DNA from: Burkholderiaceae bacterium
Lineage (GTDB): Bacteria > Pseudomonadota > Gammaproteobacteria > Burkholderiales > Burkholderiaceae
Direction of reading: 5' to 3'
Length of the DNA stretch: 64,000 nucleotides
Assembly: GCA_947462685.1 (NCBI GenBank)
Contig: CANHPL010000005.1
Span: forward strand, 1 to 64,000
The number at the start of each line of letters is the position of its first letter. Within the stretch, counting starts at the first letter, position 1. The translations under genes and the position numbers were made by a program. Positions 1 to 64,000 of this stretch are shown here, one piece after another. The notes under the pieces are model-generated. The model was not told where the DNA came from. It made no database searches and saw nothing but the letters and a program-made list of their open reading frames with translations.

Positions 1-386
1 GGGTACTCTTTTCTTAAACGCAACATTTCATCATGAATCATGCCCGCTTGAACTGGGGAACCACCTGGACTATTAATCTTAACAATCACTCCGACACTAT
101 CGGGACTTTCAAAAGCTGCTTGTAGTGCTGTATTAATATCCCCTGCATTTGCAGGAGCGTTGCTCGCAATTTCACCTTGAATATTAACCAATGCAGTGTG
201 TTTGCCCAACACAGTACTAGACTTGTTTTTAAAGGGATTAAAAAAAGAATAGATGGCAAACAAAAATAATCCTAACCAAATCACCCGCCAAATAGTTTTC
301 CACCGCCGTTCACTGCGCTTATCTTTTAAATTTTCATTGAGCAAGCTTTCTAATGCCTCCTTTTCCCAACTGATTTGATCACTCAT
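1..386 (-). CDS. sppA: Signal peptide peptidase SppA, N-terminal part (runs off the window edge)
   Basis: This is the first ~128 residues of a membrane-anchored S49 serine protease that degrades cleaved signal peptides. Translating the minus strand from the ATG at 384-386 gives a charged cytoplasmic N-terminus, one membrane segment (about residues 33-48, WRVIWLGLFLFAIYSF) and then the typical SppA stretch GVIVKINSPGGSPVQAG. A good Shine-Dalgarno (AGGAAG) lies a few bases before the start. It is 12 nt downstream of the HAD phosphatase gene and so is probably the last visible gene of the rluC operon. The catalytic Ser and Lys lie beyond the window. It is absent from the ORF track only because it is cut by the edge. 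Confidence 0.9.
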   Translation of the reverse strand, partial: MSDQISWEKEALESLLNENLKDKRSERRWKTIWRVIWLGLFLFAIYSFFNPFKNKSSTVLGKHTALVNIQGEIASNAPANAGDINTALQAAFESPDSVGVIVKINSPGGSPVQAGMIHDEMLRLRKEY

Positions 387-398
387 GTAGCTTCCTTT

Positions 399-1076
399 TT
401 ATTCATTGTTGATACTTTTACCCAGGAGTATATCTCTTAATTCTTTTACATGATCTACGCAAGCAAGTGGCATTTGCGATAAGAGTTCTTCTTTGGGATG
501 AGCCCCATAAGTCACTGCAATTGCATCAACTCCAGCATTTTTGGCCATTTTTAAATCATGGGTCGTATCACCAATCATCACGACTTTATGAGGCGGGGTT
601 CCCCATTGGTCGAGGAGCTCTAGCAACATTTGGGGGTGAGGCTTTGCACGTGTCTGGTCGGCGGTTTTGGTGTCGTGAAAAAATTGATCTAAACCATGCA
701 TACGTAAGGTGCGATCCAAACCATGGCGTGGCTTACCAGTTGCCACAGCTAATAAATGACCTTTCGATTTTAAGTCTTCCAGTAACTCACGAATTCCATG
801 AAACAAAATTAATTCATGGTCTTGACTAAGATAATAATGACGAAAACGCTCGAGGACTATTGGGTAGTCTCCCGGATGTAACTTGGGTAGAATGATTTGA
901 ATCGATTCTTGCAGTCCAAGTCCAATGACGTGACTAGCTAAGGCATCCGTCGGTATTTCTAAATCTAAGTCTGCGCAAGCTTTTTGCATACACTCCACAA
1001 TCGTGGGAGTGGAATTCATGATCGTGCCATCCCAATCCCAAACAATCATTTCATAACGTAACTCTGCCGTCTTCAT
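399..1076 (-). CDS. HAD-family hydrolase, phosphoglycolate phosphatase-like
   Basis: A cytoplasmic haloacid dehalogenase-fold phosphatase of 225 residues. The nucleophile motif is WDWDGT near residue 13, the motif III lysine lies near AKPHP and motif IV is MIGDTTHD, so all catalytic elements are present. A helical cap follows motif I, as in Gph and PPase-type HADs. The start codon overlaps the rluC stop by four bases (ATGA), which indicates translational coupling, and the pair is conserved in Burkholderiales. The true substrate cannot be read from sequence; phosphoglycolate or pyrophosphate-like substrates are family guesses. A second Gph-like gene sits at 50398, so this copy need not be the housekeeping phosphoglycolate phosphatase. 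Confidence 0.85.
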   Translation of the reverse strand: MKTAELRYEMIVWDWDGTIMNSTPTIVECMQKACADLDLEIPTDALASHVIGLGLQESIQIILPKLHPGDYPIVLERFRHYYLSQDHELILFHGIRELLEDLKSKGHLLAVATGKPRHGLDRTLRMHGLDQFFHDTKTADQTRAKPHPQMLLELLDQWGTPPHKVVMIGDTTHDLKMAKNAGVDAIAVTYGAHPKEELLSQMPLACVDHVKELRDILLGKSINNE

Positions 1077-2041
1077 ATCTTCATTACCTCTTGAGTATTC
1101 CCCAACACATCTATTGAAAAACCTACAGGCAATGGTGCCTGTATTTGAATTTTTTCTTTGGAGGATGGATGTATAAAGACTAAACGAAAAGCGTGAAGCA
1201 TTAATCGTTTTACACCAATTTTTTTATCGAGTTCTGATGTCCCGTATTTATCATCGCCAAGTATGGGATGTCCAATGTGTTGTAAATGGACTCGAATTTG
1301 GTGGGTTCTGCCAGTTTTAAGAATCGCCTCTGCCATGAAACACTGCCCCTGATGTGAAGGTCCAAATTGTTTGATGATGGTGTAACTCTCCTGACCACCT
1401 TGGTCAACTCGCACACGTCGTTCCCCATTAGGCAATAGGTATTTGTGAAGCGGGAACTTTAAAGAGACATGCCCCTGCCCACCTTGAAATTGACCATGCG
1501 CCACCAACATATATCTTTTGTCAACCCGACCTTCTCGAATCTCCTCATGCATAGCAGTCAGTGCACTTCTTTTTTTGGCTAAGATGAGCACTCCAGAGGT
1601 ATCTCGATCGAGGCGATGGACAAGCTCTAAAAATTTCAGCTCGGGTCGCGCAATACGCAGGGCTTCAATTAATCCTAAAGATACGCCCGAGCCACCATGA
1701 ACTGCTAAACCAGAAGGTTTATTGACAATCATTAAATAGGCATCCTCAAACAAGATGGGCATTTCTTCAAAGATTTTTTTTGCTGAATATTCAATTTTCA
1801 CATCGTGAGAAATATCTTCACGATACGAAACTCTAATGGGGGGTATGCGCAATACATCCCCTGCAGCAATCCGCGTTGTGACAGTCGCCCTCTTTTTATT
1901 GACCCGAACTTCACCAGATCGAATAATTCGATAAATGTGGCTTTTGGGTACTCCTTTAGCCCACTTTAGGAGGAAATTATCTAATCTTTGCCCCTCCTCT
2001 TCCTCTGAAATGGTAATTTGACTAACGCTAGGTTCAGACAT
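1073..2041 (-). CDS. rluC: Ribosomal large subunit pseudouridine synthase RluC
   Basis: Converts specific uridines of 23S rRNA (955, 2504 and 2580 in E. coli) to pseudouridine. The 322-residue protein has an N-terminal S4 RNA-binding domain (about residues 15-80, with RLDNFLLKWAKGVPKSHIYR) and a RluA-type catalytic domain with the signature HRLDRDTSG, where D145 is the expected catalytic aspartate. RTHQIRVHLQHIGHPILGD is the other family hallmark. It is divergent from rne and first in an operon with the HAD hydrolase and sppA, an arrangement common in Burkholderiales. Length is normal for RluC. Confidence 0.93.
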   Translation of the reverse strand: MSEPSVSQITISEEEEGQRLDNFLLKWAKGVPKSHIYRIIRSGEVRVNKKRATVTTRIAAGDVLRIPPIRVSYREDISHDVKIEYSAKKIFEEMPILFEDAYLMIVNKPSGLAVHGGSGVSLGLIEALRIARPELKFLELVHRLDRDTSGVLILAKKRSALTAMHEEIREGRVDKRYMLVAHGQFQGGQGHVSLKFPLHKYLLPNGERRVRVDQGGQESYTIIKQFGPSHQGQCFMAEAILKTGRTHQIRVHLQHIGHPILGDDKYGTSELDKKIGVKRLMLHAFRLVFIHPSSKEKIQIQAPLPVGFSIDVLGNTQEVMKI

Positions 2042-2082
2042 GAAGAGACTTTATAAATTATTTTGTATATATATGTAGTAGT

Positions 2083-2113
2083 TTTACTAAAAACAATGAC
2101 TTTGCAATATAAT
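2083..2113 (+). promoter_or_regulatory. Candidate rne promoter with perfect -10 TATAAT
   Basis: A perfect TATAAT stands at 2108-2113 on the plus strand, with a weak -35-like TTTACT at 2083-2088 (about 19 bp spacing). Transcription would begin near 2120 and yield an rne leader of about 375 nt, close to the roughly 360-nt leader of E. coli rne. The -10 match is seen; its use is inferred. Confidence 0.5.
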
Positions 2114-2119
2114 CTGCAT

Positions 2120-2496
2120 TAGTGCATCAAAAACTGCGGTTGCAACGAATCCAAATCAGAAAATTTCCAACTGTGTTTTACTGTAATTGCACTAATTATA
2201 GCTAGGGAAGGCATTTTCCCCAAGGTAGCTCCCCCCTTGTTGAAATGAGGAGCAGAAATTGAAAGCTCTTGTAGAGCATAAGTGGAAGTTTGACAGATAT
2301 ATTTGTGAACGCTAAGTGGCTGTAAAGTCCTAGCGAGCATGCGAAGCAGTAAGTTTAATAAGATATATAAGTTATTAAATATAAAAGGTTTTTTTGGATA
2401 TGATTTACATATTCAGTTTGGTGAACCTCCTGGTTACCGTATCTTCGCCCTGTTCAATCTTCTTTTGCTAAAGAGCTTTCTGAAAAGGAAACTGTT
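2120..2496 (+). promoter_or_regulatory. Long structured 5' leader of rne, no convincing gene
   Basis: This 377-nt stretch upstream of rne holds no supported protein gene; the 73-codon minus-strand ORF here has no recognisable features. It does hold several short hairpins: GGGAA/TTCCC around 2204-2221, GCTCT-TGT-AGAGC at 2265-2277, and CGCTA/TAGCG at 2310-2335. In E. coli the rne leader folds and lets RNase E degrade its own mRNA; a similar autoregulatory leader is a reasonable inference here. A weak Shine-Dalgarno (AAGGAA) precedes the rne ATG. Confidence 0.45.
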
Positions 2497-5028
2497 ATGA
2501 AAAGAATGTTATTTAACGCAACCCAACAAGAAGAATTGCGCGTTGCGATTGTCGATGGGCAAAAACTAGTCGATCTCGATATTGAAGCCGCAGGTCGTGA
2601 ACAAAAAAAAGGCAATATTTACAAGGGTGTGATTACCCGTATTGAGCCTTCTTTAGAGGCTTGTTTTGTGAATTATGGTGAAGAACGCCATGGTTTTTTA
2701 CCTTTTAAAGAAATCTCACGCGCTTACTTTGCTGAAGGAGTTGATGTAAAAAAGGCTACGATTAAGGATGCTCTCAAAGAGGGTCAAGAAATCATTGTCC
2801 AGGTGGAAAAAGAAGAACGTGGCAATAAAGGTGCAGCTTTAACTAGCTTTATTTCTTTAGCGGGTCGCTATTTAGTATTGATGCCCAATAATCCTCGAGG
2901 TGGTGGTGTTTCACGTCGTATTGAGGGTGAAGATCGTCAAGAACTCCGTGAAGCAATGGCTGGTCTAGAAATTCCAGATGGTATGAGCATTATTGCTAGA
3001 ACCGCTGGAATTGGACGTGATACGGAAGAACTTCAATGGGATTTAAGTTATCTTATGCAATTGTGGTCAGCAATTGACTCTGCCGCCAAGTCGAATCAAG
3101 CCCCTTTACTGATTTACCTAGAATCTAGTCTGGTCATTCGTGCGATTCGGGATTATTTCCAGCCAGATATCGGTGAAATCCTCATTGACACAGACGATAT
3201 TTTTGAACAAGCCCAAGCATTTATGTCCGTCGTTATGCCTGACAATATGCCAAAGGTTAAACGCTACCATGAGGATGTACCGCTCTTTTCTCGTTTCCAA
3301 ATCGAGCACCAAATTGAGACTGCCTATTCCAGAACAGTCAACCTGCCTTCCGGTGGCGCGATTGTGATTGACCATACCGAAGCTTTAGTTTCTGTCGACG
3401 TTAACTCCGCTCGTGCAACTCGTGGATCTGATATCGAAGAAACAGCTACAAGGACCAACTTAGAAGCGGCCGATGAAATTGCTCGTCAAATGCGTCTTCG
3501 TGACTTGGGTGGGCTGATTGTGATTGACTTTATTGATATGGAGTCCCCAAAGAGCCAAAAAGATGTTGAAAACCGTATCAAAGATGCTCTCAGGCATGAT
3601 CGTGCCCGAGTTCAAACGGGGAAAATTTCAAAATTTGGCTTAATGGAACTTTCTCGTCAACGTCTGCGTCCTGCCTTATCGGAAGGTAGCCATATTACTT
3701 GCCCACGCTGTACTGGTACTGGCCATATTCGTGATACGGAGTCTTCTGCTCTCCAAGTGTTACGTATTATTCAAGAAGAAAGTATGAAAGAAAATACGGC
3801 GGCGATTCATTGCCAAGTTCCAGTAGACGTTGCTGCTTTCTTATTGAATGAAAAACGCTCAGAAGTCATCAAAATTGAAGCTCGTTCCAAAGTAAATGTT
3901 CTCTTAATTCCGAATAAGTATTTAGAAACGCCTCACTACAAGCTCGAAAGATTGCGCCATGATGATCCAAGATTAGATCAAAATAAAGCAAGTTATGCGA
4001 TTGCTGAAGAAGTGGCAAAGGAAATGGAAGAGGACACGATTGTCAGTAAACGCGCTGAGGAAACCAAACCTCGTCAAGTCGCTGCAGTTCGTGGCATCAC
4101 GCCAAGTCAACCGGCACCAATCAATCAACGCGCTGAACAAGCCAAGGCACAAGCTCCGATAAACCCGAACCAAACGATAGGGTTTATGGGCTTTATCAAG
4201 CGTCTCTTTTCTGGCACTCCCGCAGCAACTGCCCCAGCGCCAGTCGTTGTTACCCCTGCGCAACCCGCTCATCGCCCTGCTCGCAAGCAACCGCAGCGTC
4301 GTGGTCGTCCAGATCAACAACGCCAAGCCGATGATCAACCTAGAAATCTTGAAAATACGGGAGATTCAACTGCCAATGCAGGTTTTAACGGTTCTCAGCA
4401 AGCACCTAAACCAAGACGTGGTCGTAACCAACGCCCAGATCAAGAAAAATCGACTGAAACTACTTTACTCAATCAAACGGATATTCCTCAGACCTCTTTA
4501 GAGTCACAGGAAGGTAGTGAAGAAAAACGCCGTTCACGTAACCGCCGCAATCGTAATCGCAATAAAGATCGTGCCGATCGTAATGACAAGACAACGGATG
4601 CGTTTGAACAACTGGTTTTAACTGAGCAAATGCCTGAGCAAACTGTAAACTCCGCTTCACAGGTCAGCGCAAATGTCATGGTGGCAAGTTCTGCAGCTAC
4701 AAGCCAGACTTCGTCTGTCAATGTTGCTCCAGTGGCTCCTGCTGCTTCAGCACCAACGATTGCACCGGTTCAACTGCCTAAAACTCCCGTTGCATTACCA
4801 ACGGTTGCGATGCAAGCTTTAAATCGTGAACCTCTAGAGGCTGTTTTATCGCATGTTGGTTTAGTTTGGGTCGATACCAATCCAGAACGACATCAAGAAG
4901 TACTTCGCGAAATTGCAGCTCAACCGAAATTGGCTCATGTTCCTCGTGAACCAAGGCCGTCTACCCCACCGATTGAGGGTCCGATGATTTTGGTGGAAAC
5001 TGGTGGTGCTGAACGCACGGTTCATTAA
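2497..5028 (+). CDS. rne: Ribonuclease E
   Basis: Essential endoribonuclease for mRNA decay and rRNA/tRNA processing, and scaffold of the RNA degradosome. The 843-residue protein has the S1 domain (about 35-120), the 5' sensor/RNase H-like regions and the DNase I-like catalytic core with Asp301 in [11 protein letters not shown] and Asp344 in IVIDFIDM. The Zn-link is CPRC (Cys402 and Cys405). From about residue 510 the chain becomes disordered, rich in Ala, Pro, Gln and Arg, with basic blocks such as [13 protein letters not shown] that would bind RNA, and it ends in a conserved short tail ([16 protein letters not shown]). It is shorter than the 1061-residue E. coli protein, as usual in betaproteobacteria. 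moaA follows after 20 bp. Confidence 0.96.
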
Positions 5029-5048
5029 CGACTAATGTTGATATTGGA

Positions 5049-6167
5049 ATGAAAAAAATCATCCCAATTTCAGCTTTGGATGCCCTCCAGAGTAAAACAT
5101 CGCTCGCACTTTTGCCAGCGGAATTTAATCAACCTACGGGAGTTTTACAAGACTTCCGCAGTAGATTACTTCAAGACTTAAGAATCTCAGTCACGGATCG
5201 CTGTAATTTTCGATGTCCGTACTGCATGCCAAAAGAGATTTTTACAAGTGACTACAACTATCTAGGCCAAAAAGAATTATTGACCTTTGAGGAAATTACT
5301 CGTCTTGCCCAAATTTTTATTACCCATGGGGTAAAAAAAATTCGGCTAACTGGGGGGGAACCCCTTCTTCGCAAAGGTATTGAACATCTTGTTGAGATGC
5401 TGTCGCCCTTGCAAACTCTGGAAAACTCGCCAATTGATCTCACATTAACGACGAATGGTAGTTTACTGAAAAAGAAAGTACAAGCACTCAAAGATGCTGG
5501 CTTAAAACGTATCACCGTTAGTCTAGATGGTATCGATGATACAAGTTTTCGGAAAATGAATGATGTTGATTTTGCTGTGCGAGATGTTCTAGAAAGTATC
5601 GAGGCGGCTGTTCAGGTGGGGTTCGAATCGGTCAAAGTAAATATGGTTGTCAAAAAAGGTGTCAATGACCAAGAAATTCTGCCGATGATCAAACACTTTC
5701 GAAATACGGGCGTGATTGTGCGCTTCATCGAATACATGGATGTCGGTAATACGAACGGTTGGCAAATGAATGAAGTCCTGCCATCGCGCCAAGTGATTGA
5801 AAAAATCCAAGAAGAATTCCCATTAATTGCGATTGACCCTGACTATCCTGGCGAAGTGGCAAAGCGCTGGAAAATGCTCGACGGTAGCGGTGAAATTGGC
5901 GTTATTTCTAGCGTTACAGAAACATTTTGTCATTCCTGTACACGCGCTAGAATTTCAATGGAGGGCAAACTATTCCTCTGCCTATTTGCTAACCAAGGTT
6001 ATGACCTCAAAACATTACTACGCTCTGATGTGAGTGACCTAGCAATTGCTAATGCAGTTGCTCATATTTGGCATTCGCGTGATGATCGTTACTCAGAGTT
6101 ACGCACCCAAATTCAGCAAGGTGAAATTCATCACCCCAAAGTTGAAATGTCATATATTGGGGGATAA
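5049..6167 (+). CDS. moaA: GTP 3',8-cyclase MoaA (molybdenum cofactor step 1)
   Basis: Radical-SAM enzyme which, with MoaC, turns GTP into cyclic pyranopterin monophosphate. The 372-residue protein carries the N-terminal 4Fe-4S motif CNFRCPYC (Cys52, Cys56 and Cys59), the SAM-binding GGEPLLR, a C-terminal second cluster motif CHSC...C near residues 297-314 and the terminal GG needed for activity. There is an N-terminal extension of about 30 residues before the radical-SAM core. It sits 20 bp after rne and 5 bp before mobA, so it starts a cofactor cluster moaA-mobA-moeA that may be read from the rne transcript. moaC, moaD and moaE are not in the window. Confidence 0.95.
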
Positions 6168-6172
6168 ACATC

Positions 6173-6775
6173 ATGGTGACAGTATTGATTGATGGTTTAA
6201 TTTTGTGTGGTGGTCAAGCTCAAAGAATGGGCGGTCAAGATAAAGGTCTTATTCAGCTTAAACAACGTGCTCTTTATGAACACTGTATTGAAAGGCTTGC
6301 CCCTCAAGTGGGCGCATTGATGCTCAACGCCAATCGCAATCAAGACCGTTATGCATTATCTAAGTTACCTGTCTATGCAGATACTCATTTAGATTTTTCT
6401 GGGCCATTAGCCGGTTTTCATGTCGGTCTAAGTCATTGCAAAGCACCTTATTTAGCGATTGTTCCATGTGACTCCCCTGTATTTCCTCTAGATCTAGTCG
6501 AACGCTTAATGATTGGATTGCAAGCAAATCATGCGGATGTCAGCTACGCGGTCACAAAAAATGCCCAGGATCAACGACAAAATCAATCGGTATTTTGCTT
6601 AATGAAAAATAGCTTAAAGGATCATTTGAGTCATTTTTTAGATCAGGGGGAACGTAAAATTGATCGCTGGTTTCATCAACTGAAATATGTTGAGGTGCTT
6701 TTTCCAGATGCATCTGCTTTTACGAATATCAATACCCCTGAAGACCTCCTAAAGATTGAAAGCTTGCTTCCGTGA
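6173..6775 (+). CDS. mobA: Molybdenum cofactor guanylyltransferase MobA
   Basis: Transfers GMP from GTP to Mo-molybdopterin to make the guanine dinucleotide cofactor used by DMSO-reductase family enzymes. The 200-residue nucleotidyltransferase shows the GTP-binding signature LCGGQAQRMGGQDKGL (about residues 11-26), a catalytic-site Asp in VPCDSP and the closing INTPEDL, all typical of MobA. Its stop overlaps the moeA GTG start by four bases (GTGA). Start at ATG 6173 is accepted although no strong Shine-Dalgarno is visible. Confidence 0.93.
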   Translation: MVTVLIDGLILCGGQAQRMGGQDKGLIQLKQRALYEHCIERLAPQVGALMLNANRNQDRYALSKLPVYADTHLDFSGPLAGFHVGLSHCKAPYLAIVPCDSPVFPLDLVERLMIGLQANHADVSYAVTKNAQDQRQNQSVFCLMKNSLKDHLSHFLDQGERKIDRWFHQLKYVEVLFPDASAFTNINTPEDLLKIESLLP

Positions 6776-8100
6776 ATCCGTCATTTCCAGATACAGTAAA
6801 ACTGCAAGAGAAGTGGCAAAAGCAAAAAGGGAGTGACTTGTTTAACCCCAATGCGCTACAAATCGATATTGCAAAAGAGTTTATGCTCTCCTATACGCAT
6901 CAATTTCGTGTCAATCTAGGTAACGAGATCATTCCACTAGAAGAGTGTCTAGGGCGAGTTCTTGCAAGTCCCATCATTGCCAACATGAATGTGCCCTCAG
7001 CCAATAATTCCGCGATGGATGGCTATGCGTTTTCCTCAATTGTATTAAGCTATCCATCCAATATTGAACTCACTATCATTGGCAAGCAAATGGCTGGCCA
7101 AGCGACCCAACAAGAATTACTTCAGCAATTTGCTCCAAATCTCCATTGTGTTCGCATCATGACTGGTGCTGTGATGCCTTCATGTTGCGATACGGTTATT
7201 CCACAAGAATGGGTAACCGTTACCCCTCAAGGAATTACATTTGATCCTTTAAAAATTCAAGTGGGTGAAAACCTTCGTTTGCAAGGAGAGGATATTCGTT
7301 TGGGTGATGAGGTTTTACCACTAGGACGTATTCTGCGCCCCAGTGATCTTGGCTTAATTGCCTCGATGGGCTTCGCCACGGTTCAGGTCAAAAAACGGCT
7401 TACGGTAGCTTACTTCTCTACAGGGGATGAAGTAATTCCGTTAGGGGGGGAGATTCGTGAGGGTGCTTTATTTGATAGTAATCGCTATACCCTTCTCGGG
7501 ATGCTAACTCAACTGGGTGTGCGATTAATCGATCTTGGCATTGTGCGTGATGATCCTCTTGCACTGCGAGAGGTCTTCTCAGCGGCGGCCAATCAAGCTG
7601 ATGCCATCATTACTTCTGGGGGAGTTTCAGTTGGTGAGGCAGACTTCACCAAAAAAATCATGCAAGATTTAGGTGATGTCGCTTTTTGGACCCTTGCCAT
7701 CAAACCAGGAAGGCCTATGGCCTTCGGTAAAATCAATACGTCAGATTCATCGGCGGTTTTATTTGGTTTACCCGGCAACCCAGTTGCTGTGATGGTAACT
7801 TTTTATCAATTTGTGCAAGATATCCTGCTACATATGAGTGGCGCAAACCACACTCCCAAGGTTTTCCGGGCGAAGTTTGATGGTACTTTTAGTAAAAAAC
7901 CAGGTCGAACGGAGTTTATTCGTGGGATCTTGCACCGTGATGAATCCGGCGATCTTTGGGTCAAGCCACATGGTCATCAAGGCTCCGGGATTCTGCGCTC
8001 CATGAGTGAGGCTGACTGCCTCATTACTTTATTTGCTCCACAGTCACAAATATTTCATGGCGATCAAGTAGACATCTCTGCGATAAATTGTTTAATCTAA
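6772..8100 (+). CDS. moeA: Molybdopterin molybdenumtransferase MoeA
   Basis: Inserts molybdenum into adenylylated molybdopterin, working after MogA. The 442-residue protein starts with GTG overlapping the mobA stop. The signature NNSAMDGYAF is near residue 80, the MoCF-type domain with TSGGVSVGEADF is near residue 280, and PGNPVAVMVTFYQFV follows. An N-terminal stretch of about 30 residues precedes the usual MoeA start region (IAKEFMLSYTHQF), so a downstream start cannot be excluded. Its partner mog is 6.5 kb downstream in a different context. Confidence 0.93.
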   Translation: MNPSFPDTVKLQEKWQKQKGSDLFNPNALQIDIAKEFMLSYTHQFRVNLGNEIIPLEECLGRVLASPIIANMNVPSANNSAMDGYAFSSIVLSYPSNIELTIIGKQMAGQATQQELLQQFAPNLHCVRIMTGAVMPSCCDTVIPQEWVTVTPQGITFDPLKIQVGENLRLQGEDIRLGDEVLPLGRILRPSDLGLIASMGFATVQVKKRLTVAYFSTGDEVIPLGGEIREGALFDSNRYTLLGMLTQLGVRLIDLGIVRDDPLALREVFSAAANQADAIITSGGVSVGEADFTKKIMQDLGDVAFWTLAIKPGRPMAFGKINTSDSSAVLFGLPGNPVAVMVTFYQFVQDILLHMSGANHTPKVFRAKFDGTFSKKPGRTEFIRGILHRDESGDLWVKPHGHQGSGILRSMSEADCLITLFAPQSQIFHGDQVDISAINCLI

Positions 8101-8149
8101 TATAATTATGCTTTTTTAAACAACAATTATTTAGAAGAATTACACTGCC

Positions 8150-8434
8150 ATGTCTAGTAGTAAGCGAGAAATCATATCGGTAGATCCAATCCATACAGCG
8201 AAAACGCTCGTATTGGTTTATATGTGTTTTTCACTGCCAGTCATTGGCTTGTTCTTTATCGATGCTTATCTTCGTTATGGCGAAATCCCACTATTTGTAG
8301 TCCTATACGGAGTATTCCTGAACGCAATTTTGGGTTTTGCTATCTTATGGCTTGCTTGTAAAGTCTACAACTGGGTCGCTGCAAAATTTGGTGGTATCGA
8401 ACTTGATCTCAAAGAAATACCCGAAGATCAATAA
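8150..8434 (+). CDS. Small two-helix inner-membrane protein of unknown function
   Basis: A 94-residue protein with two hydrophobic segments (about residues 18-38 and 48-68) and a short acidic C-terminal tail. The tail pattern YNWVAAKFGGIELDLKEI resembles the end of small membrane proteins of the DUF3566 type, but that is only a visual likeness. A perfect TATAAT lies at 8100-8105 just after moeA, so it probably has its own promoter with a leader of about 38 nt. No Shine-Dalgarno is clear. I do not recognise a function. Confidence 0.65.
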   Translation: MSSSKREIISVDPIHTAKTLVLVYMCFSLPVIGLFFIDAYLRYGEIPLFVVLYGVFLNAILGFAILWLACKVYNWVAAKFGGIELDLKEIPEDQ

Positions 8435-8470
8435 GTCTTTTTTCAATTTACGTATTTCCACTATTTATAA

Positions 8471-9460
8471 TTATTTCCACAATTCACTATTGATTAGATG
8501 AGGGGGTCGCTGCTGATTCAGGCCCGCAAGTAAATTATCAATCGCTAAATGCATCATTGCTAGACGCGTTTTTTTGGTTGCACTTCCAATATGTGGCGCT
8601 AAAACAATATTGGGTACATCTAATAATCCTGGATAAATATTAGGTTCCCCTTCATAAACATCAAGGCCTGCAGAGAAAATTTGTTGATGCTGCAGAGCAT
8701 GAATCAAGGCATTCTCGTCCACTATGCCTCCTCTAGCAATGTTTACCAGGGTAGCCGTAGGCTTCATCAAGGCAAGTTCTTTTTTGGCAATAAAATGATG
8801 ATTTTCTGGGACATAAGGCATTACCAACATCACATGATCGGCGGTTTTCAACAACTCTTCTTTACTCACATACCTTGCTTGGCATACCGTCTCAATCTCT
8901 TCAGGAAGTCGCCGACGGTTATAGTAAATCACCGTCATACCAAAAGCTAAGGCACGTGTAGCAATCGCTTGGCCGATCCGGCCCATCCCCATAATACCGA
9001 TGGTGGAGTGATGAATATCGACCCCCATCATGCCACCTAAAGACCAATTCTTCCAATGCCCGGCCCGTAACCAATGCTCGCTCTCGGAAAGTCGTCTAGC
9101 CGCCGCCATCAGCAATAAAAACCCCATATCTGCTGTGGTATCTGTCAATACATCTGGTGTATTTGTGGCGAAAATATTTTTTTCAGTGAGTAATTGAATA
9201 TCAAAATTATTAAACCCGACTGCAATATTCGAGACAATTTTTAAGCGAGCTGCTTGCCCCAAGGTTTGAGCATCAATTTTTTCGCTACCAGTCACTAATG
9301 CACCGTCAACATGTGCCAAACGAATTGATAAATCACTGGGGCTCAAAGGAGCTGTTTGGTCGTTATAATCCACTTCAGCCACCGCTCGCAAGCGCTCCAA
9401 ACCCTCCGGAAATATTTGCCTTGCTACAAAAATCTTCGGTTTTGCTAGGTTTGTGGTCAT
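8471..9460 (-). CDS. D-isomer 2-hydroxyacid dehydrogenase (glyoxylate/hydroxypyruvate reductase-like)
   Basis: A 329-residue NAD(P)H-dependent oxidoreductase that would reduce 2-keto acids such as glyoxylate or hydroxypyruvate. The Rossmann motif GMGRIGQAIA is near residue 157. The catalytic Arg lies in NIARGGIVDE, the Glu in DVYEGEPN and the His in APHIGSAT, so the triad is complete. The protein most resembles the GhrB group; substrate choice is inference. It faces away from fdxA and converges on the small membrane protein, and it appears to be a single-gene unit. Confidence 0.88.
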   Translation of the reverse strand: MTTNLAKPKIFVARQIFPEGLERLRAVAEVDYNDQTAPLSPSDLSIRLAHVDGALVTGSEKIDAQTLGQAARLKIVSNIAVGFNNFDIQLLTEKNIFATNTPDVLTDTTADMGFLLLMAAARRLSESEHWLRAGHWKNWSLGGMMGVDIHHSTIGIMGMGRIGQAIATRALAFGMTVIYYNRRRLPEEIETVCQARYVSKEELLKTADHVMLVMPYVPENHHFIAKKELALMKPTATLVNIARGGIVDENALIHALQHQQIFSAGLDVYEGEPNIYPGLLDVPNIVLAPHIGSATKKTRLAMMHLAIDNLLAGLNQQRPPHLINSELWK

Positions 9461-9622
9461 ACATTTTTCTCCTAATCGACTAAAAAGATTGTAGTGGAAG
9501 CAATCGTTTCATCAGCAAATATGTGCCCATACGCTAAAAATATAACAAAACTATTTAAGCGAATGAAAATCATGTAGTTTTTACGGTAAAATAAATTTTT
9601 TACTGCTAAACATTATTTCATC

Positions 9623-9946
9623 ATGACTTACGTTGTCACAGAATCTTGCATTAAATGTAAATATACCGATTGCGTGGATGTCTGCCCAGTTGACTGCTTT
9701 CGTGAAGGACCCAATTTTTTAGTGATTGATCCGGATGAATGTATCGATTGCGCGGTGTGCGTCCCTGAATGCCCCGTGAATGCGATTTACGCAGAAGATG
9801 ATGTTCCAGGCGATCAACAACACTTTATCTCCCTCAATACTGAACTCGCCCGTTCTTGGAAATCAATCACCAAATCAAAGGGCTCTTTGCCTGAAGCGGA
9901 AGAATGGAAAGATGTTAAAAGTAAGCTGGACCAACTCATCCGCTAA
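9623..9946 (+). CDS. fdxA: Ferredoxin FdxA, 3Fe-4S/4Fe-4S type
   Basis: A 107-residue soluble electron carrier of the seven-iron FdxA family. Two cysteine sets are visible: [17 protein letters not shown] at the N-terminus (3Fe-4S ligands plus the conserved extra Cys) and [12 protein letters not shown] around residue 40. The C-terminal 50 residues form the usual helical extension. It lies 34 bp upstream of a ferredoxin reductase gene, so the two probably form a redox pair. A -10-like TAAAAT lies about 30 nt before the start; the ATG is preceded by TTCATC without a Shine-Dalgarno. Confidence 0.93.
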
Positions 9947-9980
9947 TATTTTTTTCCGAACATATTTTTAGGAATTTTTA

Positions 9981-11048
9981 GTGTCAGATTTAAACACTCC
10001 ACCAGCAAGCTCCCTTATTGAAACTGAAGCAGTAATTGTTGGAGCTGGTCCTGTAGGCCTCTTCCAGGTATTTGAACTTGGTCTTTTAGAAATCAATGCC
10101 CATGTTATTGATTCTCTTCCAGTAGTTGGTGGACAGTGTGTTGAACTATATCCTGACAAACCCATTTATGATATTCCTGCTGTTCCAGTGTGTACTGGTC
10201 AAGAACTGACTGATAATCTCTTAAAGCAAATTGAGCCATTTCATCCAACGTTTCATCTGGGCCAGGAAGTGGTTCAAGTCCAACAACAAGATGATGGCAG
10301 ATTCTTGATAGTGACTTCTAAAGATACCCGATTTTTAACCAAAACTATCTTTATTGCAGCTGGCGTCGGTTCATTCCAACCAAGAACAATCAAGGTTGAC
10401 GGTATCGAGCAATTTGATAATAAACAACTCTTTTATCGTGTAAAAAACCCCGAGGTTTTCTTTGGTAAGAATATCGTAATTTGTGGCGGTGGTGACTCCG
10501 CTTTGGATTGGGCACTTAATTTTGTTGGAAAAGCAGAAAGTGTCATTTTGATTCATCGTCGTGATGGCTTTAAAGCGGCCCCTGCATCGGTTGCAAAAAT
10601 GAAAGAACGTTGTGCAGAATATGAAATGCAGTTCGAGGTAGGTCAAATTACTGGCTTTGAAGAAAAAGACTCTACTTTGACCGAAATTAAAGTAACCGGC
10701 GCGGATGGCGTTACGCGCAGAATACCTCTTGATATGCTTCTAATCTTCTTTGGCCTCTCCCCAAAACTTGGTCCTATTGCCGATTGGGGACTCGATATTG
10801 AGCGTAAACAACTCGTTGTCGATACAGAAAAATTTGCTACCAATATTCCAGGTATTTACGCTGTCGGTGATATCAATACCTATCCTGGCAAAAAGAAACT
10901 GATCTTATCAGGCTTCCATGAAGCAGCTTTAGCGGCTTTTGCTGCTAAAGAATATATGTATCCTGACAAAAAGGTACATCTGCAATACACCACCACATCT
11001 CCAAAACTGCATAAAGTTCTCGGCGTAGAAACCCCTACTTTTGACTAG
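9981..11048 (+). CDS. Ferredoxin-NADP+ reductase, thioredoxin-reductase-like type
   Basis: A 355-residue flavoprotein that moves electrons between NADPH and ferredoxin. The FAD-binding motif is GAGPVGLF near residue 21, the NADP-binding motif [11 protein letters not shown] near residue 169, and [13 protein letters not shown] near residue 292 is the second FAD-contact motif. There is no CxxC active-site disulphide, which separates this class from thioredoxin reductase. The start is GTG at 9981, supported by AGGAA a few bases upstream. It directly follows fdxA, its likely partner. Confidence 0.9.
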
Positions 11049-11061
11049 GTTTTAGCTTGGA

Positions 11062-11766
11062 GTGTCATTAAAACTGCTGTATGGTTTAGGGATGCCTGCT
11101 GAATATGCGACCCTCATTGATAATTTAATCGCAATCATCATTATCGACCTGGTTCTTGCTGGGGATAATGCCATTCTGATTGCTTTAGCCACAAAAAATC
11201 TTCCCACTCATTTGCAGCGTAAAGCAATTATGTGGGGCTCTGTTGGTGCGATTGTGATTCGGACCATCATGACCATTTTGGCGGTGCAATTACTAAAAAT
11301 TCCTGGATTAAGCGCCGTCGGTGGTTTAGCCTTACTTTACATTGCTTATCAACTCATCGTCGATAGTGGCGATGATCACAAAGAAGCTGGATCAGTTACA
11401 TTTTGGGGTGCCATGCGGACCATTATTATTGCCGATGCGGTAATGGGAATTGATAATGTGCTTGCTGTTGCAGGGGCATCGGAAGGAAATATTTATTTGG
11501 TTGTTATTGGTCTTCTAATTAGTATCCCAATTGTTATATTTGGCAGTCAACTGGCTTTGCGACTTCTTGAAAAATATACCTGGCTCATTTATGTTGGTGG
11601 TACGGTTTTAATCATCACAGGCGTCAAAATGATTGGTCATGAAAAACTTCTAGATCCTTGGTTTAATGAAATACTTCACCCATATCATGAATTTATCTTA
11701 ATGATTGTGTCTTTGATCGTGATTCTAGGTCTAGGAATTCAGGCACGAAAAAAGCAACCGAAATAA
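11062..11766 (+). CDS. TerC-family integral membrane protein (YjbE type)
   Basis: A 234-residue polytopic membrane protein with about seven hydrophobic helices. The TerC signatures are visible: IDLVLAGDNAILIALATKNLP near the N-terminus and IIADAVMGIDNVLAVAG in the middle, each carrying acidic residues inside the membrane that are thought to bind metal ions. Family members have been linked to tellurite resistance and manganese export. The track start is GTG 11062, with GGAG too close to it; ATG 11092 (MPAEYATLIDN) is an equally likely start because it brings the chain to usual family length. No yybP-type riboswitch was seen upstream. Confidence 0.85.
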   Translation: MSLKLLYGLGMPAEYATLIDNLIAIIIIDLVLAGDNAILIALATKNLPTHLQRKAIMWGSVGAIVIRTIMTILAVQLLKIPGLSAVGGLALLYIAYQLIVDSGDDHKEAGSVTFWGAMRTIIIADAVMGIDNVLAVAGASEGNIYLVVIGLLISIPIVIFGSQLALRLLEKYTWLIYVGGTVLIITGVKMIGHEKLLDPWFNEILHPYHEFILMIVSLIVILGLGIQARKKQPK

Positions 11767-11803
11767 AATCACATTAAATATTTGCCTGGCTTTGGTTTTC
11801 GCC

Positions 11804-11809
11804 TAAAAT
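11804..11809 (+). promoter_or_regulatory. -10-like TAAAAT five bases before the thyA ATG
   Basis: TAAAAT at 11804-11809 is followed by only AAGTG before the ATG at 11815, and there is no Shine-Dalgarno. If this is the -10 box, transcription starts at or beside the start codon and the thyA mRNA is leaderless. No good -35 is visible, so the call is tentative. Confidence 0.35.
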
Positions 11810-11814
11810 AAGTG

Positions 11815-12609
11815 ATGGATTCTTATTTACATCTGATGCGCCACGTTCTCGATCACGGCGTCAAAAAAACTGATCGAACTGGAACTGGAACTTTATCCGT
11901 CTTTGGTCACCAAATGCGCTTTGATTTGGCCAAAGGCTTTCCTATGGTGACCACCAAAAAACTCCATCTCAAATCGATCATCTACGAACTGCTTTGGTTC
12001 CTCAAGGGAAGCACGAATAATCACTGGCTAACTGAGCGTGGTGTTTCCATTTGGAATGAATGGGCCAAACCGGATGGTGAGTTGGGACCTATTTATGGCT
12101 ATCAATGGCGCTCTTGGCCAACACCTAGCGGCCAACATATCGATCAAATTAGCCAAATTATTGAACAAATTAAAACCACTCCAGACTCCCGTCGTATCAT
12201 TGTCTCAGCCTGGAATGTGGCGGATATTCCGTCAATGGCCTTAGCACCATGTCATGCTTTTTTTCAGTTTTACGTGGCCGATGGAAAACTTTCTTGCCAA
12301 CTTTATCAACGCAGTGCAGATATTTTCTTGGGAGTTCCTTTCAATATCGCAAGCTACGCTTTACTCACCCATATGGTGGCGGAGCAAACTGGTCTTGCAG
12401 TAGGTGATTTTGTCTGGACGGGGGGCGATTGTCACTTATATTCAAATCATCTGGAGCAAGTCAATTTACAACTCACTAGAAACCCATTACCTCTTCCACA
12501 ATTAGTCATCAAACGTACCCCCCAAAGTATTTTTGACTATGAGTTTGAGGATTTTGAAGTTCTTGGCTACGAATCTCATCCTGCAATCAAAGCCCCTGTA
12601 GCCATTTAA
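11815..12609 (+). CDS. thyA: Thymidylate synthase
   Basis: Methylates dUMP to dTMP using methylenetetrahydrofolate. Starting at ATG 11815 the protein is 264 residues, the same as E. coli ThyA, and its N-terminus [15 protein letters not shown] matches the family; the track start (GTG 11812) adds only one residue. The catalytic Cys lies in [13 protein letters not shown] near residue 146, and [20 protein letters not shown] is the dUMP-binding segment. folA follows after 5 bp; this makes good sense because ThyA produces the dihydrofolate that FolA recycles. Confidence 0.95.
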
Positions 12610-12614
12610 TCATC

Positions 12615-13118
12615 ATGAAAATCACGATCATCGTTGCACGCTCTACCCAAGGTGTCATTGGACGTGATAATGAGTTGCCATGGCGTCTACCCGCGGATTT
12701 GAAGCACTTTAAAAATACGACGCTAGGTCATCCCATCATTATGGGACGTAACACCTGGGAGTCCTTAGGGAGCCCTTTACCCGATCGCAGAAATATCGTA
12801 ATCAGTCGAACTCCTGGATTCTCAGCCGAAGATGCAGAAACATTTTCAAATCTTGAAGATGCTTTATCGGCCTGCGAGACTTCTGAACAGGTATTTATTA
12901 TTGGTGGTGCTCAAGTCTATGAACAGGCAATAGAATTTGCTGATGAAATGATGATTACTGAAGTACAAATCGATGTGGTTGGCGACACCCATTTCCCAGA
13001 GTTTGAAGAAGAAGATTGGCGCGTTACACATTTTGAAGAACACCCTTCTGAGCCAGACCCCAAAAATGCTGGAAAAGAATTTCCAGCATTTGCTTTTGTT
13101 ACCTATTCTAGAAAATAA
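12615..13118 (+). CDS. folA: Dihydrofolate reductase
   Basis: Reduces dihydrofolate to tetrahydrofolate with NADPH, and is the trimethoprim target. The 167-residue chain has the active-site stretch VIGRDNELPWRLPADLKHFK, the NADPH-binding IIMGRNTWESLG and FIIGGAQVYEQA, and the late MITEV strand. It is 5 bp downstream of thyA. The ATG is preceded by AATCATC rather than a Shine-Dalgarno, a start context that recurs in this window (fdxA, mobA, ubiG). Confidence 0.95.
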   Translation: MKITIIVARSTQGVIGRDNELPWRLPADLKHFKNTTLGHPIIMGRNTWESLGSPLPDRRNIVISRTPGFSAEDAETFSNLEDALSACETSEQVFIIGGAQVYEQAIEFADEMMITEVQIDVVGDTHFPEFEEEDWRVTHFEEHPSEPDPKNAGKEFPAFAFVTYSRK

Positions 13119-13186
13119 CGAACTAAGATCTTTTTGATTCCACAATTACTTTTACAAGATATTGAATGCTCTTCTTCAAGTGGTTT

Positions 13187-14551
13187 TCACAATCCACCAA
13201 TCATCATTTCACGAAGGAGAATGGAGCCACACTCTTTAGTTCCGCGTGTTAATACATCTGAACCAATAGTTTCAATATCTAAGAACATTTGTTTGAGGTT
13301 GCCAGCAATGGTAATTTCTTCTACGGGATATTGAATTACCCCGTTTTCAACCCAATAGCCAAAGGCTCCTCTGGAATAATCACCCGTGACGTAATTAACC
13401 CCCTGCCCCATCAGTTCAGTAACGAGAAGTCCACGCCCCATTTTTTTAGCCAATCCAGATAAATCATCACTGGGCAAAGTTCTAGAACTTACCATTTTTA
13501 GATGATGCGCGCCACCTGAATTACCTGTAGTTTGCATCCCTAATTTGCGCGCTGAATAAGTGGATAAAAAATAACCCTGTACAACACCGGCAGAAACCAC
13601 CTGACGAGTCTGAGTCCTTACCCCCTCATCATCAAATGGTGTGCTACCACTCAATCTTAAGCGATGTGGATCTTCATCAATCTGAATATGCTCGGGGAAA
13701 ACTTGCTTGCCAAGACTATCTAATAAAAAGCTAGAGCGGCGATACAATGCCCCCCCGGAAATGGCTTGTACAAAGGCGCCTAATAATCCAATTGCCACTG
13801 GAGCTTCAAATATTACCGGACATTTTTGTGTTGGTATTGGCCTTGCGCCAAGGCGAGATAAGGCTCGTTGTGCGGCATAACGTCCAATGGCTTCAGGGTC
13901 TGCAAGCTCTTGAGGTAAACGCGAGGTGGAATACCAGTCATCTCTTTGCATCGGCGCACCTTTGCGGCGTGTTGCACTAGCAATCGGCGCACAGGAGATG
14001 TAATGCCTGGAAAAGGGGTAGCCTGCTAAAAATCCACGTGTCGTTCCCATCTGAAAATGGGTCTGATTGGCAGCAATCGAAGCGCCATCACTATTGGTAA
14101 TTAAACCATTTACTGCAAAAGCTGCATCTTCTGCGCGCTTCGCAATCTCGATAGCATCTTCGACAGATAAATCCCATGGGTGAAACAAATCTAAATCTTT
14201 GGGATTTTTCTCTAATAACTCTTCTTCTGCCAGTCCTGAATAAGGATCGGGAGCGGTATATCTGGCAATATCGTAGGCTGCCTGAATCGTTCTCTCTATC
14301 GCCTCGGGAGAAAAGTCACTTGTGCTGGCATTGCCGCGTTGCTGACCTAAATACACGCTAATCCCTAAGGATTTATCAACGCTACGCTCAATAGTTTCAA
14401 CTTCGCCACGGCGAACTGAGACTGATAAGCCATTACCTTCAGATACCTCAACGGCAGCGTCGGTTGCGCCAAGGGATTTGGCTCGAGAAAGGGCATCTTG
14501 AATGATTTCTTGAAACTCAAATGCGGAATAAGTAAAAATTTTATTTGTCAT
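13187..14551 (-). CDS. pmbA: Metalloprotease PmbA/TldE
   Basis: Subunit of the TldD/TldE metalloprotease, which processes ribosomally made peptides and degrades the CcdA antitoxin in E. coli. The catalytic zinc site is in TldD; TldD is not in this window. From ATG 14551 the protein has 454 residues, close to the 450 of E. coli; the track start (GTG 14593) overlaps mog and adds 14 odd residues. The family C-terminal region is clear (GTKECGSILLREMMIGGL). The ATG is preceded by TATGAT plus six bases, so the mRNA may be leaderless. It is divergent from mog and convergent with folA. Confidence 0.9.
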   Translation of the reverse strand: MTNKIFTYSAFEFQEIIQDALSRAKSLGATDAAVEVSEGNGLSVSVRRGEVETIERSVDKSLGISVYLGQQRGNASTSDFSPEAIERTIQAAYDIARYTAPDPYSGLAEEELLEKNPKDLDLFHPWDLSVEDAIEIAKRAEDAAFAVNGLITNSDGASIAANQTHFQMGTTRGFLAGYPFSRHYISCAPIASATRRKGAPMQRDDWYSTSRLPQELADPEAIGRYAAQRALSRLGARPIPTQKCPVIFEAPVAIGLLGAFVQAISGGALYRRSSFLLDSLGKQVFPEHIQIDEDPHRLRLSGSTPFDDEGVRTQTRQVVSAGVVQGYFLSTYSARKLGMQTTGNSGGAHHLKMVSSRTLPSDDLSGLAKKMGRGLLVTELMGQGVNYVTGDYSRGAFGYWVENGVIQYPVEEITIAGNLKQMFLDIETIGSDVLTRGTKECGSILLREMMIGGL

Positions 14552-14582
14552 TCCCTTATCATAGCGATTATTTGTATCAACT

Positions 14583-15209
14583 ATGAAAATCACTATGACA
14601 AATACTGTAAATTCAGATCAAATTCGTATCGGCCTCGTCTCCATCTCCGACCGAGCCTCTACCGGGATCTATGAAGATCAAGGAATTCCCGCACTTGAAA
14701 AGTGGTTAAGTAGCGCTTTGACGTCGCCATTTACGTGCATCACAAGACTCATCGCAGATGAACAAGTCGTCATTACTTCAACCTTAATTGAATTGGTCGA
14801 TGTCGAGCAATGCGCTTTGGTATTAACCACTGGTGGTACTGGGCCTAGCCGCCGTGATGTAACGCCAGAAGCAACGCTAGCTGCTAGTACTCGAGAAATG
14901 CCTGGATTTGGTGAACAAATGCGGCAAATTAGCTTAAAATTCGTCCCTACGGCGATTCTGTCACGTCAAATTGGCGCTCTTCGTGAAATCGACAATCATG
15001 CAGCGCTCATCATCAATTTACCAGGTCAACCTAAAGCGATTGCTGAGACCCTAGAGGGTTTAAAGGATGCTGATGGCAAAGTGATTACTTCAGGCATTTT
15101 TGCTGCTGTGCCATATTGTATTGATTTGATTGGTGGTCCCTATATCGAAACAAATGACTCCGTTGTAAAAGCGTTTCGACCTAAATCAGCGATTAAACTC
15201 AAGAACTAA
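14583..15209 (+). CDS. mog: Molybdopterin adenylyltransferase (MogA)
   Basis: Adenylylates molybdopterin so that MoeA can insert molybdate. The 208-residue MoCF-fold protein has TTGGTGPSRRDVTPEAT near residue 83 as its nucleotide-binding signature and ends in the IDLIGGPYIE motif. ATG 14595 (MTNTVNSDQIRIG) is an alternative start four codons later. It belongs to the same pathway as moaA, mobA and moeA at 5-8 kb but is transcribed separately, divergently from pmbA. Confidence 0.92.
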   Translation: MKITMTNTVNSDQIRIGLVSISDRASTGIYEDQGIPALEKWLSSALTSPFTCITRLIADEQVVITSTLIELVDVEQCALVLTTGGTGPSRRDVTPEATLAASTREMPGFGEQMRQISLKFVPTAILSRQIGALREIDNHAALIINLPGQPKAIAETLEGLKDADGKVITSGIFAAVPYCIDLIGGPYIETNDSVVKAFRPKSAIKLKN

Positions 15210-15228
15210 AACCCAAAACTTTTAAAGT

Positions 15229-15430
15229 TTAGTAATTTATCCAGTTTTCAACTTTTAGATCTGGATAATTCATAAAATCATTCACATGACTGGTGACTAA
15301 AGTCACATCTAAAGAAATAGCTTGAGTAGCTATTAACTGATCTAACACCTCTCTAGGGCGCTAATTGTATCAAGCTCTATTTTGGTTTCTTGTTAATACT
15401 AAAAGGGAAAACTCACTGATAAATAACCTC
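15229..15430 (-). pseudogene. Remnant of a VapC/PIN-domain toxin gene
   Basis: No ORF-track entry lies here, but the minus strand from 15360 to the TAA at 15229 reads RPREVLDQLIATQAISLD, then VTLVTSHVNDFMNYPD and LKVENWINY followed by stop. This is the typical C-terminal part of PIN-domain toxins (D-x-LIA-x-A, LVT-N-x-x-DF, L-x-x-ENW). A stop codon (TAG, 15361-15363) immediately precedes it, and a possible frameshifted upstream piece (FISEFSLLVLTRNQNRA) can be read to about 15420. The N-terminal catalytic acidic residues and any antitoxin gene are missing. I read it as a decayed toxin-antitoxin locus between mog and orn. Confidence 0.7.
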
Positions 15431-15463
15431 CTAAAGCCTAAACCGTGACTTCAGGAAATGCCT

Positions 15464-16024
15464 TCAGCTATGGGGACTTCTAAAGAAGTTCTCTCGGTAA
15501 TAGCGTAACTCTTCAATCGACTCAATGATGTCTGCATATGCTGTATGGGCTTGTTTTTTCGTGAAACTCTTCGCGACGTCAGGCCGCCATCGTTTACAAA
15601 GCTCTTTTACCGTAGAAACATCAATATTTCTGTAATGGAAAAATCCTTCAAGTTTAGGCATATATCTGGCCATAAATCTTCGATCTTGATGGATCGTATT
15701 GCCACACATCGGTGAGACGCCTGATTTGAGGTGGGCGGCTAAAAACTCCAAACAAATCTTCTCAGCATCTTCTTCGGTTGTGCTAGAGGCAATCACTTTA
15801 TCAATTAAGCCTGATTTGCTATGCGTGCCCTGATTCCAAGCGTCCATCCCATCAAGTACCATCTTATCTTGATGAATCACTAAAACGGGACTTTCCGCCA
15901 CAATTTCAAGCTCGCCATCCGTAATGACCATGGCCAACTCTAAAATACGCTCTTTTGCGGGGTCTAGCCCGCTCATTTCCATATCCAACCAAATTAAACG
16001 GTCTTTTTTCAGTTCTGTGTTCAA
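15464..16024 (-). CDS. orn: Oligoribonuclease
   Basis: A 3'-5' exoribonuclease of the DEDDh group that degrades di- to pentaribonucleotides, including pGpG from c-di-GMP turnover. The motifs [12 protein letters not shown] (DxE), the internal histidine/aspartate segments and [18 protein letters not shown] near the C-terminus fit Orn. The track begins at TTG 16051 (195 residues). I prefer the TTG at 16024, giving 186 residues and the family N-terminus [13 protein letters not shown], but neither has a clear Shine-Dalgarno. It is divergent from the M48 protease gene, whose start abuts the longer version. Confidence 0.9.
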
Positions 16025-16039
16025 ATCGCAACTCGCTTC

Positions 16040-16045
16040 TATAAT
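16040..16045 (+). promoter_or_regulatory. -10 box TATAAT six bases before the M48 protease ATG
   Basis: A perfect TATAAT (16040-16045) is followed by TAACAA and then the ATG at 16052, with no room for a Shine-Dalgarno. Transcription would begin at the start codon, which predicts a leaderless mRNA. A convincing -35 is not seen. This is the best example of a pattern found before several genes here. Confidence 0.45.
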
Positions 16046-16051
16046 TAACAA

Positions 16052-17314
16052 ATGATATTTACTTATATTTTCCTCGCTTTTTTGTTATTGGGCCTTTTTA
16101 CCCAATTTTTTCTCGCACAGCGTCAGATTCAATCTGCTCGGCTCCATAGCAACCAAGTCCCCCCGGGCTTTGAAGAGTCAATCTCGCTGGCCGATCATCA
16201 AAAAGCTGCTAACTACACGATTGCCAAATTAAAGCTTTCATCTGTTGAAACATTTTTTTCCCAGGGTCTATTAATTGCTCTCACATTGATGGGTCTTTTA
16301 TATTTCATTCATCGTGAATTACTTGAGATTTTTTCTGCTGGCGTTTGGCAACAAATCGCCCTGTTACTATCAATTAGTTTTTTATCTAGCTTGATCGATC
16401 TACCTTTTTCTTGGTACAAGCAATTTCGCTTAGAGCAAAAATTCGGCTTTAATCGTATGACTCAAAAACTCTTTTGGCTCGACTTTGTTAAAGGAACTGC
16501 CCTGAGCCTCGTCATTGGTGTACCTTTACTTTGGGTCATATTAAGTCTCATGCAAGAAGCAGGTCAATATTGGTGGTTATTTGCTTGGGTCTTCTTGGTG
16601 GGATTTATTTTGCTCGCTACCTGGATAGCTCCCGTTGTCATCATGCCGCTCTTTAATAAATTTAAACCCCTTGATGACGGGCCTTTAAAAACCTCAATTC
16701 AATCCCTTTTAGATCGCTGTGGTTTTGTCAGTAAAGGTCTGTTTGTAATGGATGGAAGTAAGAGAAGTGCCCATGGCAATGCTTACTTTACCGGCATTGG
16801 TAAAAATAAACGAATAGTTTTTTTTGATACGCTTATTGAGAAACTCTCTCCCACCGAAATCGAGGCTGTCTTAGCGCATGAATTAGGGCACTTCAAAAAG
16901 AACCATGTTCGAAAAAGAATGTTACTAACCTTCTTGATGAGTCTTGCTGGTTTAGCCTTATTGGGTTGGTTATCCCAACAAATTTGGTTCTATGAAAGCT
17001 TGGGTGTTTTCCCGGAAATCGATGGCAATAACGCAGGTCTCGCTCTTGCTCTATTCTCTTTGGTAATTCCTGTCTTTACTTTTTTTATTACCCCTATCGG
17101 CAGCTTACTATCTCGTCAACATGAATTTGAAGCAGATGCATTCGCTGCCGAAAAAACCAATGCAAGTCATTTGATTTCAGCTCTAATTAAGCTCTATCAA
17201 GATAATGCAGCTACGTTAACTCCTGATCGTTACTACTCGGCATTTTATGATTCACACCCACCTGCACCGATTCGTATCGCTCATCTCAATCAGTTGATGA
17301 AGACACCAATCTAA
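16052..17314 (+). CDS. M48-family zinc metalloprotease (CAAX prenyl protease Ste24-like)
   Basis: A 420-residue membrane metalloprotease. It has several N-terminal transmembrane helices (about residues 1-20, 65-90, 100-125 and 150-200), then the zinc motif HELGH (His276 to His280) within [13 protein letters not shown], two more helices, and the third zinc ligand in HEFEADAF near residue 357. The N-terminal domain is the Ste24 (CAAX protease 1) type rather than the shorter HtpX type. Bacterial members are thought to act in membrane protein quality control; the substrate is unknown. rsgA begins directly after its stop. Confidence 0.87.
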
Positions 17315-18286
17315 TTGGATACTGTGTTGCATAACTCTTCCTTAAAAGCGCTCTTAGTAGCTTCTTATGGCAGAAATTATTTAGCAAGACCCGTTCAACC
17401 CAAGGCTTCTGATCCAGAGTTTTATGAAGTTAAATCACGCGGCAAAAAGCATGAGGTGGCTGTTGGTGATTTTTTAGAATTACAAACGACCTCTGCCAAT
17501 CAAGCGGTCATAGAAACGATTCTGCCTCGTACAAATCTATTATTTCGCTCCGACGCTTTTCGGTCAAAATCCATTGCGGCAAATGTCGATCAAATTCTGC
17601 TAGTTCTTGCAACTGAGCCAGGATTTTCGCCAGACTTACTGGGCCGCGCAGCCATTGCTGCTGCTCATGAGGGCATAGAACTAAGAATCTTACTCAATAA
17701 AACTGATTTAAAGGAGCAGTTGCTCAAAGCACGTGAACTCTTAGCTCCCTATCAACATCTAGGTATTCCCATTCATGAGATTTCAGCGAAATTTGACAGG
17801 GTTAGTATGTCATCGCTTGAACCTTTTTTAGCGGGTAAGGTCTCGGTTCTTGTAGGACAATCAGGGATGGGTAAATCGACGTTGCTCAATCAATGGATAC
17901 CAACAGCAAGTGCGCAAACTAGGGAACATTCAACTAAGTTAGATACTGGGAAACACACTACGACTGCCTGTCGCTACTATGATTTACCTGCTTCTTGGGG
18001 GATGAAAGATGGTCGATTAGGAGCACTAATTGACTCACCAGGTTTTCAGGAATTCGGTTTAGCGCATTTGTCCGAAAGTGAATTGCAACATGCCTTTTCT
18101 GAGTTCGTTCCCTACCTTGGCAAGTGTCGGTTCCACAACTGCACTCATTCACACGAACCTGGTTGCGCCATCCTTGATGGGGTCTCTCAAACACATATAT
18201 CGCCGACCCGAATCAAGCTCTTTAATCAATTGTTACACGAAAGTCGTAATGCCACGATTCAAACGCAAGGACACCAATCGCTGTAA
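17315..18286 (+). CDS. rsgA: Ribosome small subunit-dependent GTPase RsgA
   Basis: A circularly permuted GTPase that checks late 30S subunit maturation. It has an N-terminal OB-fold, the permuted G motifs in the order NKTD (G4), GQSGMGKSTLLN (G1) and DSPGF (G3), and the C-terminal zinc-binding cluster CRFHNCTHSHEPGC. The 323-residue length is normal. The track start is TTG 17315, immediately after the protease stop; GTG 17324 is an alternative. The close spacing suggests co-expression with the M48 protease. It converges on the CobD-like gene with a 10-bp gap and no obvious terminator. Confidence 0.93.
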   Translation: MDTVLHNSSLKALLVASYGRNYLARPVQPKASDPEFYEVKSRGKKHEVAVGDFLELQTTSANQAVIETILPRTNLLFRSDAFRSKSIAANVDQILLVLATEPGFSPDLLGRAAIAAAHEGIELRILLNKTDLKEQLLKARELLAPYQHLGIPIHEISAKFDRVSMSSLEPFLAGKVSVLVGQSGMGKSTLLNQWIPTASAQTREHSTKLDTGKHTTTACRYYDLPASWGMKDGRLGALIDSPGFQEFGLAHLSESELQHAFSEFVPYLGKCRFHNCTHSHEPGCAILDGVSQTHISPTRIKLFNQLLHESRNATIQTQGHQSL

Positions 18287-18296
18287 CTCTATAGCT

Positions 18297-19250
18297 CTAC
18301 AGTTGCCCAAACCAAACCGCCATGGATAGCATGCCCAAAAGAATCATCCATAACACCACGGCTCGCCAAACGAGACTAGCACCAGAAGCTAAATGCGCGG
18401 GCACGGGTAATAATCCAACTTCTTGAACAGGTACTTCTCCGGTTTCGGCAAGACGTAAGGCTTCATCAGTCGATACTTGTGCAATCGGCTCACCCAGTTG
18501 AACTCCTAAGGCACCGCCACCCGTACCAATGAGGATAGCTTTAGACTGTGTATCCCATTTCTTTTGGTGATAACGCCAAGCATAGGCAGCTTGTTCAAAA
18601 TTACCCACGATGGTAAAGCCAATCGCTGTCAGGCGAGTGGGTAACCAATCCGTGAGGTAACGAAATTTTTGAATCATGACCATGAGTTTCGGACTGACCA
18701 TGCCGAATTTCCAGCGATCTTCTGCCATTAACACGAGACGATACAAAACCACTCCAGCAGGTCCTATTGGTAGTAAAAAGAAAAAGAACACACCAAATAC
18801 ATTCGAATGAACGGCCAATATCGCACGCTCTAAAGTATGACGAACAACCTCTGACTCCGTCAGTGTCTCGGTGTTTAAACTTGTACCTACCCAATTGGCC
18901 AACTCATTTTTTGCATCATCTAAGCGCTTTTCTTGAAGCGCAATTTGGATAGTGCGATAGTGAGAACTAAATTGACGAAACCCCATCAAGGAATACACAA
19001 TAAATATATTCCAAGCAAGTGCCAAAATAGGCAATTGATAAATCAGCCACAAATGCACCATCAGGACAAATAAAACAGGTGGAGCTATCAAGACAATAAT
19101 AGCGACCTTAGCAGAGGTCTCTTCACCTGTGTCGCAATAATTAGGGACGCGGTCAATCCAATACTTCATGAGTCGCTGAACCCAATGATTGGGGCCTACA
19201 GGTCGATACTGTTCTAGCATTAAACTCAATAAAACAGAAATAAATGTCAT
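18297..19250 (-). CDS. CobD/CbiB-family membrane protein
   Basis: A 317-residue protein with several hydrophobic helices (near residues 45-85, 140-170 and at the C-terminus about 293-315). N-terminal MTFISVLLSLMLEQYRPVGP and the repeated soluble loops fit the CobD/CbiB-like proteins common in Burkholderiales. True CbiB joins aminopropanol to cobyric acid in B12 synthesis, but no other cobalamin gene is in the window, so the biochemical role is uncertain. Its start is 3 bp after the Nudix gene stop, so the two form an operon. Confidence 0.75.
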   Translation of the reverse strand: MTFISVLLSLMLEQYRPVGPNHWVQRLMKYWIDRVPNYCDTGEETSAKVAIIVLIAPPVLFVLMVHLWLIYQLPILALAWNIFIVYSLMGFRQFSSHYRTIQIALQEKRLDDAKNELANWVGTSLNTETLTESEVVRHTLERAILAVHSNVFGVFFFFLLPIGPAGVVLYRLVLMAEDRWKFGMVSPKLMVMIQKFRYLTDWLPTRLTAIGFTIVGNFEQAAYAWRYHQKKWDTQSKAILIGTGGGALGVQLGEPIAQVSTDEALRLAETGEVPVQEVGLLPVPAHLASGASLVWRAVVLWMILLGMLSMAVWFGQL

Positions 19251-19253
19251 TAA

Positions 19254-19937
19254 TTAAGCTCTTAAAAAATGGTACAGATTTCTGAGCATACCAGCAGTTG
19301 CTCCCCAAATGAACTTCGACTCATAGGGCATTGCATAAAACCGACGATGCCCATCTGGACCTACCCACTCACGCACTTGGTGGTTTGCAGGATTCATCAA
19401 AAAAGCTAATGGCACTTCGAAAATTTCAGCAACTTCATTGGCATCTGGGACTAACTCCTCAACAGAAGAAACAAGCCCAACAATTGGCGTCACTTGATAA
19501 CCGGTGATCGTAAAATAATCTGGTAAATGACCTAAGTGCTCGACATAATGATGCCCAAGTCCAATTTCCTCATGCGCTTCTCGAAGTGCCGTATGTTTGA
19601 GATCAACATCACTTTCTTCTTTACGTCCGCCAGGAAAGCTAATTTGTCCAGGATGATCGTTCAAATGCTCGGCACGCTTGGTCAGCAAAACACTAAGGTG
19701 ATTATCTTTTTGTACAATCGGGATAAGGACGGCTGCGATGCGTGTTCCGCGCCCCTGAACATACTCAATGGACTGCCTTGATTCATCTGTTAATTCTGGA
19801 GTCCAAGGTTTAATTTGCTCAAAACGCTGCCTTAATGCATCCGGCTGTAATAAATCAAGAGAAACTGGGGGAGTATGAAGCGATGCTTCCTGAATGGGAA
19901 CCATTTGGGGATCAAACTTCGGAATACGTCTTTGCAT
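19254..19937 (-). CDS. Nudix hydrolase, probable CoA pyrophosphatase
   Basis: A 227-residue Nudix protein. The Nudix box GGRKEESDVDLKHTALREAHEEIGL is complete (GX5EX7REUXEEXGU), and the preceding LLTKRAEHLNDHPGQISFPGG is the extra signature of the NudL/CoA-pyrophosphatase group. It would split CoA to 3',5'-ADP and phosphopantetheine. It is the first gene of a two-gene unit with the CobD-like gene. Confidence 0.87.
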   Translation of the reverse strand: MQRRIPKFDPQMVPIQEASLHTPPVSLDLLQPDALRQRFEQIKPWTPELTDESRQSIEYVQGRGTRIAAVLIPIVQKDNHLSVLLTKRAEHLNDHPGQISFPGGRKEESDVDLKHTALREAHEEIGLGHHYVEHLGHLPDYFTITGYQVTPIVGLVSSVEELVPDANEVAEIFEVPLAFLMNPANHQVREWVGPDGHRRFYAMPYESKFIWGATAGMLRNLYHFLRA

Positions 19938-20001
19938 GAAACGATTATAAGGCTAGTCTTTTAATACAATATTAGAATAAACTCCATTACACAAAAAATA
20001 A

Positions 20002-20433
20002 TTAACGTTGTTCGAATGCATTGATTGGAGCACTTGCCAAAAATACTGATCTCGTCATGTGCTTTGCCGTAGCGGCATCATCTATTTTATGAACCAGGTA
20101 TTCAGGAAGTGACACATTTAAACGAATTGATTTAGTGTTTACTTTTGATAAATCAATATTTACCAACATCCAAACTCCGCCTACATAATCAGGATTCTTT
20201 ACCAACTTCCCCATGGCAGTAGGCTTTGGGATAGATTCAGGTTCTCCGCCAAAATGTGCCTCGACCGCCTCCTGAACCATAGCCGGCAAATCCTCCCAAT
20301 GATAAGCTGCTGAAAAGCATCCTGGAAAGTCAGGAAAAACGACTCCATGAGCGTGTTTTTTATCCCCAACATGAACAAACACTGGAATACACAAAAATTC
20401 AATCCAGAAATTTTGGTTTTTACAAACGTACAT
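20002..20433 (-). CDS. HicB-family antitoxin-like protein without a HicA partner
   Basis: 143 residues as given. The N-terminal HicB fold is recognised from HAHGVVFPDFPGCFSAA and DLPAMVQEAVEAHF, and the C-terminal part (SIRLNVSLPEYLVHKIDDAA...MTRSVFLA) is a ribbon-helix-helix DNA-binding domain. Family proteins usually begin like MLYPVYVHVGD, so TTG 20394 (reading MCIPVFVHVGD) may be the real start; ATG 20433 adds 13 untypical residues, though a TATAAA sits five bases before it. No HicA-like gene fits in the 93 bp upstream or directly downstream. It could be a free-standing repressor or what remains of a toxin-antitoxin pair. Confidence 0.8.
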   Translation of the reverse strand: MYVCKNQNFWIEFLCIPVFVHVGDKKHAHGVVFPDFPGCFSAAYHWEDLPAMVQEAVEAHFGGEPESIPKPTAMGKLVKNPDYVGGVWMLVNIDLSKVNTKSIRLNVSLPEYLVHKIDDAATAKHMTRSVFLASAPINAFEQR

Positions 20434-20456
20434 GTTGTTTTATATAGCTAGCCAAT

Positions 20457-20492
20457 AAAAACCCTTGCAAGACTTAAGTCTTTACAAGGGTT
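20457..20492 (-). terminator. Rho-independent terminator of the rpsP-rplS operon
   Basis: On the minus strand AACCCTTGTAAAGACTT and AAGTCTTGCAAGGGTT form a nearly perfect long inverted repeat (20460-20492), followed by a T run. It lies 34 bp after the rplS stop and upstream of the hicB-like gene, separating the two units. Confidence 0.85.
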
Positions 20493-20526
20493 GTTATGGT
20501 GCTGACATGGTCAGCTTAAAGAGGAC

Positions 20527-20916
20527 TTACTGCGCAGGAGTCTCTTTAACTTTACGATAAACCAACTTCTCTTTAATACGTGCAGACTTACCTGAACGCT
20601 CACGGAGGTAATAAAGTTTCGCACGGCGTACATCACCACGACGCTTCACTTCAATACTTGCAATGAGTGGCGAATAAGTTTGGAATGTTCTTTCAACACC
20701 TTCACCAGATGAGATTTTACGTACGATAAAGCTTGAATTAAGGCCACGATTGCGCTTCGCAATCACAACACCTTCAAAAGCCTGTGAACGTTTACGGGTT
20801 CCTTCAACAACGTTGACATTAACAACGAGTGTATCGCCAGGGGCGAAATCGGGAATTACTTTGTTTGCCGTTAGGCGAGCAATTTCTTCTTGCTCAATTT
20901 TTTCGATGAGATTCAT
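20527..20916 (-). CDS. rplS: 50S ribosomal protein L19
   Basis: A 129-residue ribosomal protein at the 30S-50S interface. The family sequence is plain: [43 protein letters not shown] and [28 protein letters not shown]. It is the last gene of the rpsP-rimM-trmD-rplS operon, 89 bp after trmD, with a good AAGGAG Shine-Dalgarno. It is slightly longer than E. coli L19 (115) through a C-terminal tail. Confidence 0.97.
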
Positions 20917-21005
20917 CTATCAACTCCTTATGTATCATTTCAGCGTTGATCCCAAAACCAGTTTGGACCTGAAAGAGGATACGAAAATTTAAAACTGCTA
21001 AGTAT

Positions 21006-21749
21006 TTATGTTTGGATGTTCTTTAAAAAAAGTTCATCTTTACTACTTAACAACCCTTTTTTACGAGCCGCCTCAATTAAATCGGGACGCCTCAGTTGGG
21101 TTGCAAGCAAAGATTGCTCACGACGCCAGCCCTCTATTATGGCATGATTTCCGCCTAAAAGCACCCCTGGAACAACAGAATTTTCATATATTTCTGGCCT
21201 TGTATAGTGCGGATAGTCAAGTAAACCATCCATGAAGCTATCTTGCAAGGCGGAATCCTTATCTCCCAATACCCCAGGAATGAGTCGGACCATGGCGTCG
21301 ATAATGGCCATAGCAGGGATTTCACCGCCAGAAAGCACAAAATCCCCCAAACTAATTTCAAGATCAACGTTTCGATCAATAAAACGCTGATCGACCGCCT
21401 CATAACGACCACAAACCATCGTGATTTGCTCATGCTTGAGCAAATCAGCTGCCATTTGCTGGTTAAATCTTTTACCTTGTGGCGATAGTATGACTACTGG
21501 CCCAGCGTTCGTATGCGCTTGTTGAATAGCTTGCAGAGTCTTCTCCAGAGGCTCTGCCATCATCACCATACCAGGGCCTCCACCATAAGCACGATCATCC
21601 ACAGTTTTTCGATTATCAGTAGTGTAATCGCGCGGATTCCAAGTATGAAGGCTAAAAAGTTGCTTGTCTAAAGCTCGTCCAACCACCCCGCCCGAGTGAA
21701 TTATCTGGAACATTTCCGGAAAAATACTAATGGCATCAAAGCGCATCAT
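21006..21749 (-). CDS. trmD: tRNA (guanine-N1)-methyltransferase TrmD
   Basis: Methylates G37 of tRNAs next to the anticodon, preventing +1 frameshifting. The 247-residue SPOUT protein has the trefoil-knot SAM site ([24 protein letters not shown] and [10 protein letters not shown]), complete in order. Two consecutive ATG codons open the gene; the second (21746) gives the family N-terminus [13 protein letters not shown]. It lies 7 bp after rimM. Confidence 0.96.
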
Positions 21750-21756
21750 GATTTAC

Positions 21757-22284
21757 TTACCAATCTTTTTGCCAGTCGACAATAATTTTTTTCGGCATAG
21801 TGTCTAAATCAACTGCCATGATGAAGGATGCTACAAATGGTATTAAATGTTGCTTTTTCTCATCCTCTGCAACAATAAGAACCGTTTGGGCACTGTTATC
21901 CACAATTTCTTTAACAATACCAAGGAACTCATTTTGCTGATTATGCACCTGAGCACCCATTAGGTCGGTCCAATAATACTCGTTATTATCAAGCGGTGGA
22001 AACTTGGATCTAGGAATTAATACGATTGCTGATTTAAAAGATAAGGCAATCTCTCGATCCGTTAAACCAACTAGCTCAAGAATCACAGAGCCACTATGCT
22101 CTTTGGCTTGATAGACTGAAAAATCCCGCATTTGAGGCAGTCGAACACCACTTAGCCAAATTTCTTTAGCGGCTAAAAGTGCTACAGGATCATTAGAAAA
22201 AGGTCTTATTTTGAGGGCGCCACGAATACCGTATGCTTCTATCACGGTACCGACTTCGATTAAATCACTGTTCTCAGTCGTCAT
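21757..22284 (-). CDS. rimM: Ribosome maturation factor RimM
   Basis: Assists assembly of the 30S head by binding ribosomal protein S19. The 175-residue chain has the N-terminal RimM beta-barrel (EVGTVIEAYGIRGALKIRPFS) and the C-terminal PRC-barrel with YYWTDLMGAQVHNQQNEFLG and the tail KKIIVDWQKDW. It is the second gene of the operon, 36 bp after rpsP. Confidence 0.95.
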   Translation of the reverse strand: MTTENSDLIEVGTVIEAYGIRGALKIRPFSNDPVALLAAKEIWLSGVRLPQMRDFSVYQAKEHSGSVILELVGLTDREIALSFKSAIVLIPRSKFPPLDNNEYYWTDLMGAQVHNQQNEFLGIVKEIVDNSAQTVLIVAEDEKKQHLIPFVASFIMAVDLDTMPKKIIVDWQKDW

Positions 22285-22320
22285 AGTGACGCCACCTCAG
22301 AAGGGGTATCCCCCATCAAA

Positions 22321-22575
22321 TTAGTTCGCTGCAGTTGTGCTGTGTTGTTTGATTAAACGTTTTACGGTTGGAGACATTTCTGCACCAACACCAGTCCAAT
22401 AAGTTAAACGGTCTTGAGCAATACGGAAACCCTGCTCTGTAGCAACTGCTCTTGGATTGTAATAACCAAGGCGCTCTACAAAGTTAGAGTCACGGCGATT
22501 ACGCTTATCCGTAACAACTACACTATAAAAAGGACGCTTTTTTGAACCACCGCGTGCGAGTCGAATGACGACCAT
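22321..22575 (-). CDS. rpsP: 30S ribosomal protein S16
   Basis: An 84-residue small-subunit protein, normal length. [41 protein letters not shown] is the standard S16 sequence. It is the first gene of the rpsP-rimM-trmD-rplS operon; the Shine-Dalgarno TGAGGAA stands before the ATG. The 147-bp gap to the divergent META gene must hold the operon promoter, but I could not pick a convincing -35/-10 pair. Confidence 0.97.
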
Positions 22576-22722
22576 AAGAATTCCTCAAATTAAACAAAAA
22601 TAAAAAAATGTAGGCGTAAACTCAATCTTTAGTTTCAATTTATCACCAAAGAGTATTATTCGTGATGCAAAATAATACGAATTACTACCCTAGAAAACTC
22701 ACTATTTTATCTTAAATCAGCC

Positions 22723-23244
22723 ATGCAGACAAACTTTTATTCCCCTTCGAACCCTTTTTTCTCTTTTTTTCGCATCAGTTTTGTATTTTTGGGTCTCTTT
22801 TTTATGAGTTCTTGCTCAAATATGCTCCCAAATTGCAACTCCTGCTCTTCACCGCCTCTATCCCAACTCAATGGTCGCTGGGAACTTCTGCGCTGGAATT
22901 ACCCACCCGATGCTACTGGAAAAGTCCAGCTCCGTAAAATCCCTCATCGTGATCAAGGGGAACCGATTATGATGGATTTTAGTAACGAGAAAAAAATGAT
23001 CACAGGCTATTCTGGATGTAATCGTTTTTTTGGAACCATTACAACCGACTCTAAAAATGCGATTGAAATCGGCAAAATGGGTAGCACGAGATTGATGTGC
23101 GCTGAAAACTACCGGATGGATCTCGAGAAAGATTTCCTAAATCAAGTTCAAGATTATCGATCTTTGCAAATGAAAAATGACCAATTACTTCTCATTGGGC
23201 GCTCTGGAGATGTTCTCGCTTTTGGCAGACGCGGCCCTCCATAA
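22723..23244 (+). CDS. META-domain (HslJ-like) lipoprotein
   Basis: A 173-residue predicted lipoprotein. A long hydrophobic signal ends in a lipobox-like FMSSC near residue 31, followed by a Cys-rich linker (CNSCSS). The META domain then spans about residues 50-165, with LNGRWELLRW, ITGYSGCNRFFGTI, RLMCAENYRMDLEKDFL and a final strand. META proteins such as HslJ are envelope or heat-shock associated and have been linked to novobiocin tolerance in E. coli; the role here is unknown. It is divergent from the rpsP operon. Confidence 0.8.
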   Translation: MQTNFYSPSNPFFSFFRISFVFLGLFFMSSCSNMLPNCNSCSSPPLSQLNGRWELLRWNYPPDATGKVQLRKIPHRDQGEPIMMDFSNEKKMITGYSGCNRFFGTITTDSKNAIEIGKMGSTRLMCAENYRMDLEKDFLNQVQDYRSLQMKNDQLLLIGRSGDVLAFGRRGPP

Positions 23245-23526
23245 GCGAATACTTTAGTTAAGGTTTTTAAGAACCTTCAATTTTTAGACCAGATCAAACT
23301 CCTTTTTTAATGACTTAACCAGGTCAATTCTCATTTAAATTTGTCAATTGATCGTATGATTTTTAGCCCTTTCAACCCATATTTAAATTTATCTTTTTAT
23401 TGGACCTTAATCATGCAATTGTGTTTCCAAAAATATAACTTATAAGAAGTTTCATTTTGATACTCCAACTTATTAAATACCCCTTAAACCTTTAAGAATG
23501 AAGGATTTAGGGTATGATTTGAGACT
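23245..23526 (+). other. Intergenic region without a recognisable gene
   Basis: About 280 bp of AT-rich sequence between the META gene and the next membrane protein. I see no ORF or clear terminator. A -10-like TATGAT (23513-23518) eight bases before the next ATG probably belongs to that gene's promoter. Confidence 0.5.
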
Positions 23527-23976
23527 ATGAAAAACACTTTTAAATCAAAACTTGTGGTTTGTTTACTTAGCCTCTTCTTACCTGGCACTGGTCTACATTG
23601 GCTTTATCTCAAGGGAAAAAGTTCGCCTTGGTTTTATCTACAATTCATTGGTTTGTTATTTGGCGTTTGGGGTTGGTTCGAACTAGCTCTTACTGAAAAA
23701 GAATCATTTCTCGGCTGGTTTGCTGCCGCTCTTGGCGAAATCTCAATATTAGCTAGTTGGCTTACAACCTTGGCTTTAGGCCTTCGACCTGACGATCGCT
23801 TTGATGCACAATTTAATGTAGGTCAAACCAAGAAAAATCAATCTGGTTGGCTCATCATTATCTGTATGATCATCGCTTTAATGGTCGGCGCATTTGTTCT
23901 CATGAGTGGTCTAGCGATTGCTTTTGAACAATACTTCATTGGCCAAGTAGAAGCCGCTAAAGAAATTTCTCAATAA
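23527..23976 (+). CDS. Polytopic membrane protein of unknown function
   Basis: A 149-residue protein with about four hydrophobic segments (near residues 9-26, 33-53, 62-84 and 107-132). The opening LLSLFLPGTGLHWLYLKG recalls the TM2-type small membrane proteins whose first helix carries a GxGxHxFYLG-like turn, but the remainder does not clearly match. It converges on the acyl-CoA dehydrogenase gene. No function can be assigned. Confidence 0.65.
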   Translation: MKNTFKSKLVVCLLSLFLPGTGLHWLYLKGKSSPWFYLQFIGLLFGVWGWFELALTEKESFLGWFAAALGEISILASWLTTLALGLRPDDRFDAQFNVGQTKKNQSGWLIIICMIIALMVGAFVLMSGLAIAFEQYFIGQVEAAKEISQ

Positions 23977-23997
23977 TTATTGAGGGTAATGATCTGA

Positions 23998-25785
23998 TTA
24001 GAACTGTTCTGGTGTTAGCGCATTCGTCACTCTGCCACCTTCCATGATGGACTTGGCAATCCCTGGAACTTGGGTAAGTAAATGTTGAGCATAAAACTGA
24101 GCTGTGCTAATTTTGGCTTGATAAAAATTAAGGTCTTGATCATGCAACTTCTCAGCCTCGAGTAAAGCTCTTGCCATTTGCCATCCGGCAAGTGTGAGCC
24201 CACAAATTTGTAAATAAGGAACGCTACCGGCAAAGACTGCTTTAATATCCTCTTTGACATTCATAAGAATATACGTCACGACTTGTTCTAATGATTGTCT
24301 AGCAAGCGTTAACTGCTCCAGCATGATCTTTGCAGCTGCAGAATCTGATGTGGCTAATGCTTCTTCTGTTTTGGCAATCTGTTTGCCAATAGCCTGCGCC
24401 GTAGCTCCACCATTTTTTAAGGTTTTTCTGCCAATTAAATCGTTTGCTTGAATCGCTGTAGTACCTTCATAGATGGGCAAAATTCTAGCATCTCGATAGT
24501 ACTGTGCAACACCTGTTTCTTCAATAAAGCCCATCCCACCATGTACCTGGACTCCAAGACTGGCAACTTGCACGGCCATTTCGGTAGAAAAACCTTTAAT
24601 GATTGGCACTAAAAATTCATAGAAGGCTTGGTTTTCTTGTCGGTTTTTTTCATCTAGTGCATGTTCTGCTGCATCAGATGCTGCCACAGCAACGTATGCA
24701 AGTGATCTTGCACCTTCGGTATAAGCACGCATAGTCATGAGCATCCGTTTCACATCAGGATGATGAATGATGGCCACCGGCACTATTGATCCAGTAAGAT
24801 CTTTACTCTGAATACGTTCTTTTGCGTAACTGACTGCCTTTTGATACGCTCTCTCTGCTAAAGATATACCTTGCATGCCCACACCAAATCGTGCTGCGTT
24901 CATCATAATGAACATGTACTCTAAACCTCGGTTCTCCTGACCGACTAAATATCCAATGGCTCCGCCATGATCACCGTATTGCAATACAGCTGTTGGGCTG
25001 GCCTTAATGCCTAATTTGTGTTCAATGGATAGGCAATGCACGTCATTGCGCTCGCCAATTTTTCCTTGATCATCCACTATGTATTTGGGCACCACAAATA
25101 AAGAAATACCCTTCACTCCTTCTGGTGCATTTGGCGTTCTTGCTAGGACTAAATGAATAATGTTTTCGGAAAAATCATGCTCACCATAAGTGATATAAAT
25201 TTTTGTTCCAAATATTTTGTAAGTACCATCACCGACAGGCTCAGCTCGTGTGCGCACAAGGGCTAAATCAGAGCCTGCCTGAGGCTCTGTTAAATTCATC
25301 GTCCCAGTCCACTTCCCTGAAATCATGTTCGGAATAAAACGATGTTTTAACTCATCACTTGCAGCAACAATCAGGGCTTCAATTGCACCGTCGGTGAGCA
25401 AGGGGCATAAAGAAAATGATAAACAAGCCGAGTTCGCCATTTCTTGACAGGCTGTAGAAATTATCTTGGGTAAGCCTTGTCCACCATACTCTAAGGGATG
25501 TGTAACACCTTGCCACCCTGCTTCAACATATTTTTCAAAGGCCTCTTTAAAACCAGGGGTAGTTACTACATGCCCATCCTTAAAATAACTCGGCTGTTGA
25601 TCACCAGTCCAGTTCAACGGCGCAAGAACTTCTTCAGAAAATTTCGCGGATTCTTTAAGGATGGCCTCAGTCGTATCTTTATCTACACTCGCTTCAGAAA
25701 AATAAGGCAATCGACTAATCTGCTCCAGACCTGCTAAATGATTCATCAAAAACATCATCTCTTTTACAGGTGCTTGATAGGTCAT
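23998..25785 (-). CDS. Acyl-CoA dehydrogenase (long C-terminally extended type)
   Basis: A 595-residue FAD enzyme that introduces the alpha-beta double bond into acyl-CoA. Start ATG 25785 is chosen because a TTGGAGAAG Shine-Dalgarno precedes it; the track start is a TTG inside that site. The ACAD core has MNLTEPQAGSDLALVRT (FAD/substrate loop), QVHGGMGFIEE and the catalytic-base segment YEGTTAIQANDLIGRK. The C-terminal 130 residues form the extra domain of the roughly 600-residue ACAD class common in beta- and gammaproteobacteria. etfA and etfB, its electron acceptors, lie directly upstream in the same operon. Confidence 0.9.
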   Translation of the reverse strand: MTYQAPVKEMMFLMNHLAGLEQISRLPYFSEASVDKDTTEAILKESAKFSEEVLAPLNWTGDQQPSYFKDGHVVTTPGFKEAFEKYVEAGWQGVTHPLEYGGQGLPKIISTACQEMANSACLSFSLCPLLTDGAIEALIVAASDELKHRFIPNMISGKWTGTMNLTEPQAGSDLALVRTRAEPVGDGTYKIFGTKIYITYGEHDFSENIIHLVLARTPNAPEGVKGISLFVVPKYIVDDQGKIGERNDVHCLSIEHKLGIKASPTAVLQYGDHGGAIGYLVGQENRGLEYMFIMMNAARFGVGMQGISLAERAYQKAVSYAKERIQSKDLTGSIVPVAIIHHPDVKRMLMTMRAYTEGARSLAYVAVAASDAAEHALDEKNRQENQAFYEFLVPIIKGFSTEMAVQVASLGVQVHGGMGFIEETGVAQYYRDARILPIYEGTTAIQANDLIGRKTLKNGGATAQAIGKQIAKTEEALATSDSAAAKIMLEQLTLARQSLEQVVTYILMNVKEDIKAVFAGSVPYLQICGLTLAGWQMARALLEAEKLHDQDLNFYQAKISTAQFYAQHLLTQVPGIAKSIMEGGRVTNALTPEQF

Positions 25786-25809
25786 CAACTTCTCCAAGTT
25801 GTACTTATA

Positions 25810-26748
25810 TTAATTTTTCATCGCTGCAACAAGTTCCGGTACCGCAGTAAATAAATCTGCCACCAATCCATAATCAGCGACGCCAAAAATGGGTGCCTCA
25901 GGATCTTTATTGATGGCTACAATCACCTTAGAGTCTTTCATACCAGCTAAGTGCTGAATCGCGCCAGAGATACCAACAGCAACATACAACTGCGGGGCTA
26001 CAATTTTTCCGGTTTGACCGACTTGGTAATCGTTCGGCACATATCCTGCGTCTACTGCCGCACGAGATGCACCTAAAGCAGCGCCTAAACTATCTGCTAA
26101 AGGCTCCATAACAGTCCGATATTGCTCTGCCGAACCTAAACCTCGCCCACCGGAAACAATCATTTTGGCAGCCGTGAGTTCGGGTCGATCTGATTTTGTG
26201 GTTTCACGCGAGATAAATTGACTAACACCCACATCTGGTACTGCACTCATCGATTCAATACTTGCTTGTCCACCTGAAGCAAGAACAGGCTCAAATCCAG
26301 TGGGACGCACAGTTATTGCTTTAATCGGATCCATCGACTGAATCGTTGCAATCGCATTGCCTGCATAAATAGGACGCTCAAATGTATCAGGGCTAATCAC
26401 CTTGGTAATTTCTGAAATCTGCGCCACATCAAGTAACGCAGCAATACGCGGCATGATGTTTTTTCCGTTTGCACTAGCAGCCACCAATAAATGTGTATAG
26501 TTTTTTGCAATAGATAGCACTTGGCTCGTCAAATTTTCTGCTAATTGATTTGCAAAGACTGCGTCATCAGCTACCAAGACTTTACTGACTCCAGATATCG
26601 TAGCTGCTGCATTAGTGGCTCCTGATAGGTCATGCCCCATGAGTAAAACATGTACATCCTGATCAATTTGTAACGCAGCATTGACCACATTCAATGTACT
26701 AGTTTGAAGCTGTTGTTGCTGATATTCAGCGATTACGAGTACGGTCAT
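25810..26748 (-). CDS. etfA: Electron transfer flavoprotein, alpha subunit
   Basis: Binds FAD and passes electrons from acyl-CoA dehydrogenases towards ETF-ubiquinone oxidoreductase. The 312-residue protein shows the C-terminal FAD-binding signature LYVAVGISGAIQHLAGMKDSKVIVAINKDPEAPIF, and VSGGRGLGSAEQY begins that domain. It starts at the base following the etfB stop, so translation is surely coupled, and it is followed by the dehydrogenase gene. Confidence 0.95.
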   Translation of the reverse strand: MTVLVIAEYQQQQLQTSTLNVVNAALQIDQDVHVLLMGHDLSGATNAAATISGVSKVLVADDAVFANQLAENLTSQVLSIAKNYTHLLVAASANGKNIMPRIAALLDVAQISEITKVISPDTFERPIYAGNAIATIQSMDPIKAITVRPTGFEPVLASGGQASIESMSAVPDVGVSQFISRETTKSDRPELTAAKMIVSGGRGLGSAEQYRTVMEPLADSLGAALGASRAAVDAGYVPNDYQVGQTGKIVAPQLYVAVGISGAIQHLAGMKDSKVIVAINKDPEAPIFGVADYGLVADLFTAVPELVAAMKN

Positions 26749-27498
26749 TTAGATTACCTTTGCTTCATTTTTTAATTTATCAACTAAGGCGGCAACATCT
26801 GCCACCATCACCCCAGCTTGTCGCTTCGCCGGCTCATTGACCTGAATCGTCTTTAGACGTGGACTCACATCAACGCCAAGATCAGCAGGTTTAAACGTAT
26901 CTAATGTTTTTTTCTTCGCCTTCATGATATTCGGCAAAGTTACATACCTTGGCTCATTTAGTCTTAAATCCGTGGTGACCACCGCTGGTAATGAAATACG
27001 AATCGTTTCTAGGCCACCATCCACCTCACGCGTTACTTGTGCATGTTGGTTGTCAATCACGACTTTCGATGCAAAAGTCGCTTGGGGAATATTCAGAAGA
27101 GCTGCTAACATCTGACCAGTCTGATTACTGTCGTCATCAATGGCTTGCTTACCTAAAATGATCAATTGGGGCGCTTCTTTATCAGCAATCGCTTTGATGA
27201 TTTTAGCAACGGCTAAGGGCTGAATCACCTCATCCGTCTCGACGAGGATTGCGCGGTCCGCACCAATTGCCATCGCAGTTCTTAAAGTTTCTTGACACTG
27301 TGCCGCGCCAATCGAGACTGCAATCACTTCTGTTGCTACACCTGACTCTTTAAGTCTGACGGCTTCTTCAACTGCAATCTCATCAAATGGGTTCATGGAC
27401 ATTTTGACATTGGCCGTTTCAACACCTGAGTGGTCTGATTTGACACGCACTTTAACGTTGTAATCTACAACTCGTTTTACTGCTACTAATATTTTCAT
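26749..27498 (-). CDS. etfB: Electron transfer flavoprotein, beta subunit
   Basis: The 249-residue partner of EtfA, holding AMP structurally. [20 protein letters not shown] at the N-terminus, [17 protein letters not shown] and [16 protein letters not shown] are family hallmarks. It heads the etfB-etfA-acyl-CoA dehydrogenase block; the acyl-CoA ligase gene ends 93 bp upstream on the same strand. Confidence 0.95.
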
Positions 27499-27591
27499 TA
27501 AATTGCCTCTTGTTTTTGTTTCTATTCACAATTTTACTGCAAACAAAGCCCTAAAGATTCTATGTATTCAATTACGATGAATGGACGAAGG

Positions 27592-29235
27592 TTAAACGTC
27601 AATCGCTTGCGCAGAACCCGCTCTTTTTCGTAATTCAAATTTTTGAATTTTTCCCGTAGACGTTTTGGGTAACTCACCAAAAACGACAGCTCTTGGAACT
27701 TTAAATCCAGCCAAATGCTCTTTGCAGTGCGCAACAATCTCTTCTACAGTAACGATCACGTCAGGTTTGATTTCAATAAACGCACATGGGGTTTCCCCCC
27801 ACTTAGGATCAGGCTTGGCGACAATGGCTGCTGCCATGACGGCGGGATGACGATATAAAACATCCTCTACCTCTATTGATGAAATGTTCTCACCACCGGA
27901 AATAATGATATCTTTACTACGATCCTTGATTTTGATATAACCATCTGGATTCATCACAGCAAGATCCCCTGTATGAAACCATCCTCCGGCAAAAGCTTCT
28001 CGTGTAGCGGATGGATTCTTTAGATAGCCCTTCATGGTAATGTTGCCTCGGAACATAATTTCACCCATAGTCTTTCCATCTGCTGGAACCGGAGACATTG
28101 TTTCTGGATTCATCACGGTCATCCCCTCTTGTAAATGATAGCGAACGCCCTGTCGAGCATTTAATGCGGCTCGATCGCCAATAGGTTGTTCTTGCCACGC
28201 ATCATGCTTGACACATACTGCTGCTGGACCATAGGTTTCTGTTAGGCCATACACATGGATTAAATCAAATCCCATTTTTTCCATACCTTCAATCATCGCT
28301 GCTGGTGGCGCTGCTCCCGCAACCATTGCCTTGACTCCTGATGGCACACCTTCTTTTAAGTCCGGACTAGCATTGACTAAAAAGCCATGTACTATAGGGG
28401 CTGCACAATAATGGGTCACACCGTGGGTTTTAATCGCTTGAAATATATGCGCCGCATCGACTTTACGTAAACACACATTAACTCCTGCTCTGGCGGCCAC
28501 TGTCCATGGAAAACACCAACCATTGCAATGAAACATAGGTAAGGTCCATAAATAGACGGGATGCTTGGGCATATCCCATTCTAAGATATTTGAAATCGCA
28601 TTGGTCATCGCTCCGCGGTGATGGTACACCACCCCTTTTGGATTTCCCGTGGTCCCTGAGGTGTAATTTAAGCAAATCGCATCCCATTCGTCATGAGGGC
28701 CTTCCCAATGATCATTAGCATCACCCATATTTAAAAATGCTTCATATTCCAATTGTCCAATGGCGGGACCATCTCCTTGATACAAATCATCTTGAATATC
28801 AATAATGCATATATCCTTGATTTGAGCAATGTCTAAGGCCTTCTTCATGATGAGACTAAATTCTGGGTCAATGATGATTGCTTTGGCCTCTGCATGTTGG
28901 AGCATAAATGCGATTGCTTCTGGATCTAGACGGGTATTTAAAGCATTTAACACTGCACCAGACATTGGCACACCAAAATGTGCTTCAACCATGGGCGGCG
29001 TGTTGGGCAACATGACTGCTACTGTATCTCCTCGGCCAATACCCTGCTTCTTTAGAGCACTCGCAAGTTGTTTACAACGTTGGTAAGTGGTTTGCCAATC
29101 TTGTCGTAAATTGCCATGCACAATGGCTAGCCTTTGAGGATATACTTGCGCTGCTCGCTCAATCAAACTGAGTGGGGTCATTGGCGCATAATTTGCTGAA
29201 TTTTGTTCTAAACCATCGACAAAAATATGACTCAT
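27592..29235 (-). CDS. AMP-forming acyl-CoA synthetase
   Basis: A 547-residue ANL-superfamily ligase that activates a carboxylic acid to its CoA thioester through an acyl-AMP. The P-loop is YTSGTTGNPKGVVYHHRG near residue 190, the adenine motif VYGLTETYGPA near residue 335, the hinge DRSKDIIISGGENIS near residue 440 and the catalytic lysine motif STGKIQKFELR near the C-terminus. It resembles the medium-chain/DmdB-like group; the exact acid is not readable. Standing before etfBA and the acyl-CoA dehydrogenase, it would supply that enzyme's substrate. Confidence 0.9.
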   Translation of the reverse strand: MSHIFVDGLEQNSANYAPMTPLSLIERAAQVYPQRLAIVHGNLRQDWQTTYQRCKQLASALKKQGIGRGDTVAVMLPNTPPMVEAHFGVPMSGAVLNALNTRLDPEAIAFMLQHAEAKAIIIDPEFSLIMKKALDIAQIKDICIIDIQDDLYQGDGPAIGQLEYEAFLNMGDANDHWEGPHDEWDAICLNYTSGTTGNPKGVVYHHRGAMTNAISNILEWDMPKHPVYLWTLPMFHCNGWCFPWTVAARAGVNVCLRKVDAAHIFQAIKTHGVTHYCAAPIVHGFLVNASPDLKEGVPSGVKAMVAGAAPPAAMIEGMEKMGFDLIHVYGLTETYGPAAVCVKHDAWQEQPIGDRAALNARQGVRYHLQEGMTVMNPETMSPVPADGKTMGEIMFRGNITMKGYLKNPSATREAFAGGWFHTGDLAVMNPDGYIKIKDRSKDIIISGGENISSIEVEDVLYRHPAVMAAAIVAKPDPKWGETPCAFIEIKPDVIVTVEEIVAHCKEHLAGFKVPRAVVFGELPKTSTGKIQKFELRKRAGSAQAIDV

Positions 29236-29277
29236 TACACGATCTCCTATGGAAGTGTCTAAATTTCAGTAAGTTCT

Positions 29278-30198
29278 TTATTCAGCTAGTTCTTTAATAT
29301 GTGCCACAACACTTCTGCCTAAGGCAGATAAATGATATCCACCTTCTAGCGTACTTAATATCCTTCCCTTTGCATATTTCTTCGCTACTTGTTGAATTTT
29401 TTCCGTTATCCATGCATAGTCTGTCTCAACTAAGCCCAATTGGCCCAACTCATCTTCACGGTGAGCATCAAAGCCTGCTGAGATAAAAATAAATTCGGGA
29501 GCAAATTCTTCAAGTCGAGGCAACCAAATATTAGAAACAATATTCCTAATATCTATTCCTTTAGTATAAGCAGGTACTGGGATATTGACCATATTTGCAG
29601 AGCTTGGTTGATCCCCACTGTATGGATAGAGTGGGTGTTGAAAAAAACTACACATCAACACGCGAGGATCGTTTGTAAATGCAGTCTCTGTTCCATTGCC
29701 ATGGTGCACGTCAAAATCAATGATCGCTACTTTATTTAGGTCATATTGCTTTAAAACATATTTTGCCGCGATGGCAATATTATTAAAAAAACAAAAGCCT
29801 TGAGCATGACTTGGCTCAGCATGATGACCGGGTGGACGCACGGCGCAAAAAACATTATTAACTTTCCCCTGCATGACCGCATCTGCTCCAGCGATACATG
29901 CTCCAACGGCTCTTAATGCCGCTTGATAGGAGTGTGGATTCATCGAAGTATCACCATCGATCTCTACATATCCTGACTGCGGAATGTGCTTCTTTAGATG
30001 ATCGATCATACCCTGATCATGCACGAGTCCAACTTGAACCTCTGTCGCAAGGGGGGCATCAATGCGCGTTAAAAAGTCATCCATACGACTTAATATCAAT
30101 TGGTCTTCAATCGCACTTAATCGAGCGGGGCATTCTGGATGATAACTACCCATTTCGTGCTTGAAAAAATCAGGATGACTAATATAACCAGTTGTCAT
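29278..30198 (-). CDS. Histone deacetylase-family amidohydrolase
   Basis: A 306-residue zinc amidohydrolase of the arginase/deacetylase fold. PPGHHAEPSHAQGFCFFNN (catalytic His pair), IDFDVHHGNGTE (zinc ligands Asp and His) and SAGFDAHREDELG (third ligand) are all present. Bacterial members deacetylate acetylpolyamines or protein lysines. ATG 30198 is chosen, with AGAGGA nine bases upstream; the track start is a TTG. It is the most upstream gene of the acyl-CoA block, a neighbourhood seen in other Burkholderiales, which hints at reversal of acyl modification. That functional link is inference. Confidence 0.88.
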   Translation of the reverse strand: MTTGYISHPDFFKHEMGSYHPECPARLSAIEDQLILSRMDDFLTRIDAPLATEVQVGLVHDQGMIDHLKKHIPQSGYVEIDGDTSMNPHSYQAALRAVGACIAGADAVMQGKVNNVFCAVRPPGHHAEPSHAQGFCFFNNIAIAAKYVLKQYDLNKVAIIDFDVHHGNGTETAFTNDPRVLMCSFFQHPLYPYSGDQPSSANMVNIPVPAYTKGIDIRNIVSNIWLPRLEEFAPEFIFISAGFDAHREDELGQLGLVETDYAWITEKIQQVAKKYAKGRILSTLEGGYHLSALGRSVVAHIKELAE

Positions 30199-30220
30199 AA
30201 AAAACAATCCTCTTGTAGAT

Positions 30221-30243
30221 AGGTAATAATCTTATTATTACCT
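30221..30243. repeat. Perfect 10-bp palindrome between divergent genes
   Basis: AGGTAATAAT-CTT-ATTATTACCT is a perfect inverted repeat with a 3-nt centre, in the 84-bp gap between the divergent deacetylase-like gene and mltB. Because both genes point away from it, it cannot be a terminator of either; an operator for a dimeric regulator is the simplest reading. Confidence 0.6.
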
Positions 30244-30282
30244 AAACCTCAAGAACTCATTCATTTTTCAAATAGACACTAA

Positions 30283-31452
30283 ATGACCATCATTTTTAAA
30301 CTGCTACTCATTGTTAGCCTATTTTTATCCCCCTTGAGCCACGCACAAAATCAAGACTCTCCATCATCTAACTCTGCACCAATTTCTCTTTCAAAAGAAC
30401 AAGCACTGGATTTCTTTTTAATTGAAATGGCGTTACGTGAAAATCTTTCAGTTGATACCTTACGTGAAGCTTTTCGTGATATGAAGTGGCAGAACACCGC
30501 AAGGCAATATATGGTGCCATCTAGTGCAACTCCTCCACGAAAAAATTGGTCTGCTTATCGCGCGAATGTCATGAACCAAATACGTCTAGATGCTGGCAAA
30601 AAGTTTCTCCAAGAACATCATCAATTTTTAGATCAACTCGAAAAAGAAACTGGTGTTCCTAGTTCAATCGTTGTGGGCATCTTAGGTGTTGAAACAGTTT
30701 ATGGGAGAAATATGGGCTCTTTTCCTGTTCGTGATGTCTTAGCGACCTTTGCATTTGATTATCCTAAAAGCCCTAATCAGGTAAGCCGTAGTGTAATGTT
30801 TAAAGAGCAACTTAAAGACCATCTACTGAATTGCCTTGAAAAAAATGACCGTACTATATCTGATCTCATCAAATTCAAATCTTGTTTGGTTCAAGAAGGC
30901 TCTTTTGCTGGCGCGATGGGGATGCCCCAATTTATGCCCACCAGTCTTCGAAAATTTGCCAAAGATGGTGATGGTGATGGCGTTATCGATCTGAGAAAAA
31001 GTCCAAAAGATGCCATGCAAAGTATTGCGAACTTTTTGAAGGGTCATGGTTGGAAAACAGGGGAGCCCATCTATCTGTCAATCTCCGCAGAGATGCAAAC
31101 CAGTTCCATCGTGAAAGAATTAGCCGATGGTGACCCTAACCCTAAATACAATCTAGGTGATTTAAAAAACAAAAAAGTAATTACTAAATGGTCTGCACCG
31201 ATGCACGAAATGAGTCCAGCACTCATCGTTGACCTTCCAAGCATCACAAAAAATGGTGAGAATTCAATCGAGTATCTTGTTGGTTTAACCAACTTTGAAG
31301 TCATTACGCAATACAACCGTAGTTTCTTCTATGCAATGTCCGTCATCGAATTTGGCCAAGCGGTTATAAACAATGGCTTCATTTCAACAAAAACATCTAA
31401 GCCGGAAAAACTCCAGTCGACAAATAACGGTCGCCACGATCACAAACGATGA
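30283..31452 (+). CDS. mltB: Lytic murein transglycosylase B
   Basis: Cleaves peptidoglycan glycan strands, forming 1,6-anhydro ends. The 389-residue protein has a signal peptide (MTIIFKLLLIVSLFLSPLSHA) with no lipobox, then the SLT_2 domain with GVETVYGRNMGSFPVRDVLATF, where Glu137 is the expected catalytic acid, and AGAMGMPQFMPTSLRKFAKDGDGDGVIDL. Its last 56 bp overlap the 3' end of cysM on the other strand. No Shine-Dalgarno is evident before the ATG. Confidence 0.92.
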   Translation: MTIIFKLLLIVSLFLSPLSHAQNQDSPSSNSAPISLSKEQALDFFLIEMALRENLSVDTLREAFRDMKWQNTARQYMVPSSATPPRKNWSAYRANVMNQIRLDAGKKFLQEHHQFLDQLEKETGVPSSIVVGILGVETVYGRNMGSFPVRDVLATFAFDYPKSPNQVSRSVMFKEQLKDHLLNCLEKNDRTISDLIKFKSCLVQEGSFAGAMGMPQFMPTSLRKFAKDGDGDGVIDLRKSPKDAMQSIANFLKGHGWKTGEPIYLSISAEMQTSSIVKELADGDPNPKYNLGDLKNKKVITKWSAPMHEMSPALIVDLPSITKNGENSIEYLVGLTNFEVITQYNRSFFYAMSVIEFGQAVINNGFISTKTSKPEKLQSTNNGRHDHKR

Positions 31453-32314
31453 AAACAATCGTCGCATTTTCTATACGCTGTGCGATTCGTAGAGCAATTA
31501 CCAATCCACCAGCTGCAGAAACGCCACAAAAGATACCCTCTTCTCGAGCCATTTTGCGACACATCTCTTCAGCCTCAATTTGAGTAACATACTCTAGAGA
31601 ATCTACGCGGGTGGCATCGTATATTTTGGGCAAATACTCTGGAGCCCATTTTCTGATTCCAGGAATTTGTGAGCCTTCCATCGGTTGAACACCAATGATC
31701 TGAATATGCGGATTTTGCTCTTTTAAAAACTTAGAGGTTCCCGTAATCGTTCCGGTAGTTCCCATCGAAGAAACAAAATGGGTAATCTGCCCATGGGTAT
31801 CACGCCAAATTTCTGGACCAGTGCCTTCGTAATGCGCTAACGGATTATCTTTGTTAGCAAATTGGTCTAAAACGATTCCGCGACCTTCTTTTTGAAGTTC
31901 GTTGGCATAGTCTCTCGCGTACTCCATGCCACCAGTAGCTGGGGTTAGGATTAACTCAGCGCCATAGGCAGTCATGCTTTGACGACGTTCAATACTTTGA
32001 TTCTCAGGCATGATTAAAATCATCTTGTAGCCTAAAATCGCTGCCACCATCGCTAGTGCGATACCTGTATTACCACTAGTTGCTTCAATTAAGGTATCTC
32101 CAGGAGCAATTTCGCCACGTTGCTCAGCCCGTCGAAACATTGATAAAGCTGGTCGATCTTTCACTGAACCAGCAGGATTATTACCCTCTAATTTTCCAAG
32201 AATAATGTTGTTACGTACCTGGTTCCCTTCTCCAGGAATGCGTTGCAAACGAATCAGTGGTGTATTACCAACTGTATCTGCAATTGTGGGATAAAAAACA
32301 TTGGCTGTGTTCAT
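31397..32314 (-). CDS. cysM: Cysteine synthase B (O-acetylserine sulfhydrylase)
   Basis: A PLP enzyme that makes cysteine from O-acetylserine and sulfide or thiosulfate. ATG 32314 gives 305 residues and the family N-terminus (YPTIADTVGNTPLIRLQRI); the track extends 22 residues upstream with unlikely sequence. The PLP lysine lies in GNNPAGSVKDRPAL, the substrate loop is EATSGNTGIAL, and the phosphate-binding MGTTGTITGTSKF is present. The C-terminus CDRGDRYLSTGVFPA fits CysM. The tail overlaps mltB by 56 bp. Confidence 0.94.
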   Translation of the reverse strand: MNTANVFYPTIADTVGNTPLIRLQRIPGEGNQVRNNIILGKLEGNNPAGSVKDRPALSMFRRAEQRGEIAPGDTLIEATSGNTGIALAMVAAILGYKMILIMPENQSIERRQSMTAYGAELILTPATGGMEYARDYANELQKEGRGIVLDQFANKDNPLAHYEGTGPEIWRDTHGQITHFVSSMGTTGTITGTSKFLKEQNPHIQIIGVQPMEGSQIPGIRKWAPEYLPKIYDATRVDSLEYVTQIEAEEMCRKMAREEGIFCGVSAAGGLVIALRIAQRIENATIVFIVCDRGDRYLSTGVFPA

Positions 32315-32415
32315 ATTTAATAATTGGGCAGAAGTGAAGTTTATTTTAACCTCAAGCTTCCGCCCTTGTAAGAAACTCAATGAAGAGTTGAATGGGAGGG
32401 TGTTAAATCAAGATA

Positions 32416-32757
32416 CTATTTAATTTTTATACTTTTTGATCGAGTTAAAGGCTCTACTCCATCAAAAGTCAAACCTGACTCCGTCATTTTCTCAACCGTT
32501 TTTTGCCCTATTCCTTTGACCCGAATATTTAAATCTTCAGAATTCACAAAAGGCCCATTCTTTTCTCGCTCCTCAACAATTGCTTTGGCACGTGTTGGCC
32601 CAATACCCCTCACATTTTGTAAGATCTCCGCTGATGCAGAATTCACATTGACAGAGTAACTCGGTGCACTAAACATCATCATTGATCCTAAAGCCAAGGC
32701 TAATACACCACGGCGTAAAGAGCGCACATTAAAAGTTTGATGCAGTTTTTTCATCAT
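32416..32757 (-). CDS. Secreted helix-hairpin-helix protein, ComEA-like
   Basis: A 113-residue protein with an N-terminal signal or anchor (GVLALALGSMMMFSAPSYS) and a HhH domain reading VNVNSASAEILQNVRGIGPTRAKAIVEEREKNGPF, followed by a second HhH half (LNIRVKGIGQKTVEKM). The pattern is that of ComEA/DUF655 DNA-binding proteins, which pull DNA through the periplasm during natural transformation. No other competence gene is nearby, so a role in uptake is possible but unproven. Confidence 0.82.
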   Translation of the reverse strand: MMKKLHQTFNVRSLRRGVLALALGSMMMFSAPSYSVNVNSASAEILQNVRGIGPTRAKAIVEEREKNGPFVNSEDLNIRVKGIGQKTVEKMTESGLTFDGVEPLTRSKSIKIK

Positions 32758-32839
32758 TTCTCCTTGAAATTACGTGCAATCCATATTGCACGTTCAAAGA
32801 TAACGAGAGGATGAGGGAATCGTTGACAGTAAAAAAAGT

Positions 32840-33868
32840 CTATAGCTTCTCAGCTAAGAAATCAGCATTGTCTGATAACCAAGTCACGTATTTTCTGACA
32901 CCTTCTTCAACCGTATGGAAGGCTTGTGAGTAACCAACACTTCTCAAATGTTCTAAACTCGCCTGAGTGAATGATTGATACTTACCTTTTAAGTCCTCTG
33001 GGAAATCTATGTATAGGAGCTTATTATTCTGTACCAATTCGATCAACGACTGTTCTTGAAAATCATTAGCTAACTGAATTTCATCTAGGCGATTGATAAC
33101 CGAACGTGCTACATCATTAAACGGCTGAGCACGCCCAGTCCCTAAATTAAAAATTCCGCTGATTTGGGGGTTTTCAAAAAAGAATAGATTAACTTTAACA
33201 ACGTCCTCAATATACACAAAGTCTCTTTTTTGCTCACCTGCAGTGTAGCCGTCATAACCACCAAATAACTTAACGCAGGCATTGTCTTTATATTGATAAA
33301 AATGATGAAAAGCTACAGAGGCCATTCTTCCTTTGTGAGACTCTCGTGGACCGTACACATTAAAGTAGCGCAAACCGACTACTTGCGTTTTTAAAGCACT
33401 CGCAGCTAATCGCTGACGGACAATTTGATCTAATAAAAACTTGGAGTAACCGTAAATATTAAGTGGTTTTTCACACTCTCTTTTTTCGATAAAACTTGCA
33501 GCACCTCCATAAGTGGCAGCTGAGGAAGCATAAATGAATGGAATACCCTGCTCCGCACAGATATCGAGTAAATCAAGGGTATAACGATAATTATTTGCCA
33601 TCATGTAATGCCCGTCAGACTCCATGGTGTCTGAGCAAGCACCTTCATGAAAGATCGCGGCAATAGGACCTAAAGATTTACTTCTTAACACGTCTAAAAA
33701 TTCTGATTTATCAAAGTAATCAGAAATCTCACAGTCTGCTAAGTTACGATATTTCTTAGAGTCTTTTAAATCATCCACTGCCACAATATCTCTTTCACCG
33801 CGCTGATTTAATGCGTGTACAAGATTTGCGCCAACAAAACCGGCCGCTCCAGTAACTATTAATTTCAT
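32840..33868 (-). CDS. hldD: ADP-L-glycero-D-manno-heptose-6-epimerase
   Basis: Epimerises ADP-D,D-heptose to ADP-L,D-heptose for the LPS inner core. The 342-residue SDR protein has the NAD(P) motif TGAAGFVGANLV at its start, catalytic YGYSKFLLDQIV (Tyr-x3-Lys), GLRYFNVYGPRESHKGRMASV and IFNLGTGRAQPFNDVA. Also named rfaD. It overlaps the heptose kinase gene by four bases and closes the ugd-hldE1-hldD unit. Confidence 0.94.
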   Translation of the reverse strand: MKLIVTGAAGFVGANLVHALNQRGERDIVAVDDLKDSKKYRNLADCEISDYFDKSEFLDVLRSKSLGPIAAIFHEGACSDTMESDGHYMMANNYRYTLDLLDICAEQGIPFIYASSAATYGGAASFIEKRECEKPLNIYGYSKFLLDQIVRQRLAASALKTQVVGLRYFNVYGPRESHKGRMASVAFHHFYQYKDNACVKLFGGYDGYTAGEQKRDFVYIEDVVKVNLFFFENPQISGIFNLGTGRAQPFNDVARSVINRLDEIQLANDFQEQSLIELVQNNKLLYIDFPEDLKGKYQSFTQASLEHLRSVGYSQAFHTVEEGVRKYVTWLSDNADFLAEKL

Positions 33869-34830
33869 CGTAATTCCTCCCAGGAGACTGTTGCAGTTCC
33901 AAGTTTACCCACAACAATGCCGCCAGCACGATTCGCTAATGCCATCGCAAGATTCCATTCCCAGCCTGCCGCCAAGGCAACAGCTAATGTACTAATCACG
34001 GTATCGCCAGCTCCTGAGACATCAAACACTTCACGTGCTTGCGCACCAACATGACTTACCTCGTTGGCACGAAACAATGTCATACCTTCTTCCGACCTGG
34101 TTAATAAAATTGCCTCTAGTCCTAAACTCTCGCGTAAATTTTGTGTTTTTAATGTTAAGTCAGCTTCACTGCTCCATTTACCAATCACTTGCCTTAACTC
34201 ACTCCGATTGGGGGTAATCACTGTTGCCCTAGAATATTTGGTGTAATCATCTCCCTTGGGATCCACCAATGTCAACTTTCCTGCCTGACGGCATAGCTCG
34301 ATCATCCGTGCAACATATTTGAGAGCACCTTTGCCATAGTCAGAAAAAATGACAGCTTTAACCAAGGGTAAGGTTTCCTCAAAACTAACAAATTTAGAAG
34401 TTAATGAATCCTGATCCGGCTCTTCCTCAAAATCTAAACGGATTAATTGCTGTTGACGAGCCACGACCCGAAGCTTCACAATTGTGGGTACTGTCTCATC
34501 AATCTGCAATAGGCTTTCAATACCCTGCTGAGCTAGTTTATGTTGTACTTGATTACCCGCTTCATCATTCCCAATCAAACCCAATAATTTAATTTTTGCT
34601 CCTAAGGATGCACCATTCCTTGCAACGTTTGCGGCTCCCCCTAAGCGCTCTTCTACTTTTTTAATAGTCACGATTGGAACGGGTGCTTCGGGTGAGATTC
34701 TCTCTGTATCACCAAACCAATAGCGATCCAGCATTACATCACCTACAACGAGTAGTGGTGTATTTTGAAAATTTTTCACATCATCGAGTGTGAGTTGAAC
34801 ATCAAAGGGTTGTAATATGCTATCCATCAT
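33865..34830 (-). CDS. rfaE1: D-glycero-beta-D-manno-heptose-7-phosphate kinase (kinase-only HldE/RfaE1)
   Basis: A PfkB-family sugar kinase that phosphorylates heptose-7-phosphate at C1. The 321-residue chain has DVMLDRYWFGDTERISPEAPVP at the substrate end, GGAANVARN and the catalytic FDVSGAGDTVISTLA. E. coli HldE has about 480 residues with a C-terminal adenylyltransferase; that domain is absent here, so a separate hldC/rfaE2 gene must exist elsewhere. It lies between ugd (9-bp gap) and hldD (4-bp overlap). Confidence 0.92.
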   Translation of the reverse strand: MMDSILQPFDVQLTLDDVKNFQNTPLLVVGDVMLDRYWFGDTERISPEAPVPIVTIKKVEERLGGAANVARNGASLGAKIKLLGLIGNDEAGNQVQHKLAQQGIESLLQIDETVPTIVKLRVVARQQQLIRLDFEEEPDQDSLTSKFVSFEETLPLVKAVIFSDYGKGALKYVARMIELCRQAGKLTLVDPKGDDYTKYSRATVITPNRSELRQVIGKWSSEADLTLKTQNLRESLGLEAILLTRSEEGMTLFRANEVSHVGAQAREVFDVSGAGDTVISTLAVALAAGWEWNLAMALANRAGGIVVGKLGTATVSWEELR

Positions 34831-34839
34831 TGAAGCTCT

Positions 34840-36204
34840 TTAATTGTGTCGGCCAATGCCGTAGTATGTAAAGCCAAGTTCCGTTAAATTTTCAGGTTCA
34901 AATAAATTACGGCCATCAAAAATAATAGGTTGTTTTAGTTTTTGTTTTAACAAATCAAAATCAGGACTTCTAAATGCTTTCCACTCCGTCACAATCACTA
35001 AAGCATCTGCTCCCTCTACCGCATCATTGGGTTTGTCTACTGTTTGAATATTCTGCAGCAAATGAGGTTGGTTCACTAAATCAAGCTCGAAGGCATGCCA
35101 AGCTTCTTGCATTGAGACCGGATCGTGCGCTCTGATTTTGGCACCGCGCTTGACTAACTCATGAATAATCACGCGACTAGGCGCTTCACGCATATCATCC
35201 GTATTTGGTTTAAATGCTAAGCCCCATATAGCGAATGTGAGTCCTGAAAGGTTTTCACCATAGTAACTAAGAATCTTATCAACTAATATACGTTTTTGAG
35301 TATCATTCACATCTTCTACAGCTTCTAATATTTTCAAATGTAGTTGATATTCTTGAGCAGTTTTACTTAAGGCCTGAACATCCTTTGGAAAACATGAGCC
35401 ACCATACCCTGTACCTGCATATAAAAAACCATAGCCGATTCGCGAGTCAGATCCGATGCCTTGCCTAACCGCTTCAATATCTGCTCCCACTTGATCAGCC
35501 AAATTTGCTAACTCATTCATAAATGAAATACGCGTAGCTAACATCGCATTAGCTGCGTATTTAGTTAATTCAGCACTTTTTACATCCATGTAAAACGTAC
35601 GTTCGTGGTGTCGATTGAAGGGTGAATATAGTTTACGGATTTTATCTTTTGCATAACGTCCATAGTCGTTATCATCTGATCCGACCACAATCCGATCTGG
35701 ACGCATAAAGTCTTCAACCGCCGCACCTTCTTTTAAAAACTCGGGATTAGAAATGACCGAAAAGTGTATGTCACTTACACCACGTGTTTGTAATTCTGTC
35801 TGCATGGCTTGTGATACTTTTTCTGCAGTACCTACGGGTACGGTCGATTTATCAATAATTACTTTAAAACTGGTCATATGCTTGGCAATGTTTTTAGCGG
35901 CGGCCAACACGTACTTTAAGTCTGCAGATCCATCTTCATCTGGCGGTGTTCCAACGGCTATGAATTGAATTTCACCATGCTCTACGGAAGCCGCAATATC
36001 TGTTGAAAAAACAATTCGCCCAGCTTCTTTATTGCGGGCGATCATTTCTTTTAAACCTGGTTCATAAATGGGTACGCCACCACTATTTAAAATATCAATT
36101 TTCTTTTGATCAACATCCAAACAAAATACTTGGTTGCCCAGTTCTGCAAGGCAAGCCCCCGTAACCAAACCCACATAGCCACTGCCGACAATGGTAACTT
36201 TCAC
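34840..36204 (-). CDS. ugd: UDP-glucose 6-dehydrogenase
   Basis: Oxidises UDP-glucose to UDP-glucuronate with two NAD+, supplying surface polysaccharides. The 454-residue protein has the N-terminal Rossmann motif [18 protein letters not shown], the catalytic-cysteine stretch [14 protein letters not shown] near residue 260, and the C-terminal domain with [20 protein letters not shown]. It is grouped with the heptose genes and lapAB, all concerned with LPS or envelope polysaccharide. Confidence 0.95.
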
Positions 36205-36253
36205 AGTTTCTTTCCCTCTAAAACAAATTTATTATCATGAGACTTGGCGCTAC

Positions 36254-37447
36254 TTATGCTGCCAAGCCTTCACTTCTTTTAGGTGAGTATACATCCCAGT
36301 GATTACAGCCTGGACACTGCCAATAAAAACGTCTAGCCCGGAAACCGCAATTACTACAGGTGTATCTGGCTAAACTATTCGTACGATGCTTCAGTAAATC
36401 TAGGGAGGCTTTTGTTTGCGCAATTAAAAGAGCATCTTCTTTAACTTGGGCTAGAAGATATTCAGTTTCAAAGCGTTTGGACATCGCGGTCAAACTTGCT
36501 GAATTCAGCATCACTTGATTGATCAACTCTAAGGCTTTTTCTGGACCATGTAAGCGTAGGACATTTTTAAATACTAAATCCAGTAACTCGCCCGTTCCCT
36601 GCTCTTTTAAATGCTGGATTAAAACAGTTAATCCGTCTTCTTCTTTATTCATTTGTGCATATGCTTTGATCCATTTATCAGCAATCAAATGCAAAAAAAT
36701 CGGCGCATGTTTTTCAATATATCCCCAAGTGGCAATTGCATCAAGGGGTTTTTGTTCAATAATCGCTAACTCGCCTTTGAGAATGGTTGCTCGTATATGA
36801 TGAGGCACCGCTTGCACAGCGTGATCAATGGCCTCCTTTGCTACGGGAAGATCTTTAGCTCGCATAGCTTCTTGGGCAATCTCACAATAAAAATGCGCAA
36901 TCTGCTCTTTATAACTTTTTTCTTCTAGAAGCTCTAACTCGGTAGCGGCAATGATAGCTTTTTGCCAATCCTTTTCAATTTGGTACATTTCTAGAAGTGA
37001 TACTTTGGCGGGCAATATATATTTACCTTCCGTCACCATATTCAAACTAGCCTCAGCTCGGTCAAGCATGCCTGCCCGCAAAAAATCTCTACCTAGTTCA
37101 TAGGATGCATGTGCACGATCCCGCGGTCGTATGTCTTGTCGATTGCTTAAGTGTTGATGCACCCTTATGGCGCGTTCAGTTTCGCCACGCCTTCTAAATA
37201 AACTGCCTAAGGCAAAATGCAACTCTGTTGTTTCCGGATCTAATTGGGCTACTTCGACTAGGGCATCAATGGCTTTATCATGCTGCTCATTAAGCAGTAA
37301 GTTAATACCTTTAAATGTGGAGCGCTCTTTTTTAGCTTGCTCGACATCATCTTCAAATTCCTGAAGTCGCATCTCCCAACGCGCAGCTAACCATCCCATT
37401 CCAAAAAGAATCGGAATAAGTATGAGCCAATACATTTGGATTTGCAT
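36254..37447 (-). CDS. lapB: Lipopolysaccharide assembly protein LapB (YciM)
   Basis: Inner-membrane TPR protein which, with FtsH, controls LpxC level and so LPS synthesis. The 397-residue chain has an N-terminal anchor (about residues 5-20), a series of TPR repeats (from about residue 50 to 330) and a C-terminal rubredoxin-like metal site, CSNCGFRARRFYWQCPGC. It starts 1 bp after lapA, as in many proteobacteria. Confidence 0.93.
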   Translation of the reverse strand: MQIQMYWLILIPILFGMGWLAARWEMRLQEFEDDVEQAKKERSTFKGINLLLNEQHDKAIDALVEVAQLDPETTELHFALGSLFRRRGETERAIRVHQHLSNRQDIRPRDRAHASYELGRDFLRAGMLDRAEASLNMVTEGKYILPAKVSLLEMYQIEKDWQKAIIAATELELLEEKSYKEQIAHFYCEIAQEAMRAKDLPVAKEAIDHAVQAVPHHIRATILKGELAIIEQKPLDAIATWGYIEKHAPIFLHLIADKWIKAYAQMNKEEDGLTVLIQHLKEQGTGELLDLVFKNVLRLHGPEKALELINQVMLNSASLTAMSKRFETEYLLAQVKEDALLIAQTKASLDLLKHRTNSLARYTCSNCGFRARRFYWQCPGCNHWDVYSPKRSEGLAA

Positions 37448-37448
37448 G

Positions 37449-37682
37449 TCAATAAGTCCGCTTTGACTTCGTGAGTCGAAGTGCCAATAAAGCTAATATC
37501 AAACCACATAGGAATGCGCCAAGCAATAAAATATTGAGTGGCACTTGTATTGATTGATCTAAAAACCAATGAAAATCAATCACCGCTGTATTGGTGATGG
37601 CAATCAAAAACAACAGGAGAAATAATACAATCCGGCCAACAAGCAAGCAGATACGCCATGCAACTTGGAGTAGCGCAATCAT
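37449..37682 (-). CDS. lapA: LapA family (DUF1049) membrane protein
   Basis: A 77-residue inner-membrane protein with two hydrophobic helices (about 8-30 and 47-68) and a basic C-terminus, partner of LapB. It is shorter than E. coli LapA (102). It sits between ihfB (3-bp gap) and lapB (1-bp gap) in the conserved rpsA-ihfB-lapA-lapB order, which is the main support for the name. Confidence 0.85.
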   Translation of the reverse strand: MIALLQVAWRICLLVGRIVLFLLLFLIAITNTAVIDFHWFLDQSIQVPLNILLLGAFLCGLILALLALRLTKSKRTY

Positions 37683-37685
37683 TGT

Positions 37686-38048
37686 TTAGTCGATGTTCTT
37701 TTCATCAACTGTAGCTTGATAGTCAACACGCTCGCGAAGCTCTTTTCCAGGCTTGAAATGCGGAACTTTTTTCTCTGGAATCATGACCTGCTCACCAGAC
37801 TTGGGATTTCTGCCAACTCGTGCAGGACGATGATGTAATACAAAGCTACCTACACCACGTAACTCAATTCGCTTACCTTGCGCTAATGCTTGCGTCATCG
37901 TGTCTAATAAAGTTTTTACAGCTAATTCAACATCTTTCGGTAATAATTGCGGAAATTGTTCTGATAATAACTCAACCAACTCAGAACGAGTAATCGAAGT
38001 ATCTATGACTGTGTCTGGAGCTTTTACAGTTTCTTGCGTCATCATCAT
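37686..38048 (-). CDS. ihfB: Integration host factor, beta subunit
   Basis: The 120-residue HU/IHF-family DNA-bending subunit. [33 protein letters not shown] is the dimerisation part, and [48 protein letters not shown] is the DNA arm and core. There are three successive ATG codons; an AAGGATG site stands upstream. About 20 N-terminal residues precede the usual start, and the C-terminus extends beyond that of E. coli. A terminator-like hairpin separates it from rpsA. Confidence 0.94.
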
Positions 38049-38063
38049 TCAACATCCTTAAAT

Positions 38064-38090
38064 AAAAAACCGCTACGCAAGCGTAGCGGT
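38064..38090 (-). terminator. Rho-independent terminator after rpsA
   Basis: On the minus strand ACCGCTACG-CTTG-CGTAGCGGT is a perfect GC-rich hairpin (38069-38090) followed by TTTTTT. It lies 10 bp after the rpsA stop and just before ihfB, so ihfB expression from the rpsA transcript would need read-through or processing. Confidence 0.85.
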
Positions 38091-38100
38091 ATATTACCAA

Positions 38101-39774
38101 TTAACCCTGGTTGTCCAACTTGGCTTTCAATAAAGCGCCAAGGTTTGTTGTTCCAGTACTTGCTTCATTTTGCATCTTTGACATCACTTCTTGTTGATCA
38201 GCATTGTCTTTCGCTTTAATCGAAAGATTAATACTTCTTGATTTACGATCAACGTTGATGATCATTGCAGATACAGTATCACCTTCTTTGAGTGCTAAAC
38301 GCGCATCTTCTACACGATCCGTGGAGATTTCAGAAGCACGTAAATACGCTTCAACTTCAGTTGCTAATTCAATGACAGCACCTTTAGCATCAACTGTTTT
38401 TACAGTTCCTGAAACTAAAGCACCTTTGTCAAATTCAGCAGTGTAGTTATTAAAAGGATCACCGGAAAGCTGTTTAATACCTAAAGAAATTCTTTCCTTT
38501 TCAACATCAATGGCGAGTACGACAGTATCAATCTCGTCACCTTTTTTGAATTTCTTCACAGCTTCTTCACCAGCTTCATTCCATGAAATATCAGATAAAT
38601 GAACTAAACCATCAATACCACCGTCTAAACCAATAAATACTCCAAAGTCAGTAATCGATTTAATTGCGCCAGAGATTTTGTCGCCTTTATTATGATTACG
38701 CGCAAACTCATCCCATGGATTTGTTTTACATTGCTTCATACCAAGGCTGATACGACGCTTGTCTTCGTCAATATCCAAGACCATGACTTCAACATCTAAA
38801 CCTAATTGCACAGCTTTTCCTGGAGCAATATTTTTGTTCGTCCAGTCCATTTCAGAAACGTGAACTAAACCTTCAATACCAGACTCGATTTCAACGAATG
38901 CACCGTAGTCAGTCAGGTTAGTCACTTTACCGAATAAACGGGTACTAGGCGGATATCTTCTCGCAATACCAACCCATGGATCATCACCTAATTGCTTAAT
39001 GCCTAGGGATACACGATTCTTGTCTTGGTCGTAACGCAAAATTTTCGCGGTTACTTCTTGGCCTACTGTCAATACTTCGCTTGGGTGACGCACACGACGC
39101 CATGCTAAGTCGGTAATATGTAGTAAACCATCGATACCACCTAAATCAACGAATGCGCCGTAATCAGTAATATTTTTAATCGTACCTTGAACAACTGTTC
39201 CTTCTTTGAGGTTGTCCATGAGTTTTTGACGCTCTTCGCCTTGACTTGCTTCAACAACCGCACGACGAGATAGAACAACGTTGTTTCTCTTACGATCGAG
39301 TTTAATCACTTTAAAGTCCATCGTCTTACCTTCAAATGGTGACGTGTCTTTAATTGGGCGTGTATCGAGCAAAGAACCAGGCAAGAATGCACGGATGCCA
39401 TTAACCATCACGGTTAAACCACCTTTAACCTTACCAGTAACAGCACCAGTAACGATTTCACCCTGTTCGAGGGCTTTCTCAAGATTCATCCAGGATGCTA
39501 AGCGTTTCGCTTTATCGCGAGATAAAATCGTATCGCCATAACCATTCTCTAGCGCATCAATTGCAACTGATACGAAATCACCAGGTTGAACATCAATTTC
39601 ACCCTGATCATTATGGAATTCTTCAACGGGAATAAACGCTTCGGACTTAAGTCCAGCATTCACAACAACAAAATTATGATCAATACGCATAACTTCTGCG
39701 GAAATGACCTGCCCAGATTTCATATTGGAACGGGCTAATGATTCTTCAAATAGAGCTGCAAAGGATTCAGACAT
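38101..39774 (-). CDS. rpsA: 30S ribosomal protein S1
   Basis: RNA-binding protein that loads mRNA on the 30S subunit. The 557-residue protein consists of six S1 repeats, for example [30 protein letters not shown] and the related segments [15 protein letters not shown] and [15 protein letters not shown]. Length equals the E. coli protein. There is no Shine-Dalgarno before the ATG, and a short hairpin GTTGGC-TTA-GCCAAC lies 13 bp upstream (39788-39802), reminiscent of the structured, SD-less and autoregulated rpsA leader of E. coli. Confidence 0.97.
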
Positions 39775-39787
39775 GTTTACTTTATCT

Positions 39788-39802
39788 GTTGGCTAAGCCA
39801 AC
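39788..39802 (-). promoter_or_regulatory. Hairpin in the rpsA leader
   Basis: GTTGGC-TAA-GCCAAC is a perfect 6-bp inverted repeat just upstream of the SD-less rpsA start. It may shape the translation initiation region in the way known for E. coli rpsA; this is inference from position. Confidence 0.4.
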
Positions 39803-39894
39803 GGGTTAGGTTAATTATCCCGTCTTGTAACGCTTTTAAGAACCTGATCGGCGCGCTAGGATTCAAGATGGGGCCAAAACAACAACTGACTTAT

Positions 39895-40548
39895 TTATTT
39901 GATTTGTTGATACAAACCGATGATGCGATTAACAGCCTCTTCAATGGTTTGATCACTTGTGTCTAATAAAAAAGCATCCTCACTTTGTACCAGTGGAGCG
40001 GTTTCTCGTTGAGTATCTCGAAGATCACGTTCCACCAAATCTTTGGTGAGAATGTCTATATTAGCAGAAATTCCTTTGGCAATCAATTGTTTATATCTTC
40101 TTTGTGCACGAATTTTGGCATCTGCGGTCAAAAACACCTTTAATTGGGCTTGGGGAAAGATCACAGACCCCATATCTCGCCCATCAGCAACAAGTCCTGG
40201 GGGCTTTAAAAAGCTTTTTTGGACTTGAATCAAGGCTTCTCTCACCTCGGGAACAGCTCCTGCACTGGAGGCTCTTTTACCCATCTCCTCGGTACGAATT
40301 GCCTCGGTAACATCCTCTTTGCCTAAAAAGATACCCCCATCACGAAACTCAATTTCCATGTGCAGACAAAGTTCTTTTAGGAGCAGTGGTTCTAAAAACT
40401 CAATACCAGATTGTTGGCTAGCAAGTCCCACGAGTCGATATAAAGCACCACTATCCAAATAATGAAAACCTAACTGCTGCGCAACTCGTTGCGCTACGGT
40501 TCCTTTACCAGACGCTGTAGGCCCATCAATCGCAATAATAGGAATCAT
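39895..40548 (-). CDS. cmk: Cytidylate kinase
   Basis: Phosphorylates CMP and dCMP. ATG 40548 overlaps the aroA stop by four bases (ATGA) and gives 217 residues starting [23 protein letters not shown], which contains the P-loop; the track version adds 12 residues from within aro[10 protein letters not shown]-like [25 protein letters not shown] and the [10 protein letters not shown] lid segment follow. It stands between aroA and rpsA, as in many proteobacteria. Confidence 0.95.
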
Positions 40549-41897
40549 GTGACTGAATGCTTGGTTTGCACTAATTGACCCCAAACTTCAAAATACTTTG
40601 GGAAAGTCTTGGAAACGCAATCAGGATCATTGATGAAGAATGTATTGGGGCAAAACGAGGCTAAAGAAAAACACATCGCCATTCGATGATCATCATAGGT
40701 ATCAACACCCCCCACTGGCGTTGACCATATTTGTGGTGCTTGAATCTCAATAAAATCACTGCCTGATTCAACTCGCGCGCCAAACTTACTTAACTCACAG
40801 ACCATCGCTGCGATACGATCTGTCTCCTTGACTCGCCAACTAGCAATCCCGGTTAAGCGGGTAGTGCCTTTCGCAAACATGCCTAAAACGGCTAATGTCA
40901 TCGCCGCATCGGGGATTGCAGTACAGTCTAAATCGATACCATGCAAACACCCATCTTCTGTACCGATTCCTCGAACTTCAATCCAATCGGACCCTTGGGT
41001 AACATTCGCGCCCATCATAGATAAAGCATGCGCAAATGCTACGTCACCTTGGATGCTGTCCCGCCCTGCGCCACGCACAGTAACGGGTCCTTGCCCTAAA
41101 GCCCCAAGGGCCAAAAAATAAGATGCTGAGGAGGCGTCGCCTTCTACCTGAAATACTCCTGGGGCAATATACGGACCTTGCTCAAGGTGTATGTGCGCCG
41201 GTATGGTAAATACTTGCCAAGCATCATTATGAACCTGCACCCCAAATTTACCCATCAAGTTGGTAGTAATTTCGATATAGGGCTTGGAAATCAACTCCCC
41301 AATTACTTCTATTCTAATAGGCTTAGGTGATCGTAATAATGGTAAGGCCATGAGTAATGCGGTAAGGTACTGACTTGAGACATCGCCTCGAACTTGAACT
41401 ACTTGGTCATTTTGTATTTGTGCAGCATGAATGTGTATTGGTGGATAACCTGCTGTACCCAGATAATTAATCTTGGCACCAATGCTCAGCAAACCTTCAA
41501 CCAGATCAGCAATGGGTCTCTCATGCATCCGCGGGACACCGTGCAAATAATACTCTCCACCTAAAATTGCTAATGCAGCAGTTAATGGCCGAATGGCTGT
41601 CCCTGCATTACCCATAAATAAATCAGCGCTACACTCAGGAAACCTGCCATCTTGTCCTGTAATTTCTATGAATTCTTCATTATTTTTTGAGTAAGTCGTC
41701 ATTGGTACACCCAACTTCGCTAATGCATCCCGCATGATACGCGTGTCATCAGCATCGAGTAAACCTTGCAATGTAGTTATCCCTTTTGCTAGAGCACTTA
41801 GCAATAAAACACGATTAGAAATACTCTTTGACCCAGGTAATTGAATCTCACCTTTAGCCGATGCAGTTGGCGACATCAGTAATGCTTTGGAAGACAT
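40545..41897 (-). CDS. aroA: 3-phosphoshikimate 1-carboxyvinyltransferase (EPSP synthase)
   Basis: Sixth step of the shikimate pathway, joining PEP to shikimate-3-phosphate. ATG 41897 lies 1 bp after the tyrA stop, with AAGG upstream, and gives 450 residues. The substrate motifs [33 protein letters not shown] and [11 protein letters not shown] are present. In the glyphosate-sensing segment the read is [10 protein letters not shown] (class I style). The track start 23 codons upstream lies inside tyrA and is not needed. Confidence 0.95.
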
Positions 41898-41898
41898 A

Positions 41899-42777
41899 TT
41901 AACCTTGCCACTCATTGCGTGAGTCGCTTGCAATTTGAAACATTTTTTGTAATGCTGTTGCATCATTGTGTTGCATGGCTGTTTTCATTCTCTCGAGAAT
42001 CAAGAGATAGGCGTCTAGCTCTTTGAGAATTGCATCTTTGTTGGCTAATGAAATATCTTTCCACATCTCAGGACTCGATCCTGCAATTCGTGTAAAGTCC
42101 CGGAAACCGGCACCTGCATGTACAAATTTCTTTTGCGCATCTTCAGCATTGGCAATCTGCAACATCAGTGCATAAGAAAGAATATGGGGTAAATGCGAAA
42201 CAGCCGCAAAAATATGATCATGTTCTAGGGCTGACATTATATGTACCTGTGCACCAAGTGCCTGCCAGCCATTTTGGATACGCTGCACATTCGCAGGTTG
42301 GTTCTCAAGCAATGGGCATATCATGATTTTTTTATTGATAAATAAATCAACTTTCGCTGCAGCCGCGCCATGTTGTGCGCCTCCAGCAATCGGATGGCAC
42401 GGAATAAACTGGGCAACCTGCTCACCTAAAACTTCTTTAGCACAAGCAACAACATCCATTTTTGTGCTACCAACATCAATGATGAGTTTATCTTTATTTA
42501 AATAGGGATGAATCGCTGTGAAGACTTCTTTGGTTTGTGCAACGGGTACACAAATAATAATTAAATCACTTTCTTTTGCAAGTGTTGGCAAATCAACAAT
42601 CGTATCAATCTGGCCAAGTTGTTTGGCAATTTCAAGATTTGACTTTGTTCTACCTACGCCAAGAACCTTATTCGTTAATCCTGCTTTTTTTAGGGCAAGT
42701 CCCAATGAACCACCGATGAGCCCCACTCCAACAATGCCGACTGTCGGAAAGATAGAAGCGATTGAGGGAGGATTCAC
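41899..42777 (-). CDS. tyrA: Prephenate dehydrogenase
   Basis: Oxidatively decarboxylates prephenate to 4-hydroxyphenylpyruvate on the way to tyrosine. The 292-residue protein has the NAD motif [21 protein letters not shown] at its start, [11 protein letters not shown] and the HPIAGG segment. It is monofunctional with no chorismate mutase domain, which here is fused to PheA. The start is GTG. It lies between hisC (19-bp gap) and aroA. Confidence 0.94.
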
Positions 42778-42796
42778 GAGCTAGTTTCTCGGTGAT

Positions 42797-43924
42797 TTAT
42801 GGATGAAGGGCTTTTTTAAGAGCTACTAAGAATGCCGCGTTCTCTTGAGGCAATCCGATGGAGACGCGTAAAAATTTTGGCAACCCATAGTTATCTACCG
42901 GGCGAACAATCACGCCTTGTTTGAGTAACTCGAGATTTACTCGAGAGCCTGCTTGATCATCATCGCCAACTCGCACAAGAATAAAATTACCCGCCGATGG
43001 CAAATAATGTAGCTGCATTTGCTCAAATGCTTGCGTTAATTGCTGATAACCTTCTTGATTTAACTTGGCGCCTCGCTGTAAAAAATCAGCATCCCCAAGG
43101 GCAGCAATCGCTGCTGCTTGAGCTAAAGAGTTCACATTAAAAGGCTGACGAATACGATTCATTAAATCGGTTAACTCTTCTTGAGATACTGCATACCCTA
43201 AACGTAACCCAGCTAACCCATACGCCTTTGAAAAACTTCGAGACACAATTAAGTTAGGGTATTTACGTGCCATTGCAATGGCATCATATTGTTGTTCTGG
43301 CTTGAGATATTCGTTATAGGCTTCATCCAAAACAACCACAATATGACTCGGTACTTGACTCAGAAATTGTTCAATCTTTTGACCGGGAATAAAACTACCC
43401 GTCGGATTATTCGGGTTTGCAACAAAAATCAGTTTGGTATTTTCTGTAATAGCCGCGAGCATAGCAGATAAGTCGTGGCCTAAATCTTCTGGCGTAGGTT
43501 CAATCACAATTGCTTTTGCGCCAACTGCCTGAGTTGCAAGTGGATACACCGCAAAGGCATGCTTGGAAAATATAATTTCATGGCCTATGTGCGCAACAGA
43601 TCGAGTAGCAAGCTCCAAAATATCATTACTACCATTGCCAAGCGTAATCCAATTGTCTGGCACTTGGTTCTTATTTGCTAAGACTTGTTTAAGCTCAAAA
43701 CCATTGGAATCAGGATAACGTCCTAAATCATGCATAACCGCCATCATGGCTAATTTCGCTGATTCAGGGATACCTAAAGGGTTTTCATTTGAGGCCAACT
43801 TCACAATCTGGTCTTCTACTAAACCAAATTGACGGGCCACTTCACTAATCGGTCTTCCACCAACGTAGGGGGCAATATGCTTGACTTGTTCTAATCCAAA
43901 TTGACTTGTTTTTTTTGTATTCAT
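42797..43924 (-). CDS. hisC: Histidinol-phosphate / aromatic aminotransferase
   Basis: A PLP aminotransferase of 375 residues from ATG 43924, which overlaps the pheA stop by four bases. The motifs are SNENPLGIPESA, the PLP contacts in NPNNPTGSFIPG and VLDEAYNEY, and the PLP lysine in SRSFSKAYGLAGLRLGYAV. In this pheA-hisC-tyrA setting the enzyme probably transaminates phenylpyruvate and hydroxyphenylpyruvate as well as, or instead of, histidinol phosphate. That dual role is inferred from neighbours. Confidence 0.92.
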   Translation of the reverse strand: MNTKKTSQFGLEQVKHIAPYVGGRPISEVARQFGLVEDQIVKLASNENPLGIPESAKLAMMAVMHDLGRYPDSNGFELKQVLANKNQVPDNWITLGNGSNDILELATRSVAHIGHEIIFSKHAFAVYPLATQAVGAKAIVIEPTPEDLGHDLSAMLAAITENTKLIFVANPNNPTGSFIPGQKIEQFLSQVPSHIVVVLDEAYNEYLKPEQQYDAIAMARKYPNLIVSRSFSKAYGLAGLRLGYAVSQEELTDLMNRIRQPFNVNSLAQAAAIAALGDADFLQRGAKLNQEGYQQLTQAFEQMQLHYLPSAGNFILVRVGDDDQAGSRVNLELLKQGVIVRPVDNYGLPKFLRVSIGLPQENAAFLVALKKALHP

Positions 43925-45006
43925 GGCTGACGACTTCTTGGATAGGATCCTAAACATTTATAAAAAGCGGTAATATTTTTTAATGTCTGCAGTGCTGCAG
44001 ACACATTTGCATCTTCTTGATGGCCTTCTATATCAATGTAAAAATGATATTCCCAAGTGCCTTTTCTGGCAGGTCTAGATTCAAAACGCGTCATGGATAC
44101 ACCATGCTTTGCAAATGGCTCAAGTAATTTATAAACAGCACCTGCTTCGTTTTTTATTGAAAGAATCAGGGATGTTTGATCGCTATTCGTTTTACTCGCC
44201 ATGTGATGTCCAATCACCACAAATCGAGTACGATTGTGCGCATCATCCTGAATGCCTTCTTGAATGATTTTTAAACCATAGGTATTTGCTGCAGTAGCGC
44301 CGGCAATTGCTGCAAATTGAGGATTGTTCGATGCCTCTAAGGCAGCTTGAGCGTTACTACTAATTGCTTCCCGATGCAAGCTGGGTGCATATTGCGTTAA
44401 CCAGTGCTGGCATTGTGCTAAAGCTTGAGAATGCGCGAGAACATGAGTTACACCTTCTAAATGGCCTGACTGACTCATCAGGGTATGCATAATCGGAATC
44501 GATATTTCCCCAGTCACCAAAAGCGGGGATTCTAGTAATAAATCTAAAGTTCTTGAGATAGCACCCTCTGAGGAATTTTCAATGGGAACTACACCATACT
44601 GACTCTGACCTGTCTCTACTGATCGAAATACTTGATCTAAAGTTGCCGATGGTTGCAACTCTACAGAGTGCCCGAAAAATTGTAATGTTGCCGCTTCAGA
44701 AAACGTTCCAGTAGGTCCCAAATAAGCAATTTTCATGTCGCCTTCGATGGCGCGACAGGCTGACATAATCTCTCGCCAAATGGCTTGTACCCCTTCACTT
44801 TTGAGAGGACCAGGGTTGTTTGTGGCGACTTTATCTAAGACCTGTTGCTCTCGCTCTGGGCGATAAACGACTGATCCAAATTCTTGTTTGACATGCCCAA
44901 CATCTAAGGCAAGTTGCGCCCGCTGAGCGAGTAAATCCAAAAGGGCACCATCCACTTCGTCAATTTTCTGACGTAATGGTTCTAGACGTTTTGCTTCATC
45001 AGACAT
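43921..45006 (-). CDS. pheA: Bifunctional chorismate mutase / prephenate dehydratase (P-protein)
   Basis: Converts chorismate to prephenate and then phenylpyruvate. The 361-residue protein has an AroQ chorismate mutase domain (about 8-95, LRQKIDEVDGALLDLLAQRAQL), a prephenate dehydratase domain (from IAYLGPTGTFSEAA to NRTRFVVIG) and a C-terminal ACT domain with GVSMTRFESRPARKGTWEYHFYID, the ESRP motif that binds phenylalanine for feedback control. Start and serC stop overlap as TAATG. Confidence 0.95.
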   Translation of the reverse strand: MSDEAKRLEPLRQKIDEVDGALLDLLAQRAQLALDVGHVKQEFGSVVYRPEREQQVLDKVATNNPGPLKSEGVQAIWREIMSACRAIEGDMKIAYLGPTGTFSEAATLQFFGHSVELQPSATLDQVFRSVETGQSQYGVVPIENSSEGAISRTLDLLLESPLLVTGEISIPIMHTLMSQSGHLEGVTHVLAHSQALAQCQHWLTQYAPSLHREAISSNAQAALEASNNPQFAAIAGATAANTYGLKIIQEGIQDDAHNRTRFVVIGHHMASKTNSDQTSLILSIKNEAGAVYKLLEPFAKHGVSMTRFESRPARKGTWEYHFYIDIEGHQEDANVSAALQTLKNITAFYKCLGSYPRSRQP

Positions 45007-46103
45007 TACGCCCTCCTCTCGAATTCACGCATAAACTGCGCTAAACACTGCACACCCTCTAATGGCATAGCATTGTAAATACTTGCGCGCATGCCACCAA
45101 CACTCTTGTGTCCTTTTAAACCAGTCATGCCAGCTTCACTGGCCTGCTTTAAGAAGTCATCAAATAAGGATTCATCACGCAAATAAAAGGTAACATTCAT
45201 CCTGGAACGTGAGTCTTTTTGGACACGTCCCTCGTATAAAGAGCTTTGATCTAAGACTTCATATAAAAGCTGCGATTTTTGTTGATTCAGTGCCTCTATC
45301 TGTGCAACACCACCCGATTTTTTTAACCATTTAAATACTTCACCTGCCATATAAATCGCAAATGTGGTTGGAGTATTAATCATGGAATCATTCTTGGCTT
45401 GAATTTGCCAATCCCAAATCGTTGGGGTAATTGGCATGGCATGACCAATCAAGTCTTCTCGCACGATCACAATTGTGACGCCCGCAGGTCCAATATTCTT
45501 TTGGGCTCCAGCAAACAAAACGCCATAACGACTCACATCAATCTCTCGTGAAAGTATATTGCTAGAAATATCTGCCACTAAAGGTGTGTTGCCAACATCA
45601 GGTGTTTGAGCAAATTCAACGCCACCAACTGTTTCGTTTTCGCAAATATGAACGTAGGCTGAGTCTTGGGATAAATCCCACTTAGACCTTGGTGGGACGC
45701 AATAAAAACTTTGGTCTTTGCTGGTCGCTGCAATTCTGGCAGTACCGTATTTGCTAGCTTCTGTAACTGATTTTTGGGTCCAAACGCCGGAAACAATAAA
45801 ATCCGCCTGAGGTCCTTTTTTCGCCAGATTCATCAGATTCATGGGAATTGCAGCATTTTGACCAATTGCTCCGCCTTGCAAAAACAATACTTTGTAATTG
45901 GCAGGAATCTTCATTAAATCAGTGATATTTTGCAAAGCCTCTTGATAGCAATTCATGAAGGCTGGACTGCGATGGCTAATCTCCATCACTCCAGCTCCTA
46001 AGCCTTGCCATAACAACATATCTTTACCTGCAGTTTCTAGTACTTCCTCAGGAAGAGTTGCAGGACCTGGTGCGAAATTGTAAATACGATGTTCAAATGG
46101 CAT
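45006..46103 (-). CDS. serC: Phosphoserine aminotransferase
   Basis: Makes 3-phosphoserine from 3-phosphohydroxypyruvate, and also serves pyridoxal phosphate synthesis. ATG 46103 gives 365 residues and the family start RIYNFAPGPATLPEEVLE; the track's TTG adds five residues. VLFLQGGAIGQNAAIPMNL and the PLP lysine in FAGAQKNIGPAGVTIVIV are present. It follows gyrA by 34 bp, the typical gyrA-serC-pheA order of betaproteobacteria. Confidence 0.95.
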   Translation of the reverse strand: MPFEHRIYNFAPGPATLPEEVLETAGKDMLLWQGLGAGVMEISHRSPAFMNCYQEALQNITDLMKIPANYKVLFLQGGAIGQNAAIPMNLMNLAKKGPQADFIVSGVWTQKSVTEASKYGTARIAATSKDQSFYCVPPRSKWDLSQDSAYVHICENETVGGVEFAQTPDVGNTPLVADISSNILSREIDVSRYGVLFAGAQKNIGPAGVTIVIVREDLIGHAMPITPTIWDWQIQAKNDSMINTPTTFAIYMAGEVFKWLKKSGGVAQIEALNQQKSQLLYEVLDQSSLYEGRVQKDSRSRMNVTFYLRDESLFDDFLKQASEAGMTGLKGHKSVGGMRASIYNAMPLEGVQCLAQFMREFERRA

Positions 46104-46137
46104 AAAATTACCCAGCAAGTGTTAGCGAATCATCAAA

Positions 46138-48801
46138 TTATTCACTAACTGTAGTCGGCGCATCATCACCAGAAGAATCTTCATCGTCAATGTCGTCATC
46201 TTCACTTTCCGCAATTCGTTGTAATCCAGATAACACTGTACCTGAATCCACATTAATGAGGGTGACACCTTGTGTCGAGCGCCCCATCTCTCGAATTTCA
46301 GAAACTCTTGTTCTGACTAATATGCCACCTGTCGTAATCAACATGATCTGATCAATTTCGGTCACCAATGAAGCGGCAACTAATTTGCCATTTCGTTCCG
46401 TAGTTTGAATGGCAATCATACCTTTCGTGCCACGACCATGGCGCGTATATTCAGATAAAGAGGTGCGCTTACCATATCCATTTTCAGTAGCAGTTAATAC
46501 GCTCGGTAAAGTGCCCGATTGGGCCAAGTTCTCAGCTTCAGCTTCATTTGGCGCAACCAACATGGCAATAACTTCCTGACCTTGAGCCAAGTTCATACCC
46601 CGAACGCCCCGAGCAGTCCTTCCCATCGGTCTTACATCATTTTCATCAAAGCGAACAGCTTTACCTGCATCAGAAAATAACATCACATCTTCATTGCCAT
46701 GCGTAATGGCAGCTCCAACCAAGATATCGCCTTCATCCAAATCAACTGCAATAATTCCAGATTTACGTGGGTTAGAGAAATCACTTAAACGGGATTTTTT
46801 AACCACACCAAAACGTGTTGCCATAAATACATATTGATTGTCTAAATAACCTTTAATTGGCAAAATCGTTGTAATTTTTTCGTTAGGTTGAAGAGGGAAC
46901 ATATTGATAATCGGTTTACCTCTTGAGGTCCTGCTTCCCGCAGGTACTTCCCATACTTTTAACCAGTATAAACGCCCTCTATCCGAGAAACAAAGGATGG
47001 TGTCATGGGTATTCGCTACAAAAAGCGTTGATATCCAATCTTCATCTTTAGTCGTCGTCGCAGATTTCCCTCGACCACCACGTTTTTGTGCCTTGTACTC
47101 TGTTAATGGCTGACTCTTCATGTAACCTGTATTCGATAAGGTCACAACAAGATCTTGCGGAGTAATAAGATCTTCAGTAAAGAGTTCCGTCGCATTCATT
47201 TCAATAATGGAACGACGCCCATTATCAGAACCTTCTTGTCCGAATTCCTTTTTCGACTCCAAGAGCTCTGAACGAATCACTTCAGTAACACGGTCAGGCC
47301 TAGCTAACAAATCAAGTAAGTCTGAAATCTCTGCCATGACCTCTTTATATTCGTCCACAATCTTATCTTGCTCAAGACCTGTTAAGCGCTGCAAACGCAT
47401 TTGTAGGATTTCTTGAGCCTGATCTTCGGATAAATGATACAAACCATCAGGCTGTAAGCCTAAGTTAGCAGGTAAGCGATCAGGACGATAGGCGGCTGTT
47501 CCACCCTGCGTTTCCATCGCAGCACGGGTTAACATTTCCCGAACCACACTGGAGTCCCAAGTTCTTAAAAGCAACTCTTTTTTCGCTTCTGGAGGCGTTG
47601 GAGCAGCTTTAATAAGAGTGATAAATTCATCAATATTGGCTAAAGCTACCGCCAAACCTTCCAAGACATGCCCACGATCTCGGGCTTTTCTTAATTCAAA
47701 TAGCGTTCTTCTTGTAACAACTTCGCGACGATGGCGTAAGAAACACTCTAACAATTGTTTTAAATTTAACAAACGAGGCTGGTTATCTACCAAAGCCACC
47801 ATATTCATCCCAAAATTATCTTGCAATTGGGTGTTCTTATATAGGTTATTGAGAACAACTTCAGGGACTTCACCACGTTTGAGTTCGATAACAACTCGCA
47901 TACCGGATTTATCTGATTCGTCTCGAATATCTGAGATACCCTCGACTTTTTTCTCAATCACTAGCTCGGCCACACGCTCAAGAAGGTTCTTTTTATTAAC
48001 TTGGTAAGGCAACTCATCAACAATAATCGATTGACGTTGACCTTTTTCCATGTCCTCAAAATGCGTTTTAGCACGCATAATGACTCTGCCGCGACCAGTT
48101 CTATACCCCTCGCGAACTCCTTGAATACCGTAAATCGTACCTCCTGTAGGAAAATCCGGCGCAGGAACTAAATTAATTAACTCTTCGATGTCACATTCAG
48201 GATTTTCTAATAAAAAGATACACGCGCTAATGACTTCGTCGATATTATGAGGCGGAATGTTCGTTGCCATACCCACCGCAATACCAGAAGAGCCATTAAT
48301 CAGCAAATTAGGGATTTTTGCCGGGAGAATTAAAGGCTCATGCTCACTACCGTCGTAGTTAGGCCCAAAATCGACAGTTTCCTTCTCAATATCTGCCAGT
48401 AATTCATGGGCAATTTTTGCCAAACGAATTTCTGTATAACGCATCGCTGCGGCATTATCTCCGTCAACGGAACCAAAGTTTCCTTGACCATCAACCAACA
48501 TATAACGCAAGGAGAAATCCTGGGCCATCCGAACAATCGTGTCATAAACGGCTGTATCGCCATGGGGATGATATTTACCAATGACATCACCCACAATACG
48601 TGCAGACTTCTTATAAGCCCTATTCCAGTCGTTATTGAGCTCATGCATGGCGAAAAGCACCCTGCGATGTACGGGTTTTAATCCATCTCTAGCATCTGGG
48701 AGGGCGCGTCCTACAATGACGCTCATTGCGTAGTCCAAATAGGACCGCCGCATTTCATCTTCTAGTGATACGGGTATTGTTTCTTTAGCGGCTTGTTCCA
48801 T
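46138..48801 (-). CDS. gyrA: DNA gyrase subunit A
   Basis: Breaks and rejoins DNA in negative supercoiling. The 887-residue protein contains the winged-helix/tower breakage region with catalytic Tyr122 (AAMRYTEIR), the GyrA-box QKRGGRGK near residue 560 and a C-terminal beta-pinwheel. The quinolone-determining region reads [10 protein letters not shown], i.e. Thr83 and Asp87 in E. coli numbering. The C-terminus is strongly acidic. A -10-like TAAAAT (48808-48813) stands six bases before the ATG without a Shine-Dalgarno, suggesting a leaderless transcript. Confidence 0.97.
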
Positions 48802-48807
48802 CCAAAT

Positions 48808-48813
48808 ATTTTA
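48808..48813 (-). promoter_or_regulatory. -10-like TAAAAT six bases before the gyrA ATG
   Basis: On the minus strand TAAAAT is followed by ATTTGG and then ATG. With no Shine-Dalgarno in between, this predicts transcription starting at or beside the gyrA start codon. No good -35 at 17 bp was found. Confidence 0.35.
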
Positions 48814-48879
48814 TCATGTGAGAAGCAAAACTTTGGAATTTCACTTTTACCCCAATAACAACACTATTTACATCTTCAC

Positions 48880-48907
48880 TTGTACAGTATAAATAAATTG
48901 TTATAAT
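48880..48907 (+). promoter_or_regulatory. ompA promoter, TTGTAC-16 bp-TATAAT
   Basis: TTGTAC (48880-48885) and TATAAT (48902-48907) are spaced 16 bp, the best sigma-70-like promoter in the window. It would give ompA a leader of about 60 nt with a strong GAGGAAA Shine-Dalgarno, in keeping with an abundant porin-like protein. Confidence 0.7.
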
Positions 48908-48972
48908 AAGTTTCAGTAATATAACTCTATCTAGAGTCAAGCTTAATTCACTGATTTAATGAGGAAAAAAAA

Positions 48973-49605
48973 ATGACTAAATCTAACCGTACACTATTAG
49001 TAGCTGTTGCATTATTAGCTTCTTTTGGTTTTGCGCAAGCACAACAAAAAACTGTTGATAACTGGAGTTCTGGTGCAGGAACTACCTCCCTACGTTCTGG
49101 CGCTGATTCATCTTTATGCTGGAGAGACAATAGCTGGACTCCAGCAACTGCTGCTGCAGAATGTGATGGTGCTATCAAGCCTGCTGCTCCTGCTGCCGCT
49201 GCTCCTGCAGCACCGCGTGCTGCTGCTCCTGTAGCGCCAGCTGCGACAAGCTCTAAAGTAACTTTGTTAGCCGATGCACTGTTTGACTTTGATAAGTCAA
49301 CTTTAAAGCCTGAAGGTGTCCAAAAGTTAAACGGTTTAGTTCAAAAACTGAAAGATGTAACTGTTGAAGTTATTATTGTTGTTGGTTTCACTGACAGCGT
49401 AGGTTCATTGGACTACAACAAAAAATTATCTTTACGTCGCGCTGAAGCAGTTAAAGCCTATTTGACGAAAAATGGCGTTGAGGCAAGCCGTGTTTACACT
49501 GAAGGTAAAGCATTTGCTGAGCCAGTTGGTGACAACAAAACTTCAGTTGGCCGCGCATTAAACCGCCGCTCAGTTATCGAAGTTGTTGGTACGAAAAAGC
49601 AATAA
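48973..49605 (+). CDS. OmpA-family outer-membrane/peptidoglycan-binding protein
   Basis: A 210-residue envelope protein. A signal peptide (LLVAVALLASFGFAQA) is followed by a short Cys-containing segment (LCWRDNSWTPATAAAECDG), an Ala-Pro-rich hinge (about residues 70-93) and the OmpA C-terminal domain (about 95-205), with ALFDFDKSTLKPEG, YNKKLSLRRAEAVKAYL and GRALNRRSVIEV providing the diaminopimelate-binding residues. There is no eight-stranded barrel, so it tethers to peptidoglycan rather than acting as a classical OmpA porin. It is flanked by a strong promoter and terminator and is monocistronic. Confidence 0.92.
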   Translation: MTKSNRTLLVAVALLASFGFAQAQQKTVDNWSSGAGTTSLRSGADSSLCWRDNSWTPATAAAECDGAIKPAAPAAAAPAAPRAAAPVAPAATSSKVTLLADALFDFDKSTLKPEGVQKLNGLVQKLKDVTVEVIIVVGFTDSVGSLDYNKKLSLRRAEAVKAYLTKNGVEASRVYTEGKAFAEPVGDNKTSVGRALNRRSVIEVVGTKKQ

Positions 49606-49624
49606 GCTTCCTAGCTTATGAAGA

Positions 49625-49649
49625 AGCCCGGGCAACCGGGCTTTTTTTA
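49625..49649 (+). terminator. Rho-independent terminator of the ompA-like gene
   Basis: AGCCCGG-GCAA-CCGGGCT followed by a run of T, 20 bp after the stop codon, is a textbook intrinsic terminator. Confidence 0.92.
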
Positions 49650-49693
49650 TTGGATAATCATTGAATGCAATCCAATCCAATTCTTTCATCATC

Positions 49694-50401
49694 ATGACTA
49701 CAGAAAATATCGACCAAGCTGAAATTGACAAATTTAGTGAACTAGCGAGCCGCTGGTGGGACAAAACGAGTGAATTCAAACCTTTACATGCAATCAACCC
49801 GCTTCGACTCAATTGGATTAAAGAACATTGCGCTCTTCAAAATCAGCGGGTGCTTGATATTGGTTGCGGTGGGGGGATTTTGACAGAATCTTTAGCCGCT
49901 TCTGGTGCACAAGCTAAAGGTATCGACCTTTCGAAAAAAGCTCTTCAGGTTGCAAAATTACATGCCTTAGAAACAAGTATGTCAGTAGAATATGAATTGA
50001 TTAGCGCTGAAGATTTAGCTTTAAATGAACCGGCGCAATATGATGTGATTACCTGTATGGAGATGCTCGAGCATGTACCTGACCCTAAGTCCATCGTCCA
50101 GTCCTGTGCGAAATTAGCAAAACCAGGTGCAAGCTTGTTCTTCAGCACTCTAAACCGCAATCCAAAGTCCTATGTGATGGCTATTTTAGGAGCTGAATAT
50201 ATCCTTAAAATGCTGCCACGTGGAACACATGAATACACTAAGTTTATTAAACCATCGGAGTTGTCTACCTATATAAGAGAGTCTGGCTTAGAGGTGGTTG
50301 ATATGATTGGTCTGCACTTTAACCCGCTGTTTGATCGATACTCTCTTGGACCAAATGTGGATGTCAATTATATGTTCGCCGTTAAAAAGCCCCTCTTGTG
50401 A
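49694..50401 (+). CDS. ubiG: Ubiquinone biosynthesis O-methyltransferase
   Basis: Performs both O-methylations in ubiquinone synthesis. ATG 49694 gives 235 residues starting MTTENIDQAEIDKFSELASRWWD, the family N-terminus; the track start is 11 codons earlier and overlaps the spacer. The SAM motif I is VLDIGCGGGILTESLA, and CMEMLEHVPDP and the membrane-binding segment around LPRGTHEYTKFI follow. Its stop overlaps the gph GTG start (GTGA), and the ubiG-gph pair is usual in betaproteobacteria. Confidence 0.95.
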   Translation: MTTENIDQAEIDKFSELASRWWDKTSEFKPLHAINPLRLNWIKEHCALQNQRVLDIGCGGGILTESLAASGAQAKGIDLSKKALQVAKLHALETSMSVEYELISAEDLALNEPAQYDVITCMEMLEHVPDPKSIVQSCAKLAKPGASLFFSTLNRNPKSYVMAILGAEYILKMLPRGTHEYTKFIKPSELSTYIRESGLEVVDMIGLHFNPLFDRYSLGPNVDVNYMFAVKKPLL

Positions 50402-51066
50402 TACGCCCACAATTTAAAAGTGTTTTTTTTGATTTAGACGGCACACTTGCCGATACTGCTCCTGATTTAGCGGCTGCAGCGAATAAGATGCTGATCGATC
50501 GTCAAATGCCCCCTCTTCCCATGGGAACGATGCGACCTTTAGCTTCTTCTGGAGCAAGAGGCATGATTGCTGCTGCTTTTGGTGTGGCGCATGACGATCC
50601 GCGCTTTGAAGCCCTCAAAGAAGAATTCCTAAGTAATTATGAGCAAGCCATCCATGTGCACACAGAACTTTTCCCAAGTATGGAAGAACTCTTGAATTTA
50701 TTGGATGAGCATCAGGTTCCTTGGGGAATTGTGACCAATAAGCATGAGCGATTTACACTGCCTTTGGTCAAAAGCTTAGGTCTTGATCAAAGAACTAATG
50801 CCATCGTGAGTGGGGATACTACACCGTTCGCGAAGCCACATCCTGCCCCGATTCTGTTGGCGGTTTCGCAAAAACAAGTAGAAGCCTCAAGCGCGGTCTA
50901 TATCGGCGATGATTTAAGAGATGTGCAAGCTGGTAAAGCAGCGGGTATGAAAACTATTGCGGCCGCTTATGGTTACTGTGGGGACCATCAACCACCCCAG
51001 TCTTGGGAGGCTGATTTTATTGTTTATCAGCCAAAAGACCTTACTAGTATCCTTTTTATCCAATAA
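50398..51066 (+). CDS. gph: Phosphoglycolate phosphatase
   Basis: A HAD phosphatase that removes 2-phosphoglycolate arising from DNA repair or photorespiration-like oxidation. The 222-residue protein has FFDLDGTLADTAPDLAAAANKML (nucleophile Asp), GIVTNKHERFT (motif II), the lysine in AKPHPAP and VYIGDDLRDVQAG (motif IV). GTG start overlaps ubiG. Of the two Gph-like genes in the window this is the one in the conserved ubiG context. Confidence 0.9.
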   Translation: MIRPQFKSVFFDLDGTLADTAPDLAAAANKMLIDRQMPPLPMGTMRPLASSGARGMIAAAFGVAHDDPRFEALKEEFLSNYEQAIHVHTELFPSMEELLNLLDEHQVPWGIVTNKHERFTLPLVKSLGLDQRTNAIVSGDTTPFAKPHPAPILLAVSQKQVEASSAVYIGDDLRDVQAGKAAGMKTIAAAYGYCGDHQPPQSWEADFIVYQPKDLTSILFIQ

Positions 51067-51104
51067 AAGTTAAAATAGTAGACCAATAATTGCAAAGCTT
51101 TCAT

Positions 51105-51463
51105 GGGACCGACTTGGTTTCGACGTGGATTGCGAAGCATGAAGGGCATACCGAGGACCCGTTATCTCGTAAATCAATGGGAATGTAATAACTGCAAACG
51201 ACGAACGTTTCGCACTAGCCGCTTAATTGCGGTTGCCCCTGAACTGATTCTCTCTTGGGTCAGGTAACGCAAGTTACATCAGGGTCATATACAAGAGATA
51301 AGACTATTTTGCGTCACGATAAATAGTTCGAAAACTTAGTGAATCGCTCATGAATAACGTGTCAGTCCGTGCTTCATAAGTTAAATCAAATGATATGACT
51401 AAGTATGTAGAACTTTATGTAGAGGATTTGCGGACGCGGGTTCGATTCCCGCCGGTTCCACCA
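51105..51463 (+). ncRNA. ssrA: Transfer-messenger RNA (tmRNA)
   Basis: Rescues stalled ribosomes with SmpB. The 5' end GGGACCGACTTGGTTTCGACG pairs with the 3' acceptor CGGTTCC-ACCA, with one G-U pair, and the T-arm reads GCGGGTTCGATTCCCGC. The encoded tag starts at the resume codon GCA (51194) and reads ANDERFALAA-stop (TAA ending 51226), a betaproteobacterial tag. Pseudoknot stems are visible in part (TTGGGTCAG...). The molecule is one-piece, about 359 nt, with CCA encoded. It follows gph by about 40 bp. Confidence 0.96.
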
Positions 51464-51497
51464 TAATAAATATTGACAGGCTTTAGAGTCAATACAT

Positions 51498-51540
51498 ATA
51501 TACCTCGAAGGTTAGTGTTAAAACTTCCTTCGAGGTATAT
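51498..51540. repeat. 14-bp perfect inverted repeat downstream of ssrA
   Basis: ATATACCTCGAAGG and CCTTCGAGGTATAT are perfect complements separated by 15 nt. It lies 35 bp after the tmRNA and could terminate it, but no T run follows on either strand; the tail is TACCTGC. It might instead be an operator or a remnant end of a mobile element. Confidence 0.65.
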
Positions 51541-51721
51541 TACCTGCAATATTAGCTACGTTTTATCGCCACGCATGGATGTGGTTGTATTGAGCTTTGC
51601 TGTGTTCAATAGCGCCGATTTTTGACTAAGGTATTTAATCTATTGTCTTGACTATATAAAAGGAATTTTATTGTAATTTTCTGATATATTATGGTTTTTA
51701 TAACTTTAATCAAGGTCAAAA
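51541..51721 (+). other. AT-rich spacer before the PH-domain operon
   Basis: I see no gene here. Promoter-like AT-rich words (TTGACT at about 51656, TATATT near 51685) precede the operon, but no single pair is convincing. A copy of the tmRNA 3' end, which would mark an integrated element, was not noticed in this spacer. Confidence 0.4.
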
Positions 51722-52138
51722 ATGGAATCTAACGAACAAACCATATGGGAAGAAAAGGCAGGTCTGAAAGATTTTTACGTTAACCCTGTTCATTGGGTCT
51801 TAACATTTTTCACCCTGGGAATATATTTACTGATTACCTATTTAGTGAGAATTAATTCACGTTACACACTAACTAGCGAAAGACTGATCAAAGAATCAGG
51901 AATACTGTCGAAATCACGTGATGAAATTGAGTTGTTTCGTGTAAAGGATACCGCCGTAAAAGCAACACTGTTTCAAAGATTTGTTGGCTATGGAAATATT
52001 GCTGTTGTTAGTACAGATGCATCTGGAAATTTTATATTAGAAAATCTTCCTAATGCCATGGAAAAGCGTGAGCAGATTCGAATGATGTCGAACAAATCAC
52101 GTGAAGCAAATGGTGTTCGCACAATAATTAACGAATGA
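51722..52138 (+). CDS. Membrane-anchored bacterial PH-domain protein
   Basis: A 138-residue protein with one or two hydrophobic segments (about residues 23-45, HWVLTFFTLGIYLLITYLV) followed by a bacterial PH (bPH_2/DUF304) domain: INSRYTLTSERLIKESGILSKSRDEIELFRVKDTAVKATLFQR and GYGNIAVVSTDASG. The pattern YxLTxxRLIxxxGxLxxxxxEIxLxRIxD is typical of YdbS-like proteins. Its stop overlaps the next ATG (ATGA). A Shine-Dalgarno AAGG precedes the ATG. It heads a three-gene coupled set next to the tmRNA; function unknown. Confidence 0.78.
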   Translation: MESNEQTIWEEKAGLKDFYVNPVHWVLTFFTLGIYLLITYLVRINSRYTLTSERLIKESGILSKSRDEIELFRVKDTAVKATLFQRFVGYGNIAVVSTDASGNFILENLPNAMEKREQIRMMSNKSREANGVRTIINE

Positions 52139-52692
52139 ACTCAGCGGACAATGTAAGCGCCTTGAATACATTTAATATCTATAAAATTAATCAGCTTCTG
52201 TTTCTAGAAGCTGGTTTTGTTCATTTGAACACTATTTTATCGGGTGTATTCATTCCGCTGTTTGGTCTTTCATTCTTCTTTGTTTCAATAGCTACATATT
52301 TCGTATATTGTTTTATGGACTCAATAATGGCCCAGTACGAGTATAAGTTTGAAGACATACATGATGTAATATCCTCTGACAGATTTCCTAAAGCTGGCAG
52401 GAACGTAATCGTTTGCTTAGGCCTGATCGTTCTAACTATTCCCGTTTTATTGTTATATAGCCAAAATTTGCTTGCTTATCCATTCAATTCTGCTGTTTGT
52501 ACCTTGCTATCAATTTTATTAGGCGGATTGGCATATGTATTCACAAATCAAAATAGTAAGAAGTTAGTAACGATATTATTCTATTCAATTATTTCCATAC
52601 CTTTAGTTTTTATATCTCTTGTTGCGGGGGGAGTTTTGACGTTACCCCTACTTTTTATTTTCCTCGACATTAGAGTCTTAAATGAAGTCTAG
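52135..52692 (+). CDS. Polytopic membrane protein, unknown
   Basis: A 185-residue protein of about four to five transmembrane segments (near residues 33-57, 91-109, 116-137 and 145-177). No family motif is recognisable. The soluble part between the first two helices (MDSIMAQYEYKFEDIHDVISSDRFPKAG) is acidic and may face the cytoplasm. Its start overlaps the PH-domain gene and its end overlaps the next gene by 11 bp, so all three are translated together and may form one membrane complex. Base composition is lower in GC than the housekeeping genes. Confidence 0.68.
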   Translation: MNSADNVSALNTFNIYKINQLLFLEAGFVHLNTILSGVFIPLFGLSFFFVSIATYFVYCFMDSIMAQYEYKFEDIHDVISSDRFPKAGRNVIVCLGLIVLTIPVLLLYSQNLLAYPFNSAVCTLLSILLGGLAYVFTNQNSKKLVTILFYSIISIPLVFISLVAGGVLTLPLLFIFLDIRVLNEV

Positions 52693-52933
52693 CGTTTTAA
52701 CTTTATTAGTTGCAAATATAGTTAGTGCCACTTTAATGTTGGCGCAACTACTTGATTACGAATGGTCAAGAAACACTAAATTCGTAATGGTTTCATTGGC
52801 ATTCGCGCCAATAGTTATAGCTATTTACAACATCAGCGTTTATCCTCATGATGACAGGAGAGTTATGTCGTTTGGATTAAGCGCATTGTGCCTTGCTTTT
52901 TTATCTATTATCGGAACACTCGTTTTACATTAA
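52682..52933 (+). CDS. Small three-helix membrane protein, unknown
   Basis: An 83-residue protein almost entirely made of three hydrophobic helices (about 4-24, 31-52 and 61-81). ATG 52682 is embedded in the last codons of the preceding gene, an 11-bp overlap that supports its being real. No match to a known family is apparent. It is the third member of the tmRNA-adjacent coupled set. Confidence 0.6.
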   Translation: MKSSVLTLLVANIVSATLMLAQLLDYEWSRNTKFVMVSLAFAPIVIAIYNISVYPHDDRRVMSFGLSALCLAFLSIIGTLVLH

Positions 52934-53006
52934 TTAAGAAACAAGTATTTATTGAATACTTTTTTATCTATAAATTTTTCGTATATAAAAATGGAAAATA
53001 ATTATC

Positions 53007-53510
53007 ATGAAATATCTATTAGCATTGATTTTATTGATATCGAATCTTACATATGCGCAAGCCATTAATGAACGGTGGCTTGGTGTTTGGCAATCAGGAG
53101 CTGCCGGTAAATTAACGGTTAGTGCAGCGAGGTTTGGTGATTGTCAATGGGTGAACAAAGTTACTACCGCACAAAAAAAATGCTTGGCATATTACAACGG
53201 GAAGATCAGCAAGAAAGAAATGGTCGCAGATTTAAATAATGATTTGAAGAATCTTTCTGGATGGTTGAAGGAAAAATTAATTACAGCAGCTGACTTCCAA
53301 AAAATGAAAGCCGCTTCAGAATCTTATAAAAAAGTTCTCGATGATATTTCAGATGACACCTTTAGAATGGTGTTTGTTGACTATGGTGAAATGGCGAGTC
53401 CTGATGGAGGCTCTGCCTATTTCTTAGATAAAGATTTTGTCTATGAAACTTCCCATGTGGAAGGTGGTATTGGACCCGCTTTTTCGATTACTAAATACAG
53501 AAAGCAGTAA
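53007..53510 (+). CDS. Secreted protein of unknown function
   Basis: A 167-residue protein with a clear signal peptide (MKYLLALILLISNLTYAQA) and a mature part beginning INERWLGVWQSGAAGKLTVSAARFGDCQW. Two cysteines (in FGDCQW and KKCLAYY) could form a disulphide, and the middle is a Lys/Asp-rich helical stretch. The beginning (WLGVWQS...GKLTV) and end (HVEGGIGPAFSITKYRKQ) look like strands of a small lipocalin-like barrel, which is only an impression. It lies 73 bp after the membrane-protein set on the same strand. Confidence 0.7.
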   Translation: MKYLLALILLISNLTYAQAINERWLGVWQSGAAGKLTVSAARFGDCQWVNKVTTAQKKCLAYYNGKISKKEMVADLNNDLKNLSGWLKEKLITAADFQKMKAASESYKKVLDDISDDTFRMVFVDYGEMASPDGGSAYFLDKDFVYETSHVEGGIGPAFSITKYRKQ

Positions 53511-53538
53511 CCACATGAAACATATTCAAAAAGTACTA

Positions 53539-53552
53539 AACTGATATCAGTT
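53539..53552. repeat. 14-bp perfect palindrome AACTGATATCAGTT
   Basis: This gapless palindrome lies 28 bp after the secreted-protein gene. Two-sided symmetry without a loop suggests a protein-binding site rather than a terminator. It is about 80 bp before the RidA-like gene, so could be part of its promoter. Confidence 0.5.
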
Positions 53553-53567
53553 CATTTAGTTGACCCT

Positions 53568-53598
53568 ATTACATGCCTACGAAATCAGGGCATGTAAT
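53568..53598. repeat. 10-bp inverted repeat upstream of the RidA-like gene
   Basis: ATTACATGCC and GGCATGTAAT are perfect complements with an 11-nt loop. It could be a weak terminator for the preceding gene, though no T run follows on the plus strand, or a leader hairpin or operator of the RidA-like gene 33 bp downstream. Confidence 0.5.
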
Positions 53599-53630
53599 GA
53601 AAAAATAATCAAATTAAAGGCTCGAAAAAT

Positions 53631-54017
53631 ATGCTTCAATTATTAAACCCTAAAACAATTTCGGCACCCAATGGTACGTATTCTCACGGTGTTCTTGTGA
53701 CTGGAGGATCTAAATTCTTAGCTATCTCTGGTCAGGTGGCAATTAAATCTGACGGTACTGTCCCAGACTCGTTAAATGAGCAATGTGAGGTGATATGGAA
53801 AAATATACTCGCCGTCCTTGATGAATCTGGCATGTCCATAAAAAACTTAATTAAAATTAATTCTTATTTAACTAGCCCACAACAGATCAAAACTTTTGTA
53901 GAAATCAGAGCAAACTATCTGCAAGGTCATTGTCCAGCTTCAACGCTTATTGTAGTTTCAGCTCTAGCCGATCCAAGATTTTTGGTTGAAATTGAGGGCT
54001 ATGCTTTAATAGACTAA
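53631..54017 (+). CDS. RidA/YjgF-family protein lacking the imine-deaminase arginine
   Basis: A 128-residue Rid-superfamily protein (SHGVLVTGGSKFLAISGQV at the N-terminus, VEIEGYALID at the C-terminus). In archetypal RidA the segment FPARSCVEV carries Arg105, needed to bind the 2-imino acid carboxylate. Here the aligned segment is CPASTLIVV, with Ser at that position. It therefore belongs to the arginine-lacking Rid groups and probably is not a classic 2-iminoacid deaminase. It converges with the EamA gene downstream. Confidence 0.85.
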   Translation: MLQLLNPKTISAPNGTYSHGVLVTGGSKFLAISGQVAIKSDGTVPDSLNEQCEVIWKNILAVLDESGMSIKNLIKINSYLTSPQQIKTFVEIRANYLQGHCPASTLIVVSALADPRFLVEIEGYALID

Positions 54018-54122
54018 TTTGATAACTAATCAATTTATTTATCTCAAAAAAATTACCCGGTTTAGTATTTTTATTTAAGATGTACTTTTTATTCAGCAAA
54101 AGAGCATATTAAGTTAGGATCA

Positions 54123-55022
54123 TTACTTCTTTTTTCGTAAGCCAATGGCGATCACGGCACCAACAACAATAAGTGCCCCAACGATTTGTGTGAGGGATAT
54201 CTTTTGATCCAATAGTATCCATGCAAAAACAAGTGCAAAAATAGGTTCCACATTCATAATTGCAGAATTACCAACAACTCCTAGTCGTGGCAATAAGCTA
54301 AACATCATCGTAAATCCAGTGCCATAAAGAATAGTAAGCCCGACAAGCCCCAACCAACCATTGGTCGATATGGGAAGGGTTAGACCACCTTGAAAAAAAC
54401 CAACCAGAGTAGCGAGTGCGGTCACAATGGCCAGTGTGTAGGCCGTTCTAACTAGAGAGTTAATATTGCTAGTTTTGTGTTCTGTTAATACCAATGCCAG
54501 GCCAAATGAGGCAGCGCCCAACAGGGCATAAAACACCCCTTCACCAATGGATCGCCACTGAGCTGCAGCCCCAAGGCCAGATGCTGTTCCAAATACATCA
54601 AGCGCTAGGGCTAACCCAAAAAGAATGATTGGCATCGATTTGAGGACAAGTGGCTCAGCCTTCCGTCGATACAACATACGAGACCATAAGGCTGTCCACA
54701 AAGGGTGTGTATTAAAAGCCAGTAATGCTAAAACAACAGGTATGAGAGAAACAGATGAATAAATACAATAACTTTGGATAGCTATCAATGTCCCAATCGT
54801 CAGAAATGTAACGCGATGCTCTTTGGATATCTTCATTGTGATGCCGCGTCTTAATAAAAGAATGCAAATAATCACCGCTGTAACGATACTTCTAAAAAAT
54901 ACGGCGGTCACTACATTGACGGAGTCATTAAACGCAAAACGAGCTGCGACATGGTTTGCTCCCATGAGTGCAGCGATGAGTAAAAGCATAAAAAATGCGG
55001 CAAGAGTGATCGATGACTTCAT
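54123..55022 (-). CDS. EamA/DMT-family transporter
   Basis: A 299-residue inner-membrane protein with ten predicted helices in two EamA repeats, as in drug/metabolite transporters. NHVAARFAFNDSVNVVTAVFFRSIVTA in the first repeat and IMNVEPIFALVFAWILLDQKISLTQIVGALIVVGAVIAIG in the last are typical. The basic C-terminal tail is LRKKK. Substrate unknown. It is divergent from another EamA gene 225 bp away. Confidence 0.87.
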   Translation of the reverse strand: MKSSITLAAFFMLLLIAALMGANHVAARFAFNDSVNVVTAVFFRSIVTAVIICILLLRRGITMKISKEHRVTFLTIGTLIAIQSYCIYSSVSLIPVVLALLAFNTHPLWTALWSRMLYRRKAEPLVLKSMPIILFGLALALDVFGTASGLGAAAQWRSIGEGVFYALLGAASFGLALVLTEHKTSNINSLVRTAYTLAIVTALATLVGFFQGGLTLPISTNGWLGLVGLTILYGTGFTMMFSLLPRLGVVGNSAIMNVEPIFALVFAWILLDQKISLTQIVGALIVVGAVIAIGLRKKK

Positions 55023-55127
55023 GAAGTGTCTTTTATTGGTTTAGTTATTAGCGAAACATACTTCAGTAAATGAATCTTAGTAAATCTCCGGCATAGTATG
55101 AATAGGCTTTTAGGGTTTTATTACCTC

Positions 55128-55168
55128 GTCCCATTATAGGCTGATTAGACATTGACCTAAAATGGGAC
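55128..55168. repeat. 13-bp inverted repeat in the spacer between two EamA genes
   Basis: GTCCCATTATAGG and CCTAAAATGGGAC are complementary except at one position, with a 15-nt spacer. Both flanking genes point outwards, so it is not a terminator for them; an operator or a decayed insertion-sequence end are possible. Confidence 0.55.
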
Positions 55169-55177
55169 AAGTTAAAG

Positions 55178-55204
55178 ATTTAACTTAAATTTTTAAAGTT
55201 AAAT
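55178..55204. repeat. 9-bp inverted repeat ATTTAACTT/AAGTTAAAT
   Basis: The two perfect arms are separated by 9 nt and lie 44 bp before the second EamA gene, close to where a promoter should be. Being AT-only around the centre, it may be fortuitous. Confidence 0.4.
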
Positions 55205-55247
55205 TATCATAAGCAGTAATGCATATAACAACTAAACCATCCATTTT

Positions 55248-56165
55248 GTGACCGAAGACAGACGATCGTATTTATTTTCATTGGCACTTGCTATTACCGG
55301 ATCTATCCTGTTTTCTGGTAAAGCCATTTTAGTAAAACTTAGTTATCGATATGGCGTATCTTCTGAGGTTTTATTGGCTTTAAGAATGATTTTTGCTTTT
55401 CCGATGTTTTGGATCGTTTATTATTTTTCAAGAAATTATGAGCCAAATACAAAAATAGCGCTGAGTGATGCCATGAAATTAATGTGGTTAGGATTTAGTG
55501 GCTATTTTTTATCTAGCTACCTTGATTTTTTAGGTCTATATTACATTTCGGCTGGTTTAGAAAGAATCGTGCTCTATCTCACGCCTGCAATTGTTATTTT
55601 GATTTCGTATTTTTTTCTTCATAAGCCCATTTCAAGACTTCAATGGATTTCAATTGTAATTGGTTACCTTGGAGTCGTTTTGGCTTTTATCGAAGACTTA
55701 GATACCAAAGGAAATAACGGCTGGCTTGGTGTTGGTTTGGTCTTTCTGAGCGCCTGTTTATATGCTAATTATTTAATTTTTTCAGGGGAGATTGTGAAGC
55801 GCGTTGGAAGTATTCGATTAGTCACCTACGCCAGTAGTTTTTCCGCAGTTTTTAGTATGATTCAAATCACACTGACATCACCAGATCAATTATTTGAACA
55901 GCCATCAGAAGTTTATATACTTAGCTTAGTTAATGCGCTATTTTGTACGGTCTTTCCAATCTTAATAATTATGCTTTCAATCCAGCGTATAGGCTCATCC
56001 TTAACTTCTCAAGCTGGTATTTTAGGCCCCGTATCAACTCTTTTTATGGGATGGTATTTTTTACAAGAAAAAATAGGTATTTTTCAGGTATGTGGCCTAG
56101 TATTGGTCATCATTTCAGTTTGGCTCTTGATGAAGAATAAGCCACCTGAGACCCATCAAACTTAA
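55248..56165 (+). CDS. EamA/DMT-family transporter
   Basis: A 305-residue, ten-helix transporter of the drug/metabolite superfamily. The first repeat holds FSGKAILVKLSYRYGVSSEVLLALRMIFAFP, and the second ends with LGPVSTLFMGWYFLQEKIGIFQVCGLVLVI. The GTG start at 55248 is accepted because the first helix begins a few residues later; no Shine-Dalgarno is visible. Its sequence is clearly different from the divergent EamA neighbour, so they are not a recent duplication. Substrate unknown. Confidence 0.85.
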   Translation: MTEDRRSYLFSLALAITGSILFSGKAILVKLSYRYGVSSEVLLALRMIFAFPMFWIVYYFSRNYEPNTKIALSDAMKLMWLGFSGYFLSSYLDFLGLYYISAGLERIVLYLTPAIVILISYFFLHKPISRLQWISIVIGYLGVVLAFIEDLDTKGNNGWLGVGLVFLSACLYANYLIFSGEIVKRVGSIRLVTYASSFSAVFSMIQITLTSPDQLFEQPSEVYILSLVNALFCTVFPILIIMLSIQRIGSSLTSQAGILGPVSTLFMGWYFLQEKIGIFQVCGLVLVIISVWLLMKNKPPETHQT

Positions 56166-56228
56166 CTGGGCGAATTGAACTATTTTTAGACCAAGTTTTT
56201 AAGTGGCCGATTGAAGTCGAAACTTCGT

Positions 56229-56864
56229 CTAATGACGGCCATTTTTTAAGGCGATGAGTTGCGCCAGGGAGCTTAAATTGAGCTTACGCATTACTTCAGC
56301 TTTATATTGTTTGGTAGTTGGAAGAGCAATTTGTAGCTTTTCTTGTATTTGTGCATTATTAAAACCTAGGGCAAGCAGCTCAAAAACCTCACGCTCCCTT
56401 GGGGCTAAACCTTTTAATCCCTCTTCTAAGGCAACCTGCTCTATAAAAGAGTGCATATAAGCAGCATCTTGTTCTAAGCCACGCACTATAGCGGACATGA
56501 AATGATCTCTTTCAAAGGGCTTGATTAAAAATTCAATTGCCCCTTGCTTCATGGCAGAAATGGTTTGCGGAAGAGTACTCTCTCCACTAATAAAAATAAT
56601 AGGGATTTTTCTGCCACGTTTTAATAATTCAGATTGCAACTCCACGCCGTTCATATCTGGCATTCGCATATCCGTAATAATGACCGCAGGTGCAACCTGT
56701 ATTGAAATTTTTAGAAATTCAAGTGCTGATTCAAACACATAAACTCGATAACCTAAAAACTCAAGCATACCTTTTACAGTAACGCGCATCGATTCATCAT
56801 CATCAATTAAGAAGATGTGTTTTGAGGAATTTTCGATGGCGTGAGGTATCGTGTCGCGGGTCAT
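56229..56864 (-). CDS. Response regulator, FixJ/NarL-type (REC + LuxR HTH)
   Basis: A 211-residue DNA-binding response regulator. The receiver domain (about 15-130) has the acidic pocket DDDE (residues 21-24), the phospho-acceptor Asp65 in VIITDMRMPDMNG and the Lys in FLIKPF. The LuxR-type HTH (about 148-205) begins LAPREREVFELLALGFNNAQIQEKL. It lies 89 bp downstream of the histidine kinase gene on the same strand and is its likely partner; the FixJ-like build fits a kinase without its own receiver. Confidence 0.9.
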   Translation of the reverse strand: MTRDTIPHAIENSSKHIFLIDDDESMRVTVKGMLEFLGYRVYVFESALEFLKISIQVAPAVIITDMRMPDMNGVELQSELLKRGRKIPIIFISGESTLPQTISAMKQGAIEFLIKPFERDHFMSAIVRGLEQDAAYMHSFIEQVALEEGLKGLAPREREVFELLALGFNNAQIQEKLQIALPTTKQYKAEVMRKLNLSSLAQLIALKNGRH

Positions 56865-56953
56865 AGATAAACAAAGTAATGATATGTCTCTATTATGGCA
56901 AGTCTAGCAGGAATATATATCCTACGATAGGATGATGCTGTCATTTACCTCAA

Positions 56954-58378
56954 TTAATTTTTGAGAGTCATCGGAAAACTAAGGGTAAATGTAGCACCAC
57001 CTCCTAAAGCATCTTGGTAGGTAATTTTCCCACCAGCATTCCGCATAATATATGCGCATAACCACAATCCAACACCCATGCCATTTGATTTATCACTGCT
57101 TAATAATCCAAAAAGGTGCGGTTGTTTTTCTACAGAGACTCCAAATCCATTGTCGCTAATCTCTAAAACATATTGCGCAGCATGATAACAACCCCGCAAA
57201 GAGATCAATTTATTGGCTAAATCAGAACTATTCAACGCCTCCATGGCATTATTGATCAGATTTAAGAGTACTTGCAAAAAATGCCCCTTATTGCAGAAAA
57301 TAACTTGGTCTTCGTTCAAATCTATTTGTATTTGAATATTCTTTGAAATAAGCTCTGATTTATAGATTGCCAAGGCATTCTCCACAATCTCGTGAACTTG
57401 AATGACTTCCTGCACGCCGCCATCTTTAATAAAAATCGAGCGAAGTGATTGGACGACATCTCCAGATCGCTTAGCATCTTTTTCTAGTTGACCAACAATT
57501 TGCCCAACCAATTCAGGCTCTAACTTATTTGATTCATGAAGCATCTTCAAAAACTGAATATTGAGTAAAGATGCACCTAGGGGCTGGTTAAGCTCATGTG
57601 CAATTGAAGCAGATAGCGCTTCGGTAGATGAGGACTTGTTGGCCTTGAGTATTGAGGCAATCATCAAATCGCGCTCACTCAACAGCTTGGTCACCCGCGC
57701 ACTATCCTGAAGGTTTGCGGCATTGACTTGGGCTAATTTCTCAGCCAAAAAGCCATTAATTGAAATATAAGAAAGGACAGTAAAGGCAACCCCAAACCAT
57801 CGAATCATTGTCGTAAGAAATGGCTCTGTATAGAGCGATGGTGGAGAAATAACCGTGTTTTCTAGCAGCCAGATGCGAACTACACCAAGGACTATCTCTG
57901 CACAGCAGGTGAATATAAGAAAGTCAATCTGAATATAACGCTCACGCTTGCGTACTTGGAATAATTCATACAAGATGCCGATTAAACACAATATCAAGAA
58001 TGAAATAACAAACAAAACTCTGTCGTGAAAAACTCCAAACTGCCTCATGTATTCAAATACCGAACCAAAAGCCAAAAACAGTAACGGCGAGAAGATTACT
58101 ATTTTTTTAACAGGCTGATCGTTTAGGGCACGACAAAATATAAAAAGGAAAAAATAGCCTGCAAAGAAAAAAGTATTGGCAAATGTCAAAAGAACGGGAT
58201 TAATCGATGGGGCTGATGCAAAAAACAAAAAAGCACCTATATTGAGGGCTAGGGCAATCAACCAATAGTTATTAGCGTTAGTTGATGTGCGCCTCCCAAA
58301 ATACGGTATTGATGATACGAAAAGACCCGTAAGCACCAAGACAAAGACTAAAAAAAGGGCTTCATTTGCATATATCAT
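56954..58378 (-). CDS. Sensor histidine kinase with multi-helix membrane sensor
   Basis: A 474-residue kinase. The N-terminal half has about seven hydrophobic helices (residues 5-215) and no recognisable periplasmic sensor domain, so it would sense within or at the membrane. A coiled linker leads to the HisKA-like motif SIAHELNQPLGA (phospho-acceptor His261). The ATPase domain has the N box NLINNAMEAL, DNGFGV (G1) and GMGVGLWLC (G2). The HELNQPLxA form is typical of FixL/DctB-like kinases. It is divergent from the outer-membrane channel gene, a possible target. Confidence 0.9.
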   Translation of the reverse strand: MIYANEALFLVFVLVLTGLFVSSIPYFGRRTSTNANNYWLIALALNIGAFLFFASAPSINPVLLTFANTFFFAGYFFLFIFCRALNDQPVKKIVIFSPLLFLAFGSVFEYMRQFGVFHDRVLFVISFLILCLIGILYELFQVRKRERYIQIDFLIFTCCAEIVLGVVRIWLLENTVISPPSLYTEPFLTTMIRWFGVAFTVLSYISINGFLAEKLAQVNAANLQDSARVTKLLSERDLMIASILKANKSSSTEALSASIAHELNQPLGASLLNIQFLKMLHESNKLEPELVGQIVGQLEKDAKRSGDVVQSLRSIFIKDGGVQEVIQVHEIVENALAIYKSELISKNIQIQIDLNEDQVIFCNKGHFLQVLLNLINNAMEALNSSDLANKLISLRGCYHAAQYVLEISDNGFGVSVEKQPHLFGLLSSDKSNGMGVGLWLCAYIMRNAGGKITYQDALGGGATFTLSFPMTLKN

Positions 58379-58503
58379 GGGTCTAATGTTACTACTTTTA
58401 CGTCTTTTCCAAGCAAAACCCCCATTAAAAAGCTAAAATTAATCATTATAAAAAGTGAGTTATCTTAAATATCTTGTTATATGTAATGCTCACATCAAAA
58501 CCA

Positions 58504-59400
58504 ATGAAGACAGCTTTCAATAGACTCGCCCTTTGCACGCTAATCCTCTACCCTCTACTAGGGCAAGGTATTGACTTGCAGCCAAACGATATCGTGGCGC
58601 CATTGTCAGATAAGCGTTTTATACAAATATCCTACAGTGACACAGAAAATTCCACGTACTATAAGAATGGTTCTGTAGTAACCGCCAGACCATTTAGTAG
58701 TCCTGTAGTAAATGCGCAAAGTTTGACACCAAGATTGATTGGCACTTATACACTGGCCAATCTTCCCGCAGTCTCTTACGTCCAAATTCCTTTTGGAAAT
58801 ATTCAACCAGAAGGATCGATCGCAAGTTATCCTAACAGCACCGGGATTGGTGATCTCTCACTAGCCACAGCGATTTGGCCTTATGTCAATCGAGAAAATC
58901 GCACTTATATTGGAATAGCAGGATTCCTTTCAATACCCACTGGAGGTTATTCCAACACGCAGACATTTAATGTGGGTGAAAATCGCTATAAGACTGCTTT
59001 GCAAATCGGATTACAAAAAGCAATCGTTGGAAATCTAGATGGCATGATAGCTGTCGATACCATTTGGTACGGTGGTAACAGCCAGTGTGCTGTAGCCTGT
59101 GGAGCAGCAACCAATGTTCCTTTAACTCAAAAACCTCTAACCACCCTACAGCTTGGTCCCATCTATACCTTTAATCCAACCTTTACTGTAGGTGCATCCT
59201 ACTTCTATGTCACAGGTGGGGCAACTGAAATTAACAACGTCTACCAAAATAACGTAATTAATACCCAACGCTTTCTATTAAGTGGAATAGCCTATACAGA
59301 TTTTGGGAGATTTTCATTACAGTATGGCCGGGATATGGCAGTTGAAAACGGTTTTATCCAAACCCGATTACTAACCATTCGGTATGCGATACAGTTTTAA
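58504..59400 (+). CDS. Outer-membrane channel, phenol MetA-pathway transporter family
   Basis: A 298-residue protein from ATG 58504, with a signal peptide (MKTAFNRLALCTLILYPLLGQG); the track starts ten codons earlier at a TTG. Alternating beta-strand pattern, the NSTGIGDLSLATAIWPY and FLSIPTGGYSNTQ segments and the C-terminal Phe (TIRYAIQF) mark an outer-membrane barrel of the meta-pathway/phenol-degradation transporter family (Pfam Phenol_MetA_deg). A pair of close cysteines (CAVACG) would form a loop disulphide. It shares a 125-bp divergent upstream region with the histidine kinase, so is likely under its control. Confidence 0.78.
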   Translation: MKTAFNRLALCTLILYPLLGQGIDLQPNDIVAPLSDKRFIQISYSDTENSTYYKNGSVVTARPFSSPVVNAQSLTPRLIGTYTLANLPAVSYVQIPFGNIQPEGSIASYPNSTGIGDLSLATAIWPYVNRENRTYIGIAGFLSIPTGGYSNTQTFNVGENRYKTALQIGLQKAIVGNLDGMIAVDTIWYGGNSQCAVACGAATNVPLTQKPLTTLQLGPIYTFNPTFTVGASYFYVTGGATEINNVYQNNVINTQRFLLSGIAYTDFGRFSLQYGRDMAVENGFIQTRLLTIRYAIQF

Positions 59401-59550
59401 AAATTAACTCAGATACTATTTATCGATGTATTACTTTGGCACAAATTCAAGCATCTAGAAAATATTCAATAAGCGTTATTCCTACAGTGATGAAACTAAT
59501 GCTTAACTTTAACTGACCATGTATTGATGAAGTAGCAATTTAATGGTTAG

Positions 59551-59748
59551 ATGTTTGAATTAATTAGTCCATCACACAAGCAATTATTAAAATCACGTCA
59601 AAAATACACTTTTGATGCAACTGATTCTTTATTTAGTGGGATGAAATTGCCATTCAATCTACAAACCACACTCCTCCCTCTAGAACAAATCATTACAAAC
59701 GGAGTCATGTCATCCCATCAGGAGAGCTCAGTATGGCTTTCAACTTAA
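59551..59748 (+). pseudogene. Possible decayed transposase fragment (IS1595-like)
   Basis: A 65-codon ORF whose middle, RQKYTFDATDSLFSGMKLPF, resembles the segment between the zinc ribbon and the catalytic domain of IS1595-family transposases (QTSxTAGTxFHxTKLPL). The sequence then loses similarity, and no zinc-ribbon cysteines, DDE residues or terminal repeats are visible. I read the 59.4-59.87 kb gap, otherwise empty of genes, as a likely scar of a mobile element. Recognition is by eye and weak. Confidence 0.3.
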
Positions 59749-59870
59749 TTACTACTTGTGTAAAAAATGTGCTCGACCAGACAAAACCTATATTGATGAA
59801 AGGTACTCGGGGTCATTTTGAAGCACGTTGTATTCACAAAGCAAGCATAAGAATAGATCTTTCCTAAAAA

Positions 59871-59892
59871 AAATGCCACTAGCGTGGCATTT
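59871..59892. terminator. Bidirectional terminator AAATGCCAC-TAGC-GTGGCATTT
   Basis: A perfect 9-bp stem with a 4-nt loop, flanked by an A run on the left and a T run on the right, so it can act in both directions. It ends the Bug gene on the minus strand (22 bp after its stop) and any plus-strand transcript from the outer-membrane gene. Confidence 0.88.
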
Positions 59893-59913
59893 TTTATTGC
59901 TTATGAATCTGTA

Positions 59914-60903
59914 TTAACGTGGCTGATAACCAATATCTTTCACTAACTTACCGTATCTCGCAAAGTCTTCTTTTAATGTTTTTTCAAAATACTCAGGGGG
60001 CTCATTTACTACTTCTAAGCCATATTGCTTGAGTTGCTCCACGACTTCCGGAGAATTCATGGCCCGATTAATTTCTTGATTGAGTTTTAAAGTAATGTCT
60101 TTAGGCATTCCTACAGGTCCAGAATAGGCAAACCAACCATTCGACGTCCAACCAGGAAGGGTTTCTGAAACAGTCGGAACTCCCGGCCACTCAGATACTT
60201 TAGACTTATTAGAAATCGCCAATAAACGAATTGCGCCAGAGCGAACGTGTGGTGCGGGGCCGCTAACGCCATCTACGGAAGCCATCACTTGCCCGCCAAT
60301 TTGGTCAGTAATGATTGCAGCAGTTCCTTTGTATGGGACATGCGTAAACGTGATACCTGCAGTTTTAGCTAAATGCTCAAATACTAAATGGGGGAAACCA
60401 CCTTCACCATTGGAAGCAACCGTCAATTTACCGGGATTGGCTTTTGCCCAATCAATCATTTGCGCAAAGGTTTTGAAGGGCGCTTGATTATTTGCCGTGA
60501 TGACTTGGTAGTTATAGGTCGATAACGCTATCGAGGTGAAATCATTGATCGGGCTGTAGGAGATATTTTTGCTGGTATGCGGCAGGACCACCATATTGCC
60601 TCCCTGTGAGGCAACAATGGTATATCCATCTGGCTTCGACTTAGCAACATAATCCATACCAATCACGCCGGATGCCCCTGCTCTGTTTTCAACAACAATC
60701 GGTTGACCAAGACGTTCTTGTAACTTCGGCGCAATCAGTCGCGTCATAATATCCGTGGTATTTCCGGGAGGGAACGGTATGACGATCTTAATTGGCCGAT
60801 TCGGATAGTTACTAGACTGTCCAAAGCTAAGTGGACAGGCAATCGCTAATGCAACGGCAATACTAGTACGAATACAATTACGCTTCTTCTCAAAATTGCT
60901 CAT
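59914..60903 (-). CDS. Bug/TctC-family tripartite tricarboxylate transporter binding protein
   Basis: A 329-residue periplasmic solute-binding protein of the family greatly expanded in Burkholderiales. The signal peptide (SIAVALAIACPLSFGQ) is followed by YPNRPIKIVIPFPPGNTTDIMTR, VVENRAGASGVIGMDYVAKSKPDGYT and HVPYKGTAAIITDQIGGQ, all typical of Bug proteins that bind carboxylates. No tctA/tctB membrane genes are nearby, so it may work with a distant transporter or as a sensor component. It is 28 bp downstream of the hydrolase gene, in one operon. Confidence 0.9.
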   Translation of the reverse strand: MSNFEKKRNCIRTSIAVALAIACPLSFGQSSNYPNRPIKIVIPFPPGNTTDIMTRLIAPKLQERLGQPIVVENRAGASGVIGMDYVAKSKPDGYTIVASQGGNMVVLPHTSKNISYSPINDFTSIALSTYNYQVITANNQAPFKTFAQMIDWAKANPGKLTVASNGEGGFPHLVFEHLAKTAGITFTHVPYKGTAAIITDQIGGQVMASVDGVSGPAPHVRSGAIRLLAISNKSKVSEWPGVPTVSETLPGWTSNGWFAYSGPVGMPKDITLKLNQEINRAMNSPEVVEQLKQYGLEVVNEPPEYFEKTLKEDFARYGKLVKDIGYQPR

Positions 60904-60931
60904 GTTAATCTCCTTATATATTTACAACGTA

Positions 60932-62677
60932 TTATTTTTTCTTCGGAATAACTGGTACAAGTAATTTTGCGGGATGCTTAGGGCCCATATGCAAAGTCAC
61001 CTTACCACCAAAAATAGCAGGTGGTCGATCTTGTTCATCATCATGCACAAAGGGTCCACAACCTTTCATCGGATTTTTCATATTCGATAAAACTGCCGCG
61101 GCATCATCATGCTCATAATCGCGCCCACGAATCGATAAGGCAATGCTATATCCAACTGGCACAACAATACAGGTTGGCCAAACTTCCACATCGAGTTCAT
61201 ATACTTCACCGGGTTTCAGTGGTTGTTTTTCATCATGGGTATGCCATGGGCGATACGGTAAACTTTTCTTCCGATCCAGTTTACGATGAGATGCCCTTAA
61301 CCAACCTTGTGCAACTGGTGTCTTAGGATCGAGTGCCCCATGGAATAAAACTTCTTTACCTTGCGGATCAAACACTCGAAAAACAGCAAAAATATCGGCA
61401 TCAACAGTAGAGGATGAAATGAATAATTTTAAAGCCATCGGTCCTGTAATTTCCACTGCTTGTTTTTGTGGTGGGAATGCAAATGTAACGCCATCGCCCA
61501 TCATGTCATAGGTAATTTGTACATTTTCTTTGAGGGGCTTTTGGCTAAACGTTTTTGCGCTTGGATCTAAATGGAGATTAAACCATTGGGTCCGCTTGAG
61601 AGGCCACTCTTGCTCAGCACGTGGCTCAAACTTCTCGCCTGGACTTCTGACCAGCATGGAAACTGGTGGCGTCTTGTTCCAGCCATTCTTTTTCCCTTTA
61701 AGGAAGTAGTCAAAGAAGCGTTTCTGCAACCCTAGGCCATAGTCAGTGTAAAACGGTGCCCAATGGGATCCACCATGCACTTCTAACCATTTTTGCTTGG
61801 ATTTAGATCGGACAAAACCTTCAAAGTTCCCACGCGTGTGTAAACCTTGACCACCCCAGTTTGCAGCACTTAATACGGGTATATCAACTAAATCTAGATT
61901 CGCGGTACGCTCCATATACCAATCGTTGATCATTTCATTGTCAATGACGCGTTTCCAAATATCTTCAACATTTTTCAAAAGCTCTTCGTGCGGCAAAGTC
62001 TCTGGTCCGCAAACAGTCTCGCCAGTATTGGGGTTTCTCTTGCCCCGATCTCCCACGCCGTGTTGTACGGTTTTAATTTGCATTTCCAACCAATTTTTAC
62101 GGAAGGAACAGGCAATTCCACCATGACGATTGGATTCACGATAATTATCGTTCCACCCTTCCCAGACACAAATAGCTGCTAAATGCTTTGGTTTGCTAGC
62201 GGCTGCGCGCCATTGATTACTTCCGTAGTAGGAAATACCATTCATCCCTACTTTACCATTACACCATTCTTGCTTGGCTAACCATTCAATACATAAATGA
62301 ATATCTTTGGTTTCACGAGCATTATTGTGATCCATAAAGCCTGGGGAACGACCAGCTCCTCGAGAGTCAATCCGAATACAAACATATTCGTCAGGCACCC
62401 ATTTTTCTGGATCAACTACTTCCCAGTTTTGGTATTTATTGGTAGTACCACGCAAGACATCTGGATTCTCTTTTTCCATGATTTCCCAGGCAGTTTTATA
62501 ACCCTCTTGAAAGGCTAAACCCTTACCATAAGGTCCATAAGACAAAATCACTGGGAATTTACCTGCGTGTGTTGGACGAAAGATGTCAGCCCGCAAAATC
62601 AAGCCATCGTCCATTTTAATGGGCATATCCCAATCAATGCGCATACCATCGCGTACTTCAGATTTCCAAGCTTGCAT
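60932..62677 (-). CDS. CocE/NonD-family (S15) hydrolase
   Basis: A 581-residue alpha/beta hydrolase of the X-Pro dipeptidyl-peptidase/cocaine esterase class. The nucleophile motif GISYYGSNQW (Ser149) follows the oxyanion region RADIFRPTHAGKFPVILSYGPYG and IDSRGAGRSPGF. A plausible catalytic His is in HGGSHWAPF. The C-terminal third is the jelly-roll X-Pro_DPP_C domain. There is no signal peptide, so it is cytoplasmic. Such enzymes cleave esters or amides; the true substrate is unknown, but the paired Bug protein suggests it splits an imported carboxylic ester or amide. The Shine-Dalgarno AAGGAGA is strong. Confidence 0.85.
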   Translation of the reverse strand: MQAWKSEVRDGMRIDWDMPIKMDDGLILRADIFRPTHAGKFPVILSYGPYGKGLAFQEGYKTAWEIMEKENPDVLRGTTNKYQNWEVVDPEKWVPDEYVCIRIDSRGAGRSPGFMDHNNARETKDIHLCIEWLAKQEWCNGKVGMNGISYYGSNQWRAAASKPKHLAAICVWEGWNDNYRESNRHGGIACSFRKNWLEMQIKTVQHGVGDRGKRNPNTGETVCGPETLPHEELLKNVEDIWKRVIDNEMINDWYMERTANLDLVDIPVLSAANWGGQGLHTRGNFEGFVRSKSKQKWLEVHGGSHWAPFYTDYGLGLQKRFFDYFLKGKKNGWNKTPPVSMLVRSPGEKFEPRAEQEWPLKRTQWFNLHLDPSAKTFSQKPLKENVQITYDMMGDGVTFAFPPQKQAVEITGPMALKLFISSSTVDADIFAVFRVFDPQGKEVLFHGALDPKTPVAQGWLRASHRKLDRKKSLPYRPWHTHDEKQPLKPGEVYELDVEVWPTCIVVPVGYSIALSIRGRDYEHDDAAAVLSNMKNPMKGCGPFVHDDEQDRPPAIFGGKVTLHMGPKHPAKLLVPVIPKKK

Positions 62678-62978
62678 CTTTGTCTCCTTGATTTAATTAT
62701 TTAGCTTTTTTATTTTAAATCGAATTTTATAAATTCTCTCACTTAGGGTATATTTATTGTGAATAAATATCCTAAATAAAAATAGAATCCATTAAATATC
62801 AAAAAATTGCTTTCTGATAATGAAAATTTTCTCTTTAGTTTGTCTTGCCCAATTCAATTCACCCAACCATCGTTTATCTTGCATGGTGAAATTCAATTAC
62901 GAAAAAAACCTGATGCAACTCAGACCTCAAGGTAGATCTTCACAACTACTTACCATCAACTAGCATCTACAACTCGCT
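62678..62978. other. Intergenic region with a regulatory palindrome
   Basis: About 300 bp without a gene between the divergent hydrolase operon and a small lipoprotein gene. It holds the palindrome at 62750-62770 and a minus-strand -10-like TATAAA (62726-62731). Nothing else was recognised. Confidence 0.5.
62750..62770. promoter_or_regulatory. Operator candidate ATATTTATT-GTG-AATAAATAT
   Basis: A perfect 9-bp palindrome with a 3-bp centre, flanked by GG/CC with a one-base offset. It lies 73 bp upstream of the hydrolase ATG and falls where the -35 box would be for a -10-like TATAAA at 62726-62731 on the minus strand. It is a good candidate for a repressor or activator site of the hydrolase-Bug operon. 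Confidence 0.5.
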
Positions 62979-63197
62979 ATGAAAATATCACTTATCTTGG
63001 TTGTTCTTTGGTCTATATTCTGCAGTGCTTGCGCTACTCGAACGCCTACTCACACAACAAAACCTGCTCAAGCACCTACTCAATCACATGCACAAATGGC
63101 AGAGAATTTATCCAATGCCGTACAACGCTGTGTGGGTATCGGGCTCACGATTGGCTCACCGCTCTATGAAACATGTGTTAAAAATAAATTAAAGTAA
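62979..63197 (+). CDS. Small predicted lipoprotein, unknown
   Basis: A 72-residue protein with a signal peptide ending in a lipobox-like FCSAC (Cys18), a Thr/Pro/Ala/Gln-rich linker and a short C-terminal part with two cysteines (RCVGIGLTIGSPLYETCVKNKLK) that may form a disulphide. An alternative frame ORF overlaps it but has no signal features. The ATG lacks a clear Shine-Dalgarno. Function unknown. Confidence 0.6.
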   Translation: MKISLILVVLWSIFCSACATRTPTHTTKPAQAPTQSHAQMAENLSNAVQRCVGIGLTIGSPLYETCVKNKLK

Positions 63198-63203
63198 GCT
63201 CCT

Positions 63204-63230
63204 TAAAAAAGCACTCCCGCAGGAGTGCTT
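63204..63230 (-). terminator. Rho-independent terminator (minus strand) AAGCACTCC/GGAGTGCTT
   Basis: A perfect 9-bp stem with a CGCA/TGCG loop is followed on the minus strand by a T run of seven. It sits between two convergent genes, two bases after the stop of the minus-strand membrane-protein gene, and may also slow transcription from the lipoprotein gene. Confidence 0.85.
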
Positions 63231-63231
63231 A

Positions 63232-63549
63232 TTAGGCTGCAAATAACAAGGTAAATATCCGGTATAGCAAAATCTCGGTTTCGGATCCCTGAAGTAATTC
63301 CTGAAAGTCCTCAGGAAGATATCGAACTCCTTCTTTGGTAAGCTCTAATTGAAGCATTTTATTCGTTATCAGATCTTTTTCAGGATGTATCAAAATAAAA
63401 CTACCCAATAGAGTGATCATCATCAATAGTGGGTGATCTTTCATTATTCGATTCGAAGATTTCAAGAACACGTGTATTTTAGGTAAGTATTTGCGACCTA
63501 AATAATAGGTCCCGATCATGATGAAATAGAGCAATGCAAGATTAAACAT
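63232..63549 (-). CDS. Small membrane protein, unknown
   Basis: A 105-residue protein with hydrophobic segments near residues 2-18 and 40-56 and a possible third at the C-terminus (EILLYRIFTLLFAA). Charged loops (YLGRKYLPKIHVFLKSSNRIMKDH) suggest a positive inside between the helices. It has its own terminator directly after the stop, which supports expression. No family is recognised. Confidence 0.55.
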   Translation of the reverse strand: MFNLALLYFIMIGTYYLGRKYLPKIHVFLKSSNRIMKDHPLLMMITLLGSFILIHPEKDLITNKMLQLELTKEGVRYLPEDFQELLQGSETEILLYRIFTLLFAA

Positions 63550-63766
63550 GGTTTTCCGTAAAAGAGTTGAACAAGCAATAATCTAACGACGTTGTTACAA
63601 AATAATAATCAGGAATTACGGATTACTCTGTAGGTAAATTGTGAGATGGAATCTTCATCAATCGGTGTAAATTGAAGAGATATAATAAAATTTATTCAAT
63701 CAACTACAGCACTAATGCTTTATTGCTCTTTTGATTCATTAACCTTTTATCCTCAAATTAATCGCT

Positions 63767-64000
63767 ATGAAACTTCTTCGTTACCTGTTGATAGGCTCGG
63801 CACTTGCCACTTTTAACATCCAAGCACAACCCAATGAAACCATTACCAGTTGCTGTTCAAACCCACGCCATGCCAACGGTTTTTATGCGAGCGATTTGAT
63901 TCCAAGAACTCAATTCAATGTAGGCTTTACAAAAGATGGTGCTCGTCTAGACTCTTCAAATGCTACTATTTATCTTGGTGTGAGTTGCGATGTCTACTCC
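63767..64000 (+). CDS. Secreted protein, N-terminal part (runs off the window edge)
   Basis: An open frame from ATG 63767 to the window end (78 codons) that is missing from the ORF track because it is cut. It starts with a signal peptide (MKLLRYLLIGSALATFNIQAQ), then NETITSCCSNPRHANGFYASDLIPRTQFNVGFTKDG, with a Cys-Cys pair. A TATAAT (63681-63686) lies about 80 bp upstream. The function cannot be judged from this fragment. Confidence 0.65.
   Translation, partial: MKLLRYLLIGSALATFNIQAQPNETITSCCSNPRHANGFYASDLIPRTQFNVGFTKDGARLDSSNATIYLGVSCDVYS

Follow-up and report, generated by a model that had tools for sequence, protein, structure and literature searches.

A bPH2 membrane-protein gene set in a probable mosaic, replacement-type variable locus downstream of ssrA

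Introduction

Genomic islands at tmRNA genes are defined by a displaced 3' fragment of the tmRNA gene together with an integrase (PMC4383910). The locus described here lies directly downstream of ssrA, as such islands do, but carries neither a displaced tmRNA fragment nor an integrase. Replacement genomic islands with recombination in their flanks have been described in Polynucleobacter (PMC5644125), and hotspots lacking mobile elements are widespread (PMC5635113). With the Polynucleobacter islands (PMC5644125) the present locus shares a variable cargo between conserved flanks, the lack of a visible integrase and exchange beyond the species, although those islands are larger, comprising cell-surface and giant-gene regions, and we did not find an ssrA-bounded locus named among them.

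The cargo opens with three genes, P1, P2 and P3, the first of which encodes a bacterial PH-domain (bPH2) protein. Bacterial PH domains have been proposed to oligomerise and to cap membrane complexes (PMC2817789), and the export of a leaderless bacteriocin requires two bPH2 proteins, DdE and DdF (PMC8657885). P1 resembles YdbS/YdbT and DdE/DdF (PMC8657885) in being a small bPH2 protein with a membrane anchor, whose gene adjoins others for membrane proteins. However, its partners P2 and P3 give no bPH2 match, Pfam searches of the neighbouring genes reveal no YdbT-like triple-bPH2 partner, and neither a bacteriocin gene nor an ABC transporter was recognised near P1. A further relative is PHROG 3707, a phage-borne family classed as moron, whose match spans most of P1, whereas no phage genes were recognised in the P1 locus.

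Results

The window analysed is a 64,000-nucleotide stretch of a 103-kb contig (C5) from the genome under study (G000), that of a freshwater-type betaproteobacterium, presumably a Polynucleobacter by its gene content, which we compared with a genus set of 186 genomes. The initial annotation had singled out positions 51464-53510 as an AT-rich acquired module. This stretch is indeed AT-rich, with a GC content of 0.345 where the contig averages 0.416, and ranks in the lowest 0.2% of 2-kb windows along the contig, but the extent was drawn too short, as the AT-rich variable stretch continues to ~59.86 kb. The complete variable locus (Table 1) has a GC content of about 0.373 (value taken over 51464-59913), and no other stretch of equal length on the contig is as AT-rich. 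On its left stands ssrA, detected in 91 of the 101 genus genomes sampled, and on its right a conserved receptor and hydrolase gene pair, presumably Bug-type and CocE-like, respectively.

Table 1 Features of the ssrA-downstream locus (positions in the window)
Feature	Position	Strand	Basis and remarks
ssrA (tmRNA), tag ANDERFALAA	51105..51463	+	ARAGORN; Rfam tmRNA, E 9e-92; conserved left flank
Two stem-loops, TATTGAC/GTCAATA and ATATACCTCGAAGG/CCTTCGAGGTATAT	51464..51551	+	Fold z -6.6; part of the conserved left flank
Variable locus, 8.25 kb, gene content varying among relatives	51613..59864		Homology breaks with G806 and G769
P1, membrane-anchored bPH_2 protein, 138 aa	51722..52138	+	PF03703, PHROG 3707, conserved motifs
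P2, multi-helix membrane protein, orphan, 185 aa	52135..52692	+	ATGA overlap (4 bp) with P1
P3, 3-helix membrane protein, orphan, 83 aa	52682..52933	+	11-bp overlap with P2
P4, secreted/periplasmic, genus-level family, 167 aa	53007..53510	+	Homologous stretch 53004-53538 in L137
Remnant of MBL-fold hydrolase gene start (gene after P4 in L137/L138)	53514..53538	+	Alignment ATGAA...ATTCAAAAAGTACT, homology then ends
RidA/L-PSP family gene	53631..54017	+	PF01042, E 1.1e-20; also 3' of ssrA in G043 and G099
Remaining cargo: two EamA transporters, LuxR-type response regulator, histidine kinase, putative outer-membrane-type protein	54123..59400
Right flank, conserved: tripartite tricarboxylate (presumed Bug-type) receptor and presumed CocE-like hydrolase genes	59914..62677	-	Identity to G806 and G769

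The locus is visible in just three or four close relatives, two of which have broken assemblies. In G806, a member of the same genus assembled as a single contig, an 86% match runs for 8.1 kb up to 51612 and resumes at 85% from 59865, and the two flank matches enclose ~9.6 kb of unrelated genes. Judged from their sequences, these presumably encode cbb3-oxidase subunits and an autotransporter-like protein, among others. In G769 the homology ends at 51463 and returns at 59932; its ssrA shows 98% identity across the 321 bases compared and is followed by one glycosyltransferase gene and then by the receptor and hydrolase genes, and the corresponding site in G768 opens with the same kind of glycosyltransferase. 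The right flank itself is well kept, with the receptor 93% identical in G806 and values of 83% and 90% in G769. Differing cargo between the same conserved flanks, the pattern of a replacement island, is thus found in the genome under study, G806 and G769. None of the remaining cargo, the last gene of which is predicted to encode the outer-membrane-type protein, is present downstream of ssrA in the relatives examined. Three draft genomes (G063, G066 and G082) have their tmRNA gene split at contig ends, and strain variation at the ssrA site may break assemblies.

The earlier proposal that P1-P4 had been acquired is supported by this comparison of ssrA-downstream regions: the genes are absent from the same place in all close relatives examined, which carry other genes between ssrA and the receptor/hydrolase pair, and P2 and P3 are missing from 185 of the 186 genus genomes, occurring in the genome under study alone. 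The same proposal had pointed to the tmRNA gene as an integration site, and here we find neither a duplicated tmRNA 3' end nor an integrase, leaving that part unsupported. No displaced tmRNA 3' end with ≤3 mismatches occurs in the window or in the whole genome, and laxer settings reveal none within 51.5-61.5 kb. Likewise, no integrase-like product is encoded by the open reading frames (ORFs) of 51464-59913, as judged by Pfam for the main ORFs to 58.4 kb and by sequence alone for the ORF at 58.5-59.4 kb.

The two stem-loops that follow ssrA locate the left boundary more precisely. Both are kept in G806 and G043, and the three-species alignment with the genome under study, where the element is single-copy, shows one two-sided change in stem 1. 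They are not followed by a T-run and are therefore not a typical terminator. Since they are intact in both G000 and G806, the G000 cargo begins ~150 bp past the end of ssrA rather than at the end itself. These features bear on whether the locus could be the remnant of an integrase-mediated island at the tmRNA 3' end, which later lost both its integrase and the displaced fragment. Such an origin would be in keeping with the frequent targeting of ssrA by islands (PMC4383910), with a 'GCCGGTTCAACCA' repeat and second terminator beyond the glycosyltransferase gene inserted in G099 (L056), and with a 1.25-kb insert between ssrA and the stem-loops in G043 (L054). We nevertheless consider it unlikely in view of the intact stem-loops, the offset of the cargo from ssrA, the lack of an integrase ORF and the lack of a tmRNA 3' fragment under either search setting. 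The repeat of the tmRNA 3' end in G099 is degenerate and its terminator resembles that of ssrA itself, while the G043 insert is mostly non-coding and has a CCACCA-like end; within it, 22 bases of the tmRNA T-arm region recur in inverted orientation. Judging by these tmRNA-end-like repeats, it is possible that integrase events took place at the ssrA site of other lineages in the past.

P4 and the RidA gene each have a history that is distinct from that of the backbone. P4, which begins with a signal-peptide-like stretch, is 82.6% identical at the DNA level to its homologue in G768 (L137) and 89% identical to that in G769, compared with 74-76% for the backbone, and both homologues sit at another locus, upstream of MBL-fold hydrolase and bactofilin genes. 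The match to L137 opens 3 bp before the P4 ATG and closes within the first part of the hydrolase gene. The RidA gene is 85-88% identical to the copies in G099 and G043 (88% in G043), two distant relatives with a backbone identity of ~68-70%, in both of which RidA lies behind their own ssrA. In each case the identity exceeds that of the backbone, as expected from exchange more than from descent, and the pieces found within 2.4 kb (P1-P3, P4 and RidA) have different relatives. It is very improbable that the locus is instead ancestral, with nothing acquired and the sampled relatives having lost it. A weak 68% match between 59466-59750 and the DNA next to ccoN in G806, perhaps left over from earlier cargo, would place part of the locus before the split, but the loss of P2 and P3 would be required in 185 genomes, the locus is the contig's most AT-rich stretch, and P4 and RidA are closer between genomes than the backbone.

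The arrangement first described for this region, three overlapping genes directly after ssrA and then a gene for a secreted protein, is confirmed by the ORFs and their 4-bp and 11-bp overlaps, and hydropathy agrees with the assignment of P1-P3 as membrane proteins, giving 1, 4 and 3 membrane segments, respectively. Dinucleotide shuffling of the region (500 replicates) never yielded a 185-aa ORF, nor one of 83 aa with 3 membrane segments, and gave a 138-aa ORF in 0.2% of replicates; P1-P3 are therefore not chance ORFs. Codon usage compared with shuffled sequence gives clear support for P1 (z 2.7) and P4 (z 4.6), while P2 (z 1.2) and P3 (z 0.9) barely differ from it. The weak signal of P2 and P3 fits a recent foreign origin, and P3 especially could be non-functional given its codon usage. 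The sequence preceding P1 revealed no consensus promoter.

P1 belongs to a widespread subfamily of bPH2 membrane proteins. It matches bPH_2 (PF03703) with an E value of 8.7e-14 and 52 bits against a gathering cut-off of 22, and its residues 15-129 match the PHROG 3707 'membrane-flanked domain' (E 1.6e-14). Elsewhere in the 186 genus genomes P1 yields just generic bPH2 matches of 24-32% identity, and no P2- or P3-like neighbours stand beside P1 relatives among the genus and family matches listed. P1 and its relatives have in common a W towards the N terminus and DE-[LIV]-E, with R-[VI]-[KR]-D in most and a GVR tail in 4 of the 5 aligned sequences. The relatives that share these motifs sit on large replicons of Pseudomonas, Methylobacterium and Cupriavidus, and searches by peptide patterns gave no close relatives in genome or viral contigs. 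Genes for small membrane proteins come after the PH gene on two Pseudomonas megaplasmids, but their products have no sequence relation to P2 or P3.

P2 and P3 themselves gave no convincing match in any collection searched and no match at all in plasmids. Across 399 genomes of the order, the matches were limited to two weak ones (E 0.001 and 0.008), of which one fell in a frame interrupted by several stops and the other in a 401-aa frame. A weak P2 match in the genus (E 0.017) was dismissed, its gene context being that of a cytochrome-b-like protein. The AlphaFold model of P2 is of low confidence (pLDDT 63) and insufficient for a fold search.

Discussion

The locus is likely to be a mosaic, replacement-type variable locus bounded by ssrA with its stem-loops on one side and by the receptor/hydrolase pair on the other, with P1-P3 and P4 as strain-specific cargo. 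We infer that recombination through the conserved flanks and the genes next to them, and not an integrase acting at the tmRNA gene, would swap the cargo. Gene swapping of this sort is an ordinary kind of genome turnover; what the comparison adds is a gene-by-gene map of a mosaic variable locus beside ssrA, in which sites are filled differently in close relatives, and a case in which an adjoining tmRNA does not by itself imply integrase-mediated insertion.

Within this cargo, P1-P3 probably represent one translationally coupled operon for an inner-membrane assembly. The gene overlaps are suggestive of joint translation and of a complex shared by the products in the inner membrane. It is possible that the three proteins form a single complex; the bPH2 domain of P1, on the cytoplasmic side, might then oligomerise and cap or regulate the helical bundle of P2 and P3. 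We tentatively suggest, with some doubt, that P1-P3 could be a new type of bPH2 inner-membrane complex with orphan multi-helix subunits, spreading as a compact cassette via the ssrA-bounded locus. The capping proposal for bacterial PH domains (PMC2817789), taken together with the export role of DdE/DdF (PMC8657885), leads with low confidence to such a bPH2-capped assembly; it might serve to export a membrane-active compound or to resist one, a suggestion that is more doubtful still. P1-P3 would offer a minimal bPH2 operon for a protein family of poorly known function.

A competing origin for P1-P3 is a phage- or plasmid-derived accessory set, for instance a superinfection-exclusion or membrane-defence cassette. 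The PHROG 3707 match of P1, to a family of the moron class, is consistent with such a source, as is the position of the nearest P1 relatives on megaplasmids, with adjoining small membrane-protein genes in two Pseudomonas plasmids. However, there is no PADLOC match and so no profile of a known anti-phage defence system, no relative turned up in viral contigs and just one weak hit among phages, and the plasmid neighbours are unrelated in sequence. We regard this origin as improbable.

P4 had been placed in one complex with P1-P3 in the initial annotation, a grouping that is unsupported, as the P4 DNA is of separate origin from 3 bp before its ATG. P4 would rather be a separately acquired periplasmic protein and need not be part of the complex; its AlphaFold model (pLDDT 43.5) is insufficient for a fold search. 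The context of the P4 family beside bactofilin genes hints at a putative envelope role of its own. A paralogue of P4 with 35% identity lies on the same contig at 64145-64669, just past the window, where it adjoins a region of FHA, PP2C, Ser/Thr kinase and MORN-repeat proteins, a layout that recurs in G077 (L111). This T6SS-like kinase region was considered as an explanation of P4 and dropped, as visual inspection picked out no T6SS core genes there. At three further loci (L121, L122 and L123) a P4-like domain forms the C terminus of ~400-aa membrane proteins, and these clusters include three bactofilin-like genes and a ParA-like gene.
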